This document shows, piece by piece, positions 1 through 64,000 of a stretch of DNA of 64,000 bases. Source of the stretch: Lachnospiraceae bacterium (GTDB taxonomy: Bacteria; Bacillota; Clostridia; Lachnospirales; Lachnospiraceae). Location: NCBI GenBank assembly GCA_017453065.1, contig JAFTKW010000013.1, positions 19,483 to 83,482 on the forward strand, read 5' to 3'. The notes under the pieces were generated by a model, which did no database searches, had not been told where the DNA came from, and worked only from the letters and a program-made list of their open reading frames with translations. Each line of letters begins with the position of its first letter. Position 1 is the first letter of the stretch. The position numbers and the translations under genes were made by a program.

Positions 1-218
1 AAAAGATGGCAGTTACTATCGCTAAGAATGCTCCAATCGCAGTTCGTAACTGCAAGAAGGCAATCAACGATGGTTTAGACCTCGATATGGATCAGGCTAT
101 CGTACTTGAAGAGAAGCTCTTCGGTGATTGCTTCGAAACAGAAGATCAGAAATATGGTATGGCTTTCTTCTTGGACAAAAACAAAGAAAAAGTAAAAGAA
201 CCATTTAAAAACTGCTAA
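1..218 (+). CDS. crt: Enoyl-CoA hydratase / crotonase, C-terminal part
   Basis: This is the 3' end of a gene that begins before the window; the reading frame is already open at base 3 and ends in TAA. The visible ~71 residues (IAKNAPIAVRNCKKAINDG, then an acidic stretch and FGDCFETEDQKYGMAFF) match the C-terminal helices of clostridial 3-hydroxybutyryl-CoA dehydratase. That enzyme dehydrates 3-hydroxybutyryl-CoA to crotonyl-CoA. It lies 22 bases upstream of hbd, the usual order of the butyrate operon. The catalytic glutamates are outside the window, so the assignment rests on the tail and the context. Confidence 0.88.
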   Translation, partial: KMAVTIAKNAPIAVRNCKKAINDGLDLDMDQAIVLEEKLFGDCFETEDQKYGMAFFLDKNKEKVKEPFKNC

Positions 219-240
219 TTAAATTTAAGGAGGAACTACA

Positions 241-1113
241 ATGAAAGTAGGTATTATTGGTGCCGGTACTATGGGACAGGGCATTGCAAAAGCATTTGCT
301 CAGGTTGAAGGATATGAGGTTGCACTCTGCGATATTAAGCAGGAGTGGGCTGAAGGCGGTAAGGATAAAATCGCTAAAGGCTATGCTAAACTTGTAGAAA
401 AAGGAAAAATGACTCAGGAAACAGCCGATGCTATCGTAGCTAAGATTACTCCTGGTTTAAAAGAAAATCTTTGCGCAGACTGCGATTTGATCGTTGAAGC
501 AGCATTTGAAAACATGGAAGTTAAGAAGACAACTTTCGGTGAGCTTGACAAGATTTGCAAGCCTGAGTGTATCTTCGCATCCAACACTTCCAGCCTTTCT
601 ATTACAGAAATCGGTAACGGACTTACCCGTCCAATGATTGGTATGCATTTCTTCAATCCTGCAGACCGCATGAAATTGGTTGAAGTTATCGCTGGTGTTA
701 ACACTCCTCAGGAGACTGTAGATGCTATCGTTAAGATTTCTGAAGAAATCGGCAAGACTCCTGTACAGGTTAACGAAGCTGCAGGTTTCGTTGTTAACCG
801 TATCTTGATTCCTATGATTAACGAAGCTGCTTTCATCAAGATGGAAGGTGTTTCTGATATCGCAGGTATCGACTCTGCTATGAAGCTTGGCGCAAATCAT
901 CCTATGGGACCTTTGGAGTTAGGTGACTTCGTAGGTTTGGATATCTGCCTTGCTATTATGGACGTTCTTTATGCAGAAACAGGTGACAGCAAGTATCGTG
1001 CATGCCCACTTATCCGTAAGATGGTTCGTGGCGGTAACCTTGGTGTTAAGAGTGGAAAGGGCTTCTACGTTTACAACGCAGACAGAACCAAGACTCCTGT
1101 TGACGCACAGTAA
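241..1113 (+). CDS. hbd: 3-hydroxybutyryl-CoA dehydrogenase
   Basis: This cytoplasmic NAD(P)H-dependent enzyme reduces acetoacetyl-CoA to 3-hydroxybutyryl-CoA in butyrate synthesis. The 290-residue length is normal for the family. The Rossmann dinucleotide motif GAGTMG is at residues 7-12, SNTSSLSI at about 114-121 lines the substrate site, and the catalytic His is in GMHFFNP (H136). The start follows a good AGGAGG-type site. It sits between crt and bcd in one operon. Confidence 0.96.
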   Translation: MKVGIIGAGTMGQGIAKAFAQVEGYEVALCDIKQEWAEGGKDKIAKGYAKLVEKGKMTQETADAIVAKITPGLKENLCADCDLIVEAAFENMEVKKTTFGELDKICKPECIFASNTSSLSITEIGNGLTRPMIGMHFFNPADRMKLVEVIAGVNTPQETVDAIVKISEEIGKTPVQVNEAAGFVVNRILIPMINEAAFIKMEGVSDIAGIDSAMKLGANHPMGPLELGDFVGLDICLAIMDVLYAETGDSKYRACPLIRKMVRGGNLGVKSGKGFYVYNADRTKTPVDAQ

Positions 1114-1208
1114 TAATGTAAATGATTCAGAGCTGTGCGCAGAAGCGATTTTGCGGATGGCTCTGAATGCTGATATTAATAAGAAAAAATCTCGGAGGAA
1201 ACAAAATC

Positions 1209-2360
1209 ATGGATTTTACTTTAAGCAAAAAGCATGAAATGGCGCGTACTCTTTTCAAAGAGTTCGCTGAAAAAGAAGTAAAGCCTCTTGCACAAGAGGT
1301 TGACGAGACTGAAGTATTCCCTAGAGGAACAGTTGAGAAAATGGCTAAAAACGGCTTCCTTGGAATTCCAGTTCCAAAGGAGTACGGCGGACAGGGTTGT
1401 GATCCTTTGACATACGCTATGTGTGTTGAGGAACTCTCCAAAGTTTGTGGTACTACAGGCGTTATCGTATCTGCTCATACATCCCTTTGCTGTGATCCTA
1501 TCCAGACATACGGTACAGAAGAGCAGAAACAGAAATATTTGATTCCACTTGCAAAGGGTGAAAAACTCGGTGCATTTGGTCTTACAGAGCCAGGTGCTGG
1601 TACAGATGCTCAGGGTCAGCAGACCAAGGCTGTACTTGACGGAGATGAGTGGGTACTTAACGGATCCAAGATCTTCATCACAAATGGTAAAGAAGCTGAC
1701 GTTTACGTTATCTTCGCCGTAACAGGCATTGTTGAGAAACGTGGCAAAAAGGTAAAAGAAATCTCTGCATTTATTGTAGAAAAAGGAACACCAGGCTTTA
1801 CCTTTGGTACAAAGGAAAAGAAGATGGGTATCCGTGGTTCAGCAACATACGAACTTATCTTCACAGATTGCCGTATTCCAAAGGAAAACTTGCTCGGAGC
1901 ACAGGGCAAAGGCTTTGGTATCGCTATGCACACACTTGATGGTGGACGTATTGGTATCGCAGCACAGGCTCTTGGTATTGCAGAAGGCGCTTTGGAATCT
2001 ACTATCGCATACGTTCAGGAAAGAAAGCAGTTCGGTCGTTCCATCGCTGCATTCCAGAACACACAGTTCCAGCTTGCTGATATGGCTACAAAGGTAGAAG
2101 CAGCTAAATTGCTTGTTTACAAAGCAGCTATGGCTAAAGCTACTCAGAAGACTTATTCTTTGGAAGCTGCTATGGCTAAATTGTACGCAGCAGAAGTTGC
2201 TATGGAAGTTACAACTAAGGCTGTACAGTTGCATGGTGGTTATGGTTACACCAGAGAATACGATGTAGAGCGTATGATGAGAGATGCTAAGATTACTGAA
2301 ATCTACGAAGGAACTTCTGAGGTTCAGAGAATGGTTATCAGTGCTAACATCATTAAATAA
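1209..2360 (+). CDS. bcd: Butyryl-CoA dehydrogenase
   Basis: This FAD acyl-CoA dehydrogenase reduces crotonyl-CoA to butyryl-CoA. In clostridia it works in a complex with EtfAB, coupling NADH oxidation to ferredoxin reduction by flavin-based electron bifurcation. The start [11 protein letters not shown] is chosen because CGGAGGAA lies just upstream; the frame is open 42 bases further but has no ribosome binding site there. The protein has 383 residues, typical for Bcd. The segment [11 protein letters not shown] is the FAD/substrate loop, and the catalytic base is the Glu in IYEGTSE (E367). The 95-base gap after hbd shows no terminator. Confidence 0.96.
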
Positions 2361-2398
2361 GCCAATTAACAATACCAATATTAAGGAGAGAATATACA

Positions 2399-3181
2399 AT
2401 GAAAATCGTTGTTTGTATTAAACAGGTACCTGATACCAAGGGTGGCGTAAAGTTTAATCCAGATGGTACTTTGGATAGAGCTGCTATGATGACTATCATG
2501 AACCCAGACGATAAAGCTGGTTTGGAAGCAGCACTTAGATTAAAAGATAAGTATGGCGCAGAAGTAACTGTTATCACAATGGGTCTTCCTAAAGCTGAAG
2601 ATGTTCTTCGTGAAGCAATTGCTATGGGCGCTGACAAGGGTATCCTTGTAACAGATAGAGTACTTGGTGGTGCTGATACTTGGGCAACAAGCCAGACACT
2701 TGCTGGTGCTATTCGTAACTTAGAGTATGACCTCATCATCACAGGCCGTCAGGCTATCGATGGAGATACAGCTCAGGTTGGTCCTCAGATTTCCGAACAT
2801 TTGGGAATTCCAGTAATCTCCTATGCACAAAAGATTGAAATCGAAGGAAACAACGTAATTGTTGAGCGTCAGTACGATGACAGATATCATGTACTCAAAG
2901 CTCAGATGCCTTGTCTCATCACAGCATTGGCTGAACTTAACGAGGCAAGATACATGACTCCAGGTGGAATCTTTGATGCATTCGATGCTGAGATTACTGT
3001 TTGGGGCAGAGCAAACCTTGTAGATGTAGAAGATTCCAACCTTGGTCTTAAGGGTTCACCAACACAGATCGCTAAAGCTTCTGACAAAGTTAGAAAAGGT
3101 GCTGGCGAAAAGGTTACATTGGATCCTACAGAAGCAGTTGATTACATCGTAGGCAAGTTAAAAGAGAAACATGTTATCTAA
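2399..3181 (+). CDS. etfB: Electron transfer flavoprotein, beta subunit
   Basis: This is the small subunit of the electron-transferring flavoprotein that partners Bcd. It has 260 residues and begins MKIVVCIKQVPDT, the signature N-terminus of the FixA/EtfB family. VTDRVLGGADTWATSQ and GRQAIDGDTAQVGPQ are characteristic nucleotide-binding segments. The start follows AAGGAGAG. Its position between bcd and etfA supports the clostridial bifurcating Bcd-EtfAB complex rather than a respiratory ETF; this is inference from gene order. Confidence 0.96.
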   Translation: MKIVVCIKQVPDTKGGVKFNPDGTLDRAAMMTIMNPDDKAGLEAALRLKDKYGAEVTVITMGLPKAEDVLREAIAMGADKGILVTDRVLGGADTWATSQTLAGAIRNLEYDLIITGRQAIDGDTAQVGPQISEHLGIPVISYAQKIEIEGNNVIVERQYDDRYHVLKAQMPCLITALAELNEARYMTPGGIFDAFDAEITVWGRANLVDVEDSNLGLKGSPTQIAKASDKVRKGAGEKVTLDPTEAVDYIVGKLKEKHVI

Positions 3182-3200
3182 TAGAAAAGAGGTGCACAAC

Positions 3201-4241
3201 ATGAATTTAGAAGAATATAAGGGCGTATTCGTCTTTGCCCAGCAGGTAGACAATGAGATCAGTGGCATCGCTTTGGAACTGATTGGAAAAGGTAAAGACT
3301 TAGCAAATGATTTGAATACAGAAGTAACTGCAGTACTTATCGGTAGTGATGTAAAAGCACTTGCTGATGAGCTTGCAGCTTATGGCGCAGACAGAGTTAT
3401 CGTTGTAGATGACCCTGAACTTAAAGAATATCGTACAGAGCCTTACACACACGCATTGGCATCTGTAATCAATACTTACAAGCCAGAAATCGTATTGGTT
3501 GGTGCTACAGCTATCGGCCGTGACCTTGGTCCTAGAGTATCTGCTAGAATTCATACAGGTCTTACAGCTGACTGTACACAGCTTGAAATTGGTGATTTCC
3601 CAATCAACCCAATCCCTGGCAAAGAGCAGAAGCACAATCAGCTTCTTATGACTCGTCCAGCTTTCGGTGGAAACACAATTGCTACTATCGCTTGTCCAGA
3701 GTTCCGTCCACAGATGGCAACTGTACGTCCAGGCGTTATGCAGAAGCTTCCTAAGGATGCAAGCAAGAAGGCTGTTGTAGAAGAGTTCAATCCTGGTTTC
3801 ACACCAGACAACAAGTATGTTGAAATTCTTGAAGTTGTTAAATCTGTTGTTGATACAGTAGATATCATGGATGCAAAGATTTTGGTATCCGGTGGTCGTG
3901 GTGTAGGTAGCGCAGAAAACTTTAAACTTCTTGAAGATTTGGCTGAAGTACTTGGCGGTACAGTAAGTTGCTCTCGTGCAGTAGTTGATGCTGGTTGGAA
4001 GTCCAAAGACCTTCAGGTTGGTCAGACAGGTAAAACTGTTCGTCCTACTCTTTACTTCGCAGTTGGTATCTCTGGTGCTATCCAGCACTTGGCTGGTATG
4101 GAAGAGTCTGATGTAATCGTAGCTATCAACAAAGATGAGACAGCTCCTATCTTTGATGTGGCTGACTACGGTATCGTAGGTGACCTCAACAAGATCCTTC
4201 CAATGCTTACAGAAACACTGAAAGCAGAAGTTGCGAAATAA
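3201..4241 (+). CDS. etfA: Electron transfer flavoprotein, alpha subunit
   Basis: This is the large, FAD-binding subunit of the ETF. The start MNLEEYKGVFVFAQQ is chosen because AGAGGTG precedes it; the frame is open 30 bases upstream but that would overlap etfB. It has 346 residues. The C-terminal FAD domain is clear: SGGRGVGS, GQTGKTVRP, the YFAVGISGAIQHLAGM loop and AINKDETAPIFDVADYG. There is no extra N-terminal ferredoxin domain. It ends the operon, with an intrinsic terminator 17 bases after the stop. Confidence 0.96.
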   Translation: MNLEEYKGVFVFAQQVDNEISGIALELIGKGKDLANDLNTEVTAVLIGSDVKALADELAAYGADRVIVVDDPELKEYRTEPYTHALASVINTYKPEIVLVGATAIGRDLGPRVSARIHTGLTADCTQLEIGDFPINPIPGKEQKHNQLLMTRPAFGGNTIATIACPEFRPQMATVRPGVMQKLPKDASKKAVVEEFNPGFTPDNKYVEILEVVKSVVDTVDIMDAKILVSGGRGVGSAENFKLLEDLAEVLGGTVSCSRAVVDAGWKSKDLQVGQTGKTVRPTLYFAVGISGAIQHLAGMEESDVIVAINKDETAPIFDVADYGIVGDLNKILPMLTETLKAEVAK

Positions 4242-4257
4242 GTAACAGATATGAATT

Positions 4258-4298
4258 AAAGGACATCTTTGGCGTTAAAAACCTAAGATGTCCTTTTT
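4258..4298 (+). terminator. Intrinsic terminator after etfA
   Basis: A 12-bp inverted repeat (AAAGGACATCTT at 4258-4269 pairing with 4285-4296) with a 15-base loop leads into a run of T. It closes the crt-hbd-bcd-etfBA transcript and separates it from the ABC operon. Confidence 0.9.
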
Positions 4299-4315
4299 GT
4301 TAAGATTGTTTGCAC

Positions 4316-4344
4316 TTGTGAATATGGTGCAAAAGTGATATACT
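4316..4344 (+). promoter_or_regulatory. Sigma-A type promoter of the ABC exporter operon
   Basis: TTGTGA at 4316-4321 and TATACT at 4339-4344 are separated by 17 bases. The predicted start near 4351 gives a leader of about 27 bases that contains the GGAG ribosome binding site at 4368. Confidence 0.7.
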
Positions 4345-4377
4345 TACTAAGTTAACCTTTGCCTTTTGGAGAATTCT

Positions 4378-5061
4378 ATGGAATTTATATCTGCGCAAAA
4401 CATTCAAAGTGCATATGGCAGGCATCAAGTGCTAAGAAACGTAACTTTTTCAGTTGATAGAGGCGACTGCGTTGCGATTCTTGGTGCAAATGGTTGTGGA
4501 AAGACCACACTGCTGTCTATTTTGGCGGGTTTGCGTATGCCCAAGGGGGGCAAGCTTTTTCTGGAAGAGCGAGCGGTAGATACTAAAGCAAAAAGAGATA
4601 CATATCAGCGTCGTGTTGGCTATGTGCCTCAAGAGAGCATATTGATTCCTGAACTCACAGTATGGGACAATTTGCTGCTCTGGTATGTGGACGAACAGGC
4701 ACTGCGTAAAGAACTTCAGGAAGGATTTCTGCATGAACTTGGATTGGATCAAATGCTTTCCAAGAAGGTGAATACCCTTTCTGGTGGAATGCACAAGCGT
4801 GTAAGCATAGGGGTAGCCCTTGCTAACTATCCTGAAGTGCTTATTTTGGATGAACCCAGTGCAGCTTTAGATTTACCAGGCAAAAAGGAAATGCGGGCTT
4901 ATTTAGGCAAATTTAAGGCATTAGGCGGAACAATAATTCTAGCGACACATGATGAGTTGGAGCTTGATTTGTGTAACAAGTTATTCCTCTTGAAGGAAGG
5001 GGAATGTCAAGCGCTTCAATCCAACCTCAGAGGAGAAGAATTAGCATATCAAATGCAATAA
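4378..5061 (+). CDS. ABC transporter ATP-binding protein
   Basis: This is a 227-residue cytoplasmic ABC ATPase that powers the two ABC-2 permeases downstream. The Walker A motif GANGCGKT is at 36-43, the Q-loop at VPQE near 83-86, the signature LSGGM at 134-138, Walker B ILDEP at 156-160, and the switch His in ATHDE. The start is ATG 4378, 6 bases after GGAG; a TTG 12 bases upstream overlaps that site and is unlikely. The substrate is unknown. The architecture (ATPase, anchored protein, two permeases) resembles exporters of peptides or lipids. Confidence 0.9.
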   Translation: MEFISAQNIQSAYGRHQVLRNVTFSVDRGDCVAILGANGCGKTTLLSILAGLRMPKGGKLFLEERAVDTKAKRDTYQRRVGYVPQESILIPELTVWDNLLLWYVDEQALRKELQEGFLHELGLDQMLSKKVNTLSGGMHKRVSIGVALANYPEVLILDEPSAALDLPGKKEMRAYLGKFKALGGTIILATHDELELDLCNKLFLLKEGECQALQSNLRGEELAYQMQ

Positions 5062-5097
5062 TCAATGCTAGAAGCATTTGAGACGGAGGAGAAAAAT

Positions 5098-6894
5098 ATG
5101 GAAAATCAGAATGTAACACCAGAAGCATCTGTAGAAGCACAGGCACCTGTAACTACAGAGACACCTGTAGCACCACAGGCTCAGGAAACAGTGGCACCAC
5201 AGGCAACCCCAGCGCAGGAACCTGTAGCACCGCAAGTACAGGAGACAGTAGCACCACAGGCAACCCAAGTACAGACACCTGTAACACCACAGACAGCTGC
5301 GCAACAACCTATGTATGCACAGCAGCCAATGTATGCAAATCCAGCAGTTCCACCAGCACCAAAGAAAAAAGGTAATGGCCTGGTTATTGGTCTTGTAATT
5401 GCTATTGTTGTATTGCTATTGGCACTTGGAGGAGTTGTGGGTGTTGCAGCTTATAATTTGATTGCAAATTCACCAGAAGCAAGACTTGCAAAAGGCTTTG
5501 ATAAGTGGAATAGCGCTGAAGCGAGCAACGAAAATTCCGTATCAGAGACACTTGGTTGGGAGAAAATCAATGAGTCCATGCTTCAGGGAGCAACTCAAAA
5601 AGATATGTCCTTTGATATGACATTCCCTATTATGGAGTTTCCTACTATTGGATTAGATATTATGGATACATGTGACTACCCAAATCAGAAGGACTATTCT
5701 GAATGGGAAATCAGCATTGCAAATAACGAATTGATGAAGTTTGTGATTGCAGCAGATGCTGACAAACTTTACATCAGCATTCCAGCATTGTTGGAAGATA
5801 CCTATAGCGTAGAGTATGAAGACTTTACCGAAAACTTCAATGATTCTGCATGGGCACAGATGCTGGGTCTTACTATCGAGCAGTCCTTGGAACTCAATCC
5901 ATGGGCAGAAGTAGAAGAAGGTGATGAAACCACAGCACCTCAGTTCTCTGAAGAATTCATGGCTGACATGGAAGCAAAGATAGCTGAATTGGCTGAGAAC
6001 ATGACAATCGAAGAGACAGAAACAGCAATTGAAGTTACCAGAAATGGCAAGACTGTGAAATGCGATGGTATCTACGTAGTTATTCCAGAAGATGACTCAA
6101 ATGATATCTTAGATATGATTCAGGATGAACTTCGCGATGGAGATTTTGGCGAGGAAATGATTGCACAGTTAGAGAACAGCGGAGTGGAAGATGTTCAGGA
6201 AACATGGGATGCAATCGTCTCTCTTTTTGATGCAAGATATACAGATGATATCCAGATGATGTTCTATTTGGACAACAAAAACAATATCGTACATATGGCT
6301 ACACCTGAGATGGCAACAATGGACGATGGAGTAGCTGTAGGCTTTAGTTTTGACTTCTTAGGCGAACAGAACCCTACAGATGTAGTAGAAGGTCTCATCA
6401 AAGTAATAGTTGACGAAACAGGAAATGCAATCTCCTTTGATTTTGCAATGGAGACTGAAGTAAAAGACACAAAAACTACTGTTACCCTTGATGTGAAAGC
6501 TATCATAGAAGAGGTTGGAGTAGGAACTTCCGAAGGAACTCTTGAGTACAACTATGAATGGGATAGCGAAAAAGCTGAATTTGAGATAAATGCAAATATG
6601 GAAGCAGATGGCGAAAACCTTCTTACCTTTGAAATGGAAGGTGCCTTTGACGATATCGTAAAAGGTGAGAGCTTCGTACTTGACTTAGGTTCTCTGGATA
6701 TGAGTGTGGAGGGTGAAACTTTCATGAAGATTTCCGGAGAGATGGAAGTGAAACCATTAGAGGAGGAAGTGAAGATTCCTTCTGACTCTACAGATTTGTT
6801 GGATATGTCTGAGAGCGATATCAACGACATGATGATGGAAATCATGGGGAATGCGGATAGTATGTCAGATGCATTAAATTCCATTTCCTACTAA
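5098..6894 (+). CDS. Membrane-anchored repeat protein of the ABC operon
   Basis: This 598-residue protein has no family I recognise. Residues 1-90 are a low-complexity Pro/Gln/Ala/Thr/Val segment built from a 19-residue repeat (57-base tandem repeat in the DNA). A KKKGNG turn and one hydrophobic helix follow (about 94-122). The remaining 470 residues are acidic with few Cys. Positive charges before the helix predict a cytoplasmic N-tail and an exported C-terminal domain. The start is ATG 5098 after GGAGGAG. It lies 36 bases downstream of the ATPase and upstream of both permeases, so a role in that transporter, as an accessory or a sensor, is inferred. Confidence 0.7.
   Translation: MENQNVTPEASVEAQAPVTTETPVAPQAQETVAPQATPAQEPVAPQVQETVAPQATQVQTPVTPQTAAQQPMYAQQPMYANPAVPPAPKKKGNGLVIGLVIAIVVLLLALGGVVGVAAYNLIANSPEARLAKGFDKWNSAEASNENSVSETLGWEKINESMLQGATQKDMSFDMTFPIMEFPTIGLDIMDTCDYPNQKDYSEWEISIANNELMKFVIAADADKLYISIPALLEDTYSVEYEDFTENFNDSAWAQMLGLTIEQSLELNPWAEVEEGDETTAPQFSEEFMADMEAKIAELAENMTIEETETAIEVTRNGKTVKCDGIYVVIPEDDSNDILDMIQDELRDGDFGEEMIAQLENSGVEDVQETWDAIVSLFDARYTDDIQMMFYLDNKNNIVHMATPEMATMDDGVAVGFSFDFLGEQNPTDVVEGLIKVIVDETGNAISFDFAMETEVKDTKTTVTLDVKAIIEEVGVGTSEGTLEYNYEWDSEKAEFEINANMEADGENLLTFEMEGAFDDIVKGESFVLDLGSLDMSVEGETFMKISGEMEVKPLEEEVKIPSDSTDLLDMSESDINDMMMEIMGNADSMSDALNSISY
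5164..5292 (+). repeat. 57-base coding tandem repeat
   Basis: Two full and one partial copy of a 57-base unit begin CCTGTAGCACC or CCTGTAACACC at 5164, 5221 and 5278. They encode the Pro/Gln/Ala tail of the anchored protein. The unit keeps the reading frame (19 codons), so copy number can vary without breaking the gene. Confidence 0.8.
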
Positions 6895-6918
6895 GAGTTT
6901 TGCGAATTAGACTAAAAC

Positions 6919-6953
6919 AACAGTACACAATTGTGTGCAGATAGGTAACTGTT
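6919..6953 (+). promoter_or_regulatory. Hairpin enclosing the permease ribosome binding site
   Basis: AACAGT (6919-6924) can pair with ACTGTT (6948-6953) directly before ATG 6954. The palindrome ACACAATTGTGT (6925-6936) lies inside, as does the only AGG-like ribosome binding site (6943-6945). The pairing could tune translation of the first permease relative to the anchored protein. This is inferred from sequence only. Confidence 0.35.
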
Positions 6954-8192
6954 ATGAAAGCATACTTCGTATGGCTGAAAACTGAATTAAAGAGGGTGGC
7001 GAAAAGGCTGCCCTCTCTTTTCATAGGAGCAATAGTGCTGGCTTTGTTGGCTGGTGCTGTTGCTTTTTGTGCCTTTACTGTCATGCATATACGCGGTGAG
7101 AAACAGGAGGTTGGCGCGAGGGTGGCATTGGTATGCCCAGAGGATGAACTGACCAACTTGGCGGTTCAATTCGTGACAGGTATGGAGTCTTTGGAAGAAT
7201 GGTGTAGTTTTGAAAAGTATGATCTGGAGGAAGGGCTGGAGGCCCTGTCTCGTAGGGAGGTTGTGGCTGTAATTGAACTTCCTGAGGATGTAGTTAAATC
7301 CATCTTGGATGGAAGCAATATTCCTGCAAAACTTTATCTGCCACAGGGTGAAGAGTTGGGCAGTACTCTGATTCAAATCATGGCGAAGGTGGGAGTTTCT
7401 CTTTTGCAGGTGGCACAGGGTGAGATCTATGCAACTACAGATTTGTACATGGAGTATCCCTTAAAACAATCCTTGAAAGAACTGTATGGAGAGATTAACC
7501 TATACAATTTGAACATAGCGCTGAATCGCGAAAGCCTTTTTAAATCCATTTCGTTGTCTGAAACGGACGGGATTAGTTTAGGGGCTTATTATGGCGGAAC
7601 AGCAGTCGGTATTTTTTTGTTGCTGTTTGGACTATTATTGGCGGATATGATAGTAGAGCGTACCAAGAGAGAACAGCTACTTCATATAAGCAGAGTGACT
7701 ATTCCGGCGCAACTAATCGGGCGGTTTAAAGTCTTGACTCTGGTGAGTTTCCTAATGACATTTAGCGTAGAAATTGCATTGGCATTGTGGATGAATACAG
7801 ATTCAAAGGATGTAGGGGAAATTCTGACCTGGTGTGGCCGAGATTCCCTCAAACTGTTATTGGCAGTGGCATGTGTAGTGGCTTTGTATTTGCTACTAGG
7901 TACTTTGATCAAAGAAAAGATGACTTATATGTTTGTCGCAGGATTTGGCATGCTGCTCCTAGGATATATCGGTGGATATTTTGTGCCAAGCAGTTTGCTC
8001 GGGAAACAGCTCAAGGGGCTGAGTAGCTGTCTGCCAACTACTTTTGTGCACGATATTTGTAGTGGTATGCTTGTAGGAAAAGATGTAGGAAATGACTTGA
8101 TGAAGCAAGGCGGATATATATGTCTATTTGTCTGGCTTGCAATAAGCCTTACTTTGTGTATCTCTTTGAGAAAAAGGAGGTACATGAGATGA
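6954..8192 (+). CDS. ABC-2 type permease, first subunit
   Basis: This 412-residue membrane protein has one N-terminal helix (about 23-44), an outside domain of about 170 residues, and then five or six clustered helices from about 205 to 405. That is the ABC-2 membrane family layout shared with NatB-like exporters. It starts MKAYFVWLKTELKRV with a weak ribosome binding site. Its TGA stop overlaps the next gene's start (ATGA), so the two permeases are translationally coupled. Substrate unknown. Confidence 0.8.
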   Translation: MKAYFVWLKTELKRVAKRLPSLFIGAIVLALLAGAVAFCAFTVMHIRGEKQEVGARVALVCPEDELTNLAVQFVTGMESLEEWCSFEKYDLEEGLEALSRREVVAVIELPEDVVKSILDGSNIPAKLYLPQGEELGSTLIQIMAKVGVSLLQVAQGEIYATTDLYMEYPLKQSLKELYGEINLYNLNIALNRESLFKSISLSETDGISLGAYYGGTAVGIFLLLFGLLLADMIVERTKREQLLHISRVTIPAQLIGRFKVLTLVSFLMTFSVEIALALWMNTDSKDVGEILTWCGRDSLKLLLAVACVVALYLLLGTLIKEKMTYMFVAGFGMLLLGYIGGYFVPSSLLGKQLKGLSSCLPTTFVHDICSGMLVGKDVGNDLMKQGGYICLFVWLAISLTLCISLRKRRYMR

Positions 8193-9214
8193 GACAAAGA
8201 ATGAAAAGTTTTGGAGTTGTTTGGCAAATTACTTTGAAGAGATTGTTTGCACGAAGAAGTTTTTGGGTGGTTTTGCTTTTGTTGCCACTTTTGATAGTGG
8301 CAATCCAGGGCTTGGAAAAAGAACAGGAACAAGGACTGCGAGCGGCTGTCTATAGTAAAGAAACTATATGGCAGGAGCATTTGACCGGGGCTGGAATCCC
8401 TTCCTTTTACTTTGTAGATTCGCTGGAAAACCTTAAGGACGAAGTGCTCCATGGAAATGCAGAGTGTGGGTACTATATTCAGGAAGGGTTGCTACAGGCA
8501 TTTGCTGAGGATGATTGGTATTGGCAGGTAGAGGTATATGAAAGCTCCAATAGTATGTTTACTAAACTGATAAATGAGGCCCTTTTTAGCCGCCTTTTTC
8601 AGGTGGTTTCTTCAGAGTGGTACCTGGACTATATGGGGAAAAAATTAGTGGAAGCTGGTGCAAGTACATCCGAGATGGAAGTTTTGGACGCTCTTTCTCA
8701 GAATATGCTAAGTGGGGAAACCTTCCAGGTGGAGACAGTTTTACTGACAAAGACAAATGAAATCCAACAGGAAAAAGAACCTGAAAACCTTCTTTCTACC
8801 CGCAGCGTTGTGGCGGCTATGATTTATCTAGTCAGTCTACTGGCGGTGATGGACGTGGTAAGGGATAGAGAAAAGATGCATTTCCCTGTAAAGCAAAGAG
8901 TTTGGGCTGCATTTTGCACTATATTCCATCCCACCCTGATGGTAGCCATGGTAGGTGGGATAGGTATTTTGGTGACAGAAACTGAGCGAAGGAATTGGAA
9001 TGAACTTTTTGGGCTGCTAGGTCTGATTATTTTAACTACCTTGTACGGTATACTGTTATCTCTGGTGGTGAGAAGAGAGAGATGGATGTACGGAGTGATC
9101 CCCGTACTTTTTGTGGGAGCGTTGGTGTGCTGTCCAGTTTTTGTTGACCTTGGAAGCATAATACCGATTTTTCAGTGGATTGAAAAACTCTTTCCAGTGG
9201 CATTTTACTTGTAG
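8189..9214 (+). CDS. ABC-2 type permease, second subunit
   Basis: This 341-residue membrane protein has the same layout as its neighbour: an N-terminal helix (about 22-39), an outside domain to about 205, and then membrane helices to the C-terminus. The start ATG 8189 overlaps the upstream stop and follows AAAGGAGG. It is probably the second half of a heterodimeric channel driven by the ATPase at 4378. The last helix seems to end at the C-terminus, so it is shorter than its partner. Confidence 0.78.
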   Translation: MRQRMKSFGVVWQITLKRLFARRSFWVVLLLLPLLIVAIQGLEKEQEQGLRAAVYSKETIWQEHLTGAGIPSFYFVDSLENLKDEVLHGNAECGYYIQEGLLQAFAEDDWYWQVEVYESSNSMFTKLINEALFSRLFQVVSSEWYLDYMGKKLVEAGASTSEMEVLDALSQNMLSGETFQVETVLLTKTNEIQQEKEPENLLSTRSVVAAMIYLVSLLAVMDVVRDREKMHFPVKQRVWAAFCTIFHPTLMVAMVGGIGILVTETERRNWNELFGLLGLIILTTLYGILLSLVVRRERWMYGVIPVLFVGALVCCPVFVDLGSIIPIFQWIEKLFPVAFYL

Positions 9215-9217
9215 TAG

Positions 9218-9246
9218 TTGATTTTATGTATAAAGTGTGTTATTAT
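9218..9246 (+). promoter_or_regulatory. Promoter of ptb-buk
   Basis: TTGATT (9218-9223) and TATTAT (9241-9246) are separated by 17 bases. It begins within a few bases of the permease stop codon and gives a leader of about 75 bases before ptb. Confidence 0.7.
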
Positions 9247-9327
9247 TTTAACGATGCGTAAATCCCAGAAAAATAGGGGTTTTGAAATACAAGAGGTTCC
9301 ATTTGGACGGACTAGAAAGGTGTAAAC

Positions 9328-10248
9328 ATGAAAAAGGGTTTTGATGAGATTATTGCAAAAGTTGGCAAGATTGGCATGAAGAAGGTTGCGGTATCTGTTG
9401 CGCAGGATTCAGAAGTGCTTGAGGCGGTTAAGGCTGCCAAAGAAAGAGGGATTGCAGATGCAATTTTGGTAGGTGATGAAGCAAAGATTAGAGCCATTGC
9501 TGCTGAAATTGGAATGAATGTAGATGAGTTTGAAATCATTGATGAGCCAGATATGATTGAGGCTTCTTTGAAGGCGGTTAAGTTGGCTCATGATGGCAAG
9601 GCTGATATGTACATGAAGGGACTTATTGATTCCAAGAATTTCTTAAAGAGTGTTTTGGACAAAGAGGTTGGCCTTCGTACAGGTGGAGCACTTTCTCACG
9701 TTTGTGTATTTGAAGTTCCTACTATTGATCATCTGTTGTTTTTGACAGACGTTGCATTTATGACATATCCTACATTGGAGGACAAGGTAAATATCATCAA
9801 GAATACTATCCCAGTGGCAAAGGCTTGTGGCGTAGACAATCCAAAGGTAGCTCCACTTGCTGCGGTAGAGGTTGTAAACCCTAAGATGCCAGTTACAGTG
9901 GAAGCAGATGAGCTTCGCCAGATGAACGAGCGTGGTGAAATCACAGGATGTATCGTAGATGGACCGCTTTCCTTGGATTTGGCTATTGATCCAGAAGCAG
10001 CTAAGCATAAAGGTGCAACAGACCGTAAGATTCAGGGCGATGCAGATATCCTTCTTTTCCCAGATATTCATGCAGGAAACCTTGTATATGAAGCAATGGT
10101 ACATATGGTAGAAGTAAAGAATGGCTGTATTTTGACTGGTACAAAGGTTCCTGTTATTCTGACCAGCCGTTCCGATACTTTCGAGACCAAAGTAAACTCC
10201 ATGGCTCTTGCTGCAGTAGTGGCAGAGGAAATGAAAAAACAGCAGTAA
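9328..10248 (+). CDS. ptb: Phosphate butyryltransferase
   Basis: This enzyme converts butyryl-CoA and phosphate to butyryl phosphate and CoA. The 306-residue length and the phosphate acetyl/butyryltransferase fold are clear: RGIADAILVGDEAKI near the N-terminus, MKGLIDSKNFLKSVL at about 94-108, and VDGPLSLDLAIDPEAA at about 211-226. It is followed 46 bases later by buk, the standard ptb-buk pair. Members of this family also act on branched-chain acyl-CoAs, but the butyrate genes nearby favour butyrate. Confidence 0.94.
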   Translation: MKKGFDEIIAKVGKIGMKKVAVSVAQDSEVLEAVKAAKERGIADAILVGDEAKIRAIAAEIGMNVDEFEIIDEPDMIEASLKAVKLAHDGKADMYMKGLIDSKNFLKSVLDKEVGLRTGGALSHVCVFEVPTIDHLLFLTDVAFMTYPTLEDKVNIIKNTIPVAKACGVDNPKVAPLAAVEVVNPKMPVTVEADELRQMNERGEITGCIVDGPLSLDLAIDPEAAKHKGATDRKIQGDADILLFPDIHAGNLVYEAMVHMVEVKNGCILTGTKVPVILTSRSDTFETKVNSMALAAVVAEEMKKQQ

Positions 10249-10294
10249 TCATAAGCGAAAGATGAGATAGAAATCTTTATAGGAGGAAAGCAAA

Positions 10295-11362
10295 ATGGCT
10301 ATTGTAAGTTTGATTATTAATCCAGGTTCTACATCCACCAAGATTGGTGTGTTTGAAGATGAGAATCTGTTGTTTGAAGAGACTCTTAGACATTCTACAG
10401 AGGAGATTAGTCAGTTTGGCTCTATCGTTGAGCAGAAGGATTTTCGTAAGAAGATCATTACAGATCTGCTTGAAAAGAAAAATTTTGATATGAAATCCTT
10501 TAATGTTATTGTTGGTCGTGGTGGTATGCTTAAGCCAATTCCTGGCGGCACTTATGCTGTGACAGATGAACTTTTAGAGGATCTGAAAATTGGTAAGCAG
10601 GGACAGCATGCATCCAACTTGGGTGGTATCCTTGCAAGAGAAATCGGTGATGAACTGGGTGTTCCATCTTATATTGTTGACCCAGTAGTAGTAGACGAAT
10701 TGATGCCTATAGCGAGATACTCTGGTGTGCCAGAGCTTCCACGTACCAGTGTTTTCCATGCATTGAACCAGAAGGCAGTTGCAAAGAGATATGCTAAGGA
10801 AACAGGCAAGGCGTATGAAAGTCTTCGTCTGATAGTTGTTCATATGGGCGGCGGTGTATCTGTAGGTGCACATTTGAATGGTCGTATTGTGGACGTATTC
10901 AATGCATTGGATGGTGATGGCGCATTTTCTCCTGAGAGAGCAGGTGCAGTTCCATCTGGCGCACTGATTAAGATGTGTTTCTCAGGCCAGTACACAGAAA
11001 AAGAAGTGTACAGCAAGATTGTTGGCAAGGGTGGATTTAATGCATACCTTGGCACCAACGATATGAGAGAAGTAACTAGAAGAGCAAATGAGGGCGACGA
11101 AAAAGCAATCGAAGCAAAAGCAGCATTCTTGTTCCAGGTAGCGAAGGACATCGGATCTATGGCTTGCGTATTGGATGGAAAAGTGGATCAGATTATTGTG
11201 ACTGGTGGTATTGCTTATGGCAAAGAAGTTATCGAAACCTTGAAAGAAAAAGCGGAGTGGATTGCTCCATTTACCGTATATCCAGGTGAAGATGAACTGC
11301 TTGCTTTGGCACAGGGCGCAATTAGAGTTCTGACTGGCGAAGAAGAGGCTATGCCTTACTAA
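10295..11362 (+). CDS. buk: Butyrate kinase
   Basis: This enzyme makes butyrate and ATP from butyryl phosphate, the final energy-conserving step. It has 355 residues and the acetate/butyrate kinase (ASKHA) fold: the phosphate-binding strand [15 protein letters not shown] at about 7-21, [23 protein letters not shown], the second phosphate loop [11 protein letters not shown] near 186-196, and adenosine loop [13 protein letters not shown]. The start follows AGGAGG. A strong bidirectional terminator follows. Confidence 0.95.
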
Positions 11363-11386
11363 TAGTTTTTTACAGGCAAGTGAATT

Positions 11387-11418
11387 AAAAAGCCGTGGTT
11401 TAATAACCACGGCTTTTT
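11387..11418. terminator. Bidirectional terminator between buk and the AraC gene
   Basis: A 14-bp perfect inverted repeat (AAAAAGCCGTGGTT at 11387-11400 with 11405-11418) with a TAAT loop has A-tract and T-tract flanks. It can stop transcription from both convergent genes. The TAA stop of the AraC gene lies within the hairpin. Confidence 0.9.
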
Positions 11419-12239
11419 CTATATTCTCTAGGAGACATACCATATTCTTTTTTAAACAAATCTTTGAAATAGTTGCTGTCAGAAAAACCATATTCTAAAG
11501 CTATATCTGTGATAGTGCTATCGGTTGAATAAAGTGCTGTGGCAGCATTTTTCAGTCGAATGAAGTTTAGATACTCCTTGAAACCCATTCCCGTAACCTG
11601 TTTAAATTTCTTAGAAAAATACGTTGGACTCAAGGAGGAAACACTTGCCAGTTCTTCCAGCGTCAGAGGCTTTTTGTAATTTTGATATATGTACTTGGTT
11701 GCAAGAAGAATATCGGCCTCTTTGGCGGTGGAAATATCTAGTTCTTGGCAATCCAAGATACTATGGCGCATGAAAAAGAGTAATATTTCACTTAACTGTA
11801 GAGACATAAAGTGAGGAGACAATTCGTCAATGGAATTGCACTCTGTCTGCAGACGATTGAAAAGTCGGTTGAGTTCGTCTTGATAGATGTGTGGTACTGT
11901 TCCGACATAAGAAGTTACACCGTTAGGGCGAGCAGCTCTAAAAACAGAACGAATCTCTTGCTGCAAATGTTCAGGCTTGAAATAAATGAAGGTTAAATCG
12001 CAGTTGACATCTGCATAGTATTGGGAGTGGTGTAGCTCTCGAGGAGCAATCAGCAAAATATCTCCTTTGTCTAGGTTGTACAAAGTATCCTTGAGCAGAA
12101 AACGCAAGGATCCGGAATTGACGTGGATCAGTTCATAAAATGGATGATAATGATCTGGTTGCAACTTGGAATTGAATCCACGTTTTCCGCGGGTAAATAT
12201 GATAGTATCAATGTCTTTGTGTTTCATGTTGGATGTCAT
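11400..12239 (-). CDS. AraC family transcriptional regulator with cupin domain
   Basis: This 279-residue cytoplasmic regulator has an N-terminal cupin-like sugar-binding half (DHYHPFYELIHVNSGSLRF at about 29-47; GDILLIAPRELHH) and a C-terminal double helix-turn-helix from about 178 (LTLEELASVSSLSPTYFSKKF, then ITDIALEYGFSDSNYFKDLFKK). The start follows AGGGGAAA. It lies between buk and the pectin genes and reads away from the latter. A role in carbohydrate control is likely, but the target is not evident. Confidence 0.88.
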   Translation of the reverse strand: MTSNMKHKDIDTIIFTRGKRGFNSKLQPDHYHPFYELIHVNSGSLRFLLKDTLYNLDKGDILLIAPRELHHSQYYADVNCDLTFIYFKPEHLQQEIRSVFRAARPNGVTSYVGTVPHIYQDELNRLFNRLQTECNSIDELSPHFMSLQLSEILLFFMRHSILDCQELDISTAKEADILLATKYIYQNYKKPLTLEELASVSSLSPTYFSKKFKQVTGMGFKEYLNFIRLKNAATALYSTDSTITDIALEYGFSDSNYFKDLFKKEYGMSPREYRKSRGY

Positions 12240-12443
12240 AAGTTTTCCCCTTTACGAAATCGTTTTCGCTTATTTACTTAATTATAACCTAAAAATCATA
12301 AAAAAACAGTATTTTTTTGCCTTTTTCACAATAAATTGTGTTTATTTGGCAATTTTTATGCCGTATAATCTAATCAAGAAATGGGAAATCTGATTCCCCA
12401 AAATCTGGATACTCCTTTTTTCTTATAAAACTTCCTCAAAGTT
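12240..12443. other. AT-rich upstream region of the AraC gene
   Basis: No gene is seen. On the minus strand a TATAAT box (plus-strand ATTATA) lies about 40 bases before the AraC start. A short CGAAA/TTTCG inverted repeat (12255-12266) sits between it and the ribosome binding site. The rest is A/T runs. Confidence 0.4.
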
Positions 12444-12669
12444 GAAAACCCCTGCCAATTGGCAGGGGTTTTCGCATATGTATGCAGAAAATGATTTTTT
12501 CTGCATACATATGCGAAAGAGTGTTACACACTCGCGTGTAAGGAAAATGTTGCTTTGCAACCACGCTCGGCGCAACGAGTTTGCAAGCAAACTCGTATAT
12601 GCATATACGAAGTGATATACGTTTAGACGCACAAAGAGCCATATTGCTGAGAAGCAATATGGCTCTTTG
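12444..12669. repeat. Array of about seven hairpins (palindromic intergenic element)
   Basis: The following perfect inverted repeats lie end to end. 12444-12456 with 12461-12473: 13 bp, AATT loop, core CCCCTGCC. 12471-12491 with 12497-12517: 21 bp, 5-base loop. GAGTGT/ACACTC at 12519-12533. GTTGC/GCAAC at 12549-12561. ACGAGTTTGC/GCAAACTCGT at 12575-12596. The 16-base palindrome CGTATATGCATATACG at 12594-12609. 12632-12648 with 12653-12669: 17 bp, GAGA loop. No credible protein is encoded. The first and last stems could act as terminators for uxaC, but the density goes far beyond one terminator. It looks like a mobile palindromic repeat or a structured RNA. Confidence 0.8.
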
Positions 12670-12722
12670 CACATAATGAAAAAGGGGTCAAATAACACAA
12701 CAAGAAAAACAGTTACTAAAAT

Positions 12723-14129
12723 TTAAAGGGGAAATTTAAAGTAACGTTTCGCGTTGTTGTAGGAGATGTCTGTAACGATTTCGGACAGGATATCCATATC
12801 CGCTGGGAACTCACCGTTTTCAACCCAGTTACCAATCAGGTTACACATAATACGACGGAAATATTCGTGTCTTGTGTAAGAAAGGAAGCTACGGGAGTCA
12901 GTAAGCATTCCTACAAAACCAGAAAGATTGCCCAAGTTTGCAAGGGAAATCATCTGATCCTGCATACCTACTTTGTGGTCATTGAACCACCAAGCACTAC
13001 CCTGCTGAATCTTTGCAACTGCAGTGGAATCCTGGAAACAGCCAAGGATAGTTCCGATTGCCTGATTGTCATTTGGATTCAAGGAGTAGATTACAGTACG
13101 AGGAAGCTTGTCATCCTTAATCAAAGCGTTAAGGAAGTCAGCCATCTGGCTACTTGGTGCATAGTTGTTGATGCAGTCATAACCAGTGTCAGGGCCCAAT
13201 TTCTCGTACATCAATGTATTGTTGTCGCGTTTGCAACCATAGTGAAGCTGCATAGCCCAATCCAATTCATGGTACTGCTGTCCAACATAGAGCATGAAAG
13301 CAGTCTTAAACTTCAATTCCTCATCTTTAGTGATTTCCATGTGGTTCAATCTCTTGAGGAAGATTTCTTCGATTTCATCGTCTGTAGCAGGAACATACAT
13401 TACATATTCAAGTGCATGGTCAGATACGTTACAGCCCATAGATGCAAAGAAATCCATACGAATACGAAGGGCTTCTTTTAGCGCTGCAAAGGTGTTGATT
13501 TCTACACCAGAAACAGTAGCCAATTTATCCAAATAATCTAAGTAATCAGGTTTTTCGATGTTCATTGCTTTGTCAGGACGCCAAGCTGGAAGAACCTTTA
13601 CGTCGAAGCTTGTATCCTTGGCAATTTTGTCGTGCCATTCCAGAGAATCGATAGGATCGTCTGTGGTACAAATCAAAGTAACATTGGACTGCTTGATCAA
13701 ATTGCGAACGCTCATGGAAGGCTCAGCCAATTTTGCATTACAAAGGTTCCAAACTTCCTCAGCAGTATTTTTGTTGAGATATCCGTTGTAGCCAAAGTAA
13801 CGCTGCAATTCTAAGTGACTCCAATGGAAGAGAGGGTTGCCGATTGCCTTGCCAACACACTCAGCCCATTTGAAGAATTTTTCTTTGTCAGATGCATCAC
13901 CAGTGATGTATTTTTCTTCTACACCGCAGGAACGCATAAAACGCCATTTGTAGTGATCACCACCAAGCCAAACCTGAGTGATGTTGTCGAACTGACGGTC
14001 CTCAGCAATCTCCTTTGGGTTGATGTGGCAGTGGTAGTCCAGTACAGGAGTAACCTCTGCATAGTTGTGGAAAAGAGCTTTTGCGGTTTCGGTTTCCAAT
14101 AAGAAATCCTTGTCCATGAATTGTTTCAT
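12723..14129 (-). CDS. uxaC: Glucuronate/galacturonate isomerase
   Basis: This enzyme isomerises D-galacturonate to D-tagaturonate (and D-glucuronate to D-fructuronate), the first step of uronate catabolism. It has 468 residues, normal for UxaC. The start MKQFMDKDFLLETETAKALF follows AAGGAGGAA; the frame is open 36 bases upstream but without a ribosome binding site. The amidohydrolase-type metal motif DYHCHINP is near residues 31-38, and family landmarks such as WRPDKAMNIE and SLNPNDNQAIGT are present. It lies 13 bases after the LacI gene and is transcribed with it. Confidence 0.95.
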   Translation of the reverse strand: MKQFMDKDFLLETETAKALFHNYAEVTPVLDYHCHINPKEIAEDRQFDNITQVWLGGDHYKWRFMRSCGVEEKYITGDASDKEKFFKWAECVGKAIGNPLFHWSHLELQRYFGYNGYLNKNTAEEVWNLCNAKLAEPSMSVRNLIKQSNVTLICTTDDPIDSLEWHDKIAKDTSFDVKVLPAWRPDKAMNIEKPDYLDYLDKLATVSGVEINTFAALKEALRIRMDFFASMGCNVSDHALEYVMYVPATDDEIEEIFLKRLNHMEITKDEELKFKTAFMLYVGQQYHELDWAMQLHYGCKRDNNTLMYEKLGPDTGYDCINNYAPSSQMADFLNALIKDDKLPRTVIYSLNPNDNQAIGTILGCFQDSTAVAKIQQGSAWWFNDHKVGMQDQMISLANLGNLSGFVGMLTDSRSFLSYTRHEYFRRIMCNLIGNWVENGEFPADMDILSEIVTDISYNNAKRYFKFPL

Positions 14130-14142
14130 AGTGTTTTCCTCC

Positions 14143-15165
14143 TTATTTCTTTGGCGTTGTGCCACGAGTAATCAGTTCACCAGAAAAGATGGTCTTCTTT
14201 GGCATTTCGTTGCCGCCGAGAACACCCATCAATGTGACAATTAGGTGTTGGCACAAGGTCTCAAGTTTATTGTCAATAGAAGTCAACTCTGGATTGCTGC
14301 AAGTAGCCAGAAGAGAGTTGTTGTAGCCAATAACAGAGAAATCTTCTGGGATGCGTAGTCCAGCGAGCTGTGCGTATTTTAATGCGGCCATAGCCAAGTT
14401 GTCATCGGATGCGATAACAGCATTGAACTTCAAGCCTTTCTTTTGTGCCTTTAAAAGCTGATTAGCCATTGCATGAATGTCTTCATGAGAGCCGGTATAG
14501 AACTGAATCAAGTTTCCACTTTTCAGCAGATTGTTTTCTTCCATAGCAACGCGGTAACCGGCAAGTTTGCGTTTGCCACTGTAAGAAGTAGAGTTATAGA
14601 AGTACAAAATATCTTCTACTCCAGAGTGTATGAGCTGTAAGGTCGCTTCATACATGGAAGTAAAATCATCAGAAACAATGCTGTATACATTAGGGGCATC
14701 TAAAGCGGCATTTAACAGCATTACAGGAACCTGAGCTGCTGCATCAACTATGTATTGATTGTCCTCTTCTTTTTCATAGATGTAGTTGGAACCTATGCAG
14801 ATGACGCTGTCTACCTTTTTGGTGATAAGGAGGTTCATAGCTTTTTTCTTGGATTCCAATTCATAACCAGAGCAGCAGAGGATGCTGTCATATCCGTTTT
14901 GACGAAGTAATTGTTCAATATTGTAGATAGCCTTGGCCAAATATAGGTCAGAAGAATCTGCACATAGTAGGCCAATGGTGTTCATGGAGTTTAAGCCCAG
15001 ACCTCTTGCAAAAGCATTTGGTGTGTATTCATACTGGTGGATTACATCCAGAACTTTTTTCTTAGTTTTTTCGCTGACATTGCTACTGCCGTTGAGTACA
15101 CGGGAAACAGTGGCAATGGATACTCCCGCTTTTTCGGAAATATCGTAGATAGTCATGTTAGTCAT
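14143..15165 (-). CDS. LacI family transcriptional regulator of uronate genes
   Basis: This 340-residue repressor has an N-terminal helix-turn-helix (TIYDISEKAGVSIATVSRVL at 5-24, then the hinge-helix region) and a periplasmic-binding-like sensor domain. It is the first gene of the leftward lacI-uxaC unit and divergent from uxaBA. By position it probably represses both units and is relieved by a uronate catabolite, like ExuR/KdgR-type LacI members. TGTAAGCACTTACA at the uxaB promoter is its likely operator. The effector is not known from sequence. Confidence 0.88.
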   Translation of the reverse strand: MTNMTIYDISEKAGVSIATVSRVLNGSSNVSEKTKKKVLDVIHQYEYTPNAFARGLGLNSMNTIGLLCADSSDLYLAKAIYNIEQLLRQNGYDSILCCSGYELESKKKAMNLLITKKVDSVICIGSNYIYEKEEDNQYIVDAAAQVPVMLLNAALDAPNVYSIVSDDFTSMYEATLQLIHSGVEDILYFYNSTSYSGKRKLAGYRVAMEENNLLKSGNLIQFYTGSHEDIHAMANQLLKAQKKGLKFNAVIASDDNLAMAALKYAQLAGLRIPEDFSVIGYNNSLLATCSNPELTSIDNKLETLCQHLIVTLMGVLGGNEMPKKTIFSGELITRGTTPKK

Positions 15166-15187
15166 TAATTAATACACTCCCTATTTG

Positions 15188-15220
15188 ATTGTGATGAAAA
15201 TCACAATGTAAGCAGTTTCA
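15188..15220. promoter_or_regulatory. Putative operators in the lacI-uxaC leader
   Basis: Two adjacent motifs are seen. ATTGTGAT-GAAA-ATCACAAT (15188-15207) is a perfect 8-bp inverted repeat. TGTAAGCAGTTTCA (15207-15220) matches 12 of 14 bases of the uxaB operator. Both lie just downstream of the predicted lacI transcription start, a position suited to autorepression. Confidence 0.5.
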
Positions 15221-15236
15221 TAAAAACCTTATTTGA

Positions 15237-15265
15237 ATTATAAACTGTTATGTAAATAAATTCAA
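15237..15265 (-). promoter_or_regulatory. Promoter of lacI-uxaC
   Basis: On the minus strand, TTGAAT (15265-15260) and TATAAT (15242-15237) are 17 bases apart. The predicted start near 15230 gives a leader of about 65 bases that carries the candidate operators. Confidence 0.7.
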
Positions 15266-15363
15266 TAAGAAAAATGCCCTATCTTTATTATTTTCCTTTT
15301 TACAATATATACAAATGGGCATAAACACTCATTTTTGCCTAAAAAAATAATCCGCGTTGCATC

Positions 15364-15392
15364 TTGACTTGAGGCATAGATAGAGTTAAAAT
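15364..15392 (+). promoter_or_regulatory. Promoter of uxaBA
   Basis: TTGACT (15364-15369) and TAAAAT (15387-15392) are separated by 17 bases. The predicted start near 15399 coincides with the 14-base palindrome. Confidence 0.75.
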
Positions 15393-15398
15393 TTAGAA

Positions 15399-15412
15399 TG
15401 TAAGCACTTACA
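15399..15412. promoter_or_regulatory. LacI-type operator at uxaB
   Basis: TGTAAGCACTTACA is a near-perfect palindrome with a central CpA in place of CpG, the typical form of LacI-family operators. It covers about +1 to +14 of the predicted uxaBA transcript, so bound repressor would block initiation. A sister site is at 56965. Confidence 0.75.
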
Positions 15413-15516
15413 AATGATTGATGTCGCACATTTTATAATGTACATATTATGATTTAGTAGAAATATGAGACGCATCAAACAGTAGGTCTAGAGTGAATGA
15501 GAGTAGGAGAAAAGGA

Positions 15517-16977
15517 ATGGAACGTTTAAGCAAAAGTATAAGTGGAAAAAAGGAAAGACCTATTAAGGTCGTACAGTTTGGCGAAGGTAATTTCCTTCGT
15601 GCGTTTGTGGATTACATGATTGATATTGCCAATGAACAGGGCAAATTTGATGGAGATATCGTACTGATCAAACCTATCGAGTTTGGTTCTTTGGATATGT
15701 TTCATGAGCAGGATTGCCAGTATACCGTATCTCTTCGCGGTATTGTTGACGGAGAGGCAAAAGTACTTAACCGTGTAGTCACCAGCGTTGCAGATGCAGT
15801 GGATGCATACGGCGAATATGAAAAATACAATGATTTGGCAAAGATTGATACCCTTCGTTTTGTAGTATCTAACACAACAGAGGCTGGCATCGTATATGAT
15901 CCAACAGACAAATTTGAATTGAATCCACCTAAGACTTTTCCAGGTAAACTGACCAAGTTCTTATATACAAGATTCGAAACATTTAATGGAGACATGAGCA
16001 AGGGACTTGTAATGCTTCCAGTAGAACTGATTGACGACAATGGAATTATGCTGAAGAAATGCGTAATGCAGTTGATCGAACTTTGGGGCCTTTCTGAGGA
16101 GTTCAAGAATTGGGTTGACCAGGCTTGTGTATTCACATCTACATTGGTAGACCGTATTGTAACAGGTTATCCAAGAGATGAAGTGGAATCCATTTGGGAG
16201 AGCCTTGGCTACGAAGATAGAACTTTAGTTACAGGAGAGCCATTTGCTCTTTGGGTAATTGAGAGCTCTAAAGATATCAGCGGAGAGTTCCCACTTCCAG
16301 ACGCAGGACTTCCTGTAATCTTTACAGACAATCAGAAGCCATACAAACAGAGAAAGGTTCGTATCTTAAATGGTGCACATACTTCTTTCGTTCTCGCTTC
16401 TTATTTGGCTGGCAACGATATCGTGCTGGAGTCCATGCAGGATGAAGTTGTTAAGAATTTCATGATGAAAACTATTTTTGACGAAGTAATTCCTACACTT
16501 ACACTTCCAAAGGCAGAGCTTGAGGAATTTGCAAATGCAGTAATTACTCGTTTCAACAATCCATATGTAAAACATGCACTTCTCTCTATCTCACTGAACT
16601 CTGTTTCCAAGTGGAGAGCAAGATGCATGCCTAGCTTCTTGGGCTATGTAGAGCAGACTGGCAAACTCCCAGATCATTTGACATTCTCTATTGCAGCACT
16701 GATGGCATTCTACACAGGTACTGAGATCAGAGACAAAGCACTCATCGGACACAGAGATGGACAGGAATACAACATCATGGACGATATGGCAGTGCTGGAG
16801 TTCTTTGCCGCAAACAGCTCAAAGCCAACAACAGAGTTCGTTACCGCATATCTTTCTAACGAAGATTTCCACGGACAGGACCTTACTAAGGTAGCAGGAC
16901 TGGTGGATGCAGTGGCAGCTTATTTAGATGATATTAAAGCAAATGGTATGAGGGAAGCGTTATGCAAAATTTCTTAA
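15517..16977 (+). CDS. uxaB: Tagaturonate reductase (altronate oxidoreductase)
   Basis: This enzyme reduces D-tagaturonate to D-altronate with NADH. It has 486 residues, typical for UxaB in the mannitol dehydrogenase/uronate reductase family. The nucleotide site is in VVQFGEGNFLRAFVDYMID near the N-terminus, and the catalytic Lys segment is in RKVRILNGAHTSFV. ATG 15517 is chosen because AGGAG ends 7 bases before it; a GTG 24 bases upstream lacks such a site. Its end overlaps uxaA by 16 bases, so the pair is coupled. Confidence 0.94.
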   Translation: MERLSKSISGKKERPIKVVQFGEGNFLRAFVDYMIDIANEQGKFDGDIVLIKPIEFGSLDMFHEQDCQYTVSLRGIVDGEAKVLNRVVTSVADAVDAYGEYEKYNDLAKIDTLRFVVSNTTEAGIVYDPTDKFELNPPKTFPGKLTKFLYTRFETFNGDMSKGLVMLPVELIDDNGIMLKKCVMQLIELWGLSEEFKNWVDQACVFTSTLVDRIVTGYPRDEVESIWESLGYEDRTLVTGEPFALWVIESSKDISGEFPLPDAGLPVIFTDNQKPYKQRKVRILNGAHTSFVLASYLAGNDIVLESMQDEVVKNFMMKTIFDEVIPTLTLPKAELEEFANAVITRFNNPYVKHALLSISLNSVSKWRARCMPSFLGYVEQTGKLPDHLTFSIAALMAFYTGTEIRDKALIGHRDGQEYNIMDDMAVLEFFAANSSKPTTEFVTAYLSNEDFHGQDLTKVAGLVDAVAAYLDDIKANGMREALCKIS

Positions 16978-18455
16978 GAATTCACGATAATGACAATGTT
17001 GCCGTTGCCATTGAAACCCTTGAAAAAGGCGCAAAAATACTGATTTCTGACGCGAAAGGTGACATCAGTGTCACTGCACTGGAGGAGATTCCAGCAGGCC
17101 ACAAAATAGCACTGGAAGACATGCCAGAGGGAACACCTGTTATTAAATATGGTTTCCGTATTGGCTTTACAAAAGAAGCAGTAGCAAAGGGCGCTTGGAT
17201 TCATACTCACAATTTAAAGACTGGCCTTGGAGATTTGCTCACATATACATATGAGCCAACCCCTGTTGAGGAGACCACTACAGAGGATGCAACCTTTATG
17301 GGATTCTTGCGTAAGGATGGCAAGGCTGGAGTGCGCAATGAGATTTGGGTTATTCCAACAGTAGGTTGCGTGAACAATGTGGCAACAGCTATCGCAAAGC
17401 AGGCCAATGCTTTTGTAAAAGGAAGCGTGGATGAGGTCATTGCATTCCCACATCCTTACGGCTGTTCACAGATGGGAGATGACCAGGACAATACCAGAAC
17501 TATTTTGGCGGATTTGGTAAATCATCCAAATGCAGGCGGCGTTTTGGTGCTTGGACTTGGCTGCGAAAATAGCAATATCGAAGAATTGAAGAAACATATC
17601 GGCGAATATGACCCAAATAGAGTAAAATTCCTGGTGGCACAGGAAAGCGATGATGAGATTGCAGATAGCGTAGAACTGATTAAGGAATTGATCGAGTATG
17701 CGGGTGCACAGGAAAGACAGCCTATCAGCGTAAGTAAGCTTATCATTGGTATGAAGTGTGGCGGTAGCGATGGCTTCTCTGGTATCACAGCGAATCCATT
17801 GGTAGGCCGTTTCTCTGATATTTTGATTTCCAAGAAGGGTACCACTATTTTGACAGAAGTACCTGAAATGTTTGGCGCAGAGACGATTTTGATGAATCGT
17901 TGTCAGACAGAAGAGTTGTTCCAGCAGACGGTAGATTTGATTAACGACTTCAAGAATTATTTCAAGAGTCACAATCAGACCATTTATGAGAATCCATCCC
18001 CAGGAAATAAGAAGGGTGGTATTTCTACACTGGAAGACAAATCTTTGGGTTGTACACAGAAGTCCGGCAGTGCTTATGTAAAAGGCGTATTGGCTTACGG
18101 TGAGACAGTGAAGACCCCTGGTCTTAACTTGCTTAGTGCTCCAGGAAATGACTTGGTTGCGGCAACCGCTTTGGCGGCTGCAGGTGCGCAGATTGTACTT
18201 TTTACCACTGGCCGAGGAACTCCTTTTGCTTCTCCAGTACCAACGGTAAAGATTTCCACCAATTCTAGACTTGCAAATAAGAAATCCAATTGGATTGACT
18301 TCAATGCAGGCGTGTTGGTAGAAGACCAAAATATGGCAGAGACTGCTGTTGCGCTCTTTGACTATGTGGTTGAGGTTGCTTCTGGCAAGAAGGTTTGCAG
18401 TGAGGAAGCAGGCTTCCATGATATGGCAATCTTCAAACAGGGTGTTACTTTGTAA
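16962..18455 (+). CDS. uxaA: Altronate dehydratase
   Basis: This enzyme dehydrates D-altronate to 2-keto-3-deoxy-D-gluconate. It has 497 residues in the normal two-part layout: an N-terminal SAF domain (about 1-95; WIHTHNLKTGLGD) and a large C-terminal catalytic domain with RNEIWVIPTVGCVNNVA, FPHPYGCSQMGDD, LGLGCEN and MKCGGSDGFSGITANP. The Cys residues in these motifs are those conserved in the family. The start overlaps uxaB. A terminator follows. Confidence 0.95.
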   Translation: MQNFLRIHDNDNVAVAIETLEKGAKILISDAKGDISVTALEEIPAGHKIALEDMPEGTPVIKYGFRIGFTKEAVAKGAWIHTHNLKTGLGDLLTYTYEPTPVEETTTEDATFMGFLRKDGKAGVRNEIWVIPTVGCVNNVATAIAKQANAFVKGSVDEVIAFPHPYGCSQMGDDQDNTRTILADLVNHPNAGGVLVLGLGCENSNIEELKKHIGEYDPNRVKFLVAQESDDEIADSVELIKELIEYAGAQERQPISVSKLIIGMKCGGSDGFSGITANPLVGRFSDILISKKGTTILTEVPEMFGAETILMNRCQTEELFQQTVDLINDFKNYFKSHNQTIYENPSPGNKKGGISTLEDKSLGCTQKSGSAYVKGVLAYGETVKTPGLNLLSAPGNDLVAATALAAAGAQIVLFTTGRGTPFASPVPTVKISTNSRLANKKSNWIDFNAGVLVEDQNMAETAVALFDYVVEVASGKKVCSEEAGFHDMAIFKQGVTL

Positions 18456-18482
18456 TACTTCTATTTAAGGACTTTAAATAAG

Positions 18483-18521
18483 GGCAGTTACTAGTTATAA
18501 TGAAGCTAGTAACTGCCTTTT
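18483..18521 (+). terminator. Intrinsic terminator after uxaA
   Basis: GGCAGTTACTAG (18483-18494) pairs with CTAGTAACTGCC (18506-18517) around an 11-base loop, followed by TTTT. It lies only 16 bases before the next gene's start, so it may be partial and reduce expression of the downstream genes rather than isolate them. Confidence 0.8.
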
Positions 18522-18536
18522 GGAATGGAGATAGAT

Positions 18537-19082
18537 ATGAACAAAGAAATGTATTTGGAATTGCAAAATGTAGATTTAAACAATGAGGAAGCTTTGACCA
18601 AGGCTGCGCTGCAGATTAAGGAATTGAGTAAAGATGCAGAGGGCGTGTTTGAATTGACCTCTTTACATCAGGATGCCTGGAAGGCTGCGGCTGTAATCTA
18701 TCCTGTTTATACAAAGTATGAGACTAGTGTAAACAAAAAGGCTGGCTACCCAGATATTATGGCCCAGATGAGAGCGCTCAAAGCCAGAGCCTATGCAGAG
18801 TTTTCCTTTAAACAGGCAGTGGATTATTTGAATGTACTGATTGGTACTATTGAAGTGATTAGCCCTGAAATCTATGAAAACTACAGAGAATTGGTAGAGG
18901 ATTTTAGACAGACCATGGGCAAGGCGATAGAAGATTTTGCGTTGGTTGCAGATAAGCCTTTGGCAGGACAGACAGATCAGATGGTATGTAAGGAACTTGC
19001 AACTGTGATGGAGAGAGCCTTTGCGGAAAAGGTACTATTAAAAGAGAAATATCAGGAGCTTGCAATAGCATTGCGGGGCTAG
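18537..19082 (+). CDS. Small helical protein of the pectin locus
   Basis: This 181-residue, mostly helical protein has no signal peptide and no family I can name with confidence. The stretch around residues 40-70 (DAWKAAAVIYPVYTKYET, then NKKAGYPDIMAQM) recalls the N-terminal repeats of GH105/GH88 unsaturated galacturonyl hydrolases, but the protein is about half their length and no catalytic Asp motif is visible. It could be a truncated remnant or an independent helical protein. The start follows GGAG. It lies 10 bases before the GH28 gene and probably shares its mRNA. Confidence 0.55.
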   Translation: MNKEMYLELQNVDLNNEEALTKAALQIKELSKDAEGVFELTSLHQDAWKAAAVIYPVYTKYETSVNKKAGYPDIMAQMRALKARAYAEFSFKQAVDYLNVLIGTIEVISPEIYENYRELVEDFRQTMGKAIEDFALVADKPLAGQTDQMVCKELATVMERAFAEKVLLKEKYQELAIALRG

Positions 19083-19092
19083 GAGGATAGAA

Positions 19093-20649
19093 ATGAACGT
19101 TAGACATGTGATGAATACTGCCAGAAGCGCGGTAATTGAGATTGAAGACGGCGGCAGATATTTTACCAAGAATGCCTATGAAGTGTTGGTGAACGGAAAA
19201 CTTTATGCAAATACAGACAGAACTATTACCTCTATTTTTGGTTTAAAACCTGAGACAGACTATATGGTAGAAGTGCTGAAAGATGGAGAAAAAGTGGGAC
19301 GAGTTTCCTTCCGCACAGATTATGAGTTTGTCACTCTGGATGTAACAGAGTTTGGCGCAGTAGGCGATGGAGAGCATGATGATACACACTTTATTCAGGC
19401 GGCAATTATGGCCTGCCCAAAGGATAGCAGAGTGTATTTCCCAGCAGGTAAATACAAGATTACAAGCTTGTTTTTAAAGAGTCATGTTCGCATAGAACTT
19501 TCAGAAGGAGCGCAGCTGATTGCAGATACAGATAGAACGCGTTTCCCTAAATTTCCAGGAATGATTCAGAGCTACGACGAGCAGAGCGAATACAATCTTG
19601 GCACATGGGAAGGCAATCCACTTCCAATGTTTTCTGGCATCATCTGCGGCTTGAATGTTGAAGATGTAGTGATTTATGGGCAGGGAATCATCAACGGCAA
19701 TGCTTCCAAAGAGAATTGGTGGCACAACCCTAAGGTAATGAATATTGCATTTCGTCCTAGATTGTTCTTTATCAGTGGCTGTAAGAATGTAACCTTGCAG
19801 GGAGTTAAATTCTGTAATTCTCCTTCCTGGACTTTGCACCCATATTTTAGCAATGATTTGAGATTTATTGCGATTACCGTGGAGAATCCTAGCGACTCTC
19901 CAAATACAGATGGCTTGGACCCAGAATCCTGCAAAAACGTAGACATTTTGGGAGTACGTTTTTCTTTAGGCGATGATTGTATCGCTGTGAAATCTGGAAA
20001 GATTTATATGGGCAAGAAACACAAGACTCCTTCCGAGAACATTCATATCAGACAGTGTCTGATGGAGAATGGCCATGGTGCTGTTACCCTGGGAAGTGAG
20101 ATGGCTGGTGGCGTGGTGAATTTGACCGTAGAAGACTGCTATTTCCGCCATACAGACAGAGGTCTTCGCATCAAGACCAGACGTGGCAGAGGTAAGGATG
20201 CAATCCTTAGTAACATCGTATTCCGCAATCTTACTTTGGATCATGTGATGACGCCACTGGTGGTGAACTCTTTCTATTTCTGCGATCCAGATGGAAAGAC
20301 GGAGTATGTGCAGTCCAGAGAGGTTTATCCAGTAGATGAGCGCACTCCACAGATTAAAAAGATGATTTTTGAAAACATGGAATGTACCAACTGTCATGTG
20401 GCAGCAGCATTCTTTGATGGACTTCCAGAAAAGAAGATTGAAGAGATCGTTCTAAAAAATATCTCTATTTCTTATGCTGAAAATCCTAAGTTTGATGTGC
20501 CCGCTATGTCAGAAGGTGTAGACAAGAGCAGTAAGAGAGGGCTGTTTGCAAGAAATGTTGCAAGACTTTATATGGAAAACGTAACTATCCAGGGACAGGA
20601 TGGTCAGGCAATGGAACTTGTCGGAGTGGACGAATTAGTGGAAAAGTAG
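19093..20649 (+). CDS. Polygalacturonase, glycoside hydrolase family 28
   Basis: This enzyme hydrolyses alpha-1,4-galacturonan linkages. It has 518 residues. An N-terminal fibronectin-like beta domain (about 1-78) precedes a right-handed beta-helix with all four GH28 motifs: NTDGLD at 271-276 (D273), GDD at 293-295 (D294, D295), GHG at 327-329 (H328) and RIK at 359-361. No signal peptide is present, so it should act inside the cell on imported oligogalacturonides, probably as an exo-enzyme. The start follows AGGAGG. Confidence 0.94.
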   Translation: MNVRHVMNTARSAVIEIEDGGRYFTKNAYEVLVNGKLYANTDRTITSIFGLKPETDYMVEVLKDGEKVGRVSFRTDYEFVTLDVTEFGAVGDGEHDDTHFIQAAIMACPKDSRVYFPAGKYKITSLFLKSHVRIELSEGAQLIADTDRTRFPKFPGMIQSYDEQSEYNLGTWEGNPLPMFSGIICGLNVEDVVIYGQGIINGNASKENWWHNPKVMNIAFRPRLFFISGCKNVTLQGVKFCNSPSWTLHPYFSNDLRFIAITVENPSDSPNTDGLDPESCKNVDILGVRFSLGDDCIAVKSGKIYMGKKHKTPSENIHIRQCLMENGHGAVTLGSEMAGGVVNLTVEDCYFRHTDRGLRIKTRRGRGKDAILSNIVFRNLTLDHVMTPLVVNSFYFCDPDGKTEYVQSREVYPVDERTPQIKKMIFENMECTNCHVAAAFFDGLPEKKIEEIVLKNISISYAENPKFDVPAMSEGVDKSSKRGLFARNVARLYMENVTIQGQDGQAMELVGVDELVEK

Positions 20650-20698
20650 GAATTGTGTGGAACAATTGCTGAAACAGTGAAAAATAACGAGTGTACCA

Positions 20699-20720
20699 GA
20701 ATAGGAAAAGAGTCCTATTC
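20699..20720 (+). other. Small hairpin between GH28 and isomerase genes
   Basis: GAATAGGA (20699-20706) pairs with TCCTATTC (20713-20720) around a 6-base loop. No T-run follows, so it is not a classical terminator; it may be an mRNA processing or stability element. Confidence 0.4.
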
Positions 20721-20788
20721 AAAATGAAAGATTTGGTGCAAAAGAAAACGTTAATAAGTTTAAAGATGGATGCAAAAAGGAGAACAAT

Positions 20789-21625
20789 ATGCAGCTTGGA
20801 ATTAGATTACACGATACAAAGAAGCTTCCAATAGAGGAGCGCATAAAGGATGTACATGATTTGGGATTTAAATGTGGCCATATGGCACTTTCAAAGGTAA
20901 TATCTGAGTTCCCAACAGACGACGGAGCTTTGACGCCTGGCCTTGCTATGTATTTGAAGCGTATCTTTGACAAGAATGAAGTGGATATCGCAGTGCTTGG
21001 TTGCTATTTGAATCTTGCACATCCAGATCCAGAACAACTTGCAAAGATTACCAATCGATATAAAGCACATATTCGCTTTGCATCCTGGCTTGGTTGTGGC
21101 GTGGTAGGAACAGAGACTGGAGCACCAAATGAAAAATACGCCTTTGAACCAGCATGCCATACCGAGGAAGCACTGGAGATTTTTATCAAAGGATTGGAAC
21201 CAGTGGTAAGATATGCAGAGCAGATGGGAGTAGTAGTTGCCATTGAACCAGTGTGGAGACATATAGTAAATACGCCAAAACGTGCAAGAATCGTGCTAGA
21301 CCGCATTGATTCTCCAAACTTGCAGATTATTTTGGACCCAGTGAATTTGCTGGACTACTGTAACTACAAAGATCAGGTGGAAATTGTCAGAGAGGCAATT
21401 GAACTTCTTGGTGATGATGTGGCGATGGTTCACATCAAGGACTTTATCCCAGAAGACGGTAAACTTCGTTCTGTAGGAGCGGGCCTTGGACAAATGGATT
21501 ACACAGATTTGATGAAGTTCATGAAAGAGCGCAAGCCACATATCCATGCAACTTTGGAAGACACTACACCGGAAAACAATGTACAGTGTAAGAATCATAT
21601 TCTTAAACTGTACGAGGAAGCGTAA
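20789..21625 (+). CDS. Sugar phosphate isomerase/epimerase (TIM barrel)
   Basis: This 278-residue protein belongs to the xylose-isomerase-like TIM barrel family. Metal-ligand segments are visible: the Glu in VAIEPVWRHIVN, the Asp in IILDPVNLLDY, the His in MVHIKDF and the Glu near the end in HATLEDT. The reaction cannot be read from sequence; epimerisation or isomerisation of a keto-sugar or uronate derivative fits the neighbourhood. The start follows AAGGAGAA. It lies 139 bases after GH28 and 58 before the PHP gene. Confidence 0.8.
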   Translation: MQLGIRLHDTKKLPIEERIKDVHDLGFKCGHMALSKVISEFPTDDGALTPGLAMYLKRIFDKNEVDIAVLGCYLNLAHPDPEQLAKITNRYKAHIRFASWLGCGVVGTETGAPNEKYAFEPACHTEEALEIFIKGLEPVVRYAEQMGVVVAIEPVWRHIVNTPKRARIVLDRIDSPNLQIILDPVNLLDYCNYKDQVEIVREAIELLGDDVAMVHIKDFIPEDGKLRSVGAGLGQMDYTDLMKFMKERKPHIHATLEDTTPENNVQCKNHILKLYEEA

Positions 21626-21683
21626 AGAGGGATTCGCGTAAGAGCAACACGATAGATTTGGGACGGGAGACTTGGAGGCATAA

Positions 21684-22448
21684 ATGGAACGCGCAAATTA
21701 TCATACACACACGCCAAGATGTATGCATGCAATTGGATCAGAGAGAGAATATGTAGAAAGTGCCATTCAGGCAGGAATCAAGATTCTTGGATTTTCAGAT
21801 CATAGTCCACAACCCTACACGGATGGCTTTGTATCAACTATCCGCATGACTATGGAGCAGACACCTGAATATATCGAAACTCTACTGCGACTTCGCGAGG
21901 AATATGCGGGAAAAATTGATATCAAGATTGGATTTGAAGCAGAATATATTCCGAATCTATTCGAACCATTGATGAAGGAATTGGAGAAATATCCGGTGGA
22001 TTATCTCATATTGGGACAGCATTTTGTTGGCGAAGAGACCCCTTCCAAATATTCAGGAAGAATACATGATGAACCAGAATGGTTAAAAGAGTATGTGGAT
22101 GTGGTGATTGAAGGACTTAAGACTGGCGCTTTTGCCTATTTGGCGCATCCAGATTTAATTCACTTTGGTGGGGATAAAGAGTATTATGCAGAGCAGATGA
22201 CTAGACTTTGTGAAGCTTGTAAGAAGTTAAACATTCCACTAGAAATCAATCGTTTGGGGCTTTGCGAGGGACGACATTATCCCACGGATTTATTCTGGCA
22301 GCAGGCTGCCAAGGTGGGCAATCATGTCATCATAGGCTACGATGCCCATCAACCACAGGTGCTTTCTGACGAAGCGGGCTACCAAGCTTGCAAGGATTAT
22401 GCGAAACGCTTCGGGATAGAAGTGGATGAGGGATACCGGATTTATTAA
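21684..22448 (+). CDS. PHP family phosphatase, histidinol-phosphatase-like
   Basis: This 254-residue protein has the PHP trinuclear metal site: HTHTPRCMHA at 7-16, FSDHSPQ near 38-44, GFEAEYIP, GQHF and AHPDLIHF. The closest well-known family is HisJ-type histidinol-phosphatase. No other histidine gene is present here. Placed at the end of the pectin locus, it may instead dephosphorylate a sugar phosphate; that is inference. Confidence 0.82.
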   Translation: MERANYHTHTPRCMHAIGSEREYVESAIQAGIKILGFSDHSPQPYTDGFVSTIRMTMEQTPEYIETLLRLREEYAGKIDIKIGFEAEYIPNLFEPLMKELEKYPVDYLILGQHFVGEETPSKYSGRIHDEPEWLKEYVDVVIEGLKTGAFAYLAHPDLIHFGGDKEYYAEQMTRLCEACKKLNIPLEINRLGLCEGRHYPTDLFWQQAAKVGNHVIIGYDAHQPQVLSDEAGYQACKDYAKRFGIEVDEGYRIY

Positions 22449-22451
22449 CGA

Positions 22452-22539
22452 GTAAATGTAAGAATAATTATCCATCGCAGACACGCTCTCGCTACGTTTT
22501 TCAAGAGTCTGCTCAAGATAATATTTCTTCCATTTACAC
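22452..22539. repeat. Palindromic element between convergent genes
   Basis: An imperfect inverted repeat of about 21 bases (left arm 22452-22472 starting GTAAATG, right arm 22517-22539 ending CATTTACAC) flanks an inner pair GCAGAC (22477-22482) / GTCTGC (22507-22512). The whole unit can fold into one 88-base cruciform or RNA hairpin. It fills the gap between the PHP gene and the pectinesterase and reaches the pectinesterase stop codon. It has the form of a small non-autonomous palindromic repeat. Confidence 0.6.
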
Positions 22540-23579
22540 TAAATACTCCAGTTATCCTTGCCGCTAAGTACAGCCTTACGGGTATATTTGGAGGCTTCTT
22601 CCTCAGTAAGCACATGAGAGAAGTCAGCGCGCTTAGTGGTGTCAGCGCCCTCACCTGTGCAGGCATATTCGCCGTAGTAGAAACTTTCGTGAGGTTTCTT
22701 CCAGTCCTGCCAGCCCAGTGGATGAATGTGCTTACCTATTTCACAGCGAAGGAACACGGTCTTGGCAAATTCACGCCATGGTCTTCCGAGATATACGGAA
22801 GCTTTGGGGCAGTCACTGATGAGTTTGCAGCTTTCAAATACATATCCAAAAGGTTCGCCTTCTGGCGTAGAGGCTGCAGTAATATATCCATATATCACTT
22901 CCTCATCTGGGCTTTCTGGTGGCTTGCGGTCACCAGGTTTTTGAGAGAAAATAGTGCAGTTTTCAAAATAACAGATGGCACTTCCAAAGATAAAATCTAC
23001 GTCCCCTCTTAGGAAGCAGTTTTTGTAATATTGTCTGCCCAGAATACGGGGTCTAAATTCACTAGGACCTGTAAAACCACCTGGTTTGGCAGCAGTAGGA
23101 GGTAGCGGTGCTGTGAAGAGCGTATCCTGACTGCCAAGGAAGATACAGTCCTCAAAAATGAGACGGTCTCCTTCCGCATACATAGCCAAAGCTTGTCCTA
23201 CGGTATGGCCGAAACCGGCATTGTTCTGGAAAGTAATATTGCGAGCGGTAAAGTCGTGGGTGTCGATGCGCACAGAAGCAGTACGGAAGGTGCCACGTTT
23301 ACTGCCATCTTCCATATCCTCATAGGCACCGAGATGGTAGGTCAAAATAGTATTTTCTGCTTTTTCGCCGATGAGTGTTACATGAGGACGATTGATGACT
23401 ACCTGCTCCTCGTAGATACCCGGAGCGATGTAGATATTCACAGGCTCTACATGGGAATCTTGAGCGGCGGGATAACTAGCTGGAGCAACTTCCTGCGCTG
23501 GTAGAGAATTAAGAGCCTGATTTAAACTGTCAAAATTAGGGTTTTCATGTGGATAGCCCACATAGAGATTGAAAGCCAT
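22539..23579 (-). CDS. Pectinesterase (carbohydrate esterase family 8)
   Basis: This enzyme removes methyl groups from galacturonate residues. It has 346 residues forming a right-handed beta-helix with CE8 motifs: GQALAMYAEGDR at 128-139, SQDTLFT at 150-156 (D152), GDVDFIFGSA at 192-201 (D195) and LGRPWRE at 264-270 (R266). These include the two catalytic Asp and the active-site Arg. It has no signal peptide, so it is predicted to be cytoplasmic, matching the intracellular GH28. It is read leftward, convergent with the rest of the pectin genes. Confidence 0.94.
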   Translation of the reverse strand: MAFNLYVGYPHENPNFDSLNQALNSLPAQEVAPASYPAAQDSHVEPVNIYIAPGIYEEQVVINRPHVTLIGEKAENTILTYHLGAYEDMEDGSKRGTFRTASVRIDTHDFTARNITFQNNAGFGHTVGQALAMYAEGDRLIFEDCIFLGSQDTLFTAPLPPTAAKPGGFTGPSEFRPRILGRQYYKNCFLRGDVDFIFGSAICYFENCTIFSQKPGDRKPPESPDEEVIYGYITAASTPEGEPFGYVFESCKLISDCPKASVYLGRPWREFAKTVFLRCEIGKHIHPLGWQDWKKPHESFYYGEYACTGEGADTTKRADFSHVLTEEEASKYTRKAVLSGKDNWSI

Positions 23580-23605
23580 AGGAAATTCCTTTCTTTACTA
23601 TAATA

Positions 23606-23636
23606 AATGCATGGACTCATTACAAATCCATGCATT
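23606..23636 (-). terminator. Probable terminator of the HD-GYP gene
   Basis: A 10-bp perfect inverted repeat, AATGCATGGA (23606-23615) and TCCATGCATT (23627-23636), is followed on the minus strand by TTTATTATAG. It overlaps the stop codon of the HD-GYP gene. The T-tract is weak, so readthrough into the pectinesterase is possible. Confidence 0.55.
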
Positions 23637-24726
23637 AAATAAGACTAACTACTTCTAAACCTGGAAATTTGGACAAATCAATACAAGAGGTACCAATCTG
23701 CACAATAGGATGAGCCAGGTCATGCTTGTTGATAAACACAATGGTTCCTTTTTGGCCATTGCTAAGTAGGCAGGCATTGGAAACATAGGTATTTACAACT
23801 CTTTCTAGGAAGGTCATGATCAAGTCTGGGTCATATTTCTGCAAACCTTCATGAGAGAAAACATCGATTACTTTGAAAGGACAAAGTGGACCGCGGTACA
23901 CTCTGGCAGCAGTCATAGCATCGTATACATCTGCAATTGCTATCATCTTGGCATAGAAATTGATTTCTGGCCCCTTAATTTTAAGAGGATATCCGGAACC
24001 GTCACATCTTTCGTGATGCATGAGAGCAGCTTCGCATATATCATGGTCGATGTTTTGGTGAAGCAAAGTTTGATATCCCAAAACGGTATGTTTTTTGATG
24101 GTCTGGAATTCTGCTGGAGTCAGTTTGCCAGGTTTGTTGATCAACTCTTGTGGAAGATTCAATTTACCGATGTCATGGAGCAGGCCACAAGTGGAGGCAA
24201 GCTCTGTTTCGGCTTCGGAAAGATTCATCCAATGAGCCATAACGCGACAAATCAATGCTACATTAATAGAATGAGCAAAGGTAGAGTCATCGTTGTCTCG
24301 CATATTTTGTAAAAGGTCAAACATATTAGAGTCAAGAGGTGTTTCTGCCAACAGAGCAACTGTGCTCTGGTACAAGCTTTTGACATCTAAAGGAGTATTG
24401 CTGGTAACGGCTTTTCTGAGGTGATCCTTGTAGGCCTGGATACCAGTTTCGTAGTCTTTTTTAAACTGTTTGAATTCAGGAGTGGATCTGACACGCTCAT
24501 AGTGAGTGGTGGGAATGTGTTCTGGTTCTGTAGGTGCTGGAGTAGCCGCTGTTTTCTTGGGTACACGAACAAGGACGTTAAAAACTCCATGAATAGAAAA
24601 AGTGGAGATGATAGCGTCCGTGAGTACTGTGCCCTTTGGTATGAGCAAACGGTTATTTAGATTGAATACATCCTCTGCTGTAATCAGGCCAGGGACCAAT
24701 TGTGAGGTTAATAATCGCTTTGTCAT
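23635..24726 (-). CDS. HD-GYP domain protein, probable cyclic-di-GMP phosphodiesterase
   Basis: This 363-residue cytoplasmic protein has an N-terminal segment like those preceding many HD-GYP domains (about 5-56), a charged linker, and an HD-GYP domain from about 130. The HD pair is in LLHDIGKL (H184, D185), the GYP motif in HHERCDGSGYP (237-247), and DVYDAMTAARVYR follows. The family hydrolyses cyclic-di-GMP. No receiver or membrane domain is seen. Its promoter places the transcript start at about the start codon and no ribosome binding site precedes the ATG, so the mRNA may be leaderless. Confidence 0.9.
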   Translation of the reverse strand: MTKRLLTSQLVPGLITAEDVFNLNNRLLIPKGTVLTDAIISTFSIHGVFNVLVRVPKKTAATPAPTEPEHIPTTHYERVRSTPEFKQFKKDYETGIQAYKDHLRKAVTSNTPLDVKSLYQSTVALLAETPLDSNMFDLLQNMRDNDDSTFAHSINVALICRVMAHWMNLSEAETELASTCGLLHDIGKLNLPQELINKPGKLTPAEFQTIKKHTVLGYQTLLHQNIDHDICEAALMHHERCDGSGYPLKIKGPEINFYAKMIAIADVYDAMTAARVYRGPLCPFKVIDVFSHEGLQKYDPDLIMTFLERVVNTYVSNACLLSNGQKGTIVFINKHDLAHPIVQIGTSCIDLSKFPGLEVVSLI

Positions 24727-24732
24727 GAGTTA

Positions 24733-24761
24733 ATTATAAATATTTCGACAAAATATGTCAA
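24733..24761 (-). promoter_or_regulatory. Consensus promoter giving a possibly leaderless mRNA
   Basis: On the minus strand, a perfect TTGACA (24761-24756) and TATAAT (24738-24733) are 17 bases apart. A normal start site 7 bases downstream falls on base 24726, the A of the HD-GYP start codon. The bases between, TTAACTC, contain no Shine-Dalgarno sequence. Confidence 0.8.
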
Positions 24762-24854
24762 TTTCAACATTTTTGGGGTTTAAGTGAGGTCTACTGTGTG
24801 ATTATTCTTAACAGTTTATTCATAAATTGTTTAGATGTAAGGGCCTGCTTTTGG

Positions 24855-24883
24855 TTGAATATGGGGGACAAATCTGTTACAAT
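24855..24883 (+). promoter_or_regulatory. Promoter of secA
   Basis: TTGAAT (24855-24860) and TACAAT (24878-24883) are separated by 17 bases. The predicted start near 24890 gives a leader of about 38 bases including GAGAGGAAG. Confidence 0.7.
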
Positions 24884-24927
24884 AAACCTTGTGCTTTTGC
24901 AAAAAAGCGAGAGAGGAAGTATTAGAA

Positions 24928-27495
24928 ATGAAATTAATTGACAAAGTGTTCGGAACACACAGCCAAAGAGAATTAAAAAGAATTATGCCTTTGGTAGATC
25001 AAATCGAGTCTTTGCGTCCAGAAATGCAGGCTCTTAGTGACGAACAGCTTAGAGGCAAAACAATAGAATTTAAGAATCGTCTTGCCAAAGGGGAAACATT
25101 GGATGATTTGTTACCAGAAGCGTACGCAGTCGTTCGTGAAGCAGCAAAGCGTGCACTTAACATGGAACATTATCGCGTGCAGTTGATTGGTGGTATTGTA
25201 CTGCATCAGGGTCGTATCGCAGAGATGCGTACTGGTGAAGGTAAAACATTGGTATCTACTTTGCCAGCCTATTTGAATGCGTTGGAAGGCAAGGGCGTTC
25301 ACATCGTAACCGTCAACGACTATTTGGCACACCGTGACGCGGAGTGGATGGGCCAGGTTCATAGATTCCTGGGACTTTCTGTTGGCGTGGTACTCAATAG
25401 CATGACCTCAGACGAAAGACGCGCCGCTTACGCTTGCGATATCACATATGTTACCAACAACGAACTTGGTTTTGACTACCTTAGAGACAACATGGTAGTT
25501 TATCGCAATCAGCTCGTTCTTCGTGATTTGCACTATGCAATCATCGACGAAGTGGACTCTGTGCTTATAGACGAAGCGAGAACCCCTCTGATTATTTCTG
25601 GTCAAAGTGGCAAGTCTACTAAGCTTTATGAGGCTTGCGATATTTTGGCAAGACAGATGAAGCGCGGTGAAGATATGAAGGAATTGTCCAAGATGGATGC
25701 CATCATGGGCATTGAACAGCAGGAGACAGGAGACTTTATCGTAAATGAAAAAGATAAAGTAGTAAACCTGACTGCCGCTGGTGTAGAAAAAGTAGAGCGT
25801 TTCTTCTGTATTGAAAACTATGCAGATGCAGAGAACTTGGAAATCCAGCACAACATTATCCTTGCCCTTCGTGCACACAATCTGATGTTCAGAGACAAGG
25901 ACTATGTAGTCAAAGATGATCAGGTAATGATCGTAGATGAATTTACAGGACGTATCATGCCAGGACGTCGTTACTCTGACGGTTTGCATCAGGCCATTGA
26001 AGCAAAGGAAAAAGTAAAGGTTAAGAGAGAAAGCAGAACTCTTGCAAGTATCACTTTCCAGAACTTCTTCAACTTGTTTGGCAAAAAGAGTGGTATGACT
26101 GGTACAGCTCTGACAGAGGAAAGAGAATTTAGAGATATTTATGGAATGGATGTTATTGAAATTCCTACCAATAGACCTGTGGCTCGTATCGACCATCAGG
26201 ATGCTGTTTACAAGTCTCGTAAGGAAAAACTTCGTGCGATTTGTGATGCAGTAGAAGAAGCACATGCAAAGGGACAGCCTGTATTGGTTGGTACCATTAC
26301 TATCGAAGCTTCCGAGGAACTTTCTGATATGCTTCGCAGACGTGGCATTCAGCACAACGTATTGAATGCGAAGTTCCATGAGCAGGAAGCAGAAATCGTA
26401 GCAGAAGCTGGTATTCACGGCAAAGTAACCATCGCTACCAATATGGCTGGTCGTGGTACAGATATTAAGCTTGATGAAGAAGCACTTGCAGCAGGTGGAC
26501 TTAAGATTATCGGTACAGAGCGTCATGAATCTAGACGTATTGACAACCAGCTCCGTGGTCGTGCAGGTCGTCAGGGTGACGTGGGTGAATCCAAATTCTA
26601 TTTGTCATTGGAAGATGATTTGCTTAGACTCTTCGGATCTGAGCGTATGATCGCTGCATTCAATTCCATGGGTCTTCCAGAGGGACAGGAAATTGAACAC
26701 AAGATGCTTTCCAATGCCATCGAGTCTGCGCAGAAAAAGATTGAAAACAACCACTATGGTGTTCGTAAAAACTTGCTTGAGTTTGACAATGTCATGAGTG
26801 AGCAGAGAGAAATCATGTATGCAGAGCGCCGCAGAGTACTTGACGGCGAAAGCATGAGAGACGTAGTTCTCAAGATGATTACTGATATGGTAGAGAAATG
26901 CGTAGATACCGTAATCGGAGATGATACAGAGTCTGATGATTGGGATTTGGCAGAACTTAACACCCTGCTTCTTCCAACAGTGCCACTTCAGGAAATCAAG
27001 CGTGGCCGCATCAAGACTTTAAAGAAAAATGCGCTAAAGCAGCAGCTCAAAGAAGAGGCTGTAAAGCTTTATGAGAGCAAGGAAGCAGAATTCCCAGAAG
27101 CAGAAATGATGCGTGAAATCGAGCGCGTTATCATCCTTAAGGTAATTGACCGCAAGTGGATGAGCCACATCGACGATATGGATCAGCTTCGTCAGGGTAT
27201 CGGTCTTCAAGCGTATGGTCAGAGAGATCCAGTTGTAGAATATCGTATGGCTGGTTATGATATGTTTGATGAACTCACTGAGAACATCAAAGAAGACACT
27301 GTAAAACTTCTGTTCCATGTACAGGTACAGCAGAAGGTAGAACGTGAGCAGGTGGCGAAAGTAACTGGTACCAACAAGGACAACACCCTTGCAAAGGCTC
27401 CAGTAAAACGTTCTGCTGAGAAGGTTTATCCTAACAGCCCATGCCCATGTGGCAGCGGCAAGAAATACAAGCAGTGCTGTGGCAGAAATGTATAA
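24928..27495 (+). CDS. secA: Protein translocase ATPase SecA
   Basis: This is the motor that drives proteins through SecYEG. It has 855 residues, full length for SecA1. The ATP site RTGEGKT is at 101-107, [19 protein letters not shown] forms motif [15 protein letters not shown] and RGRAGRQGD form the second helicase half, and a C-terminal zinc motif [13 protein letters not shown] binds metal and SecB or ribosome. The start MKLIDKVFG is chosen over a 39-base longer frame because GAGAGGAAG lies just before it. A terminator-like hairpin separates it from prfB. Confidence 0.97.
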
Positions 27496-27520
27496 ACTGC
27501 TTAGGAAAGATTAGAATTGT

Positions 27521-27549
27521 AAGGTGGCCTATGCGCCACCTTGCTTTTT
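27521..27549 (+). terminator. Terminator between secA and prfB
   Basis: AAGGTGGC (27521-27528) pairs with GCCACCTT (27535-27542), followed by GCTTTTT. secA and prfB are neighbours in many Firmicutes, so partial readthrough is likely. Confidence 0.75.
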
Positions 27550-27599
27550 CGATAGGGGAAGGAAGCCCTATAAGAATAAAAAGAAAGAAGGTGACGCAA

Positions 27600-28728
27600 G
27601 TGGTAGAACTTGACCAGATGAAGGCCAAACTTTTGACCTACGAAACACCATTAGCGGAAGTGAGGGATTCACTTTGACCTTGCTGGAAAGAGCAAGCGTA
27701 TTGAAGAGTTAGAGATGGAAATGGAGGCTCCAGGCTTTTGGGACCAGCCAGAACGTTCTAACAAACTGATGAAAGAACTTAAGAATCTTAAGGATGTAAG
27801 ACAGACCTATCAGGATCTGGAAACTCAGTATGAGGATATCCTTACTTTGATTGAAATTGGCTACGAGGAGAATGATCCAGACTTGGTGGAGGAGATTTCT
27901 CAGGAACTTACCTCTTTTGAAACTGTGTTTGAAGAGATTCGTATTGGCACTCTTTTGAGCGGTGAGTATGACAAAAACAACGCCATCCTGAAACTGAATG
28001 CGGGTGCAGGTGGAACCGAGAGCTGTGACTGGTGTTCCATGCTTTATCGTATGTTCACCAGATGGGCAGAGCGCAAGGGATTCGATGTGGAAGTGCTCGA
28101 CTACTTAGACGGCGACGAAGCAGGTATCAAATCCGTTACTTTCCAGGTAAATGGACTCAATGCCTACGGATACCTTAAGTCCGAAAAAGGAGTACATCGT
28201 TTGGTGCGCATTTCTCCTTTTAATGCACAGGGTAAGAGACAGACCTCCTTTGTGTCTATGGATGTAATGCCAGATATTGAAGAGGATTTGGATATCGAGA
28301 TTGATGAAAAAGACTTGCGTATCGATACCTATCGAAGCAGCGGTGCAGGTGGACAGCATATCAACAAGACTTCTTCTGCTATTCGTATCACACACATTCC
28401 AACAGGAACCGTGGTACAGTGTCAGAATGAGCGTTCTCAGTTCCAGAACAAAGATAAGGCGATGCAGATGTTGAAGGCAAAACTGTTCCTTTTGAAGCAG
28501 GAAGCCAATGCAGAGAAACTGTCTGATATCCGAGGCGAGATAAAAGATATCGCTTGGGGTAACCAGATTCGTTCTTATGTGCTTCAGCCATATACTATGG
28601 TCAAAGACCATCGTACAGGCGCAGAAAGTGGCAACACAGATGCGGTGCTTGACGGTGCACTTGACCACTTTATCAATGCCTATCTAAGATGGATTAATAC
28701 AGGCCAGACAGAGGGCGATTTAGAATAA
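27600..28728 (+). CDS. prfB: Peptide chain release factor 2, with programmed +1 frameshift
   Basis: RF2 reads UGA and UAA stop codons. The gene starts at GTG 27600 (VVELDQMKAK, first residue read as Met) after GAAGGTG. After 25 codons it meets an in-frame TGA (27675-27677) in CTT-TGA-C. Skipping T27675 restores the frame as GAC-CTT-GCT and gives a protein of about 375 residues, the normal length. A GAGGG sequence 8-12 bases upstream can act as the internal Shine-Dalgarno stimulator. The stop-codon tripeptide SPF lies in VRISPFNAQGKR, and the catalytic GGQ in SSGAGGQHINK. Coding segments are 27600-27674 and 27676-28728. Confidence 0.95.
27672..27678 (+). promoter_or_regulatory. RF2 autoregulatory frameshift site
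   Basis: CTTTGAC, the conserved shift heptamer, is preceded by GAGGG at 27662-27666. When RF2 is scarce the ribosome pauses at TGA and slips +1, so RF2 controls its own synthesis. Confidence 0.93.
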
Positions 28729-28737
28729 AAAGAATTT

Positions 28738-28780
28738 AAGCGAAAAGGACCTTAAAAGAGTTCTTTTCGCTTTTTCTTTT
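28738..28780 (+). terminator. Intrinsic terminator after prfB
   Basis: AAGCGAAAAG (28738-28747) pairs with CTTTTCGCTT (28763-28772) and is followed by TTTCTTTT. Confidence 0.85.
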
Positions 28781-28833
28781 ACTATAGAAATGGTAAAATG
28801 TAAGAGTAGTTTTGTGGGAGAAAGGAAGACCAT

Positions 28834-29340
28834 ATGCAAGAAAAATTGACAGTGAATGGTATGGAGTATGCAATCGTAAAACTTCTTGGCAAAGGCAAGG
28901 GAGGGTACTCTTACCTGGCAGAAAAAGATGGGAAGAGATATGTGCTGAAACAGATTCACCATGAGCCATGTGAGTATTACACTTTTGGAGACAAGATTGC
29001 AGCGGAGAAAGGGGATTACCAGAGACTTTTGGATGCAGGAATACGCATTCCTTTGATGCTGGATATAGATATTGCAAATGAGAGAATTATCAAAGAATAC
29101 ATAGATGGGCCAACCATTCAGGAGTTGGTAGAGGCTGGCCAGATGCAGGAGGATTATTTGTTGCAGGGCCGTGAAATGGCATGTAAGGCTATGGCGGCAG
29201 GATTAAACATTGACTACTATCCAACCAACTTTGTGGTGCAGGATGATGTCATTTATTACATCGACTATGAGTGCAACGAATATATGGATGAGTGGAGTTT
29301 TGACAACTGGGGCGTAAAGTATTGGAGAAAAGAACAATGA
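28834..29340 (+). CDS. Small protein-kinase-like protein
   Basis: This 168-residue protein has a reduced kinase fold. A glycine-rich loop is at LGKGKGGYSYLA (18-29), the ATP-binding Lys in YVLKQI (about 36-41), a catalytic-loop-like NIDYYPTNFVV near 127-137, and a metal-binding YIDYE near 144-148 in place of DFG. Similar small kinases phosphorylate sugars, antibiotics or proteins; the target is unknown. It opens a packed run of eleven genes and its stop overlaps the next start (ATGA). Confidence 0.72.
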   Translation: MQEKLTVNGMEYAIVKLLGKGKGGYSYLAEKDGKRYVLKQIHHEPCEYYTFGDKIAAEKGDYQRLLDAGIRIPLMLDIDIANERIIKEYIDGPTIQELVEAGQMQEDYLLQGREMACKAMAAGLNIDYYPTNFVVQDDVIYYIDYECNEYMDEWSFDNWGVKYWRKEQ

Positions 29341-30149
29341 AAACATTGTATGTGTCAGATTTAGATGGAACGTTGCTTCGAAGCGATGTGACAATATCGG
29401 AGTATACCAAGCAGGTCATCAATGAGATGACGGCGAAGGGCATGCTTTTTTCCTATGCTACAGCCAGGTCCAGGTATTCAGCCGGCAGATTGACTGAAGG
29501 GCTGGATGCCAAGATTCCCATCATTGTTTATAATGGGGCGGCAATCTTGCAGAATCATACCTATGAGGTGCTGGCACACAATGGTTTTAAAGCGCAGGAC
29601 CACAAAGAGATTCTAAGTGCCCTTTTGGAAAAAGATGTTTATCCGATTGTATATGCTTATATCGACGGCAGGGAAAGAATGTCATTTCTTTATGAGAAGT
29701 GTAGCGATGCTATGAAGCGTTTTCTTGCAACTAGGCAGGGCGACGAGCGTGAGCGCGTGGTAAAGACAGAGGAAGAACTGTTTGCAGGAGATGTGTTTTA
29801 CTTTACCTGTATCGATGAAGTGGACAAATTGAAGCCTTTGTATGAAAGGTTTCGAGAGAATTATCGTTGTTACTATCAGACAGACATTTATAGCAGTGAT
29901 CAGTGGCTGGAGATTGTACCCAAAGAGGTTTCCAAGGCAAATGCTATCCTGCAGCTTAAGGAAATGATGGGGATTGACCATGTGGTGGCTTTTGGCGATG
30001 CCATCAATGATAGAGAAATGTTTCAAGTGGCGGACGAGGCCTACGCAGTAGCCAATGCGGTGGAGGAGTTAAAGGAGATTGCCACAGGCGTTATTGGAAG
30101 CAATGATGAAGATGGCGTGGCAAAGTGGCTGAGTGAGAGGGTGAAGTAG
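29337..30149 (+). CDS. HAD superfamily hydrolase, Cof type
   Basis: This 270-residue haloacid-dehalogenase phosphatase of the Cof/YidA group has nucleophile motif SDLDGTLL (Asp8), a type IIB cap, and the C-terminal motif GDAINDREMF. Family members dephosphorylate sugar phosphates and flavin or pyridoxal phosphates. The start is ATG 29337, which overlaps the kinase stop. The next gene begins at the following base after its TAG. Confidence 0.88.
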   Translation: MKTLYVSDLDGTLLRSDVTISEYTKQVINEMTAKGMLFSYATARSRYSAGRLTEGLDAKIPIIVYNGAAILQNHTYEVLAHNGFKAQDHKEILSALLEKDVYPIVYAYIDGRERMSFLYEKCSDAMKRFLATRQGDERERVVKTEEELFAGDVFYFTCIDEVDKLKPLYERFRENYRCYYQTDIYSSDQWLEIVPKEVSKANAILQLKEMMGIDHVVAFGDAINDREMFQVADEAYAVANAVEELKEIATGVIGSNDEDGVAKWLSERVK

Positions 30150-31040
30150 ATGCACTATGTAACTGCAAAAGGGATTTTGTCTGCGAAAAATGGCATGAAT
30201 CTTTATAGAGGCTGTAGTCACGGATGCATTTACTGCGATTCCAGGAGCAAGTGCTATCAGATGAATCATGTCTTTGAGGATATTGAAATCAAGGAAAATG
30301 CCATAGAACTTTTGGAGGGCGCATTGAAGCGCAAAAGACAGAAATGTATGATTGGGACAGGTTCTATGACAGATCCATACATTCCTTTGGAGTTGGAACT
30401 AAGGTTCGTTCGTAGGGCTTTGGAGTTAATCGACAAATATGGCTTTGGAGTAGCCTTGCAAACCAAGTCAGATAGGGTGCTCAGAGACCTTGATTTGTTG
30501 AAAAAGATTAACGACAAGACTAAGTGCGTTGTGCAAATGACTTTAACCAATGTGGATGACAAATTGAGCCGTATATTAGAGCCCAATGTCTGCACTACTA
30601 CCAGACGTTTTGAAGTGCTGAAAGAACTTCGTGATGTAGGGATTCCAACGGTAGTCTGGCTAGATCCGATACTACCTTTTATCAATGATACCAAGGAGAA
30701 TGTTTCTGGGATTTTGGACATGTGTATAGAAGCCAAGGTAAAAGGTATCATCTGCTTTGGCATAGGGATGACGCTTCGCGAGGGCAATCGAGAGTATTTT
30801 TACAAGAATTTGGATATTCATTTTCCGGGTGTAAAGGAGAAATACATTAAAGCATACGGAAATCAGTATGACATAGCAAGCCCTAACAATGAAAGTTTGA
30901 TGCAAATGTTCCACCAAAGGTGTGAGGAGCATGGAATCATGCACGACAATGACCAGATATTTAAGTATTTGCACACATTTGAATCTAAGCAAGAGGCAGA
31001 GCAGCTGAGTTTGTTTGATTTGATGGAAGTGAGGGGATAA
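30150..31040 (+). CDS. Radical SAM protein, spore photoproduct lyase-like
   Basis: This 296-residue radical SAM enzyme has the cluster motif CSHGCIYC (C22, C26, C29) preceded by NLYRG, and GTGSMTDPYIPLE near 65-77. It belongs to the SPL-like group (Rv2578c-type). Substrate unknown; some relatives act on damaged DNA. It starts immediately after the HAD gene, with GAGAGGG in the end of that gene as ribosome binding site. Confidence 0.85.
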   Translation: MHYVTAKGILSAKNGMNLYRGCSHGCIYCDSRSKCYQMNHVFEDIEIKENAIELLEGALKRKRQKCMIGTGSMTDPYIPLELELRFVRRALELIDKYGFGVALQTKSDRVLRDLDLLKKINDKTKCVVQMTLTNVDDKLSRILEPNVCTTTRRFEVLKELRDVGIPTVVWLDPILPFINDTKENVSGILDMCIEAKVKGIICFGIGMTLREGNREYFYKNLDIHFPGVKEKYIKAYGNQYDIASPNNESLMQMFHQRCEEHGIMHDNDQIFKYLHTFESKQEAEQLSLFDLMEVRG

Positions 31041-31041
31041 C

Positions 31042-31539
31042 ATGCAACAAGTAGCGAAAATGAGAAATATGACTGCCATTTATCTGAAATGTGATGATAA
31101 GTTGTTGCTGCTTTATAGACAAGGTTCTGTAGTGGCAGATGAGATGTGGATTGGGGCAGCAGGTGGCCATTTTGAGCCGGAGGAATTAAATGATCCGAAG
31201 GCCTGTGTGCTGAGAGAAATGAAAGAAGAATTGGGCTTATCAGAAGATAGCATCAAAAACCTTCAGCTTCGATATATTACTCTTCGAAATGTGAAGGGAG
31301 AAGTGAGACAAAACTTTTATTTCTTTGCAGATTTAGAGGACGGAGAGCAGAAGGAACTGACATCCAATGAGGGCGTTCTGAAGTGGTTTACCTTGCAAGA
31401 ACTTCAAGGGCTTAACATGCCTTTTTCTGCAAGGTATATGATGGACCACTATGTAGAGAAAGGGCAGTTTGACGACAGTCTCTATGGTGGCATTTCCGAT
31501 GGCAACAAAGTAGTGTTTACAAAGATGCAGGAAGGGTAA
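31042..31539 (+). CDS. NUDIX hydrolase
   Basis: This 165-residue protein has a NUDIX box at about 41-66 (GGHFEPEE..., ending REMKEELGL). The spacing between the first Glu and REMKEE is two residues longer than the consensus GX5EX7REUXEEXGU. It is probably a nucleoside diphosphate-X pyrophosphatase for oxidised or unusual nucleotides. The start follows GAGGGG, one base after the radical SAM stop. Confidence 0.85.
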   Translation: MQQVAKMRNMTAIYLKCDDKLLLLYRQGSVVADEMWIGAAGGHFEPEELNDPKACVLREMKEELGLSEDSIKNLQLRYITLRNVKGEVRQNFYFFADLEDGEQKELTSNEGVLKWFTLQELQGLNMPFSARYMMDHYVEKGQFDDSLYGGISDGNKVVFTKMQEG

Positions 31540-31602
31540 TCAACGCAAGAACAGTGTGCAAAATTGCCAAGCAAAAGGCACATGAAAGGGAGAAGGATTG
31601 GA

Positions 31603-32037
31603 ATGATCGAGAGAGCAACAAAAGCAGACGCTCTCACTTTGGCAAAACTGGCCATAAAGATGTGGGAAGATAATAGCGTCCAAGGTTTGACGGCGGATTT
31701 TGAGGATTTAATGGAAAGTGACAGGGCAGCATGCTTTATCAAATATGTCGGAGATAGGCCAGTTGGATTTGCTCAGTGTCAGCTTCGAACAGACTATGTG
31801 GAGGGCACGGAAACTTCCCCTGTGGGTTATTTGGAAGGTATCTTTGTAGAGGAGGCCTACCAGCACCAAGGCATTGCAACAAGACTTTTGCAGGAGTGCC
31901 AGAAGTGGGCCAAGGAAATGGGCTGTAGTGAGTTTGCCAGTGACTGTGAATTGGACAACACAGATAGCCTTAAATTCCATCTGGCACTTGGATTTGAAGA
32001 AGCTGGTAGGATTATTTGTTTTAGGAAGGATATATAA
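31603..32037 (+). CDS. GNAT acetyltransferase resembling aminoglycoside 6'-N-acetyltransferase
   Basis: This 144-residue acetyltransferase shows several features of the AAC(6')-I group: an N-terminal IERATKADALTLAKLAIKMW, VEGTETSPVGYLEGIFVE at about 69-86, the acetyl-CoA loop HQGIATRLL, and EFASDCELDNTDS with a terminal LGFEEAGRIICFRK. The family transfers acetyl from acetyl-CoA to an amine; whether this one accepts aminoglycosides is unknown. The start is ATG 31603 after AGAAGGA rather than an ATG 39 bases upstream. It sits inside the run of housecleaning genes, not next to mobile DNA. Confidence 0.8.
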   Translation: MIERATKADALTLAKLAIKMWEDNSVQGLTADFEDLMESDRAACFIKYVGDRPVGFAQCQLRTDYVEGTETSPVGYLEGIFVEEAYQHQGIATRLLQECQKWAKEMGCSEFASDCELDNTDSLKFHLALGFEEAGRIICFRKDI

Positions 32038-32040
32038 TAC

Positions 32041-32556
32041 ATGATTATTTTAATTGCTGGAGCATCCCATACTGGAAAGACTGCGCTTGCTCAAAAACTA
32101 CTAGAAAAATACAAATATCCATATTTGTCCATTGACCATTTAAAGATGGGTCTTATACGCAGTGGGAATACAGACTTGACTCCTGTAAGCAATGACGAGA
32201 GTTTGACTACATATTTGTGGCCTATTGTACGAGAGATGATTAAGACGGCTATTGAGAATGAGCAAAACTTGATTGTAGAAGGTTGTTATATTCCTTTTGA
32301 TTGGGAGAAGGATTTTGAAGAGGAATATTTGAGGGAAATCAAATATTATTGTCTGGTACTTAGCGAGAACTACATCCGTAGTCATTTTGATGACATCAAA
32401 AAGTATGCAAGTGTCATAGAGGAAAGGTTGGATGATGAGTATTGCACTATGGAAGCGGTGCTGAAGGACAACACGGAAGTTTTAAAACAGTGTCAAAAAT
32501 ATGGAGTAAACTATATCCTTATAGATGAGAAATACCAGATTGACATAGAAGTGTAG
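32041..32556 (+). CDS. P-loop kinase-like NTPase
   Basis: This 171-residue protein starts with a strand and the Walker A motif GASHTGKT (7-14), followed by YLSIDHLKMGLIRS, which resembles the substrate-binding region of small-molecule kinases such as 2-phosphoglycerate kinase-like and gluconate kinase-like proteins. The phosphoryl acceptor is unknown. It begins 3 bases after the GNAT gene. Confidence 0.75.
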   Translation: MIILIAGASHTGKTALAQKLLEKYKYPYLSIDHLKMGLIRSGNTDLTPVSNDESLTTYLWPIVREMIKTAIENEQNLIVEGCYIPFDWEKDFEEEYLREIKYYCLVLSENYIRSHFDDIKKYASVIEERLDDEYCTMEAVLKDNTEVLKQCQKYGVNYILIDEKYQIDIEV

Positions 32557-32599
32557 TTGTTTTAGTGACAAATAACAGCATAAGAGATAGGGGAGAAAG

Positions 32600-33205
32600 A
32601 TGGTAATTCTAGTAATTAGACATGGTGAATCAGAAGCGGACATTTTGGATGTACATGAGGGCAGAGCAGATTTTAATCTGACGGAAAAAGGCCATGCACA
32701 GGCCCAGGCTATGGCAGAATATGTAAAACAGCACTATAGCGTGGACAAGATATATGCCAGCACTTTGAAACGCGCTTTTCAGACAGCGACACATTTATCA
32801 GAAGAGATTGATGTGCCAATCATTGCAGACGAACATCTGATGGAGTTTAACAATGGTCTGCTGGCTGGACTTTCTTTCCCAGAGGCAGATGAGAAATATC
32901 CTCGCGTGGAAAATCTGCCCATCCATGAATCTGTTTATGAACAGGAATCTCAATTGGAATTCAGGCATCGTGCAGAATACATACTGTCTAAAATTATTAG
33001 CGAGAATGCGCAGGATGCTACCATTGCAATTGTTTCTCATGGAGGAATGATTAATCAGCTGTACCATGCGTTCCTCAACTTGCCCATTACATCAGGAATG
33101 GTATTTGGGACGGGAGATACAGGAATTCATGAGTGGAGAGTGAATGAACGTGGCAGATTTGTGATTAAAGCAAATAGCACGGTGCACACAGAAATGAGTC
33201 TGTAA
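32600..33205 (+). CDS. Histidine phosphatase family protein
   Basis: This 201-residue phosphoglycerate mutase-like phosphatase has the phospho-His motif IRHGESE (H8), ASTLKRAFQTA near 53-63, and the second catalytic His in VSHGGM. Substrates of this family range from sugar phosphates to alpha-ribazole phosphate; none is indicated here. The start follows AGGGGAGA. Confidence 0.85.
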   Translation: MVILVIRHGESEADILDVHEGRADFNLTEKGHAQAQAMAEYVKQHYSVDKIYASTLKRAFQTATHLSEEIDVPIIADEHLMEFNNGLLAGLSFPEADEKYPRVENLPIHESVYEQESQLEFRHRAEYILSKIISENAQDATIAIVSHGGMINQLYHAFLNLPITSGMVFGTGDTGIHEWRVNERGRFVIKANSTVHTEMSL

Positions 33206-33234
33206 GGTGTTTTTTTAGGGGGAGCGAAGAAAGC

Positions 33235-34746
33235 ATGAGAAGAAGGAGAGCAAGAAGAAATAGGAATTATAAACGAATCTTTGGTATGCTGCTAGTCGTT
33301 TTATTCTTGGCAATAGGCTTTCTTTTTCTGCGCTTGCGTAATGGAGAAAAAGTGCATCCGCAAAAAGAGTATGCGGTCAGTGAGACAGTGGCAATGTTTC
33401 GTCAGGATGATGTGCTTTGGGCAGACGACAGGATTGGCGAGTCCCAATTTACAATGAGGACATCAGGGTGTTTGGTAAGCTGTATTGCCTCTGCGGTTTC
33501 GACTCAGGGATTGGAAATCACCCCAGGAGAATTGAACCAGATTTTTACGGCAAATAGCGTATACGATACTGAAGGGAATATACAGTGGAGGGTGATTGAG
33601 CAGATAGACGGCTTTCAGCTGGAGGTTTTTGACGGAGCGAAGGAGGCGTACCTGCAAAGTTGCTTAGAGGCTGGGAAATATCCAATCGTGCGAGTTCGTG
33701 TCAAGGGACTTGGTAATTACCATTATGTGCTAATTGTTGGAACTGAAGATGGGGACTACATTTGCATGGACCCTTTACAGGATGAATTGACGAAACTAGC
33801 TGATTATGGTGATAGGGTTTACGCTGTGCGTTGCGTGTGGTATGGAGAGCCTGAGAGCATTTGGCAGGGGAATCAAGGCGCAGTAGAGTTGGAAAGCAAG
33901 GTGGATTCCCAGCCAGGAGTGGATGCAGAAACAGACTCAGCATCGGACGTAGAAGCAGGCGCTGCCCCAGAGGCAGAAACCTACAACTTTATTAACGCAG
34001 ATGGAGATACCTTGGCAACTCGAATTAAGACACCTGAAGGTTATAGCCGCACGGAAGCGGAGGAAGGAAGTCTGACGGAATTTCTTCGTGAGTATGCTGT
34101 GAAGCCAGATGGTAGCCCTGTAATTTTGTATGACGGGGACGAAAAATGGAATCAGGATGCTCATGTGGCAGTGTTTGAACTTCCAATCGAAGCGAAAGAC
34201 TTGCAGCAGTGTGCAGACTCCGTCATGCGAGTGTACGCAGAATATTTCTGGGCGACGGAGCAGTATGACAAAATTGAGTTTCATTTTACCAATGGATTCT
34301 TGGCTTCTTACAATAAATGGCGAGAGGGATATCGTATTTCGGTTGATGGCAACGATGTTTCCTGGAAAAAGAGTGCTGAGTATGATGCTTCCTACGAGAC
34401 CTTTGTAAAGTATTTGCGAATGGTATTCGCCTATGCGGGCACTTTGTCTATGGAACAGGAGTCTGAAAAAATAGAGGTTTCAGAAGCTTATGTGGGAGAT
34501 GTTGTTTTGAAAGGCGGAAGTCCTGGACATGTGGTTTTGGTGGTCGATGTCTGTGAAAACGAGCAGGGCGAAAGGGCCTTTTTGTTGGCGCAGGGTTATA
34601 TGCCAGCCCAGGAATTCCATGTGCTCAAGAACCCGTTGCACGAGAAAGACCCATGGTACTATGAGGGAGAGATAAGTGGAGATATTGAGACTCCTGAGTA
34701 TTATTTCTCGGAGGGTAGTTTCAAGAGACTTTCCTATTTGGATTAG
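33235..34746 (+). CDS. C39-like peptidase / DUF4846 fusion, membrane-anchored
   Basis: This 503-residue protein starts with an Arg-rich tail and one membrane helix (about 15-33), so the rest should lie outside the cell. Residues 45-195 look like a C39-type papain-fold domain with candidate Cys79 (TSGCLVSC), His163 (NYHYVLIVG) and Asp179 (MDP). A Ser/Ala/Glu linker of about 30 residues follows. Residues 245-503 match DUF4846 (SPVILYDGDEKWNQDAHVAV, LQQCADSVMRVYAEY, GGSPGHVVLVVDV, AQGYMPAQEFHVLKNP). Pairing a cysteine peptidase-like domain with DUF4846 is unusual. Substrate unknown; cell-wall or peptide processing is plausible. Confidence 0.78.
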   Translation: MRRRRARRNRNYKRIFGMLLVVLFLAIGFLFLRLRNGEKVHPQKEYAVSETVAMFRQDDVLWADDRIGESQFTMRTSGCLVSCIASAVSTQGLEITPGELNQIFTANSVYDTEGNIQWRVIEQIDGFQLEVFDGAKEAYLQSCLEAGKYPIVRVRVKGLGNYHYVLIVGTEDGDYICMDPLQDELTKLADYGDRVYAVRCVWYGEPESIWQGNQGAVELESKVDSQPGVDAETDSASDVEAGAAPEAETYNFINADGDTLATRIKTPEGYSRTEAEEGSLTEFLREYAVKPDGSPVILYDGDEKWNQDAHVAVFELPIEAKDLQQCADSVMRVYAEYFWATEQYDKIEFHFTNGFLASYNKWREGYRISVDGNDVSWKKSAEYDASYETFVKYLRMVFAYAGTLSMEQESEKIEVSEAYVGDVVLKGGSPGHVVLVVDVCENEQGERAFLLAQGYMPAQEFHVLKNPLHEKDPWYYEGEISGDIETPEYYFSEGSFKRLSYLD

Positions 34747-34791
34747 GAAGAGGTTTCGGCGAGAATTTAATTCTTAAATTAAGGGGTGGCT

Positions 34792-35589
34792 ATGAATAGT
34801 GTAAATAAGACTTTGTATATACCTTTGTACGGAAAGGCTTTTGTAAGTCGCAAAGGTATCATTTTGGATGATAAAAAAGCAGAAGAGATTTGGGCTGCAG
34901 AAGGATTTGATTTGAAGGGTAAGTCTAAGTCAAAATGGCTTGCATACTATATGGGAATGCGAAGCAGGGTGTTTGATGAGTGGCTGATTCAACAAATGAA
35001 TCGAGATGCAGAGGCCTTAGTTCTTCATATCGGTTGCGGAATGGATAGTAGAATAGCCCGCGTCGGTAGCAGAAATCATCAGTGGTTCGACGTAGATTTC
35101 CCAGATGTGATAGAGGAGAGAAAGCGCTTCTATGAGGAAACAAACGAGTATCACATGATAGAATCGGATGCGCGAAATACAGACTGGATTAGCACCCTGC
35201 CTAAGGAAAAGAATGCTATCATCGTCATGGAAGGCGTTAGTATGTATTTTGCCTTAGAGGAACTGAAGGGGCTTTTGAAAGCACTAAATGCACATTTTGA
35301 CCACTGCATTATTTTGATGGATTGCTATACAGAGTTTGCTGCCAAGGCATCGAAGTACAAAAATCCAATCAATGATGTTGGAGTGACGGTAGTTTATGGC
35401 ATAGATGAACCAAAGGCTTTGGAAGTGGGCACAGACCTTTCCTATGTGAAGGAACATGAGATGACACCAGCTTTTTTAGTGGACGAACTGAAAGGGATGG
35501 AAAAGGTGATTTTCAAGAAATTATTTGCCGGAAAGATTGCAGACAAGATGTATAGGATGTATGAATTCCAGAGTGGAGAGAAAAGATGA
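34792..35589 (+). CDS. Class I SAM-dependent methyltransferase, LCM/TcmP-like
   Basis: This 265-residue protein of the leucine carboxyl methyltransferase family is of the kind often annotated as polyketide O-methyltransferase (TcmP). The SAM motif is LVLHIGCGMDSR (near 78-89), WFDVDFPDVIE binds the ribose, and VMEGVSMYF is the conserved post-III motif. The true substrate is unknown and no polyketide gene is nearby. ATG 34792, 5 bases after AAGGGG, is preferred to a GTG 6 bases earlier. It overlaps the next gene by 4 bases. Confidence 0.82.
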   Translation: MNSVNKTLYIPLYGKAFVSRKGIILDDKKAEEIWAAEGFDLKGKSKSKWLAYYMGMRSRVFDEWLIQQMNRDAEALVLHIGCGMDSRIARVGSRNHQWFDVDFPDVIEERKRFYEETNEYHMIESDARNTDWISTLPKEKNAIIVMEGVSMYFALEELKGLLKALNAHFDHCIILMDCYTEFAAKASKYKNPINDVGVTVVYGIDEPKALEVGTDLSYVKEHEMTPAFLVDELKGMEKVIFKKLFAGKIADKMYRMYEFQSGEKR

Positions 35590-36035
35590 GTCGCACAGAA
35601 AACGTAGAATTGACAGTGCTATGTTTGATACATAGAGAGAACCAATATTTATTGCAAGACAGAGTGAAGAAGGATTGGAAGGGTTATACCTTGCCAGGTG
35701 GTCATGTGGAAAAAGACGAGTCTATCGTCGATGCTGTAGTCCGTGAAATGCAGGAGGAAACGGGACTAACCGTTTTGAATCCTAGGTTATGCGGTGTTAA
35801 GCACTTCCCAATCGAAGATGGCAGATACATAGTCTTTTTGTTTGAGGCAGATGAGTTTGAGGGAGAAATCATATCTTCCGAAGAAGGACAGATGCACTGG
35901 GTAAACAAAAAGGAACTTTCAAACGTGAATCTGGTGAGCGATTTTCATGAGCTGATACAAGTTATGATGGATGAAAACATGTGTGAATTCCAGTATGTTA
36001 TAGAGGATGGGAAATGGAAGGCTGTGCTGAAGTAA
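35586..36035 (+). CDS. NUDIX hydrolase, MutT-like
   Basis: This 149-residue protein has a perfect NUDIX box: G39, E45, then REMQEETGL (R53-L61), within LPGGHVEKDESIVDAVV. The layout resembles 8-oxo-dGTP diphosphatases. It overlaps the methyltransferase stop (ATGA), which indicates translational coupling. Confidence 0.88.
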   Translation: MSRTENVELTVLCLIHRENQYLLQDRVKKDWKGYTLPGGHVEKDESIVDAVVREMQEETGLTVLNPRLCGVKHFPIEDGRYIVFLFEADEFEGEIISSEEGQMHWVNKKELSNVNLVSDFHELIQVMMDENMCEFQYVIEDGKWKAVLK

Positions 36036-36050
36036 AGGGGAGAGAACTTT

Positions 36051-36317
36051 ATGAAAAAGAATCAATTAGACAGAACATGTGTGAATCTAACAGATGAGCA
36101 GAAGAAAGCGATTATGGATCAGATACATAACTTCTTTTTGGAAGAGTATGACGAAGACCTGGGTATCATCAAACAACAGCGTATTTTTGATTTGTTTGCA
36201 GAAGAGTTGGCACCCATAGTTTACAATAAGGCTCTCGATGATGCTATGCTGTGGTACAAGAGACAGCAGGAGAATCTTGAGGCAGATTTTTATTCCTTGT
36301 ACAAGGAAATGAGATGA
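36051..36317 (+). CDS. DUF2164 family protein
   Basis: This 88-residue protein shows the DUF2164 pattern: LTDEQKKAIMDQIHNFF, an acidic EEYDEDLGIIKQ, then LAPIVYNKALDDAM and a helical C-terminus. Function unknown. It is the last gene of the run that starts at 28834 and is followed by a strong terminator. Confidence 0.8.
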   Translation: MKKNQLDRTCVNLTDEQKKAIMDQIHNFFLEEYDEDLGIIKQQRIFDLFAEELAPIVYNKALDDAMLWYKRQQENLEADFYSLYKEMR

Positions 36318-36343
36318 ATATAGAAAGAATAACATTTGCAAAT

Positions 36344-36374
36344 AAAAAAGTGGTCAGGAAACTGACCACTTTTT
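36344..36374. terminator. Bidirectional terminator with GNRA loop
   Basis: AAAAAAGTGGTCAG (36344-36357) pairs with the complementary arm at 36362-36374 around GAAA. T-runs on both strands serve the rightward eleven-gene run and the leftward nuclease-like gene. Confidence 0.9.
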
Positions 36375-36379
36375 GCTTG

Positions 36380-37171
36380 TTATTTTGATAATCCAAACTC
36401 TTTAAGAAGACGCTCTTTTGCATCCTCATCGGTTGCTGCTAACTGCGCATCTGCAATTCGGTTTGCGGAAAGCAAGCGATTAATCAATTCTTTAAAAATA
36501 TCCAATTGCAACTTGCCTTCTTCTCGAATTTCTTGTTCTCTCATATGTAGAGTCATATACTCGCGCCTCCATTCTTCATTATTTCTTGCTGCTTCAAGTG
36601 CGGACTCTAAGTCTTTTGTAAATTTATCTTTGGGTTCCCCGGTGGACACATAAGATAAGAAGTTTGCTAGTTCAGTATCTATGTCATCTACAATGGAGGA
36701 AGCATTTAAAAAGACTTTTATTGTTTCATCGCCAAGCACAAGAGTTGGGTCTTCAACGCATAGATTTTTAAAGGTGTAAATATGTCGTCCTAGACCGAAA
36801 AAGTCCTCGGTACAAATGAATATTACATAACTTTTGTTAAGTTTATTATAGTTTTCGCCTTTTTCTATAAGATTCAAATCAATCATACCCTGATAATAGC
36901 GACTCCTTTTTGGAAGGTTCTTTGGATTGGTCGTTTGCATCTCAATATTGTAGACGGTATTATTTGTATCTTTTGCATATACATCCAATCTAATGCTTTT
37001 CGAATCTAGAGATAAGTCGATAGTTTTTTGCTCTTCAGGATATTCGATATGATCGATTTTTAGGTTTAGAATAACCTCTAATAATTTTTGGCATAGAGTC
37101 GCATCACGCATGACTTTTGAAAACATAAAGTCATTGGTGAATTTTAATTTTTCGTACTTTTCATCGTACAT
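36380..37171 (-). CDS. Rpn/PD-(D/E)XK nuclease family protein
   Basis: This 263-residue protein of the PDDEXK_2 family is often labelled a transposase (RpnA-like). The N-terminus KFTNDFMFSKVMRD is diagnostic. The nuclease core is at D63 (RLDVYAKD) and the E77-M-Q79 pair, with Gln in place of the usual Lys. Members are recombination-promoting nucleases or defence toxins rather than true IS transposases, and no terminal inverted repeats flank it. Confidence 0.85.
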   Translation of the reverse strand: MYDEKYEKLKFTNDFMFSKVMRDATLCQKLLEVILNLKIDHIEYPEEQKTIDLSLDSKSIRLDVYAKDTNNTVYNIEMQTTNPKNLPKRSRYYQGMIDLNLIEKGENYNKLNKSYVIFICTEDFFGLGRHIYTFKNLCVEDPTLVLGDETIKVFLNASSIVDDIDTELANFLSYVSTGEPKDKFTKDLESALEAARNNEEWRREYMTLHMREQEIREEGKLQLDIFKELINRLLSANRIADAQLAATDEDAKERLLKEFGLSK

Positions 37172-37368
37172 AAATAACTCCCTTTCTAGTAAATAGTTTT
37201 TATGTTCGATGTGCCTATATCTAATTATCCAAATAAAATTATTACAGAAACTTTAGGTTTGTTTTAAGCCATTCTATATGAACATATTATGCGTTGTGGT
37301 TCTAGAAAGTCAATATGTTTTCTGAATAACACAGAGGAATTTTTAATAGCATTAATCAAGAGGAGCGC

Positions 37369-37397
37369 TTGTTGGAGTAGTGCTTGCATGATATAAT
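37369..37397 (+). promoter_or_regulatory. Promoter of the EamA transporter gene
   Basis: TTGTTG (37369-37374) and a perfect TATAAT (37392-37397) are separated by 17 bases. The remaining 200 bases back to the nuclease gene are AT-rich and show no gene. Confidence 0.65.
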
Positions 37398-37464
37398 CTC
37401 ATAGTGGATTGGAATCATATGATACCTATAAGAAGTGTATAGACAGAATGAAGGAGAACTTCGC

Positions 37465-38535
37465 ATGAAAACCAAAAACATAGCAACCCTGTTTGCCATA
37501 TTGGCAGCAGCGCTATATGCCATAAACATACCACTTTCCAAGATTTTTTTGGAACATGTAGATAGCACCATGATGGCTTCGCTTCTTTATTTGGGGGCGG
37601 GCATGGGAATGCTTCTTTATAGTCTGGGCAAAAAAATGATCGGGAAGGGCGAAAAAAAAGAACCACTTACAAGGAAGGAACTACCCTATACGGTGGCCAT
37701 GGTAGTGTTGGATATCATAGCTCCCATCCTACTGATGATTGGTATTGGCAAAACCAACTCCGCCAACGTATCTTTGCTGAACAACTTTGAAATTGTGGCA
37801 ACTTCCATTATTGCTTTGGTGGTTTTTAAGGAGATAATTTCAAAGAGACTTTGGTTTGCGATTGTGCTTGTTACAGTGGCAAGCGCTATCTTAAGCTTCG
37901 AAGGAGTTGGAGCATTTGTGTTCAACGAGGGCTCTTTGTTTGTATTAGGGGCTTGCGTTTGCTGGGGCATTGAAAATAACTGCACCAAGATGATTAGCAA
38001 CAAAAGTTCTGAGGAGATTGTTATTATTAAGGGATGTTTTTCGGGCCTTGGCAGTTTGCTAGTTGCGCTCGTTGCAGGAGAGAATATTCCAGCTGTAAAA
38101 TGGATATTGGCAGTGCTTGCACTTGGATTTGTGGCTTACGGACTGAGTATCAATTTTTATATCATGGCGCAAAAACATCTGGGAGCAGCCAAGACGAGTG
38201 CATATTATTCCGTTGCGCCTTTCCTAGGGGTGGCATTTAGCATGCTTCTGTTGGGAGAGAGACCAGCTGTGCAGTTTTATATTGCGTTTGTAATCATGGT
38301 AATTAGTACTGTGCTGATGGCGAAGGACAGTATTGAACTTCAGCACACCCACGAGCATGAGCATACACATACCCATGAACACAGACATGGAGATTTGGTA
38401 CATAGCCACGAACATACTCATGTACACAGTCATTTGCATGTGCATGGGAAGGACGCAGAGGTTCATGGACATAGTCACGAGCAGGAGGAAGTGCATGGCT
38501 TAACTGAGGAACATGGACATAGCCACTTGCATTGA
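37465..38535 (+). CDS. EamA/DMT family transporter with histidine-rich tail
   Basis: This 356-residue membrane protein has ten predicted helices in two EamA halves (about 1-140 and 150-290; PLSKIFLEHVDSTMMA and AAALYAINIPL are typical of the first half). The last ~58 residues form a hydrophilic tail with about 25 His in HxH and HxHxH patterns plus Glu/Asp, a metal-binding composition. EamA proteins move small metabolites; a His tail of this size suggests metal sensing or metal transport. The start is ATG 37465 after AAGGAG. Confidence 0.85.
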   Translation: MKTKNIATLFAILAAALYAINIPLSKIFLEHVDSTMMASLLYLGAGMGMLLYSLGKKMIGKGEKKEPLTRKELPYTVAMVVLDIIAPILLMIGIGKTNSANVSLLNNFEIVATSIIALVVFKEIISKRLWFAIVLVTVASAILSFEGVGAFVFNEGSLFVLGACVCWGIENNCTKMISNKSSEEIVIIKGCFSGLGSLLVALVAGENIPAVKWILAVLALGFVAYGLSINFYIMAQKHLGAAKTSAYYSVAPFLGVAFSMLLLGERPAVQFYIAFVIMVISTVLMAKDSIELQHTHEHEHTHTHEHRHGDLVHSHEHTHVHSHLHVHGKDAEVHGHSHEQEEVHGLTEEHGHSHLH

Positions 38536-38595
38536 GGAAACAGGTACTTGATGATAAAAAAGATATAATCTAATTGAGCATGTGGAGGTAATGTA

Positions 38596-38949
38596 ATGGG
38601 ATTGTTCGGCAGACTTAAGAAAACAAATTCGGCAGAAAAACTTCAGACTCACAATCTTGGTGGATGCATTATTACTAGATCTTTACTTGAGAAGAGATCA
38701 CAGCTAAAGTGGATATTTAGAGAACAAAGCTGTAATGAGATTGACAATGGATGGAGAGCAATCGGAGATAGTGATACAGAAGAATATATTAATATCGCTG
38801 AAAATAATGTTGTAGTGGATTTTGATAGATTGGTTGAAATTGAGCCAGCGGTATTATCTATTTATTCGCTGCCTGTTGGAACTGACTTAGAATTTGATAG
38901 AGATAGAAAAGTTTTTATTGATACAAATACGGGGAAGGAATACCGATAA
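38596..38949 (+). CDS. DUF2185 / Imm33-like immunity protein
   Basis: This 117-residue protein shows the DUF2185 pattern: GGCIITRSLLEKRSQLKWIF, then CNEIDNGWRAIGDSDTEEYI and a terminal SLPVGTDLEFDRD. The family occurs as immunity proteins of polymorphic toxin systems and as orphans. No toxin is next to it, so its role here is open. The start follows GGAGG at 38583-38587. Confidence 0.72.
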   Translation: MGLFGRLKKTNSAEKLQTHNLGGCIITRSLLEKRSQLKWIFREQSCNEIDNGWRAIGDSDTEEYINIAENNVVVDFDRLVEIEPAVLSIYSLPVGTDLEFDRDRKVFIDTNTGKEYR

Positions 38950-39046
38950 ACTTGAAATAGTTAAGGCAGCATTGACGCTTAGGGGAGAGTGGGCATGGAA
39001 GAGAGAAACTGCTTTCAAATGTCCAGAGTGAAGGAAGGTATAACAT

Positions 39047-39991
39047 ATGAAGAAATCATATTGGAGAATAAATGTTGTTGGGCTTGTGCTTTGCGGAACG
39101 ATATCTTTGGTTGCTTGTGGAAGGGAAAATATTGTTGCAGATACATCAGTTCAGACATCAGTCACAGAAAAAACGAGTGAAACGGGTAACGTGGTAGGAG
39201 ATGTAGAAGAGGATGAAAAAGAGAATACCACAAGTACGGAAGCAGAGATAGTGGAAAATTACATCGACCATTATGTAGAAGAGATTCCTTGGGGGGATTT
39301 AGATAGTAACGGGGTGCCGGAGTATTTGCTTATTGAAAATGACGCCTCTTATGGTAGTTTGAGTGTTTACATGAATGAGGAACTCATATACAAGCATACG
39401 GAAGAATTATCTATTGTTGGAGTAGATGCGAAGGAATTTATTGATCTGGATAACGATGGTGAAAAGGAGATTTTTGTCAGCTTTATGCCGGCTGTTAATT
39501 CGATGCCCTTGGAAGAGTGGTTTGCTTTGAAGAAGAGCGAAAATGGCTGGAAATTGATGGAGATGCATCATAATAGTGGTGGCATGAGTGACAATGGATT
39601 TCCTATTTTTGTTACTTTACAGGATGGTGACTTTGAGTTAGCAATCTCTTGTGAGGGTTTTGATAAGAAAATTACTTTTGATGCTACAAAATATTATGAG
39701 CAAATGAAAAACGAGCAGGAAGTCTGGGGATTTCCTGCTTATGATAGCTACATGGACAGTAATTTTCAGGTGGGCGATATAGTTGGTTATACCAGTGCCT
39801 ACGGAATCTGGAATATTGAGGTGGGGGTATATGAAGATCAGAAGTGCTTGATTGCAGAGCATGGATTAAATGGCCCCACCGGTAAATATGATTTTTATGG
39901 CTGTGTATATGTGTACTTTGCTTATGATGAGAATGCAGAGATTAAGATACTAGATTTGGTGTTTAGAGAAGCAGTTGGGGAAGGCGAGTAA
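39047..39991 (+). CDS. Lipoprotein with calcium-binding-like DxDxDG repeats
   Basis: This 314-residue protein has a lipoprotein signal peptide (hydrophobic 8-20, lipobox LVAC with C24), so it is anchored outside. A Thr/Glu linker follows, then DLDSNGVPEYLLI (about 84-96) and DLDNDGEKEIFVS (about 132-144), EF-hand or VCBS-like Asp-rich loops that bind calcium. No catalytic motif is evident. The start is ATG 39047 after GAAGGTATAAC. Confidence 0.7.
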   Translation: MKKSYWRINVVGLVLCGTISLVACGRENIVADTSVQTSVTEKTSETGNVVGDVEEDEKENTTSTEAEIVENYIDHYVEEIPWGDLDSNGVPEYLLIENDASYGSLSVYMNEELIYKHTEELSIVGVDAKEFIDLDNDGEKEIFVSFMPAVNSMPLEEWFALKKSENGWKLMEMHHNSGGMSDNGFPIFVTLQDGDFELAISCEGFDKKITFDATKYYEQMKNEQEVWGFPAYDSYMDSNFQVGDIVGYTSAYGIWNIEVGVYEDQKCLIAEHGLNGPTGKYDFYGCVYVYFAYDENAEIKILDLVFREAVGEGE

Positions 39992-40225
39992 ATCTGGAGT
40001 TGGAGGATTGGGCATCAGAAGATAAATATTTATATGTCATGCCCAAAAGAGATCAAAAAATTAGTATTTTGTCAAGGCTAAAAGGGTTTTTGGGCATGGA
40101 AAAGATGTTATTTCATACCTATGCCCAAAATGATAGATGAAGGGGCGCTAGTCCCAGTTCTGAACCAGGCCCAGCACCATCTGAGCCATGCCCAGCAGAG
40201 CCCCATTTTTAGGAGAGGAAAAACA
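39992..40225. other. Non-coding stretch with repeated ATGCCC/GGGCAT motifs
   Basis: Five copies of a motif with core GGGCAT or ATGCCC occur in 190 bases: forward at 40010, inverted at 40039, forward at 40093, inverted at 40121 and 40188. CATGCCCAAAA (40038-40048) and TTTTGGGCATG (40088-40098) form an 11-bp inverted repeat. A 33-codon frame (40039-40140) spans part of it but has no good ribosome binding site. Confidence 0.4.
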
Positions 40226-40645
40226 ATGATCGAAATCAGATATGTGCAAATGAAGGACAAGGACTTTTGGTTTAGCTTGGACAAGCATTTGCCTGAAAGA
40301 GAATTTATAAGTAAAGTGAATGAACAAAGAGGCTATGTTCTGTTGGTGGAGGGGAATCCAGTTGGATTGCTACGATACAATCTTTTTTGGGACAATACCC
40401 CTTTTTGTACCATGCTTTTTGTAGACTGGGAGCAGCATGGCAAGGGCTATGGAAGAATGCTGATAGAGCATTGGGAAAAAGACATGAAAGCCCAAGGGTA
40501 CGGCATGCTACTTACATCAACACAGGTGGATGAGGATGCCCAGCATTTTTATAGGAAGTTAGGCTACAAAGATTGCGGTGGATTTACCGTAGATATACCA
40601 GGCTATGAACAGCCCATGGAACTGTTCCTTAGCAAGGGAATTTAA
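40226..40645 (+). CDS. GNAT family N-acetyltransferase
   Basis: This 139-residue acetyltransferase has the acetyl-CoA loop HGKGYGRMLIEH near 71-82 and the C-terminal AQHFYRKLGYKDCG. Substrate unknown. The start ATG 40226 follows AGGAGAGG; an upstream in-frame ATG at 40121 would add 35 atypical residues. It lies 14 bases before the P-loop gene. Confidence 0.82.
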   Translation: MIEIRYVQMKDKDFWFSLDKHLPEREFISKVNEQRGYVLLVEGNPVGLLRYNLFWDNTPFCTMLFVDWEQHGKGYGRMLIEHWEKDMKAQGYGMLLTSTQVDEDAQHFYRKLGYKDCGGFTVDIPGYEQPMELFLSKGI

Positions 40646-40659
40646 TTTTAGGAGAAATC

Positions 40660-41148
40660 ATGAAAAAAGCAATAGTCATTGGTTGCCCTGGCTCAGGGAA
40701 AACAACTTTTTCGGAAAAATTACATAACTGTACAGGATTACCACTGTTTTATTTAGATGCGATATGGCACAAGCCAGACAGGACTCATATTTCGAGGGAG
40801 GAATTTGACCAAAGACTGGCGGAAATAGGTGAACTAGAAGAATGGATTATTGATGGCAACTACAGCAGAACTATTGAAGTCAGACTTAAGATGTGTGACA
40901 CGGTTTTCCTATTTGACTTGCCTACAGAAGTGTGTTTGCAGGGCGCAACGGAGAGACTGGGCAAGACACGCTACGATATGCCCTGGATAGATACCGCTTT
41001 AGATCCAAAGTTTAAAGAGGAGATAGTGTCTTTCAGAGAGACGGTTTTGCCGACTATATATGAATTGATTGAGAAGTACAAAGATGGTAGGAAGATTGTA
41101 ATCTTTAACTCAAGAGAACAGGCAGATGAATATTTAGAGCAACTATAA
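40660..41148 (+). CDS. FlaR-like P-loop protein (adenylate kinase-related)
   Basis: This 162-residue P-loop protein has Walker A GCPGSGKT (8-15), YLDAIWHKPDRTHISREEF and IIDGNYSRT, the pattern of proteins annotated as DNA topology modulation protein FlaR. The fold is that of small-molecule kinases; the substrate is unknown. The start follows AGGAGAA. A terminator overlaps the stop. Confidence 0.82.
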   Translation: MKKAIVIGCPGSGKTTFSEKLHNCTGLPLFYLDAIWHKPDRTHISREEFDQRLAEIGELEEWIIDGNYSRTIEVRLKMCDTVFLFDLPTEVCLQGATERLGKTRYDMPWIDTALDPKFKEEIVSFRETVLPTIYELIEKYKDGRKIVIFNSREQADEYLEQL

Positions 41149-41180
41149 AAATACCCCTGACCAACTGGTCGGGGGTATTT
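41147..41180. terminator. Terminator after the FlaR-like gene
   Basis: AAATACCCC-T-GACC (41149-41162) pairs with GGTC-G-GGGGTATTT (41167-41180) around AACT. A- and T-tracts flank it on both sides, so it can work in both directions. Confidence 0.85.
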
Positions 41181-41242
41181 GTGTGATAGGAATATTTGAT
41201 TATTGAAATAAACTCTGAAATTCACGCAGGAGTATGCATGGT

Positions 41243-41992
41243 CTACGCCTGCAAATCTACATTTGCGCCGGGCTTCGCAGGATTCATCAAATCCAAATAG
41301 AAGTTGGTGGAAGCCATATGCATATATGGCATAAGCCAAAGTAATCCGATTCCACAAGTCAGGAAAGAGAGGAGAATCAATGGAAGGAAGCTGAATTCCA
41401 GGTGAAGGAGTCTCCACATATTTCCTTTCATGATTTGCATGCTCCTACTAAATACCTGCTTTACGGTGTAATTTGGAAAATCCAACAGTAAATAGTATAC
41501 CTGACCAAATAACAAACTTACATAAATATAAATTACCATCACTACCAGCATAATAGGTAAGCCTGCAAGTAGGTACTTGATATCCAAAGTGCTTAAATAC
41601 ATTTCCAAAGGAATCTCACTGGAAAGCTGATAGACAAGGGAAATGCCTGTCATAATTAGGGAAACAATCAAATGTTTTTCCAAATTGTTTTTGAACCCGT
41701 AGAACAAATCCTGCAAGGTTGGGATTTGACCACAGGCAATCTTTAAGAAATAAAGAACCACACCAACCTGTAAAACCTGGATAAAGGTGCTGACGATAAA
41801 GGTAACTGCCAAGCGAATGATGTAGGTTGCTAAGGAACTGGCAGCAGGAACGAACATTGCAAGTACGGTACTAGCGCCAAGGCTAATCGCATCTAGGATT
41901 ACCAAAAGCAGGATGGCTCCGCCGTATTTGCCAGTAAGCTGCATGCGAGCCTTGGTTTTAAGTTGTGCACTGGTTTGATATATAGGTTTCAT
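41243..41992 (-). CDS. DUF975 family membrane protein
   Basis: This 249-residue protein has about five to six membrane helices. The N-terminus with QLKTKARMQLTGKYGGAIL is typical of DUF975, which is found in Firmicutes with unknown function. The start is ATG 41992, 5 bases after GGAGAG; a TTG 12 bases further out is unlikely. It follows the small membrane protein at 42041 by 48 bases and is probably in one operon with it. Confidence 0.8.
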   Translation of the reverse strand: MKPIYQTSAQLKTKARMQLTGKYGGAILLLVILDAISLGASTVLAMFVPAASSLATYIIRLAVTFIVSTFIQVLQVGVVLYFLKIACGQIPTLQDLFYGFKNNLEKHLIVSLIMTGISLVYQLSSEIPLEMYLSTLDIKYLLAGLPIMLVVMVIYIYVSLLFGQVYYLLLDFPNYTVKQVFSRSMQIMKGNMWRLLHLEFSFLPLILLSFLTCGIGLLWLMPYMHMASTNFYLDLMNPAKPGANVDLQA

Positions 41993-42040
41993 AGTACTCT
42001 CCAATCTAAAGCGTTAATCACAAATTGATATTCCTGCATT

Positions 42041-42445
42041 TTAATACAGTTGATCCATCATCTGGTCGTAGTCAATACCAAGGGACTTGAAATATTCTTC
42101 GTACTCAGGACCATATATAGATTCCATCATGTAGTCCATAGCTTGCTCCTCGGTCATGTTAATCATCTGATTGTAATCTATAGAGTTAAACATGGTAAAC
42201 AGCGTAGTCACATAGACAAAGATGGTGAGAGCAAGGCCACTTACCAGACCGATGCTTGATAGGGTGCATCCAAGCTTGGCGCTTGGGTCCATCTTTTTGC
42301 CGTTTCTAGAAAGCACTGAAAAAAGAATACCAAGTGCGCCTAGAGGAATAGAAAAAATACCTGTGCACATGGTAAGTAAGGAAGAGGCTCCTAGGATGCA
42401 GGAAGCACTAGAGAATTTACTTGGTTGTCTGTAACGATAGTCCAT
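42041..42445 (-). CDS. Small membrane protein (DUF4190-like)
   Basis: This 134-residue protein has two or three helices (about 14-43, 60-85) separated by SRNGKKMDPSAKLG, a pattern of DUF4190-like proteins, and an acidic Met/Tyr-rich C-tail of about 50 residues. Function unknown. The start follows AAAGGAGT. Confidence 0.7.
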   Translation of the reverse strand: MDYRYRQPSKFSSASCILGASSLLTMCTGIFSIPLGALGILFSVLSRNGKKMDPSAKLGCTLSSIGLVSGLALTIFVYVTTLFTMFNSIDYNQMINMTEEQAMDYMMESIYGPEYEEYFKSLGIDYDQMMDQLY

Positions 42446-42511
42446 TTATTTGTACTCCTTTAAAGGGCTAAAATTTCATATGATTTCTTAGTGTATCATG
42501 TTTTGTTACAA

Positions 42512-42540
42512 TTTACAAACACGGGTTTTTTCAGTATAAT
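42512..42540 (+). promoter_or_regulatory. Promoter of tex
   Basis: TTTACA (42512-42517) and a perfect TATAAT (42535-42540) are separated by 17 bases. The leader is about 65 bases. Confidence 0.7.
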
Positions 42541-42612
42541 ATATATGTTAGAGTGCCCGACTATATGGGCATTTAAAAACTAGATTTTTAAGCTACCGGA
42601 GGAATGATTTTT

Positions 42613-44988
42613 ATGGATATCATCAAGAAAATAACGGAAGAGTTAGCCGTACAAAAATGGCAGGTGGAAGCAGCTGTCAAATTGATCGACGAAGGAAACA
42701 CAATTCCTTTTATTTCCCGTTATCGTAAGGAAGTTACAGGCTCCCTGAATGATGAGCAGCTTCGTAATCTCCATGAGCGTTTGACTTATTTGCGCAACCT
42801 GGAGGAAAAGAAGGAGCAGGTATTAAAAAGTATTGAAGAGCAGGGCCAGCTTACCGAAGAGCTGAAGGCTCGTATTTTGGCTGCTGAGACATTGGTGGTG
42901 GTAGAGGACCTTTATCGTCCTTACAGACCAAAACGTAAGACCAGAGCAAGCGTTGCCAAGGAAAAAGGCTTGGATGGCTTGGCTCGGTATATCCTTGCGC
43001 AGGATGCAACTGCACCACTTGCAGAGGAAGCAGCTAAATACTTATCTGAAGAAAAAGAAGTAAAGACAGTAGAAGAGGCACTTCAGGGTGCTAAAGATAT
43101 TATCGCTGAAAGCATCTCTGATGAGGCTGATTATAGAATATATATCCGTAAGGCTACTATGGAGGAAGGAAGTCTTACTTCTGTTGCCAAGGATGAAAAA
43201 CAGCAGTCCGTTTACGAGATGTACTACAACTATGAAGAGCCACTTAAGAAAGTGGCAGGACACAGAACCTTGGCTCTTAACCGTGGTGAAAATGAAAAGA
43301 TTTTGACCGTAAAGGTAGTTGCGCCAGTAGACCGTATTCTTACCTATCTTTGCAAGATGGTCATCAAGTCTGACAATGAATACACCACTCCAGTACTTCA
43401 GGAAGTGGTACAGGACAGTTACGAGAGATTGATTGCACCAGCAATTGAAAGAGAAATCCGCAACGAGCTTACTGAAAAGGCTGAGGATGGAGCGATTTCT
43501 GTATTTGGTAAGAACTTAGAGCAGCTTTTGATGCAGCCTCCAATTGCAGGCAAAGTAGTGCTTGGATGGGACCCAGCGTTCCGTACTGGTTGTAAATTGG
43601 CAGTAGTAGATTCCACAGGTAAGGTGTTGGATACAAAGGTTATTTACCCAACCGCACCACAGAACAAGGTGGAGGAAGCCAAGGCAGAACTGAAGAAACT
43701 GATCAAGAAATACGACATTTCTTTGATTTCTGTAGGAAACGGTACTGCTTCCAGAGAATCAGAGCAGGTGATTGTAGAACTGATTAAAGAGTTAGACAGA
43801 CCTATGCAGTATGTCATTGTAAATGAAGCAGGTGCGTCTGTTTATTCTGCAAGTAAATTGGCTACAGAAGAGTTTCCTAACTTTGACGTTGGACAGAGAA
43901 GTGCGGCGTCCATCGCACGTAGATTGCAGGATCCATTGGCAGAACTTGTAAAGATTGATCCTAAGTCTATTGGCGTTGGTCAGTACCAGCATGATATGAA
44001 CCAGAAAAAGTTGAGCGAAGCTCTCAGTGGCGTAGTAGAAGACTGTGTAAACAAAGTAGGTGTGGATTTGAACACTGCTTCCGCATCTCTGTTGGAATAT
44101 ATCTCTGGTATTACCAAAGTGATTGCCAAGAATATCGTAGAGTATAGAGAGACCAACGGTCGTTTTGTAAATAGAAGTCAGCTTCTTAAGGTCGCAAAGT
44201 TAGGACCTAAAGCGTACGAACAGTGTGCAGGTTTCCTTCGCATCTTGGATGGAGACAATCCGCTGGATGCCACCAGTGTTCATCCTGAGTCCTACGAGGC
44301 GGCTATGCAGCTTCTGGACAAGCTTGGCCTAACTATGGATGATGTGCGTGCAGCACAGAAACAGGCGGCCAAGGACCGTGCGGAAGGCAAGAAGACTCCT
44401 TCCCAGCCAAAGACTCAGCCAAAGAAACAGCAGCCTAAACAGAAGCAGGTACAGGTGCGCAATACGGGAACTGCAATGGGTAAAGCATTGGCGGCAGCTC
44501 TTTTGGCAGACCCAGTGGGAGAGGAAGTCAAGGCCAAGACTGCTACGGCGGTAGTAGAGCCTGTGACAGAGCCTATTAGCGTAGGAAGTCTGGAGCGCAA
44601 AGTAAAAGACAAAGAAAAACTGGCAAAGGAACTTGGCATTGGCGAAATCACTTTGACAGATATTTTGAAAGAACTTGAAAAACCAGCCAGAGACCCTCGT
44701 GATGATATGCCCGCTCCTATCCTTAGAAGCGATGTACTTGATATGGAAGACTTAAAGCCAGGTATGATTCTGAAAGGAACTGTTCGAAATGTAATTGATT
44801 TTGGCGTGTTTGTAGATATCGGAGTTCATCAGGATGGTTTGGTTCATATCTCTCAGATTACCGAAAAGTATATCAAGCATCCATTGGAAGCAGTCAGTGT
44901 AGGTGATGTGGTTGATGTACAGGTGCTGAGCGTAGATTTGAACAAGAAACGTATTTCTCTAACCATGCGTATCGGCGACAAGAAATAA
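42613..44988 (+). CDS. tex: Tex family RNA-binding transcription accessory protein
   Basis: Tex binds nucleic acid and associates with transcription complexes. This 791-residue protein has the full order: N-terminal helical region (TIPFISRYRKEVTGSLNDEQL), YqgF/RNase H-like domain (VVLGWDPAFRTGCKLAVVD), helix-hairpin-helix region (VDLNTASASLLEYISGI), and a C-terminal S1 domain (GTVRNVIDFGVFVDIGVHQD). A Lys/Gln/Pro-rich linker of about 35 residues plus a ~60-residue spacer before S1 makes it longer than usual. ATG 42613 is preferred to the ATG 9 bases upstream, which directly abuts the CGGAGGA site. Confidence 0.94.
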   Translation: MDIIKKITEELAVQKWQVEAAVKLIDEGNTIPFISRYRKEVTGSLNDEQLRNLHERLTYLRNLEEKKEQVLKSIEEQGQLTEELKARILAAETLVVVEDLYRPYRPKRKTRASVAKEKGLDGLARYILAQDATAPLAEEAAKYLSEEKEVKTVEEALQGAKDIIAESISDEADYRIYIRKATMEEGSLTSVAKDEKQQSVYEMYYNYEEPLKKVAGHRTLALNRGENEKILTVKVVAPVDRILTYLCKMVIKSDNEYTTPVLQEVVQDSYERLIAPAIEREIRNELTEKAEDGAISVFGKNLEQLLMQPPIAGKVVLGWDPAFRTGCKLAVVDSTGKVLDTKVIYPTAPQNKVEEAKAELKKLIKKYDISLISVGNGTASRESEQVIVELIKELDRPMQYVIVNEAGASVYSASKLATEEFPNFDVGQRSAASIARRLQDPLAELVKIDPKSIGVGQYQHDMNQKKLSEALSGVVEDCVNKVGVDLNTASASLLEYISGITKVIAKNIVEYRETNGRFVNRSQLLKVAKLGPKAYEQCAGFLRILDGDNPLDATSVHPESYEAAMQLLDKLGLTMDDVRAAQKQAAKDRAEGKKTPSQPKTQPKKQQPKQKQVQVRNTGTAMGKALAAALLADPVGEEVKAKTATAVVEPVTEPISVGSLERKVKDKEKLAKELGIGEITLTDILKELEKPARDPRDDMPAPILRSDVLDMEDLKPGMILKGTVRNVIDFGVFVDIGVHQDGLVHISQITEKYIKHPLEAVSVGDVVDVQVLSVDLNKKRISLTMRIGDKK

Positions 44989-45017
44989 TTGACAAACTAT
45001 ATAGAAGGGAGTAACAT
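44989..45017 (+). promoter_or_regulatory. Promoter of the FMN riboswitch transcript
   Basis: A perfect TTGACA (44989-44994) begins at the base after the tex stop codon. TAACAT (45012-45017) lies 17 bases on. Confidence 0.65.
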
Positions 45018-45069
45018 GCTTCCTAGATGCGCTGTCCCATACAGCCATCTGCATAATCTAATAGGTGAG

Positions 45070-45263
45070 TTCTTCGGGGTTGGGTGAAAGCCAAAGGCTT
45101 AATTCCCTACTGGTGGTGATGCTGCTTGCAGACAAGTCCACGACCCGCCGAGCGAAAGGTGGATAGATTGCTAGGAAATACAAGATGCAGTCTAAAGTAT
45201 TGAGTTTGGTGGCTGAGTCGGTGCGAATCCGGGACCAACAGTATAGTCTGGATGAAAGAAGAA
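45070..45263 (+). ncRNA. FMN riboswitch (RFN element)
   Basis: The conserved landmarks are present in order: TTCTTCGGGG then GGGTGAAA at the 5' end, ACTGGTGGTGATGC, GAGCGAAAGG, TTTGGTGG, GTGCGAATCC, and AGTCTGGATGAAAGAAGAA closing the P1 helix (TTCTTC 45070-45075 with GAAGAA 45258-45263). It lies upstream of a RibU-type transporter, a standard RFN target. Several positions differ from consensus, notably in the central stems. Confidence 0.9.
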
Positions 45264-45324
45264 AGGTAATGACCAATAGATGGGCAGAGAGACATCTTTC
45301 TGCTTAGGCTTTACGTATGCATGT

Positions 45325-45356
45325 AACCCCAGAAATAACTTTTCTGGGGTTTTTCT
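45325..45356 (+). terminator. Riboswitch-controlled terminator
   Basis: AACCCCAGAAA (45325-45335) pairs with TTTCTGGGGTT (45341-45351) and is followed by T-rich sequence. It lies between the riboswitch and the ribU start, so FMN binding probably favours termination. Confidence 0.85.
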
Positions 45357-45411
45357 ACGAAGAATTTCCTTAAAAACAGTGCGCAGCACGTTAAACGAAA
45401 GGAGATTAAAA

Positions 45412-46140
45412 ATGAACGGATTATGGCAAACAATTATGGACAATGTACTTTTTGTGGCGGAATTTGTAGGAACGATAGTGGCGATGTTCCTGATTGCGTA
45501 TTTCATTGAGAAATACAGTCAGGCAAGAAGAAACGTCAAAGAAAAGATTTTCACCACCAGAGCAATCACTATGATAGGAATGTTTTCAGCCCTTGCATTT
45601 ATCCTATTTTTGATTGAGTTCCCTCTGCCTTTCGCACCTGCTTTTTATCAGGTGGACTTCAGCGAGATTCCAGTACTCATTGGAACTTTTGCATTTGGAC
45701 CAGTAGCGGGTGTTATGATTGAGTTTTGCAAGATTTTACTCAAATTGTTGATTAAGGGTACAGGCACCGCTTTTGTCGGAGAATTGGCGAATTTTGCGGT
45801 TGGATGCGCACTTTTGCTCCCAGCGTCCCTTGTCTATGAGAGAAAGAAATGCAAGAAAAATGCCATTTTAGGATTGGTAGCTGGATCAGCAACCATGACT
45901 ATATTCGCAGTGTTCTTTAATGCGTTGTATTTACTGCCAACTTTTTCTGTAATGTATGGTTGGCCTATGGATACTTTGATTGCAATGGGAACCAAAGTAA
46001 ACGAAAAGATTACAGACATGACATCTTTTGTGGTACTGGCAGTAGGCCCTCTGAATATATTCAAGAGCGTGCTGGTATCCATTATTACAATGTTGATTTA
46101 CAAACCACTTAGTGTGGTAATCAAAGGCGGAAATAAATAG
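45412..46140 (+). CDS. ribU: Riboflavin ECF transporter S component
   Basis: This 242-residue membrane protein with about six helices belongs to the energy-coupling factor substrate-binding subunits. FPLPFAPAFYQVDFSEIPVLIG and FAFGPVAGVMIEFCKILLKL are RibU-type motifs. It imports riboflavin with an ECF module encoded elsewhere. The start is ATG 45412 after AAAGGAGA; earlier in-frame starts fall inside the terminator hairpin. Control by the FMN riboswitch supports the substrate. The extra N-terminal helix (about 5-25) is longer than in some homologues. Confidence 0.93.
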   Translation: MNGLWQTIMDNVLFVAEFVGTIVAMFLIAYFIEKYSQARRNVKEKIFTTRAITMIGMFSALAFILFLIEFPLPFAPAFYQVDFSEIPVLIGTFAFGPVAGVMIEFCKILLKLLIKGTGTAFVGELANFAVGCALLLPASLVYERKKCKKNAILGLVAGSATMTIFAVFFNALYLLPTFSVMYGWPMDTLIAMGTKVNEKITDMTSFVVLAVGPLNIFKSVLVSIITMLIYKPLSVVIKGGNK

Positions 46141-46168
46141 TTTCTGCCAGAAGGATTGAGAGGTTTTT

Positions 46169-46639
46169 ATGGAATTTGATGTTCAGATTAAGTCGGGAGA
46201 CTTGTATGATTATATGATGAGACATACCTACAACAGTCCAGCGGGACTGCTGGGAAGTATGGTTGGAGCACTGATGGTAGTGGTGGGTCTGGCTAAGGCC
46301 TATGCATTATTTGTTATTTTGGGACTGGTGCTTCTCGTATATTTGCCATATACCTTATTTCTCAAAAGCAAACGCCAATCTCTCAATCCTGTTTTTCAAA
46401 AGCCTTTACATTATCGTGTAGATGATGAAGGCATTACGGTGTCTCAGGATGGAGTGGAAGAAACACAGAAGTGGGGAGATATGTGCAAAGCAGTATCCAC
46501 TACGAAGAGTATTATTGTGTATACCACCAAAGTAAACGCCTGTATTTTCCCTAAGAGAGAGTTGAAGGATCAGACTGCTGGTCTAATACAGATGATTATG
46601 ACACATATGGATGCTTCCAAAATCAAGATTCGACAATAG
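46169..46639 (+). CDS. YcxB-like membrane protein
   Basis: This 156-residue protein has two membrane helices (about 28-62) and a C-terminal soluble domain with HYRVDDEGITVSQDG and a terminal strand pattern typical of the YcxB-like family. Function unknown. It lies between ribU and tsaE, 21 bases before tsaE. Confidence 0.75.
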   Translation: MEFDVQIKSGDLYDYMMRHTYNSPAGLLGSMVGALMVVVGLAKAYALFVILGLVLLVYLPYTLFLKSKRQSLNPVFQKPLHYRVDDEGITVSQDGVEETQKWGDMCKAVSTTKSIIVYTTKVNACIFPKRELKDQTAGLIQMIMTHMDASKIKIRQ

Positions 46640-46660
46640 AGAAAGGACCAGGTTTAAGAT

Positions 46661-47089
46661 ATGAAGATTATAGAGTCATTTAGCGCTCAGGATACCTTTG
46701 ATTTGGGACGTGAGCTTGGACAAAGCGTGGAGCCTGGTAAGGTCTATACACTGATTGGAGACTTGGGTGTAGGCAAAACAGTGTTTACCCAGGGGTTTGC
46801 CAATGGTCTTGGGATTACGGAGGCAGTTAGCAGCCCAACGTTTACTATTGTACAGGTGTACGACGAAGGCAGAATTCCTTTTTATCACTTCGATGTTTAC
46901 CGCATCGGTGACGTGGAAGAGATGGATGAAATAGGATATGAAGATTATGTGTATGGTGAGGGTGTCAGCCTTATAGAATGGGCAAATCTGATTGAGGAAA
47001 TCTTACCAGATAAATATACCCAGATTACCATTGAAAAAGATTTGGAAAAAGGATTCGATTATCGAAGGATTACAATAGAGGATATGTAA
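46661..47089 (+). CDS. tsaE: tRNA threonylcarbamoyladenosine synthesis ATPase TsaE
   Basis: This 142-residue ATPase of the t6A tRNA modification complex has Walker A GDLGVGKT (33-40), SSPTFTIVQVY and HFDVYRIGDVEE (Walker B region). It partners TsaB and TsaD, both in this cluster. The next gene starts 5 bases after its stop. Confidence 0.95.
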   Translation: MKIIESFSAQDTFDLGRELGQSVEPGKVYTLIGDLGVGKTVFTQGFANGLGITEAVSSPTFTIVQVYDEGRIPFYHFDVYRIGDVEEMDEIGYEDYVYGEGVSLIEWANLIEEILPDKYTQITIEKDLEKGFDYRRITIEDM

Positions 47090-47094
47090 CAGAT

Positions 47095-47826
47095 ATGAAG
47101 ATTTTAGCATTAGACAGTTCCGGTATGGTGGCATCTGTAGCCTTGCTTACCGAGGAGCAATTAATTGGTGAATATACCATTAACTACAAAAAAACACATT
47201 CACAGACCTTGCTTCCAATGCTTAATGAAGTAAAGCAGATGACAGAACTTGATTTAGCAGAGATTGATGCTATTGCGGTGGCAGCAGGACCAGGCTCTTT
47301 CACTGGACTTCGCATAGGCAGTGCAACCGCCAAGGGTTTAGGCCTTGCGCTTAACAAACCCTTGATTTCAGTGCCAACATTGGAGGGCTTGGCGTATCAG
47401 TTTTGGGGCTCAAAGGACTGGATTTGTCCTATTATGGATGCACGCAGAAATCAGGTGTACACAGGCGTCTATCGTTTTGTGGAGACAGAAGAACAGGGAG
47501 AAGTTTCTTTTTCTATGGAAACTTTGATGCCACAGAGCTCTATGGATGTGCAGGAACTAATCAATTGGCTAAATGAACATGTAGAGGGCAAGGTGGTATT
47601 TCTTGGCGATGGTGTTCCCGTATATCACAAGCAGATAGCAGATGGATTGCACAAACCATATAGCCTTGCACCAGCACATAGGAACAGACAGAGTGCAGCA
47701 GCACTGGGTATGCTTGCGGTAGAGTACTTCAAGCAGGGCAAAGTGGAGACTGCTGCAGAGCATGAGCCAGATTACTTGCGCGTCAGCCAGGCGGAAAGAG
47801 AGCGCATGGAGCGTGAAGGTAAATAG
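47095..47826 (+). CDS. tsaB: tRNA threonylcarbamoyladenosine synthesis protein TsaB
   Basis: This 243-residue inactive ASKHA-fold partner of TsaD begins MKILALDSSGMVASVAL and contains the family motif AAGPGSFTGLRIG near 63-75. It nucleates the t6A complex. It is located between tsaE and rimI, the usual order. Confidence 0.95.
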   Translation: MKILALDSSGMVASVALLTEEQLIGEYTINYKKTHSQTLLPMLNEVKQMTELDLAEIDAIAVAAGPGSFTGLRIGSATAKGLGLALNKPLISVPTLEGLAYQFWGSKDWICPIMDARRNQVYTGVYRFVETEEQGEVSFSMETLMPQSSMDVQELINWLNEHVEGKVVFLGDGVPVYHKQIADGLHKPYSLAPAHRNRQSAAALGMLAVEYFKQGKVETAAEHEPDYLRVSQAERERMEREGK

Positions 47827-47834
47827 GAGTTAAT

Positions 47835-48308
47835 ATGGAATATACTCTTTCAAATGGAGAAAGATTGACAATAGAACCCATGGCAGTAGAGGATTTAGAC
47901 TGGGTAGCAGCACTGGAGCAAGATACTTTTTCGCTCCCATGGTCCAAAGAAGCCTTTTTCGATGAAATTGGACTACCAGACAGACTGTTTGTGGTAGCCA
48001 AACTTCATGCAAATGGACAGGCTGTAGGTGTGGGGTATTCAGGGATGTTTCTTTCCTTCGAAGAAGGGGATATCACCAATGTGGCGGTAAGTCCTAAGGT
48101 GCGTGGGCAAGGCATTGGATATCATATGTTAAACTCTCAGATGGAGATGGCGAAGGAACGCGGCGCAGACTGCTTTACTCTGGAAGTTCGTGTATCCAAC
48201 GAGGGCGCAATTCATTTGTATGAGAAATTAGGATTTGAAGGTGTAGGTGTTCGCAGGAATTTTTATGAAAAGCCTGTGGAAGATGCACTGATTATGTGGA
48301 AAAGGTAG
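47835..48308 (+). CDS. rimI: Ribosomal protein N-acetyltransferase RimI-like
   Basis: This 157-residue GNAT enzyme has NVAVSPKVRGQGIGYHML (acetyl-CoA binding RGQGIG) and the C-terminal AIHLYEKLGFEGVGVRRNFY, both characteristic of RimI. It acetylates the N-terminus of ribosomal protein S18 in known cases. It starts 8 bases after tsaB. Confidence 0.9.
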   Translation: MEYTLSNGERLTIEPMAVEDLDWVAALEQDTFSLPWSKEAFFDEIGLPDRLFVVAKLHANGQAVGVGYSGMFLSFEEGDITNVAVSPKVRGQGIGYHMLNSQMEMAKERGADCFTLEVRVSNEGAIHLYEKLGFEGVGVRRNFYEKPVEDALIMWKR

Positions 48309-48391
48309 GAAAACGAAACAGACATTTCCACTAAAATTTCTTGTAGTTTCCTGTATAATATTCTTAGAATAGAGTAGATAGGAGAACTAAT

Positions 48392-48634
48392 ATGAAGAAA
48401 TATAGCGAAGTAAATGAATTAATCGAAGTGAGATGCAACCAGTGTGGAAGGATGCTCAAGGTTGAAAACGGTGTGCTCAAGGAAGGCGCTTTTTGCACAG
48501 AGGTTGCTTTTGGATATTTTAGTACCAAAGATGGTCAAAAACATGAAATTGATTTGTGCGAGGACTGCTATGACCGCTGGGTGAAGGGCTTTAAATTGCC
48601 TGTCAGAGTTTGGGAGCAGACCGAGTTTTTATAG
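48392..48634 (+). CDS. Small zinc-ribbon-like protein
   Basis: This 80-residue protein has paired CxxC motifs, CNQCG (15-19) and CEDCYDRW (56-63), with a third Cys at 34, suggesting one zinc site. No named family is recognised. The start follows AGGAGAA. It sits between rimI and the RNase Z gene, 14 bases before the latter. Confidence 0.65.
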   Translation: MKKYSEVNELIEVRCNQCGRMLKVENGVLKEGAFCTEVAFGYFSTKDGQKHEIDLCEDCYDRWVKGFKLPVRVWEQTEFL

Positions 48635-48648
48635 AAAGGTAATTAGGA

Positions 48649-49560
48649 ATGTTAGACGTATGTTTGCTTGGAACAGGGGGAATGATGCCCCTGCCATATA
48701 GGTGGCTTACTTCTTTGATGATGAGATACAACGGACACAATGTACTCATTGATTGTGGAGAAGGCACACAGATTGCAATGAAGGAAAAAGGATGGAGCCC
48801 AAATCCAATCGATATTATGTGCTTTACCCACTATCATGCAGACCATATCAGTGGATTGCCAGGCATGCTTCTTACTATGGGCAATGCAGAACGCAAGGAG
48901 CCACTTTTGATGATTGGTCCTAAGGGACTTGAGAGAGTGGTATCTGCGCTTCGCGTGATTGCGCCTGAACTTCCATTTGAGATTAAGTTTATTGAGCTAA
49001 CAGAGCCTTCGCAGACGATTGAATTTGAAGATTTTAAACTGGAGGCATTTAGAGTAAACCACAATGTAATCTGCTATGGTTACAATTTAGTAATCAATCG
49101 AATTGGAAAGTTCCAAGTAGACAAGGCAATGGCACTGGGACTGGATAGAACTTATTGGAGCAAACTTCAAAAAGGAGAAAGCGTAGAGGTAGACGGAAAG
49201 GTGTACACTCAGGATATGGTGCTGGGTGAGGCACGCAAGGGCCTTAAGGTAACCTATACTACAGACACCAGGCCTACTGCATCCATTGTAGAACATGCAA
49301 AAGATGCTGATTTGTTTATTTGTGAAGGTATGTATGGCGAGCCAGACAAGCTTCAAAAAGCAAAAGAGTACAAGCATATGACATTTTATGAGGCGGCGCA
49401 GATGGCCAAGGATGCCCAGGTTAAGGAGATGTGGTTGACACATTACAGCCCTTCCCTGCTTAAGCCCGAAGAATATATGAAAGACGTAAAGGCAATATTC
49501 CCTAATTCTATTGCTGCCAAGGATGGAAGAACCGTAGAACTTCGCTTTGAAGAAGAGTAA
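48649..49560 (+). CDS. rnz: Ribonuclease Z
   Basis: This 303-residue metallo-beta-lactamase-fold endonuclease trims tRNA 3' trailers. Metal motif HYHADH is at 61-66 (H61, H63, D65, H66), LIDCGEGTQIAM is near 33-44, and VTYTTDTRP with a terminal HYSP carry the remaining ligands. It is shorter in the exosite region than E. coli RNase BN. Its place among tRNA-modification genes fits. Confidence 0.9.
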   Translation: MLDVCLLGTGGMMPLPYRWLTSLMMRYNGHNVLIDCGEGTQIAMKEKGWSPNPIDIMCFTHYHADHISGLPGMLLTMGNAERKEPLLMIGPKGLERVVSALRVIAPELPFEIKFIELTEPSQTIEFEDFKLEAFRVNHNVICYGYNLVINRIGKFQVDKAMALGLDRTYWSKLQKGESVEVDGKVYTQDMVLGEARKGLKVTYTTDTRPTASIVEHAKDADLFICEGMYGEPDKLQKAKEYKHMTFYEAAQMAKDAQVKEMWLTHYSPSLLKPEEYMKDVKAIFPNSIAAKDGRTVELRFEEE

Positions 49561-49573
49561 GGAGGCTTTCGTT

Positions 49574-50176
49574 ATGAAGAAAAAGAACACAAAATCTGCA
49601 GTTATTAGTGGTGGTGTAATTCTTTTGATGGTAGTGGTCATGGCTGGCTATTATTATTACCTGAGCAACAAAGAAAAGACAAAAGAAGAAACGAATCCTA
49701 AGTATACGGCTGTACAGGAAGTTTTAAATCGAGATTTGGAAAACAATTATCCACCGACTCCAAAAGAAGTAGTGAAATACTATTCGGAGATTACCAAGTG
49801 TTTTTATAATGAAGAGTACTCAGATGGAGAATTGGAGCTTTTGGCAGACAAGGCAAATCAGCTTTACGATCCAGATTTGCTTCAGTGGAATGATTGGGGA
49901 CAATATATCATTTCGCTTCGCTCTCAAATCAAAGATTTCAAAGACCAAAAAATTACAATTTCTACATACATAGTATCCTCAAGTACAGAGGTGGATTTCT
50001 TTGAAGAAGATGGATTTGAATTTGCAAGATTGAGTGTGGTTTATACCTTGAAGCAGGAAAGTGCCAAGCAGGATGTGGCAGAAGTATTTTTGCTGCGTAA
50101 AGATGAAGATGGCCGATGGAAGATATACGGCTGGGACAATGCCAAGAATGTAGAAGTTCCTGAGAATGAGGATTAA
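49574..50176 (+). CDS. Membrane-anchored protein of the t6A cluster (DUF6715-like)
   Basis: This 200-residue protein has a Lys-rich N-terminus and one helix (about 11-29), with the rest predicted outside. NNYPPTPKEVVKYYSEITKCFYNE and a C-terminal strand-rich part ending KIYGWDNAKNV are visible. I believe it belongs to the DUF6715 group of Lachnospiraceae, but this is from memory of the pattern. Function unknown. The start is ATG 49574 after GGAGG. It lies between rnz and tsaD. Confidence 0.65.
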   Translation: MKKKNTKSAVISGGVILLMVVVMAGYYYYLSNKEKTKEETNPKYTAVQEVLNRDLENNYPPTPKEVVKYYSEITKCFYNEEYSDGELELLADKANQLYDPDLLQWNDWGQYIISLRSQIKDFKDQKITISTYIVSSSTEVDFFEEDGFEFARLSVVYTLKQESAKQDVAEVFLLRKDEDGRWKIYGWDNAKNVEVPENED

Positions 50177-50185
50177 GGATAGAAC

Positions 50186-51208
50186 ATGGACAAACAGATT
50201 AACATACTTGCAATCGAAAGCTCCTGTGACGAAACTGCAGCAGCAGTGGTCAGGGATGGCAGAGAAGTGTTATCCAACGTGATATCTTCTCAGATAGCGC
50301 TACACACCTTGTACGGTGGTGTGGTGCCAGAGATTGCATCTCGTAAACATATTGAAAAAATTAATCAGGTAATCGAAGAAGCACTGAGCGAGGCTGGAAT
50401 GAAACTGCAGGATATGGATGCCATAGCAGTTACTTATGGACCTGGATTGGTAGGTGCTCTTTTGGTTGGTGTTTCCGCTGCAAAGGCAATCAGTTTTGCA
50501 TCTGGTATTCCTTTGGTTGGAGTGCACCATATTGAAGGTCACATCAGTGCCAACTATATTGAAAATAAGGACTTAGAGCCACCTTTTGTATGTCTAGTAG
50601 TTTCTGGTGGACATTCTCATTTGGTAGTGGTCAAGGATTATGGCGAGTACGAAATTGTGGGACGTACTAGAGATGATGCTGCAGGCGAAGCCTTTGATAA
50701 GGTTGCTAGAGCGATTGGACTTGGTTATCCGGGTGGACCAAAGATTGACAAATTGGCTAAGGAAGGCAATCCAGATGCCATTCCTTTCCCAAGAGCCAAG
50801 GTGGACACCAACGAATACGATTTCAGTTTCAGTGGATTGAAATCAGCAGTTTTGAATTACCTAAATGGCTGTCAGATGAAGGGAGAAGAAGTGGTTGCTG
50901 CAGATGTGGCTGCTTCCTTCCAAAAAGCGGTTATTGATGTTTTGGTGGACCATTCTATACATGCAGTGAAGGAGTTTGGATTTGACAAATTTGCCATTGC
51001 AGGTGGTGTGGCATCCAATTCATCTCTCAGAGCAGCCTTTGAGGAGCGTTGTCATAAGGAAGGAATTAAGTTCTATCATCCATCTCCAATTTACTGTACC
51101 GACAACGCAGCTATGATTGGAACGGCTGGATATTACGAATTCCTAAAAGGAACAAGAAGTGATCTAGACTTAAATGCGGTGCCAAACTTGAAACTCGGGG
51201 AGAGATAA
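50186..51208 (+). CDS. tsaD: tRNA N6-adenosine threonylcarbamoyltransferase TsaD
   Basis: This 340-residue catalytic subunit transfers threonylcarbamoyl to A37 of ANN-decoding tRNAs. [15 protein letters not shown] is at 8-22, [12 protein letters not shown] near 84-95, the iron-binding HxxxH is at H115/H119 ([11 protein letters not shown]), and SGGHSHLV and [12 protein letters not shown] follow. Length and motifs are normal. It is separated from tsaE and tsaB by rimI, rnz and two small genes. Confidence 0.96.
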
Positions 51209-51238
51209 CATTTTGCAATCAGGCAATCAGGGGGACTT

Positions 51239-52306
51239 ATGAAGAGAGTATACGCATTTGATTTTTTGAAGTTTATAGCATCCATTCTTATTGTTTTTCA
51301 TCACTATCAGCAGATTGTAGGCCTGTTTTTTGAAGAAGGCATCAATTTTTGCTGGGGTAGATTCAATGTAGGATTATTAGTTGAATTTTTCTTCCTTTTA
51401 TCAGGCTTCCTTTTGACAGGATATGTGAAGCCTATTCAAGATGGCCTCTCTTTTACGCAGTTCTGGGGAAAAAGATATCTTCGTTTGTTACCTGTAATGG
51501 CTTTGGCTGCAGTGGGTTATGAAGCGTTGCTTGCTATATTTAATCATGTAGGGGCCCTCTATTTGACATGGTATGCTCCCGCAAACATTGACATTTGGGG
51601 ATGCATTGTAACTGCATTAGGTATGCAGACGGGTGGAGTGTTCTCAATACAAACCATTAACAGCCCAGCCTGGTATATAAGTGTACTGCTTATCTGCTAC
51701 GCTGTTTTCTATTTGCTGGTAAGGGTGAGTAATAATAAAAAGATACATATAGTATGTCTTTTTGCTGCCATGGTTTTGCTTGGAATTGCAATAGATACAT
51801 ATGCTGTTGAGTTGCCTTTTCTAAATCAGTATACAAAGAGAGGATATAGTTCTTTTTTCTGGGGTGCGATTGTAGGGCAAATTTTCAAAGATAGGGACAG
51901 CAAACTTCGAGAGGCGTTAGGAGGCCTTCTGCTAAGTGGCATTGTTGTTGCTTTCATAATCTTTGATTCGGCAAGTGTGGAATATGGTATTGAATATCTT
52001 ATGACGTATATAGTTTTTCCTTCTATAATTGTGGTGTTTAACCTTCCTATTGTGAAGAGGGTATTTCAATTTGGCGTTTGGGAGGTGATGGGAGATATTT
52101 CCTTTGGTGTTTATATGTGGCATATAAATGTGCTGTTGGCCGTTTATATTGCCATCTCAACTATCGGTTTTCCGGTTCCTATTTTGTCGTTGAAGGGAAT
52201 GATATTCTTCACGGTGATATGTATCTTGGTTGCGACCGTGTTACACTATGTTTTTGAAAAACCAATAGCAAAGGTAATTGGCAAGAGGTGTGTATGGACA
52301 AAATGA
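51239..52306 (+). CDS. Acyltransferase family 3 membrane protein
   Basis: This 355-residue integral membrane protein has about ten helices. FDFLKFIASILIVFHHYQQ at 5-23 contains the conserved His of acyltransferase 3 proteins, and FFLLSGFLLTGY follows. Such proteins O-acylate cell-surface sugars or glycolipids. Substrate unknown. Its 3' end overlaps ispD by 13 bases. Confidence 0.88.
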   Translation: MKRVYAFDFLKFIASILIVFHHYQQIVGLFFEEGINFCWGRFNVGLLVEFFFLLSGFLLTGYVKPIQDGLSFTQFWGKRYLRLLPVMALAAVGYEALLAIFNHVGALYLTWYAPANIDIWGCIVTALGMQTGGVFSIQTINSPAWYISVLLICYAVFYLLVRVSNNKKIHIVCLFAAMVLLGIAIDTYAVELPFLNQYTKRGYSSFFWGAIVGQIFKDRDSKLREALGGLLLSGIVVAFIIFDSASVEYGIEYLMTYIVFPSIIVVFNLPIVKRVFQFGVWEVMGDISFGVYMWHINVLLAVYIAISTIGFPVPILSLKGMIFFTVICILVATVLHYVFEKPIAKVIGKRCVWTK

Positions 52307-53061
52307 TAGCTGTGGTACTTGCTGCTGGCGCGGGAAAGCGTATGAACAGTAAGGTAGCCAAACAGTATATTGAATTAAATGAGAAGCCTGTACTGTGGTA
52401 TGCACTACAGGCTTTTTCTCAAAGTGAACTTGTTTCCCGTATTGTTTTAGTAGTGGGACATGGTGAAGAGGATTATGTGCAAAAAGAAATCGTAGATAAA
52501 TACGGTTTTGAAAAGGTTGCACTGATTTGTGAAGGTGGAGCGGAACGCTATTTGTCTGTATGGAACGGGTTGCAGGCTATTAGAACAGCAGGCCTGCTAG
52601 AGGATGTTGCGCAAGGAATGCGAGAAGATGCACCAGATGGAGCGGATACATATATCGCTATCCATGATGGGGCTAGGCCTTTTGTGACACAGCAAATCAT
52701 TGAGGATACACTGTATGCAGCCAAAGAGTATGGCGCATGCGTGGCTGGAATGCCAGTGAAAGACACTATCAAGATTGCAGATGAAGAGGGTTTTGCACAG
52801 GCTACTCCAAAAAGAGATTTGGTTTGGGCAGTACAGACGCCACAAGTGTTTGAGGGCCAATTGATTTATAGTGCCTATGCGAAGTTGATTTCCAATTTAG
52901 AGGAATTGATTTCAAAAGGTGTCAGCATTACAGATGATGCCATGGTGGTAGAGCATATGACAGGCGAAAAAGTGAAGCTGGTCAAGGCTTCCTATGAAAA
53001 TATTAAGATCACAACGCCAGAAGATCTGATATTGGCGAAGGGAATACTGGAAGGACAGTGA
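52294..53061 (+). CDS. ispD: 2-C-methyl-D-erythritol 4-phosphate cytidylyltransferase
   Basis: This enzyme couples CTP with MEP in the non-mevalonate isoprenoid pathway. It has 255 residues, slightly longer than usual. The CTP-binding motif LAAGAGKRMNSKVAKQY is at 9-25, and HDGARPFVT and VWAVQTPQVF are family landmarks. A short insertion near 100-115 (DVAQGMREDAPDGAD) accounts for the extra length. The start is ATG 52294 after AAGAGG. Confidence 0.93.
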   Translation: MDKMIAVVLAAGAGKRMNSKVAKQYIELNEKPVLWYALQAFSQSELVSRIVLVVGHGEEDYVQKEIVDKYGFEKVALICEGGAERYLSVWNGLQAIRTAGLLEDVAQGMREDAPDGADTYIAIHDGARPFVTQQIIEDTLYAAKEYGACVAGMPVKDTIKIADEEGFAQATPKRDLVWAVQTPQVFEGQLIYSAYAKLISNLEELISKGVSITDDAMVVEHMTGEKVKLVKASYENIKITTPEDLILAKGILEGQ

Positions 53062-53098
53062 GTTTTTGGCACTGAAAAAATAGAATAGACATGAAATA

Positions 53099-53122
53099 AA
53101 GAGCAAGCCTAGGCTTGCTCTT
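53099..53122. terminator. Palindromic bidirectional terminator
   Basis: A perfect 24-base palindrome (12-base arms, AAGAGCAAGCCT) is flanked by A-rich and T-rich sequence. It serves convergent ispD and the serine hydrolase, and contains the hydrolase stop codon at its centre. Confidence 0.88.
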
Positions 53123-54602
53123 TTCCATATAAATGAGTATTGTATTCGGCTAACATGGTTTCTTCTACCTTTTTGATAAAAACGGTAAGGTCCTTTGCAC
53201 CGTCTGTGGCTGTTCCAAAGTATAATTCAAAGGAAACGGAGCCAACGGCAGAGTCAATAAGGTATGTTTTGATGAACAAGGTGTTTTCATCTAACCATAC
53301 AGCACTGGTCGCACACTTCCAATCGTAGAGAGGGAATGTACTGGTAGCACAGGACTGAATTCCAAATGGAATGCTACACTCGATGCCTTTTTTGCTATAT
53401 TTGAGAGTGCCAGTTTGGGAAGTGGCATCAAATTCCAAGTTCATCCACTGATAATCGTTTTTGTTGGACTCAAAATGGAAGGTTTTGCAAATGTCCTTGG
53501 AGCAGGTATAAGCTTCCTTTGAGGTGACGAGCTTGCATGCAGGAAGTACCTGCAGGCCTTCGATTGTAGTGCCATTCCAAGATACCCTCTCTGCTGTTGC
53601 GTCCGAAAATTGCCTGGATACTTGCTGAGAATAGGCGGACGATGTACTTAAGTCGTTTCCTGCCACCTCACCTTCAAGTTCTGCCAGCACAGTCTCGTAG
53701 AAACTGTCATAGATGAACTGATTTCCGCCACCGAAACCTTGGGTATCTGCACAGGTAACACAAACTAGATTGTATTTTGGATGACAAAGAGCCAACTGGC
53801 CACCCATGCCATAGAGCACAAAACTGTCATGCTCGCCAGTCCAAATTTGATATCCGTATCCCTGCATTTCACTTGGAATAGGGCCGGTTACCACAGTAGG
53901 GCTTAGGTTGGAGCAGGCTTTCCTGATATATTCCTTGGGAAGAAGTTGTTTGCCCTTCCAATTACCTTCTTGAAGCAGAAGTTTGCCTAGGAGAAGCAAG
54001 TCCATAGGGGGACACATGAGACCACTGCCACCGTGAGGATCTCCAAAATCATTTGGCATGATATAGGAATCTTCAGACCAGCCGATTTCGCGCAGTGCTT
54101 TTTCCTTTAGGAAACTTAAGGAGTCTTGACCAGTCAAACGTTTTACTAACATTCCGAGGGTGTGAGCCGCAGAGGTGTCATAGTGAAATACAGTACCCGG
54201 TTTGTGAGTGGGAGGAGTGATGAAGAAACTTTCCACCCATTCTACAGTTGGGTTGATTTTTTGATATGTAGTGGCGGCATGGCATGTGCGCATCATAAGT
54301 AAGTCTTCTATAGTCATGGAAGAGACAAATGGATGTACATCTGTGGGTACTTTGTCTGGAAAATAATTCGCAATAGGGTCACTAAGTTTTAATTTGCCTT
54401 CTGCTTCCAAGATTCCAATTGCCAAAGCGTTGATACTTTTGGCAATGGAAAACATACGGTGTAGCTCACCCTTTTTAAATGGAGCATAATAGCCTTCTGC
54501 TATCAGCTCATCGCCCTGCATCAAAAGAAGCGCGTGCATAGGAACACGCGCTTTTTCTAATTTGTTTACAAAGGCTTCAATAGTTGATTTGGAAATTGCC
54601 AT
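53109..54602 (-). CDS. Beta-lactamase family serine hydrolase
   Basis: This 497-residue protein has an N-terminal class C beta-lactamase/esterase domain: nucleophile motif SIAK at 52-55 (S52, K55), Tyr motif YDTSA (Y141), and a GxG-like GMGGQLALCHP near 265. The C-terminal ~170 residues are a beta-rich domain. No signal peptide is seen, so it should be cytoplasmic, unlike most beta-lactamases; an esterase or peptidase role is likelier than antibiotic resistance. The start is ATG 54602 after GAAAGGA. It is 23 bases downstream of the AraC regulator gene and may be transcribed with it. Confidence 0.85.
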   Translation of the reverse strand: MAISKSTIEAFVNKLEKARVPMHALLLMQGDELIAEGYYAPFKKGELHRMFSIAKSINALAIGILEAEGKLKLSDPIANYFPDKVPTDVHPFVSSMTIEDLLMMRTCHAATTYQKINPTVEWVESFFITPPTHKPGTVFHYDTSAAHTLGMLVKRLTGQDSLSFLKEKALREIGWSEDSYIMPNDFGDPHGGSGLMCPPMDLLLLGKLLLQEGNWKGKQLLPKEYIRKACSNLSPTVVTGPIPSEMQGYGYQIWTGEHDSFVLYGMGGQLALCHPKYNLVCVTCADTQGFGGGNQFIYDSFYETVLAELEGEVAGNDLSTSSAYSQQVSRQFSDATAERVSWNGTTIEGLQVLPACKLVTSKEAYTCSKDICKTFHFESNKNDYQWMNLEFDATSQTGTLKYSKKGIECSIPFGIQSCATSTFPLYDWKCATSAVWLDENTLFIKTYLIDSAVGSVSFELYFGTATDGAKDLTVFIKKVEETMLAEYNTHLYGKEQA

Positions 54603-54625
54603 GGTATTAAATCCTTTCAAAACAA

Positions 54626-56869
54626 TTATTTGCTTTCTCTCATGCTACTTGGTGTAACGCCAAATACCTTTTTGAATACACGTCTGAAGGAGTTAGGATT
54701 GTTGTATCCTACTGCAAAATAAAGTTCGTTCAAACTGATGTCGGTCTCCTGAATCAGTCTGGCAGCCTCTGTCATACGGATGTTTTCCAGATATGTGGAG
54801 AAGTTTACGCCAGTTTTTTCCTTGAACATATGAGAGAAGTAACTTTCTGATATCTGGAATTCATCAGAAATTTTATTCAAACTCATAGATGGATCTTTGT
54901 AGTTTTGAATAATGTATTTTTCAATCGTGGTCGCCAAATCCGCATCCTCGGAGTCGGAGGAGAATAGCTTACAAAGAGTAAGAGCCAAGTCCTCACAGAG
55001 CTTGAAGGATAGATGTTCGCCAAAACGATTGTCGAGCAATGCGACAGTCTCCGGATCTGTGCCAGAAGGAAGATTGAATCTTGCCTTCAGAAGAGAGTTT
55101 CGAATATCTGACAAAAGGAACTTGAGCAAGTTCAGTGGAAGAGCACGTTGCTCAATATTTTCCTGGTGAATCAGGTTGAACAGCTCCAAAACCTGCGCAG
55201 TATTACCCGTGGTAATAAAATGAATCAGCTTTGCTGAAATTTCAGGTGGGTAATAGAATATATTGGAATCCTTTTTAATAAATTCGTATGGGTAGAATAT
55301 ATAGTTCTTGGTGGTGTAACTCACAGCCTCGGTTGCCTGCTGGTAAGATTCCCACACGTTAGTCAAGCTGTTGGTGCAATATCCTATGCCGGCAAACATC
55401 CATATACCGTACTGATCTAGCAGATAATCATGAAGACGAATGGTAGTTTCCTGTGCTTTCATAATGAGTGTATTGGAATCTGGATCATCAGTGGAAAGCA
55501 AAACAGCATAACTTCTTGCAGCAGGGGAGTAGCAATAAAATGGCTGTGGAAAGAATTTTTCCATGGCCTCCTGCATTACATGTTCTATGGTTTCTTCGTC
55601 TAGAGGCTCTGTGATGGAAGTGCTTTCCAGGTTGTTCTCGGAATTGTTGTATGCAACCATGTAAAGGACATTGTAGGAAAGATTGTTTTCCAGATTCAAA
55701 TAATTCTTGATGTATTCTGCTTCATCTTCAGAGGAGATGGTTCCTTTCAGAAGCTGTCTAATATAGGAAGTAGTGATAATAGGCTTTTGCTTGTTTACGA
55801 CTTCCTGAAGCTGATCTTTTTCTTCTACGGCTTCGTTGAGCTCCTGACCAAGTTCTACGATTGGATGATAACTCATTCGTGAGAACAGGATGACTAGCAA
55901 AACTCCAGCAACCAAAGCCACAAATGTCAAAGTCAAAATCATTCCCTGGTTGGTGGCTACGGACTTGGTGGCCTGATAACTAGGGAAGGTAAAGTGGTAA
56001 GTATATCCAGTTTCTTCTGAGTGGTAGGTGCTGAGCGTAAGTGTGCGTAGACCTATGTTTTGCTCCACAAAAGAGTTACGTGTTGCAGGAAACAAAGAAT
56101 CATCTATAACCATTGAAGTGTTTCCTAAAGTGAAGATGGTTTTGCCTTCCTCATCCAAAACCTTCATGTATCCACTTGGCCCAAAGGAATCAATGAGAGA
56201 AAAGCGTTCGCTCATTTTTTCGGAATCCACGATAAAGCAGACGATGGCATTTACGTCTGTGAAATACAGATCGCCAAGATCAATGATATACATGTATTGA
56301 TCTTTCAAAGAATGTGGGGTCCATATGGACATATCAACAAATGTTCCATATAAATCAGTGTTGTTTAAGGTGGATTTCCAATTATCGTATTCTTCTGCAG
56401 GGAAGATACGAATTTTGTTGTAATAAAAATCGCTGGAAGCGAAGTTGCCTGCAGACAACACATAGTCTGTCAGAGGCAGATAACAGAATACTTCTTTAAT
56501 AGGAAGTAACGTCTCAGCCAAAATATCTGTGGACAGGGTGTTCTTCACAGAACGGCCTCGCTCAAAAAAGATTTCAGATGTATTGCTCATATTCATGATG
56601 GCACGGAAATTAGTATTCTGCAAAATTTGACGGCAGTACATTTCCATGATTTGGAAATCCTCTTCAAAGAACTCAATATCTTTGATGGTGGTCAGTTGGT
56701 TTTGGGTGTTGTATGGAACCTTTGCATTGTTAATGGAGTTGCGGTACAAAACAACAAATAAAATCAAAATAACCATCAAAAAAATACTGTAAGAGGTTAC
56801 GATTTTTAACATTAAACCATTCTGACCTGTTGTAAAAAGTGAACGAACAGGTGTAATTTTTTTATTCAA
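54626..56869 (-). CDS. Membrane-bound AraC family regulator, YesS/YtdP-like
   Basis: This 747-residue one-component sensor has a membrane helix (about 20-42), an extracellular domain of about 265 residues, a second helix (about 308-330), a coiled segment, and a C-terminal AraC helix-turn-helix (about 645-745; MSLNKISDEFQISESYFSHMF, then ISLNELYFAVGYNNPNSFRRVF). This matches B. subtilis YesS/YtdP, which control rhamnogalacturonan or sugar transport genes. The start is TTG 56869, 8 bases after AAGGAGT; no ATG is available nearby. It is divergent from the sugar transporter that it likely controls. Confidence 0.85.
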   Translation of the reverse strand: MNKKITPVRSLFTTGQNGLMLKIVTSYSIFLMVILILFVVLYRNSINNAKVPYNTQNQLTTIKDIEFFEEDFQIMEMYCRQILQNTNFRAIMNMSNTSEIFFERGRSVKNTLSTDILAETLLPIKEVFCYLPLTDYVLSAGNFASSDFYYNKIRIFPAEEYDNWKSTLNNTDLYGTFVDMSIWTPHSLKDQYMYIIDLGDLYFTDVNAIVCFIVDSEKMSERFSLIDSFGPSGYMKVLDEEGKTIFTLGNTSMVIDDSLFPATRNSFVEQNIGLRTLTLSTYHSEETGYTYHFTFPSYQATKSVATNQGMILTLTFVALVAGVLLVILFSRMSYHPIVELGQELNEAVEEKDQLQEVVNKQKPIITTSYIRQLLKGTISSEDEAEYIKNYLNLENNLSYNVLYMVAYNNSENNLESTSITEPLDEETIEHVMQEAMEKFFPQPFYCYSPAARSYAVLLSTDDPDSNTLIMKAQETTIRLHDYLLDQYGIWMFAGIGYCTNSLTNVWESYQQATEAVSYTTKNYIFYPYEFIKKDSNIFYYPPEISAKLIHFITTGNTAQVLELFNLIHQENIEQRALPLNLLKFLLSDIRNSLLKARFNLPSGTDPETVALLDNRFGEHLSFKLCEDLALTLCKLFSSDSEDADLATTIEKYIIQNYKDPSMSLNKISDEFQISESYFSHMFKEKTGVNFSTYLENIRMTEAARLIQETDISLNELYFAVGYNNPNSFRRVFKKVFGVTPSSMRESK

Positions 56870-56934
56870 AATGTATAACTCCTTCTATGGAAACGAAATC
56901 GAATCATCGAGAAACTTGCTATATTTTCAAAATA

Positions 56935-56962
56935 ATTATAACAGAAATGAACAAAAAAACAA
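56935..56962 (-). promoter_or_regulatory. Probable promoter of the membrane AraC gene
   Basis: On the minus strand, TTGTTT (56962-56957) and a perfect TATAAT (56940-56935) are 16 bases apart. The LacI-type palindrome lies immediately upstream of the -35 box. Confidence 0.55.
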
Positions 56963-56964
56963 CA

Positions 56965-56978
56965 TGTAAGTGCTTACA
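56965..56978. promoter_or_regulatory. LacI-type operator at the transporter locus
   Basis: TGTAAGTGCTTACA differs from the uxaB operator (15399-15412) only in the two central bases. It lies in the divergent region between the membrane AraC regulator and the sugar-binding protein gene. Confidence 0.65.
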
Positions 56979-57002
56979 AAAAAGGCTTAAAATGGGCGTT
57001 TT

Positions 57003-57043
57003 CAAAATTTGCACTCAAAATTTGTACGCGACAGCAAATTTTG
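57003..57043. promoter_or_regulatory. CAAAATTTG iterons upstream of the binding protein
   Basis: CAAAATTTG occurs as a direct repeat at 57003-57011 and 57016-57024 and inverted at 57035-57043. The outer copies form a 12-bp inverted repeat (57001-57012 with 57034-57045). Direct repeats of this kind suit an AraC-type activator; binding by the adjacent regulator is inferred. Confidence 0.5.
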
Positions 57044-57085
57044 AACCTTGAAGAAATGAAAAGTGAATGTTAAGGTGTGGATAAG

Positions 57086-57104
57086 TCGCAGGGAGGTCCT
57101 GCGA
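57086..57104 (+). other. Leader hairpin before the binding protein gene
   Basis: TCGCAGG (57086-57092) pairs with CCTGCGA (57098-57104) around GAGGT. It lies 34 bases before the start codon and has no T-run; it may stabilise the mRNA. Confidence 0.4.
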
Positions 57105-57138
57105 TGAAACATCATTTTATATTTTCGGGAGGAAGAAA

Positions 57139-58749
57139 ATGAAGAAGAAATTATTATCCATTCTTCTTGCTACAGCTATGGTACTTTCCGTAGCAGCATG
57201 TGGTAACGAAGACACTCCTGCAGGCAACGACGGAAGTTCCGCAGCAGGAAACGACACACAGCAGAGCGGCGAAGTTGAAGAGTTCGAACTTACATCTCTT
57301 AAGATTATGGTTGACGGTACTCTTAACCTCACAGAAGAAACAGGTCTTAACGAGTTCGAAGCAGCTTGGGAAGCAGCAGTAGGCGTTGACCTTGTTATTG
57401 ACAAACCAGACCACTCTGGTTATGCAGATGCACTTGCTCGTGCACTTGCAAAAACTTCAGACAGACCTGACGTAGTTCTTATGCCAGCAGCTATGTACGC
57501 TCAGTACGCAGCATTCGATGGCGTTCTTTGGGATATGACATCTGCATATGAAAACGCTGATTTCTATGACAGAATGACTCGTGCAAATGTTAACCAGGCA
57601 AACTACATCAACGGCAAACTCCTTGGATTCTCTCCAGCAGCTGGTAACGGATGTCTTACATACGTTAAGCAGACATGGTTGGATGCAGTAGGAATGTCTG
57701 TAGATGACATCAAAACATATGATGATTTCATCACATTGCTTACAAAATTCAGCACAGAAGACCCAGACGGTAACGGCGTAAATGGCGATACATATGGTGT
57801 TATCGCAGCTGGTATCATCTCTAACGAAGCTCCTTGGACAAACTACTTGCCAGAGTTCTGGCAGAGTGCTCAGCCAGCATTCGTTCAGGATGACAATGGC
57901 GTATGGATCGACGGTTTCCAGACAGAAGAAACAAAGGCAGCTCTTGAAAGACTTCGTTCTGCATGGGCAGCTGGTCTTATCGACCCAGATACTTCCTTGT
58001 TCTACGGCGAAACAAAGAAAACTCGTGAAAAATGGTTTGGTGCAGACCAGACTGGTTCCGCTGGATGCTTCTCTTACTGGGCAGGAACATGGCATGAAAC
58101 ACTTGCTAACAACCTTGCAAAGAACGGTTTGGACAACAACATTGCAGAACTTAACCTCATCGCTGAGATGGAAGGTTTCGTAGATAGAAAAGCTCCTGTA
58201 TGGGTAATTCTTGACGACGGCGACGGAAACGACGCTCGTGAAAACGCTATCTGGGAAGCATTCTTCGAGACAATGATGGATGGCGACAAGGTTCAGACAA
58301 TGTGGATGTACGGTGTAGAAGATGTACATTGGACCACAAAAGCTGGTACAGTTACACTTAACGCTGGTACAGAAAAAGAAAAATCCACAACATACGAAGA
58401 AGGACAGTTCCATATGCTTCCTACTTTGACAGATCCTAACAGCCTTTACAAGAAGAATCACATTGACAACCTTCTTGCAATCGCTCCTTTGACAAATGGA
58501 TTTGGTGCTCTTTCTGACATAGTAGATGCTTCTAACGCACACTTTGTAGCAAACGCAATTCCAGCTCCTAACACACCATCTTCTGAGACATATTCTACTC
58601 AGGGATCTATCGTTAAGGATGCTGTTCTTGTAGCAGTTACTTCTGTTGTTAAAGATGGCGTTTCTTACGAAGATGCAATGGCTACTTACAGAGAGTCTTG
58701 CCAGAGCGTAGTTGATACAATTCTTTCCGAGTTGAACGCAGCTGAATAA
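57139..58749 (+). CDS. Sugar ABC transporter substrate-binding lipoprotein
   Basis: This 536-residue lipoprotein has signal peptide and lipobox LSVAAC (C21), so it is anchored on the outer face of the membrane. An acidic linker is followed by a large two-lobed binding domain of the LplA/YtcQ type, including DPDGNGVNGDTYGV, a calcium-loop-like segment common in this group. It captures an oligosaccharide for the two permeases downstream. Neighbouring esterase and GH43 genes suggest pectin or rhamnogalacturonan fragments. The start follows GGGAGGAAG. Confidence 0.9.
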   Translation: MKKKLLSILLATAMVLSVAACGNEDTPAGNDGSSAAGNDTQQSGEVEEFELTSLKIMVDGTLNLTEETGLNEFEAAWEAAVGVDLVIDKPDHSGYADALARALAKTSDRPDVVLMPAAMYAQYAAFDGVLWDMTSAYENADFYDRMTRANVNQANYINGKLLGFSPAAGNGCLTYVKQTWLDAVGMSVDDIKTYDDFITLLTKFSTEDPDGNGVNGDTYGVIAAGIISNEAPWTNYLPEFWQSAQPAFVQDDNGVWIDGFQTEETKAALERLRSAWAAGLIDPDTSLFYGETKKTREKWFGADQTGSAGCFSYWAGTWHETLANNLAKNGLDNNIAELNLIAEMEGFVDRKAPVWVILDDGDGNDARENAIWEAFFETMMDGDKVQTMWMYGVEDVHWTTKAGTVTLNAGTEKEKSTTYEEGQFHMLPTLTDPNSLYKKNHIDNLLAIAPLTNGFGALSDIVDASNAHFVANAIPAPNTPSSETYSTQGSIVKDAVLVAVTSVVKDGVSYEDAMATYRESCQSVVDTILSELNAAE

Positions 58750-58900
58750 TTAACGTAAATCAAAGGATTTAAATTATTGATTTATTAATAAGTGGCTGTC
58801 CTGCTTGTAATGAGCAGGACAGTCCATTTACTGAAAATGGTTTTTTGATATTGAGGAAGTTTAGTTTATTATTATGAAAACAGGAAAGGATGAGGGCGGA

Positions 58901-59866
58901 ATGAGTAAGAAAAACGCTGTCGTTACATCTACAGGTGTAGTAGTTAAGCCAAAGCCACTGGGACTTCGTATCTGGAATAACCGTGGTTACTACATCATGT
59001 TCTTGCCAGTAGCAATCTTTTTGATTATCATGCATTACTGGCCAATGGTATTCATCAAGTATTCATTTTATGATTACTATGTTGTAAGTAAGCCTAAATA
59101 TGTTGGCTTGAAACATTTCGAGACCATGTTTGCTCGTAAAGAGTTCTGGTCGGCATTCACCAACACCCTAGAATTGAGTATAATGAAGTTGGTGCTCACC
59201 ACTGTTGCAGCGGTTGTAGTATCCCTCTTCTTGAACGAAATGGGCAATCTCTTTGCTAAAAAGACATTGCAGACCATTATATATTTGCCTCACTTTATGT
59301 CATGGGCAGTAGTAGCTGGTATTTTCACATTGTTCTTGTCTCCATCCAACACAGGTATGCTCAATGGTATGCTTCGTGAATGGGGTATCTTAGCACAGAA
59401 TGCTCCGGGTATCAGTTTCCTGGAAGACAAAGAAATGTGGAGACCTATTTTCTATCTTATTAACATTTGGAAGGAAACTGGTTGGAGTACTATCATTTTC
59501 TTGGCTACTTTGTCTGGTATTAACCCAGAACTTTATGAAGCAGCAGATATCGATGGCGCTACACGTTTCCAGAAGATGCGCTATGTAACTATGCCAGCAT
59601 TGGCAAACACAATTTTAACAGTACTTATCTTGAATCTTGCAAAAGTTATGAATATGTTTGAATCTGTATTCGTACTTTACAACGCTTCTGTTTACACTGT
59701 AGCAGACGTTTGTGCTACATATATCTACCGTCAGTCCTTCGAAAATGCTGTATCTAACTATGGTTATTCTACAGCTGTAGGTCTGTTTAGATCCTTGGTA
59801 GGTATGTTCTTGGTATTGGTATGTAACTGGTTAAGTAAAAAAGTCCGCGGACGCGGAATTATATAG
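58901..59866 (+). CDS. Sugar ABC transporter permease, LplB type
   Basis: This 321-residue protein has six membrane helices. The EAA loop that contacts the ATPase is EAADIDGATRFQKMRYVTMP, near residue 225. It belongs to the LplB/YteP-like carbohydrate permeases. The start is ATG 58901 after GAGGGCGG; an ATG 27 bases upstream has a worse site. A 151-base gap after the binding protein lacks a clear terminator. No ATPase gene is nearby, so an MsmX-type shared ATPase is inferred. Confidence 0.92.
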   Translation: MSKKNAVVTSTGVVVKPKPLGLRIWNNRGYYIMFLPVAIFLIIMHYWPMVFIKYSFYDYYVVSKPKYVGLKHFETMFARKEFWSAFTNTLELSIMKLVLTTVAAVVVSLFLNEMGNLFAKKTLQTIIYLPHFMSWAVVAGIFTLFLSPSNTGMLNGMLREWGILAQNAPGISFLEDKEMWRPIFYLINIWKETGWSTIIFLATLSGINPELYEAADIDGATRFQKMRYVTMPALANTILTVLILNLAKVMNMFESVFVLYNASVYTVADVCATYIYRQSFENAVSNYGYSTAVGLFRSLVGMFLVLVCNWLSKKVRGRGII

Positions 59867-59877
59867 GAGGTGCGGAG

Positions 59878-60750
59878 ATGGCAGAAGCAACAGCAAAAGC
59901 GGTTTACCGCAAACCTAAGACAAAGTTTTCTTTGTTCGCTTTATTTAACTATTTGATTTTCATTATTATCGGACTTGTTATTTTGTTCCCTATCTGGAAG
60001 GTAGTAATTGACTCTATCAACGCAGTAGGTGTTTATCAGTTCCGTTTGTGGCCAGATGACTTCACATTGGATGGTTACAAAACAATTCTCAAGACTAGTG
60101 CTCTCTACAGACCATTTATTAACTCTGTAGTTACCACTCTTCTTGGTACATTGCTCGGTTTGGTACTTTCCACATTGGGTGGTTATGTTATGATTCAGTT
60201 TGATATGCCTGGACGTAACTTCCTTGCATTCTTCCTTTTGTTTACCATGATCTTCTCTGGTGGTATGATTCCAGAGTTCCTGGTTATGGACAAATTGGGA
60301 TTGGTTAACTCCATGTGGATTATCGTATTCAAACACGGTATGAACGTTTACAACTTAGTTCTGATGAGAAACTTCTTCGAAGGTATTCCTTCAGGATTGT
60401 TTGAGGCAGCACGTATCGATGGATGCTCACCAATGGGTATCTTCTTCAAAATCGTACTTCCTCTTTCCAAAGCAGCATTGGCATCTATCGGTCTTATGTA
60501 TGCCGTAACTGTATGGAACGACTATACCACTCCAAAGATTTACATCACAGACAACAACCAGACAAACTTCCAGTACAAACTGAGAAACATGATTATGGAC
60601 GGTGACACACCAACCACATCTTATGTAGTATCTCAGAACACTTTGTACAACGCAGGTATCGTTGCAGCGATCTTACCATTTATGTTGCTGTATCCATTCT
60701 TGCAGAAGTATTTCGTAAAAGGTGTAAATATCGGAGCTGTAAAAGAATAA
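59878..60750 (+). CDS. Sugar ABC transporter permease, LplC type
   Basis: This 290-residue protein is the second channel subunit, with six helices and the EAA loop EAARIDGCSPMGIFFKIVLP near residue 178. The C-terminus ends LQKYFVKGVNIGAVKE, typical of LplC/YtcP-like permeases. It starts 12 bases after the first permease gene, with AGGAGGTG as ribosome binding site. A UUCG hairpin follows its stop. Confidence 0.93.
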   Translation: MAEATAKAVYRKPKTKFSLFALFNYLIFIIIGLVILFPIWKVVIDSINAVGVYQFRLWPDDFTLDGYKTILKTSALYRPFINSVVTTLLGTLLGLVLSTLGGYVMIQFDMPGRNFLAFFLLFTMIFSGGMIPEFLVMDKLGLVNSMWIIVFKHGMNVYNLVLMRNFFEGIPSGLFEAARIDGCSPMGIFFKIVLPLSKAALASIGLMYAVTVWNDYTTPKIYITDNNQTNFQYKLRNMIMDGDTPTTSYVVSQNTLYNAGIVAAILPFMLLYPFLQKYFVKGVNIGAVKE

Positions 60751-60756
60751 TTTTGG

Positions 60757-60787
60757 AAGGGGAAACTTCGGTTTCCCCTTTGTTTTT
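60757..60787 (+). terminator. Terminator with TTCG tetraloop after the permeases
   Basis: AAGGGGAAAC (60757-60766) pairs with GTTTCCCCTT (60771-60780) around TTCG, followed by TGTTTTTT. It separates transporter expression from the enzyme genes. Confidence 0.88.
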
Positions 60788-60816
60788 TGAAGACTACATT
60801 GTTTAGGGGAGAAATT

Positions 60817-61500
60817 ATGAAAAAGATATTTTGGGCTGCAGATTCCACAGTGCAGACGAACGATATTACTACATATCCACAGACAGGAATTGGACAAGTC
60901 TTTTCCTTATATATAAAGGAAGGTATTACAGTTAAAAATCATGCAAAGAACGGACGTAGCACGAAGAGTTTTATTGATGAGGGAAGACTTGAAGCCATAG
61001 ACAGGGAAATTGGTGAAGGAGATTTCTTGTTTATACAGTTTGGACACAATGATGAAAAGATAGAAGATCCAACCAGATATACGGAACCTTCTACCACATA
61101 TATTGAGAATTTGACCACTTTTGTGAATACAGCAAGAAAACACGGTGCATACCCTGTGCTAATTACACCACTTGAGCGCAGATGCTTTGCAGACAGTACT
61201 CATTTGGGACTGGGTGCGCACTCTGACTATGTGGCAGCCATGAAACAGGCAGCGGAAAGCCTGCAGGTGCCATTGGTTGACTTGTACAGCATGAGTAGAA
61301 GTGAACTTAAAAAAGCAGGCGAAGTAGATAGTCGCAAGTGGTATATGAATCTTGAGCCAGGAGTTTATGCAAGCTGCATGGAGGGCAAAATTGACAATAC
61401 TCATTTAAAATATGAGGGTGCGGTTTTCTTTGCTGGATTGATTGCAAGAGGTTTGCAAGATTTAGGCGGCATGTATGCGGACTTGATTTTAGATTTCTAG
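60817..61500 (+). CDS. SGNH esterase, rhamnogalacturonan acetylesterase-like (CE12)
   Basis: This 227-residue SGNH hydrolase has a CE12-like layout: nucleophile block AADSTVQ with S10, Gly/Asn in KNGRSTKSF (near 44-52), block III FGHNDE (75-80), and the Asp-His pair in DNTHLKYEGA near the C-terminus. B. subtilis YesT and RhgT are known relatives that deacetylate rhamnogalacturonan. No signal peptide is present, so it should act on imported fragments. The start is ATG 60817 after AGGGGAGAA. Confidence 0.87.
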   Translation: MKKIFWAADSTVQTNDITTYPQTGIGQVFSLYIKEGITVKNHAKNGRSTKSFIDEGRLEAIDREIGEGDFLFIQFGHNDEKIEDPTRYTEPSTTYIENLTTFVNTARKHGAYPVLITPLERRCFADSTHLGLGAHSDYVAAMKQAAESLQVPLVDLYSMSRSELKKAGEVDSRKWYMNLEPGVYASCMEGKIDNTHLKYEGAVFFAGLIARGLQDLGGMYADLILDF

Positions 61501-61505
61501 TGTTG

Positions 61506-61557
61506 CTTCGCGGCTATATTTTTTGCTTATACAAATATAGACGTTTTTTTCGCCGCG
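61506..61557 (+). other. Composite hairpin between CE12 and GH43 genes
   Basis: CTATATTT (61514-61521) pairs with AAATATAG (61533-61540) and is followed by ACGTTTTTTT, a terminator-like form. CGCGGC and GCCGCG flank it and can form a larger enclosing stem. It lies 23 bases before the GH43 start. Confidence 0.6.
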
Positions 61558-61579
61558 CGAGTATGGAAGGTATATGTTT

Positions 61580-63598
61580 ATGAGACTACATGATGCAATT
61601 TTGGACGAAAATTTAGATGAAGTAAAAAGATTGCTAGTTGAAAGACCAGAAATCATCGATGAGAGAGTGGAAGGTGGCGTTCCGCTTAGTTTTGTTGCGG
61701 CTAGGACAGGCAATCTGGATATCGTGAAGTATATCGTAGAGTATTCCAGAGCTAGCATGAATGAGTTTGATGACAAGCATCGAAATATTCTTCACTATGG
61801 TGTTGAGAGTGGAAATCTCGAAGTGGTGAAATATTTGGTGGAAAGAGTAGGCGTGTCCCCTGTGGAGGGAGATGCTAACTTGATTACTCCTTTCGATCTA
61901 GCCCATGGAAGGCAGTATACAGAAATAGAGAGATACATTGCAGATACAGTTGGATTTGAGTATGAAGAGTCCTACCACAATCCAATTCGCAGCGGAATGT
62001 TCCCAGACCCATCTATTGTGCGGGTGGGCGAAGACTACTACATGGTCAATTCTACCTTCATCTTTTTTCCTTGCATTCCTATTTCTCACTCCAAGGATTT
62101 GGTGCATTGGAAAGTGATTGGCTATGCGATTACCAATCCTCAGTGGGCCATGCTAGACGAGTTAGAAGGGGGAAGAGGATACTGGGCACCAGATATTTCC
62201 TATTATAAAGGAAGATTCTACATTACAGCGACTTACAGATTGAACGATACTGGCACGGTTTATCGTAAACAGATAGTTGTTCACTCTGACAAACCTGAAG
62301 GCCCTTATAGCGAACCAGCCATTATTGATGAAGATGGCATTGATCCATCTATCTTTAGCGATGATGATGGAAGAAGATATATGCTTTTAAATAGGGGGGC
62401 CAGAATATTCGAACTTGATGAGACGGCAACCAAACAGATATCAGAAGCTACCTTATTGTATTATGGCTCTCAAAAACGAGCCCCAGAAGGCCCTCATTTG
62501 CTCAAAAAGGATGGTTATTACTATTTGTTTGAGGCAGAGGGGGGAACAGGTCCTGGACATCGAATTACCGTTTCTAGGTCCAAAACACTTATGGGTGTTT
62601 ACGAACCATGCCCATACAACCCTATCATGAGACAGCAGGACGAACGGGCACCGATTCAGCGGTGCGGACACGGCAAACCAGTTTCTACTCCGGATGGTAG
62701 ATGGTACATGGTTTATTTATGCGGCCGAAAGGTTGGAGAGGGTTATAGTATTCTGGGAAGAGAAACTGCCTTGGATCCTATTACTTGGACTGCAGATGGT
62801 TGGCCAATAGTAAATAATCTAAAAGGGCCAAGTGCTATTCAAAAGAAACCAGTTCTTGATAGTGCCACAGATTTGGGTATTAAAAAGGAATTTGGTATGG
62901 AAGACTTGGATGGAGAAGAGAACATTGAAGCATGGGATTGCCTTTGGGAAGAAGGATCAAAACATGCGTTGGCACAAGGACTAGAACTTGAATGGATGAC
63001 GCCTAGACCACCAGAGGAAGATGGCATTAAAGTGGTGGATGGCTTTTTGTCTCTCAAAGGAAGCAAGCATTCTATGGACAGGGTAGAAGCTAGAAATATT
63101 TTGCTGCGTAGACAAAAGGATTTTTGCTTTGAAGCCCAGGCCGTGATGAAACTAAAGGCCATGTCAGAGGGACAAGAGGCTGGCTTGGTTTGTTACTATG
63201 ACGAGAACACATGGGTACAGTGTTCTATCACGGGGGAAGAAGGAAGATATTATATACAAGTCAAAGAGCATATAGGTGATGATACTTTTGTTCACGGAAA
63301 AAAAGAACTTGACTGTTCAAGCAATGTTCTTGATGGACAGAATATTTCCTTTAGAGTGGAAACCGATTACCTAAGCAGAACCTTTTATTATAAGGTAGAA
63401 ACAGAATCTGAGTGGTACAAGGTGACACACCTTGACAATGTCTATTATCTGTGTGACGAAGGAATAAAGCGTGGGAAACGCTTTACAGGAGCTATGGTAG
63501 GCATGTTTGCACATGATAAAAAAGGCGTATTTAGAGCCGAATTTTCAAGATTTTTGTATTGCAGAAAAAAATCACAAAATTCGAAAAAAAGTTGTTGA
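61580..63598 (+). CDS. Ankyrin repeat / GH43 glycosidase fusion
   Basis: This 672-residue protein has two unusual partners. Residues 1-125 form about three to four ankyrin repeats (LHDAILDENLDEVKRLLVE; LSFVAARTGNLDIVKYIVEY; ILHYGVESGNLEVVKYLVE). Residues 134-450 form a GH43 five-bladed propeller with Asp143 (FPDPSIVRVGEDYY), Asp255 (GIDPSIF) and Glu303 (APEGPHLL). A C-terminal beta-sandwich (about 465-665) follows. GH43 enzymes remove arabinose or xylose side chains. No signal peptide is present. ATG 61580 is preferred, 9 bases after GGAAGG; an ATG 6 bases earlier is too close. Confidence 0.92.
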   Translation: MRLHDAILDENLDEVKRLLVERPEIIDERVEGGVPLSFVAARTGNLDIVKYIVEYSRASMNEFDDKHRNILHYGVESGNLEVVKYLVERVGVSPVEGDANLITPFDLAHGRQYTEIERYIADTVGFEYEESYHNPIRSGMFPDPSIVRVGEDYYMVNSTFIFFPCIPISHSKDLVHWKVIGYAITNPQWAMLDELEGGRGYWAPDISYYKGRFYITATYRLNDTGTVYRKQIVVHSDKPEGPYSEPAIIDEDGIDPSIFSDDDGRRYMLLNRGARIFELDETATKQISEATLLYYGSQKRAPEGPHLLKKDGYYYLFEAEGGTGPGHRITVSRSKTLMGVYEPCPYNPIMRQQDERAPIQRCGHGKPVSTPDGRWYMVYLCGRKVGEGYSILGRETALDPITWTADGWPIVNNLKGPSAIQKKPVLDSATDLGIKKEFGMEDLDGEENIEAWDCLWEEGSKHALAQGLELEWMTPRPPEEDGIKVVDGFLSLKGSKHSMDRVEARNILLRRQKDFCFEAQAVMKLKAMSEGQEAGLVCYYDENTWVQCSITGEEGRYYIQVKEHIGDDTFVHGKKELDCSSNVLDGQNISFRVETDYLSRTFYYKVETESEWYKVTHLDNVYYLCDEGIKRGKRFTGAMVGMFAHDKKGVFRAEFSRFLYCRKKSQNSKKSC

Positions 63599-63623
63599 CA
63601 CTCATAGGCTTTTTTGATATTAT
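63595..63623 (+). promoter_or_regulatory. Strong tRNA promoter overlapping the GH43 stop codon
   Basis: A perfect TTGACA (63595-63600) and TATTAT (63618-63623) are separated by 17 bases. The -35 box contains the TGA stop codon of the ankyrin-GH43 gene (63596-63598). Confidence 0.8.
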
Positions 63624-63655
63624 ATGTCTTGCGCTGAGTTAAAGCGCAAGCGCAC

Positions 63656-63741
63656 GGAGAGGTATCGAAGTGGTCATAACGAGGCGGTCTTGAAAACCGT
63701 TTGTCCGCAAGGGCGCGTGGGTTCGAATCCCACCCTCTCCG
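63656..63741 (+). tRNA. tRNA-Ser (anticodon TGA)
   Basis: Acceptor GGAGAGG (63656-63662) pairs with CCTCTCC (63734-63740), with discriminator G. The anticodon loop CTTGAAA gives TGA. A long variable arm (TTGTCCGCAAGGGCG) and the T-loop GGTTCGAATCC are typical of class II tRNA-Ser. CCA is not encoded. Confidence 0.96.
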
Positions 63742-63804
63742 CTGGAGATACCTTCTCCCCCGAGTTTTTTTACAACTTCACAAGTAGAAAGATTCAACTA
63801 TTGA

Positions 63805-63893
63805 GGAGAAGTACCCAAGAGGTTGAAGGGACACCCCTGGAAAGGGTGCAGGTCGTTAATAGCGGCGCGAGGGTTCAAATCCCTCCTTCTCCG
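63805..63893 (+). tRNA. tRNA-Ser (anticodon GGA)
   Basis: Acceptor GGAGAAG (63805-63811) pairs with CTTCTCC (63886-63892), with discriminator G. The anticodon loop CTGGAAA gives GGA. The long variable arm and GGTTCAAATCC T-loop identify a class II serine tRNA. CCA is not encoded. It probably shares the transcript of the upstream tRNA. Confidence 0.96.
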
Positions 63894-64000
63894 TTTGGTA
63901 GTATCTACCATATGAACTTTGACAAATAAACAGCAATGCAACCCTGAAAATTCTTTAAGATTTTCAGAGAACAAAAACCTTAATCGCAAGATTAAATTCG
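63894..64000 (+). other. Region after the tRNA genes
   Basis: Three short inverted repeats are seen: TGGTAG/CTACCA just after the tRNA, CTGAAAAT/ATTTTCAG (63944-63967) and TTAATC/GATTAA near the end. None has a T-run. No gene is visible before the window ends. Confidence 0.35.

Follow-up and report, generated by a model that had tools for sequence, protein, structure and literature searches.

The known kinds of element nearest to the one described here are the MITEs and the REPINs, and group IIC introns, which insert behind intrinsic terminators, also bear on the comparison. REPINs form hairpins with compensatory changes, are dispersed extragenically and are proposed to be mobile, as set out in the accessible parts of PMC3116915. 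Small elements of the Correia/NEMIS, RUP and ERIC type, which are short, non-coding and dispersed, have been reviewed (PMC2229807). Repeated or palindromic structures have also been collected on a larger scale, both in the systematic list of stem-loop families in bacterial genomes by Cozzuto et al. (2008, PMC2267715) and in a human-microbiome study from 2021 (PMC8040213), which gave 250 palindromic candidate RNAs, 230 of them with predicted terminators; the accessible parts of these two sources do not name the element family reported here. Our search of the literature on palindromic or MITE elements of Lachnospiraceae and related genera found nothing relevant in the accessible texts, so an earlier unnamed listing is possible. 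Intergenic regions of Lachnospiraceae and related families hold a class of short folded element that is unnamed in the literature we found.

We analysed a stretch of 64,000 nucleotides from a Lachnospiraceae bacterium (GCA_017453065.1, contig JAFTKW010000013.1, positions 19,483 to 83,482), referred to here as the window. A dense hairpin cluster at 12444-12669 lies between a glucuronate isomerase gene (uxaC, 12723-14165; PF02614, 680 bits) and a gene for an AraC-family regulator (11400-12239; PF00165 and PF02311), both on the minus strand, and these Pfam assignments agree with the neighbours named in the original prediction. That prediction listed seven hairpins in the cluster, and all of them are present in the sequence. 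Five of the stem lengths (13, 6, 5, 10 and 17 bp) were as given, while the 21-bp stem is 22 bp long and the 16-base palindrome of 8 bp is an 18-nt palindrome of 9 bp. The region 12440-12675 had a minimum free energy of -118.9 kcal/mol on the plus strand and -117.3 kcal/mol on the minus strand, compared with means of -58.4 and -56.2 kcal/mol for dinucleotide shuffles (z = -13.4 and -14.6, respectively), and none of 200 shuffles was equally low on either strand. As for the absence of an encoded protein, the one frame that crosses the cluster, a 91-aa minus-strand ORF with a GTG start, came from a mechanical ORF call and has no support as a gene. When the whole window was scanned for inverted repeats (spacing up to 12, minimum 14 nt), seven pairs were listed, of which 12444-12473 was the sole one with 100% complementarity; the 22-bp and 17-bp hairpins were missing from this list and were shown by a local scan, and the 6-bp and 5-bp hairpins were read by eye. 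Elsewhere the window contains an FMN riboswitch (45066-45267, 79.6 bits).

With a probability of roughly 0.6, we regard 12470-12596 as an old, partly decayed non-autonomous mobile element of about 125-145 bp that was moved in trans, and the other hairpins as terminator-type structures. The cluster is a composite and not the single seven-hairpin element first proposed. At its uxaC end, the 17-bp hairpin at 12632-12669 (minus strand) occupies the uxaC terminator position; its T-run is weak (TTTGTG), and both hairpin and position are common to two relatives, G017 and G135, in which a similar hairpin, AAGAGCCATG..CATGGCTCTTTG, follows uxaC. This hairpin is most likely the uxaC terminator. At the other end, the perfect 30-nt palindrome at 12444-12473 (13 bp, AATT centre) carries an A-tract on one side and a T-tract on the other, adjoins the left hairpin of the element, and is most likely a second terminator-like palindrome, which by its letters would be terminator-like on both strands. 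The element between them has the complete layout of its family: a left hairpin (12470-12518, 22 bp, 5-nt loop) that stops 5 nt short of the core, a core of 52 nt on the plus strand (12524-12575), and a right hairpin (12575-12596, 10 bp, GAGTTTGC AA GCAAACTC, with AA as the loop). For neither side hairpin did any of 100 shuffles give one as long. The 6-bp hairpin GAGTGT/ACACTC (12519-12533) and the 5-bp hairpin GTTGC/GCAAC (12549-12561) also fall within the element, and an enclosing helix that had been absent from the original prediction, GCGTG (12534-12538) paired with CACGC (12562-12566), is part of the conserved core. The 18-nt palindrome (12593-12610, 9 bp) overlaps the end of the right hairpin and was not noticed in the other copies examined.

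Second copies of the element were recovered by covariance model, both in its own genome and in relatives, but not by blastn, which gave no full copy in the own genome or in 60 relatives. Three short partial matches were obtained in the 60 relatives, including one to the uxaC terminator of G017, and no match was found when the whole element, or two other copies, were compared with plasmids and phages. This failure of blastn to link the copies reflects stems that change while the fold stays. Local alignment of 12520-12640 with 2267 tiles gave a score of 49 for a locus on a Lachnospiraceae contig (L242, SVFD01000001) and 34 for the next other place, and the window and L242 have a common fold. A covariance model seeded from these two loci (R2) matched 7 places in the own genome, the window included, and 11 of 138 genomes of the same genus (E<=0.05). 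Its refinement from 27 copies, among them the window copy (R3), matched 11 own-genome places, 44 of the 138 same-genus genomes with up to 24 matches per genome (E<=0.05), and 23 of 295 genomes of the order (E<=0.001); both large model searches were run with stricter filters, at which weak matches are lost. Positions 12524-12575 scored 69.5 bits in R2 and 40.4 bits in R3, the window copy being part of both models. A sequence profile built without the window copy had one significant match in the 64 kb, at 12527-12574 (E 3.3e-7; next 0.36), although this profile is not fully independent because the R2 and R3 copies were found through their likeness to the window.

One further own-genome copy, between secY and adk (L145), was part of neither model and scored 37.2 bits (E 5e-8 in 1 kb and 1.4e-4 in its genome). 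Its membership rests on the covariance model, since local alignment gave it a score of 30, no better than several unrelated tiles. The pattern CTCGTTGCGCCGAGCG had 5 own-genome matches compared with 2 for a control (<=3 mismatches), so the secY-adk match to it is notable through its context alone. Matches to a 14-base pattern in 61 genomes were set aside, as all except two exact ones in the own genome looked coding or unrelated. Some copies may be counted twice: two own-genome copies (C14 and C44) have an identical core and identical hairpins and may be one duplicated locus, and L353 and L373 are the same place.

The conserved core is about 54 nt long and consists of P1 (TGCGC/GCGC), one extra base, P2 (9 bp), a 5' bulge, P3 (5 bp) and a small loop. 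The bulge is 10 nt in 74 of 78 copies; of the P3 loops in these 78, 51 have 3 nt and 26 have 4 nt. In the window copy, P1 (12524-12529/12570-12575) has two A.C mismatches, P2 is at 12534-12538/12562-12566, the 10-nt bulge is at 12539-12548, and P3 (12549-12553/12557-12561) closes a TTT loop. Because P1 is imperfect, and because RNAfold prefers a different fold for the plus-strand core of this copy, we take it to be decayed. Compensatory stem changes, which the original prediction had named as a point to look for, occur in both copy sets. We counted 107 double-change cells in the 27 copies compared with 39.4 after shuffling and at most 27 with the partner slid. A total of 310 such cells were counted in 78 distinct further rows, compared with 116.1 in shuffles and 50 in the best slid control, and 91.2% of the cells in these rows were paired; this alignment was fitted to the model and leans towards it, and one of its rows equals a row of the 27-copy set. 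Side hairpins were measured in nine copies (8 of the 11 own-genome matches and L242). The right hairpin was longer than in 100 shuffles in all nine, and the right hairpin of the window resembles those of several own-genome copies. The longest upstream stem beat 95 of 100 shuffles in six copies, in two of which it lies 40-48 nt before the core, and the left hairpin was not beyond chance in the other three. One idea is that in some own-genome copies the 3' arm of the left hairpin is perhaps an inverted copy of the landing site.

A conserved fold with two-sided covariation could also belong to a structured RNA, either a 5' leader or a small RNA present at many loci that acts in trans or, in cis, on the gene that follows. 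The next gene does run in the direction of the element in 75 of the 109 copies for which a gene was called on that side, and three copies lie behind T-box leaders, two of them by Rfam (L442, 113.5 bits; L338, 65.2 bits, below the gathering score) and one by eye (L352). If one RNA strand were under selection, G-U pairs should exceed A-C mismatches on that strand, and over all pairs there were indeed 94 G.T and 51 A.C cells. However, 61 of these G.T cells came from one pair and 23 of the A.C cells from another, and with pairs 1, 2 and 5 excluded the counts were 30 and 27. Nor did the plus strand have a folding-energy advantage in 29 copies, in which the energy of the core was lower on the plus strand in 8 and on the minus strand in 15, and that of the core with the right hairpin in 15 and 14, respectively. 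These pair and energy tests lean towards a constraint at the level of DNA and fall short of proof. The genes downstream look unrelated by eye in the few copies compared, the window copy is antisense to both of its neighbours, and no Rfam 15 family reached its gathering score over the core in the window and 12 scanned copies (E up to 0.01), the low-score matches to microRNAs and other families having been rejected as below their gathering scores. We therefore think a structured RNA unlikely. If instead the core is read as DNA, it would be a new substrate for a hairpin-acting transposase or recombinase that lands behind terminators, and would account for hairpin clusters of the kind that pipelines for RNA discovery may report as candidate RNAs.

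The element is associated with terminators. By a simple test, 64 of 110 copies have a terminator-like site in the 100 nt upstream, and 43 have one within 15 nt. The opposite side was positive in 9 of the 110, as were 26 of 524 random windows of 100 nt placed 250-1000 nt away at the same loci; many of these random windows will lie in genes. In genomes of the window's family, among them G316, G108, G128 and G134, the core often begins right behind a T-run. Both neighbouring genes ran in the direction of the element in 53 of 112 copies and both against it in 19; the neighbours diverged in 18 and converged in 12, and one side was unknown in 10. This context leans towards same-strand neighbours, but the copies behind the context and terminator counts are not independent because they are grouped in few genomes. 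Both neighbours of the window copy are on the minus strand, the reverse of the orientation that is commoner for the element. For 30 of the 112 cores there was an overlap with a called ORF of 110 aa or more, for which we suspect our crude ORF caller.

Evidence of movement comes from another family, f11, in which R3 matched six genomes. We collected 20 stretches from four of its genomes, of which 12 were measured (three genomes), two were cut by contig ends, and six were variant or unmeasured. The 12 measured copies are near-identical, 143-145 bp long, start with TATAGTAAACGACA and end with TGTCGTTTACTATA as inverted ends, and have flanks that are unrelated beyond an A/T-rich edge. A TA duplication is possible there and is inseparable from the element ends. 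From these sequences, the element appears mobile in f11 and looks as if it had moved recently; the precise ends were measured in f11 only, outside the window's genus, and no terminal inverted repeat was recognised in the window copy. In the own genome, the secY-adk copy is nested in an element of a second folded family (family A, below) that lost its 3' half, which speaks for insertion.

Hairpins beside terminators could alternatively be kept for the service they give, as terminators or 3'-end stabilisers of the REP/BIME type, and the T-runs that follow some right hairpins, together with the adjoining terminators, would suit such a role. We consider this role distinctly improbable, as a terminator-like site already precedes the element, termination needs no fixed bulge, and the f11 copies are near-identical with sharp ends.

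A mobile palindromic repeat was among the three options of the original prediction and is the best supported of them, with the restriction that only 12470-12596 matches the repeated element. For this mobile element, we infer mobilisation in trans, recognition at the DNA level, and arrival of the window copy by the same route. An enzyme encoded elsewhere would recognise the core in its folded state together with the hairpins at the ends, probably in DNA that is extruded or single-stranded, and would insert the element, in many cases immediately after the T-run of an intrinsic terminator. Landing behind a terminator would do little harm and would give the element its orientation relative to genes. 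More tentatively, and with a good deal of doubt, the element may be a terminator-seeking, geneless transposable unit whose identity is a fixed-geometry fold and not a sequence and whose putative enzyme reads a DNA hairpin; the host's terminator hairpin and T-run would be the landing site and, in some lineages, the left end, with family A as a sister system. No transposase with the f11 ends came out of a scan of viral contigs: one end had 29 exact matches there, and the other end, with up to 1 mismatch allowed, did not occur within 3 kb of any of them.

The mobile element resembles the Correia/NEMIS, RUP and ERIC elements in being short, non-coding and dispersed, and in the f11 copies with their precise inverted ends from TATAG and A/T-rich flanks. 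It differs from them by a folded core that is conserved separately and has a fixed geometry, and window-type copies have side hairpins and no recognised terminal inverted repeat. The f11 ends presumably resemble Correia ends, and we know of no parent insertion sequence for the element. Group IIC introns are similar in standing behind terminators, but the element is about 130 bp long, has no internal reverse transcriptase and gave no Rfam intron match in the window or at 12 loci. The conserved fixed-geometry core and the terminator association also set it apart from MITEs and REPINs.

Two further explanations are very improbable. Palindromes might have accumulated at this single intergenic site through chance or template switching, and the nearest uxaC relative that we found (G081, 92% identity at the protein level) does have quite different repeats behind its uxaC terminator, from which we take it that the spot 3' of uxaC varies between species; but a fold energy with z below -13 and R3 matches at 10 further places of the own genome and in 43 further genomes of the genus contradict a local accident. 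For 12470-12596, the R3 matches and the covariation refute it, while the palindrome at 12593-12610 may still be an accident. At the site that holds the element in the window, the G081 locus (L044) carries tandem repeats of the TTCGATGAATTTCTCGAG type and, after them, GGGCGTG..CACGCCC palindromes. A REPIN mobilised by a RAYT (Y1 transposase) would share the hairpins, the extragenic dispersal, the compensatory stem changes and the proposed mobility described in the accessible parts of PMC3116915, yet no inverted REP doublet was recognised, and Y1_Tnp (PF01797) was found in 1 of 14 element-bearing genomes, compared with 5 of 14 element-free ones, and was not found in the own genome, these assemblies being incomplete.

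Family A is a second dispersed folded element, represented by eight loci (L143, L144, L147, L107, L139, L148, L153 and L157) and by model R1; with R1 and R3, two such families can be searched for. Its core is CGTAGCGGTACATAAG-hairpin-CTAAGTACCGACG preceded by CGCTTTCGCT, and its outer closing stem differs among copies. R1 matched 30 of 61 genomes, 29 of them among the 37 of the same genus, and an exact 16-mer scan gave at least 118 stretches, with 77 of the 118 listed labelled Lachnospiraceae. Covariation in this family amounted to 238 double-change cells compared with 78.5 in shuffles, its terminal stem had 0 G.T and 3 A.C cells in 50 rows, and its core had no Rfam match at 16 loci. The hairpin cluster beside uxaC was rejected as a copy of this CGTAGCGGTACATAAG element, as R1 gave it only a generic hairpin of 14.8 bits that lacks the core motif. 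A probable collapsed copy of family A lies elsewhere in the window (22448-22540), between PHP-domain and pectinesterase genes; it is weak by score alone (15.4 bits, E 0.089 in the window) and keeps the outer stem and CAGACACGCTCTCGCTACG but has lost the inner hairpin.

Known RNA motifs were observed beside family A in one genome, G006, a cultured relative that also has one R3 match. TwoAYGGAY RNA (RF01731) follows shortly behind two family-A copies and Clostridiales-1 RNA (RF01699) lies beside a third (L107, L121 and L106), and TwoAYGGAY-like sequence follows most of 20 family-A copies examined in this genome. These two motifs may travel with a repeat. Other small palindromes were also seen at copies of the element of the hairpin cluster. 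In one f11 copy (L460), a different palindrome of 37 nt, TATAGTGAACGTC..GACGTTCACTATA, stands in place of the left end and is perhaps another small mobile palindrome. At L344 (about 1360-1470), GCGCGACGAAATAAGTCCGCAGGACTTATGAGTTGGCGCAG occurs twice in tandem upstream of the core copy, as a further hairpin repeat.
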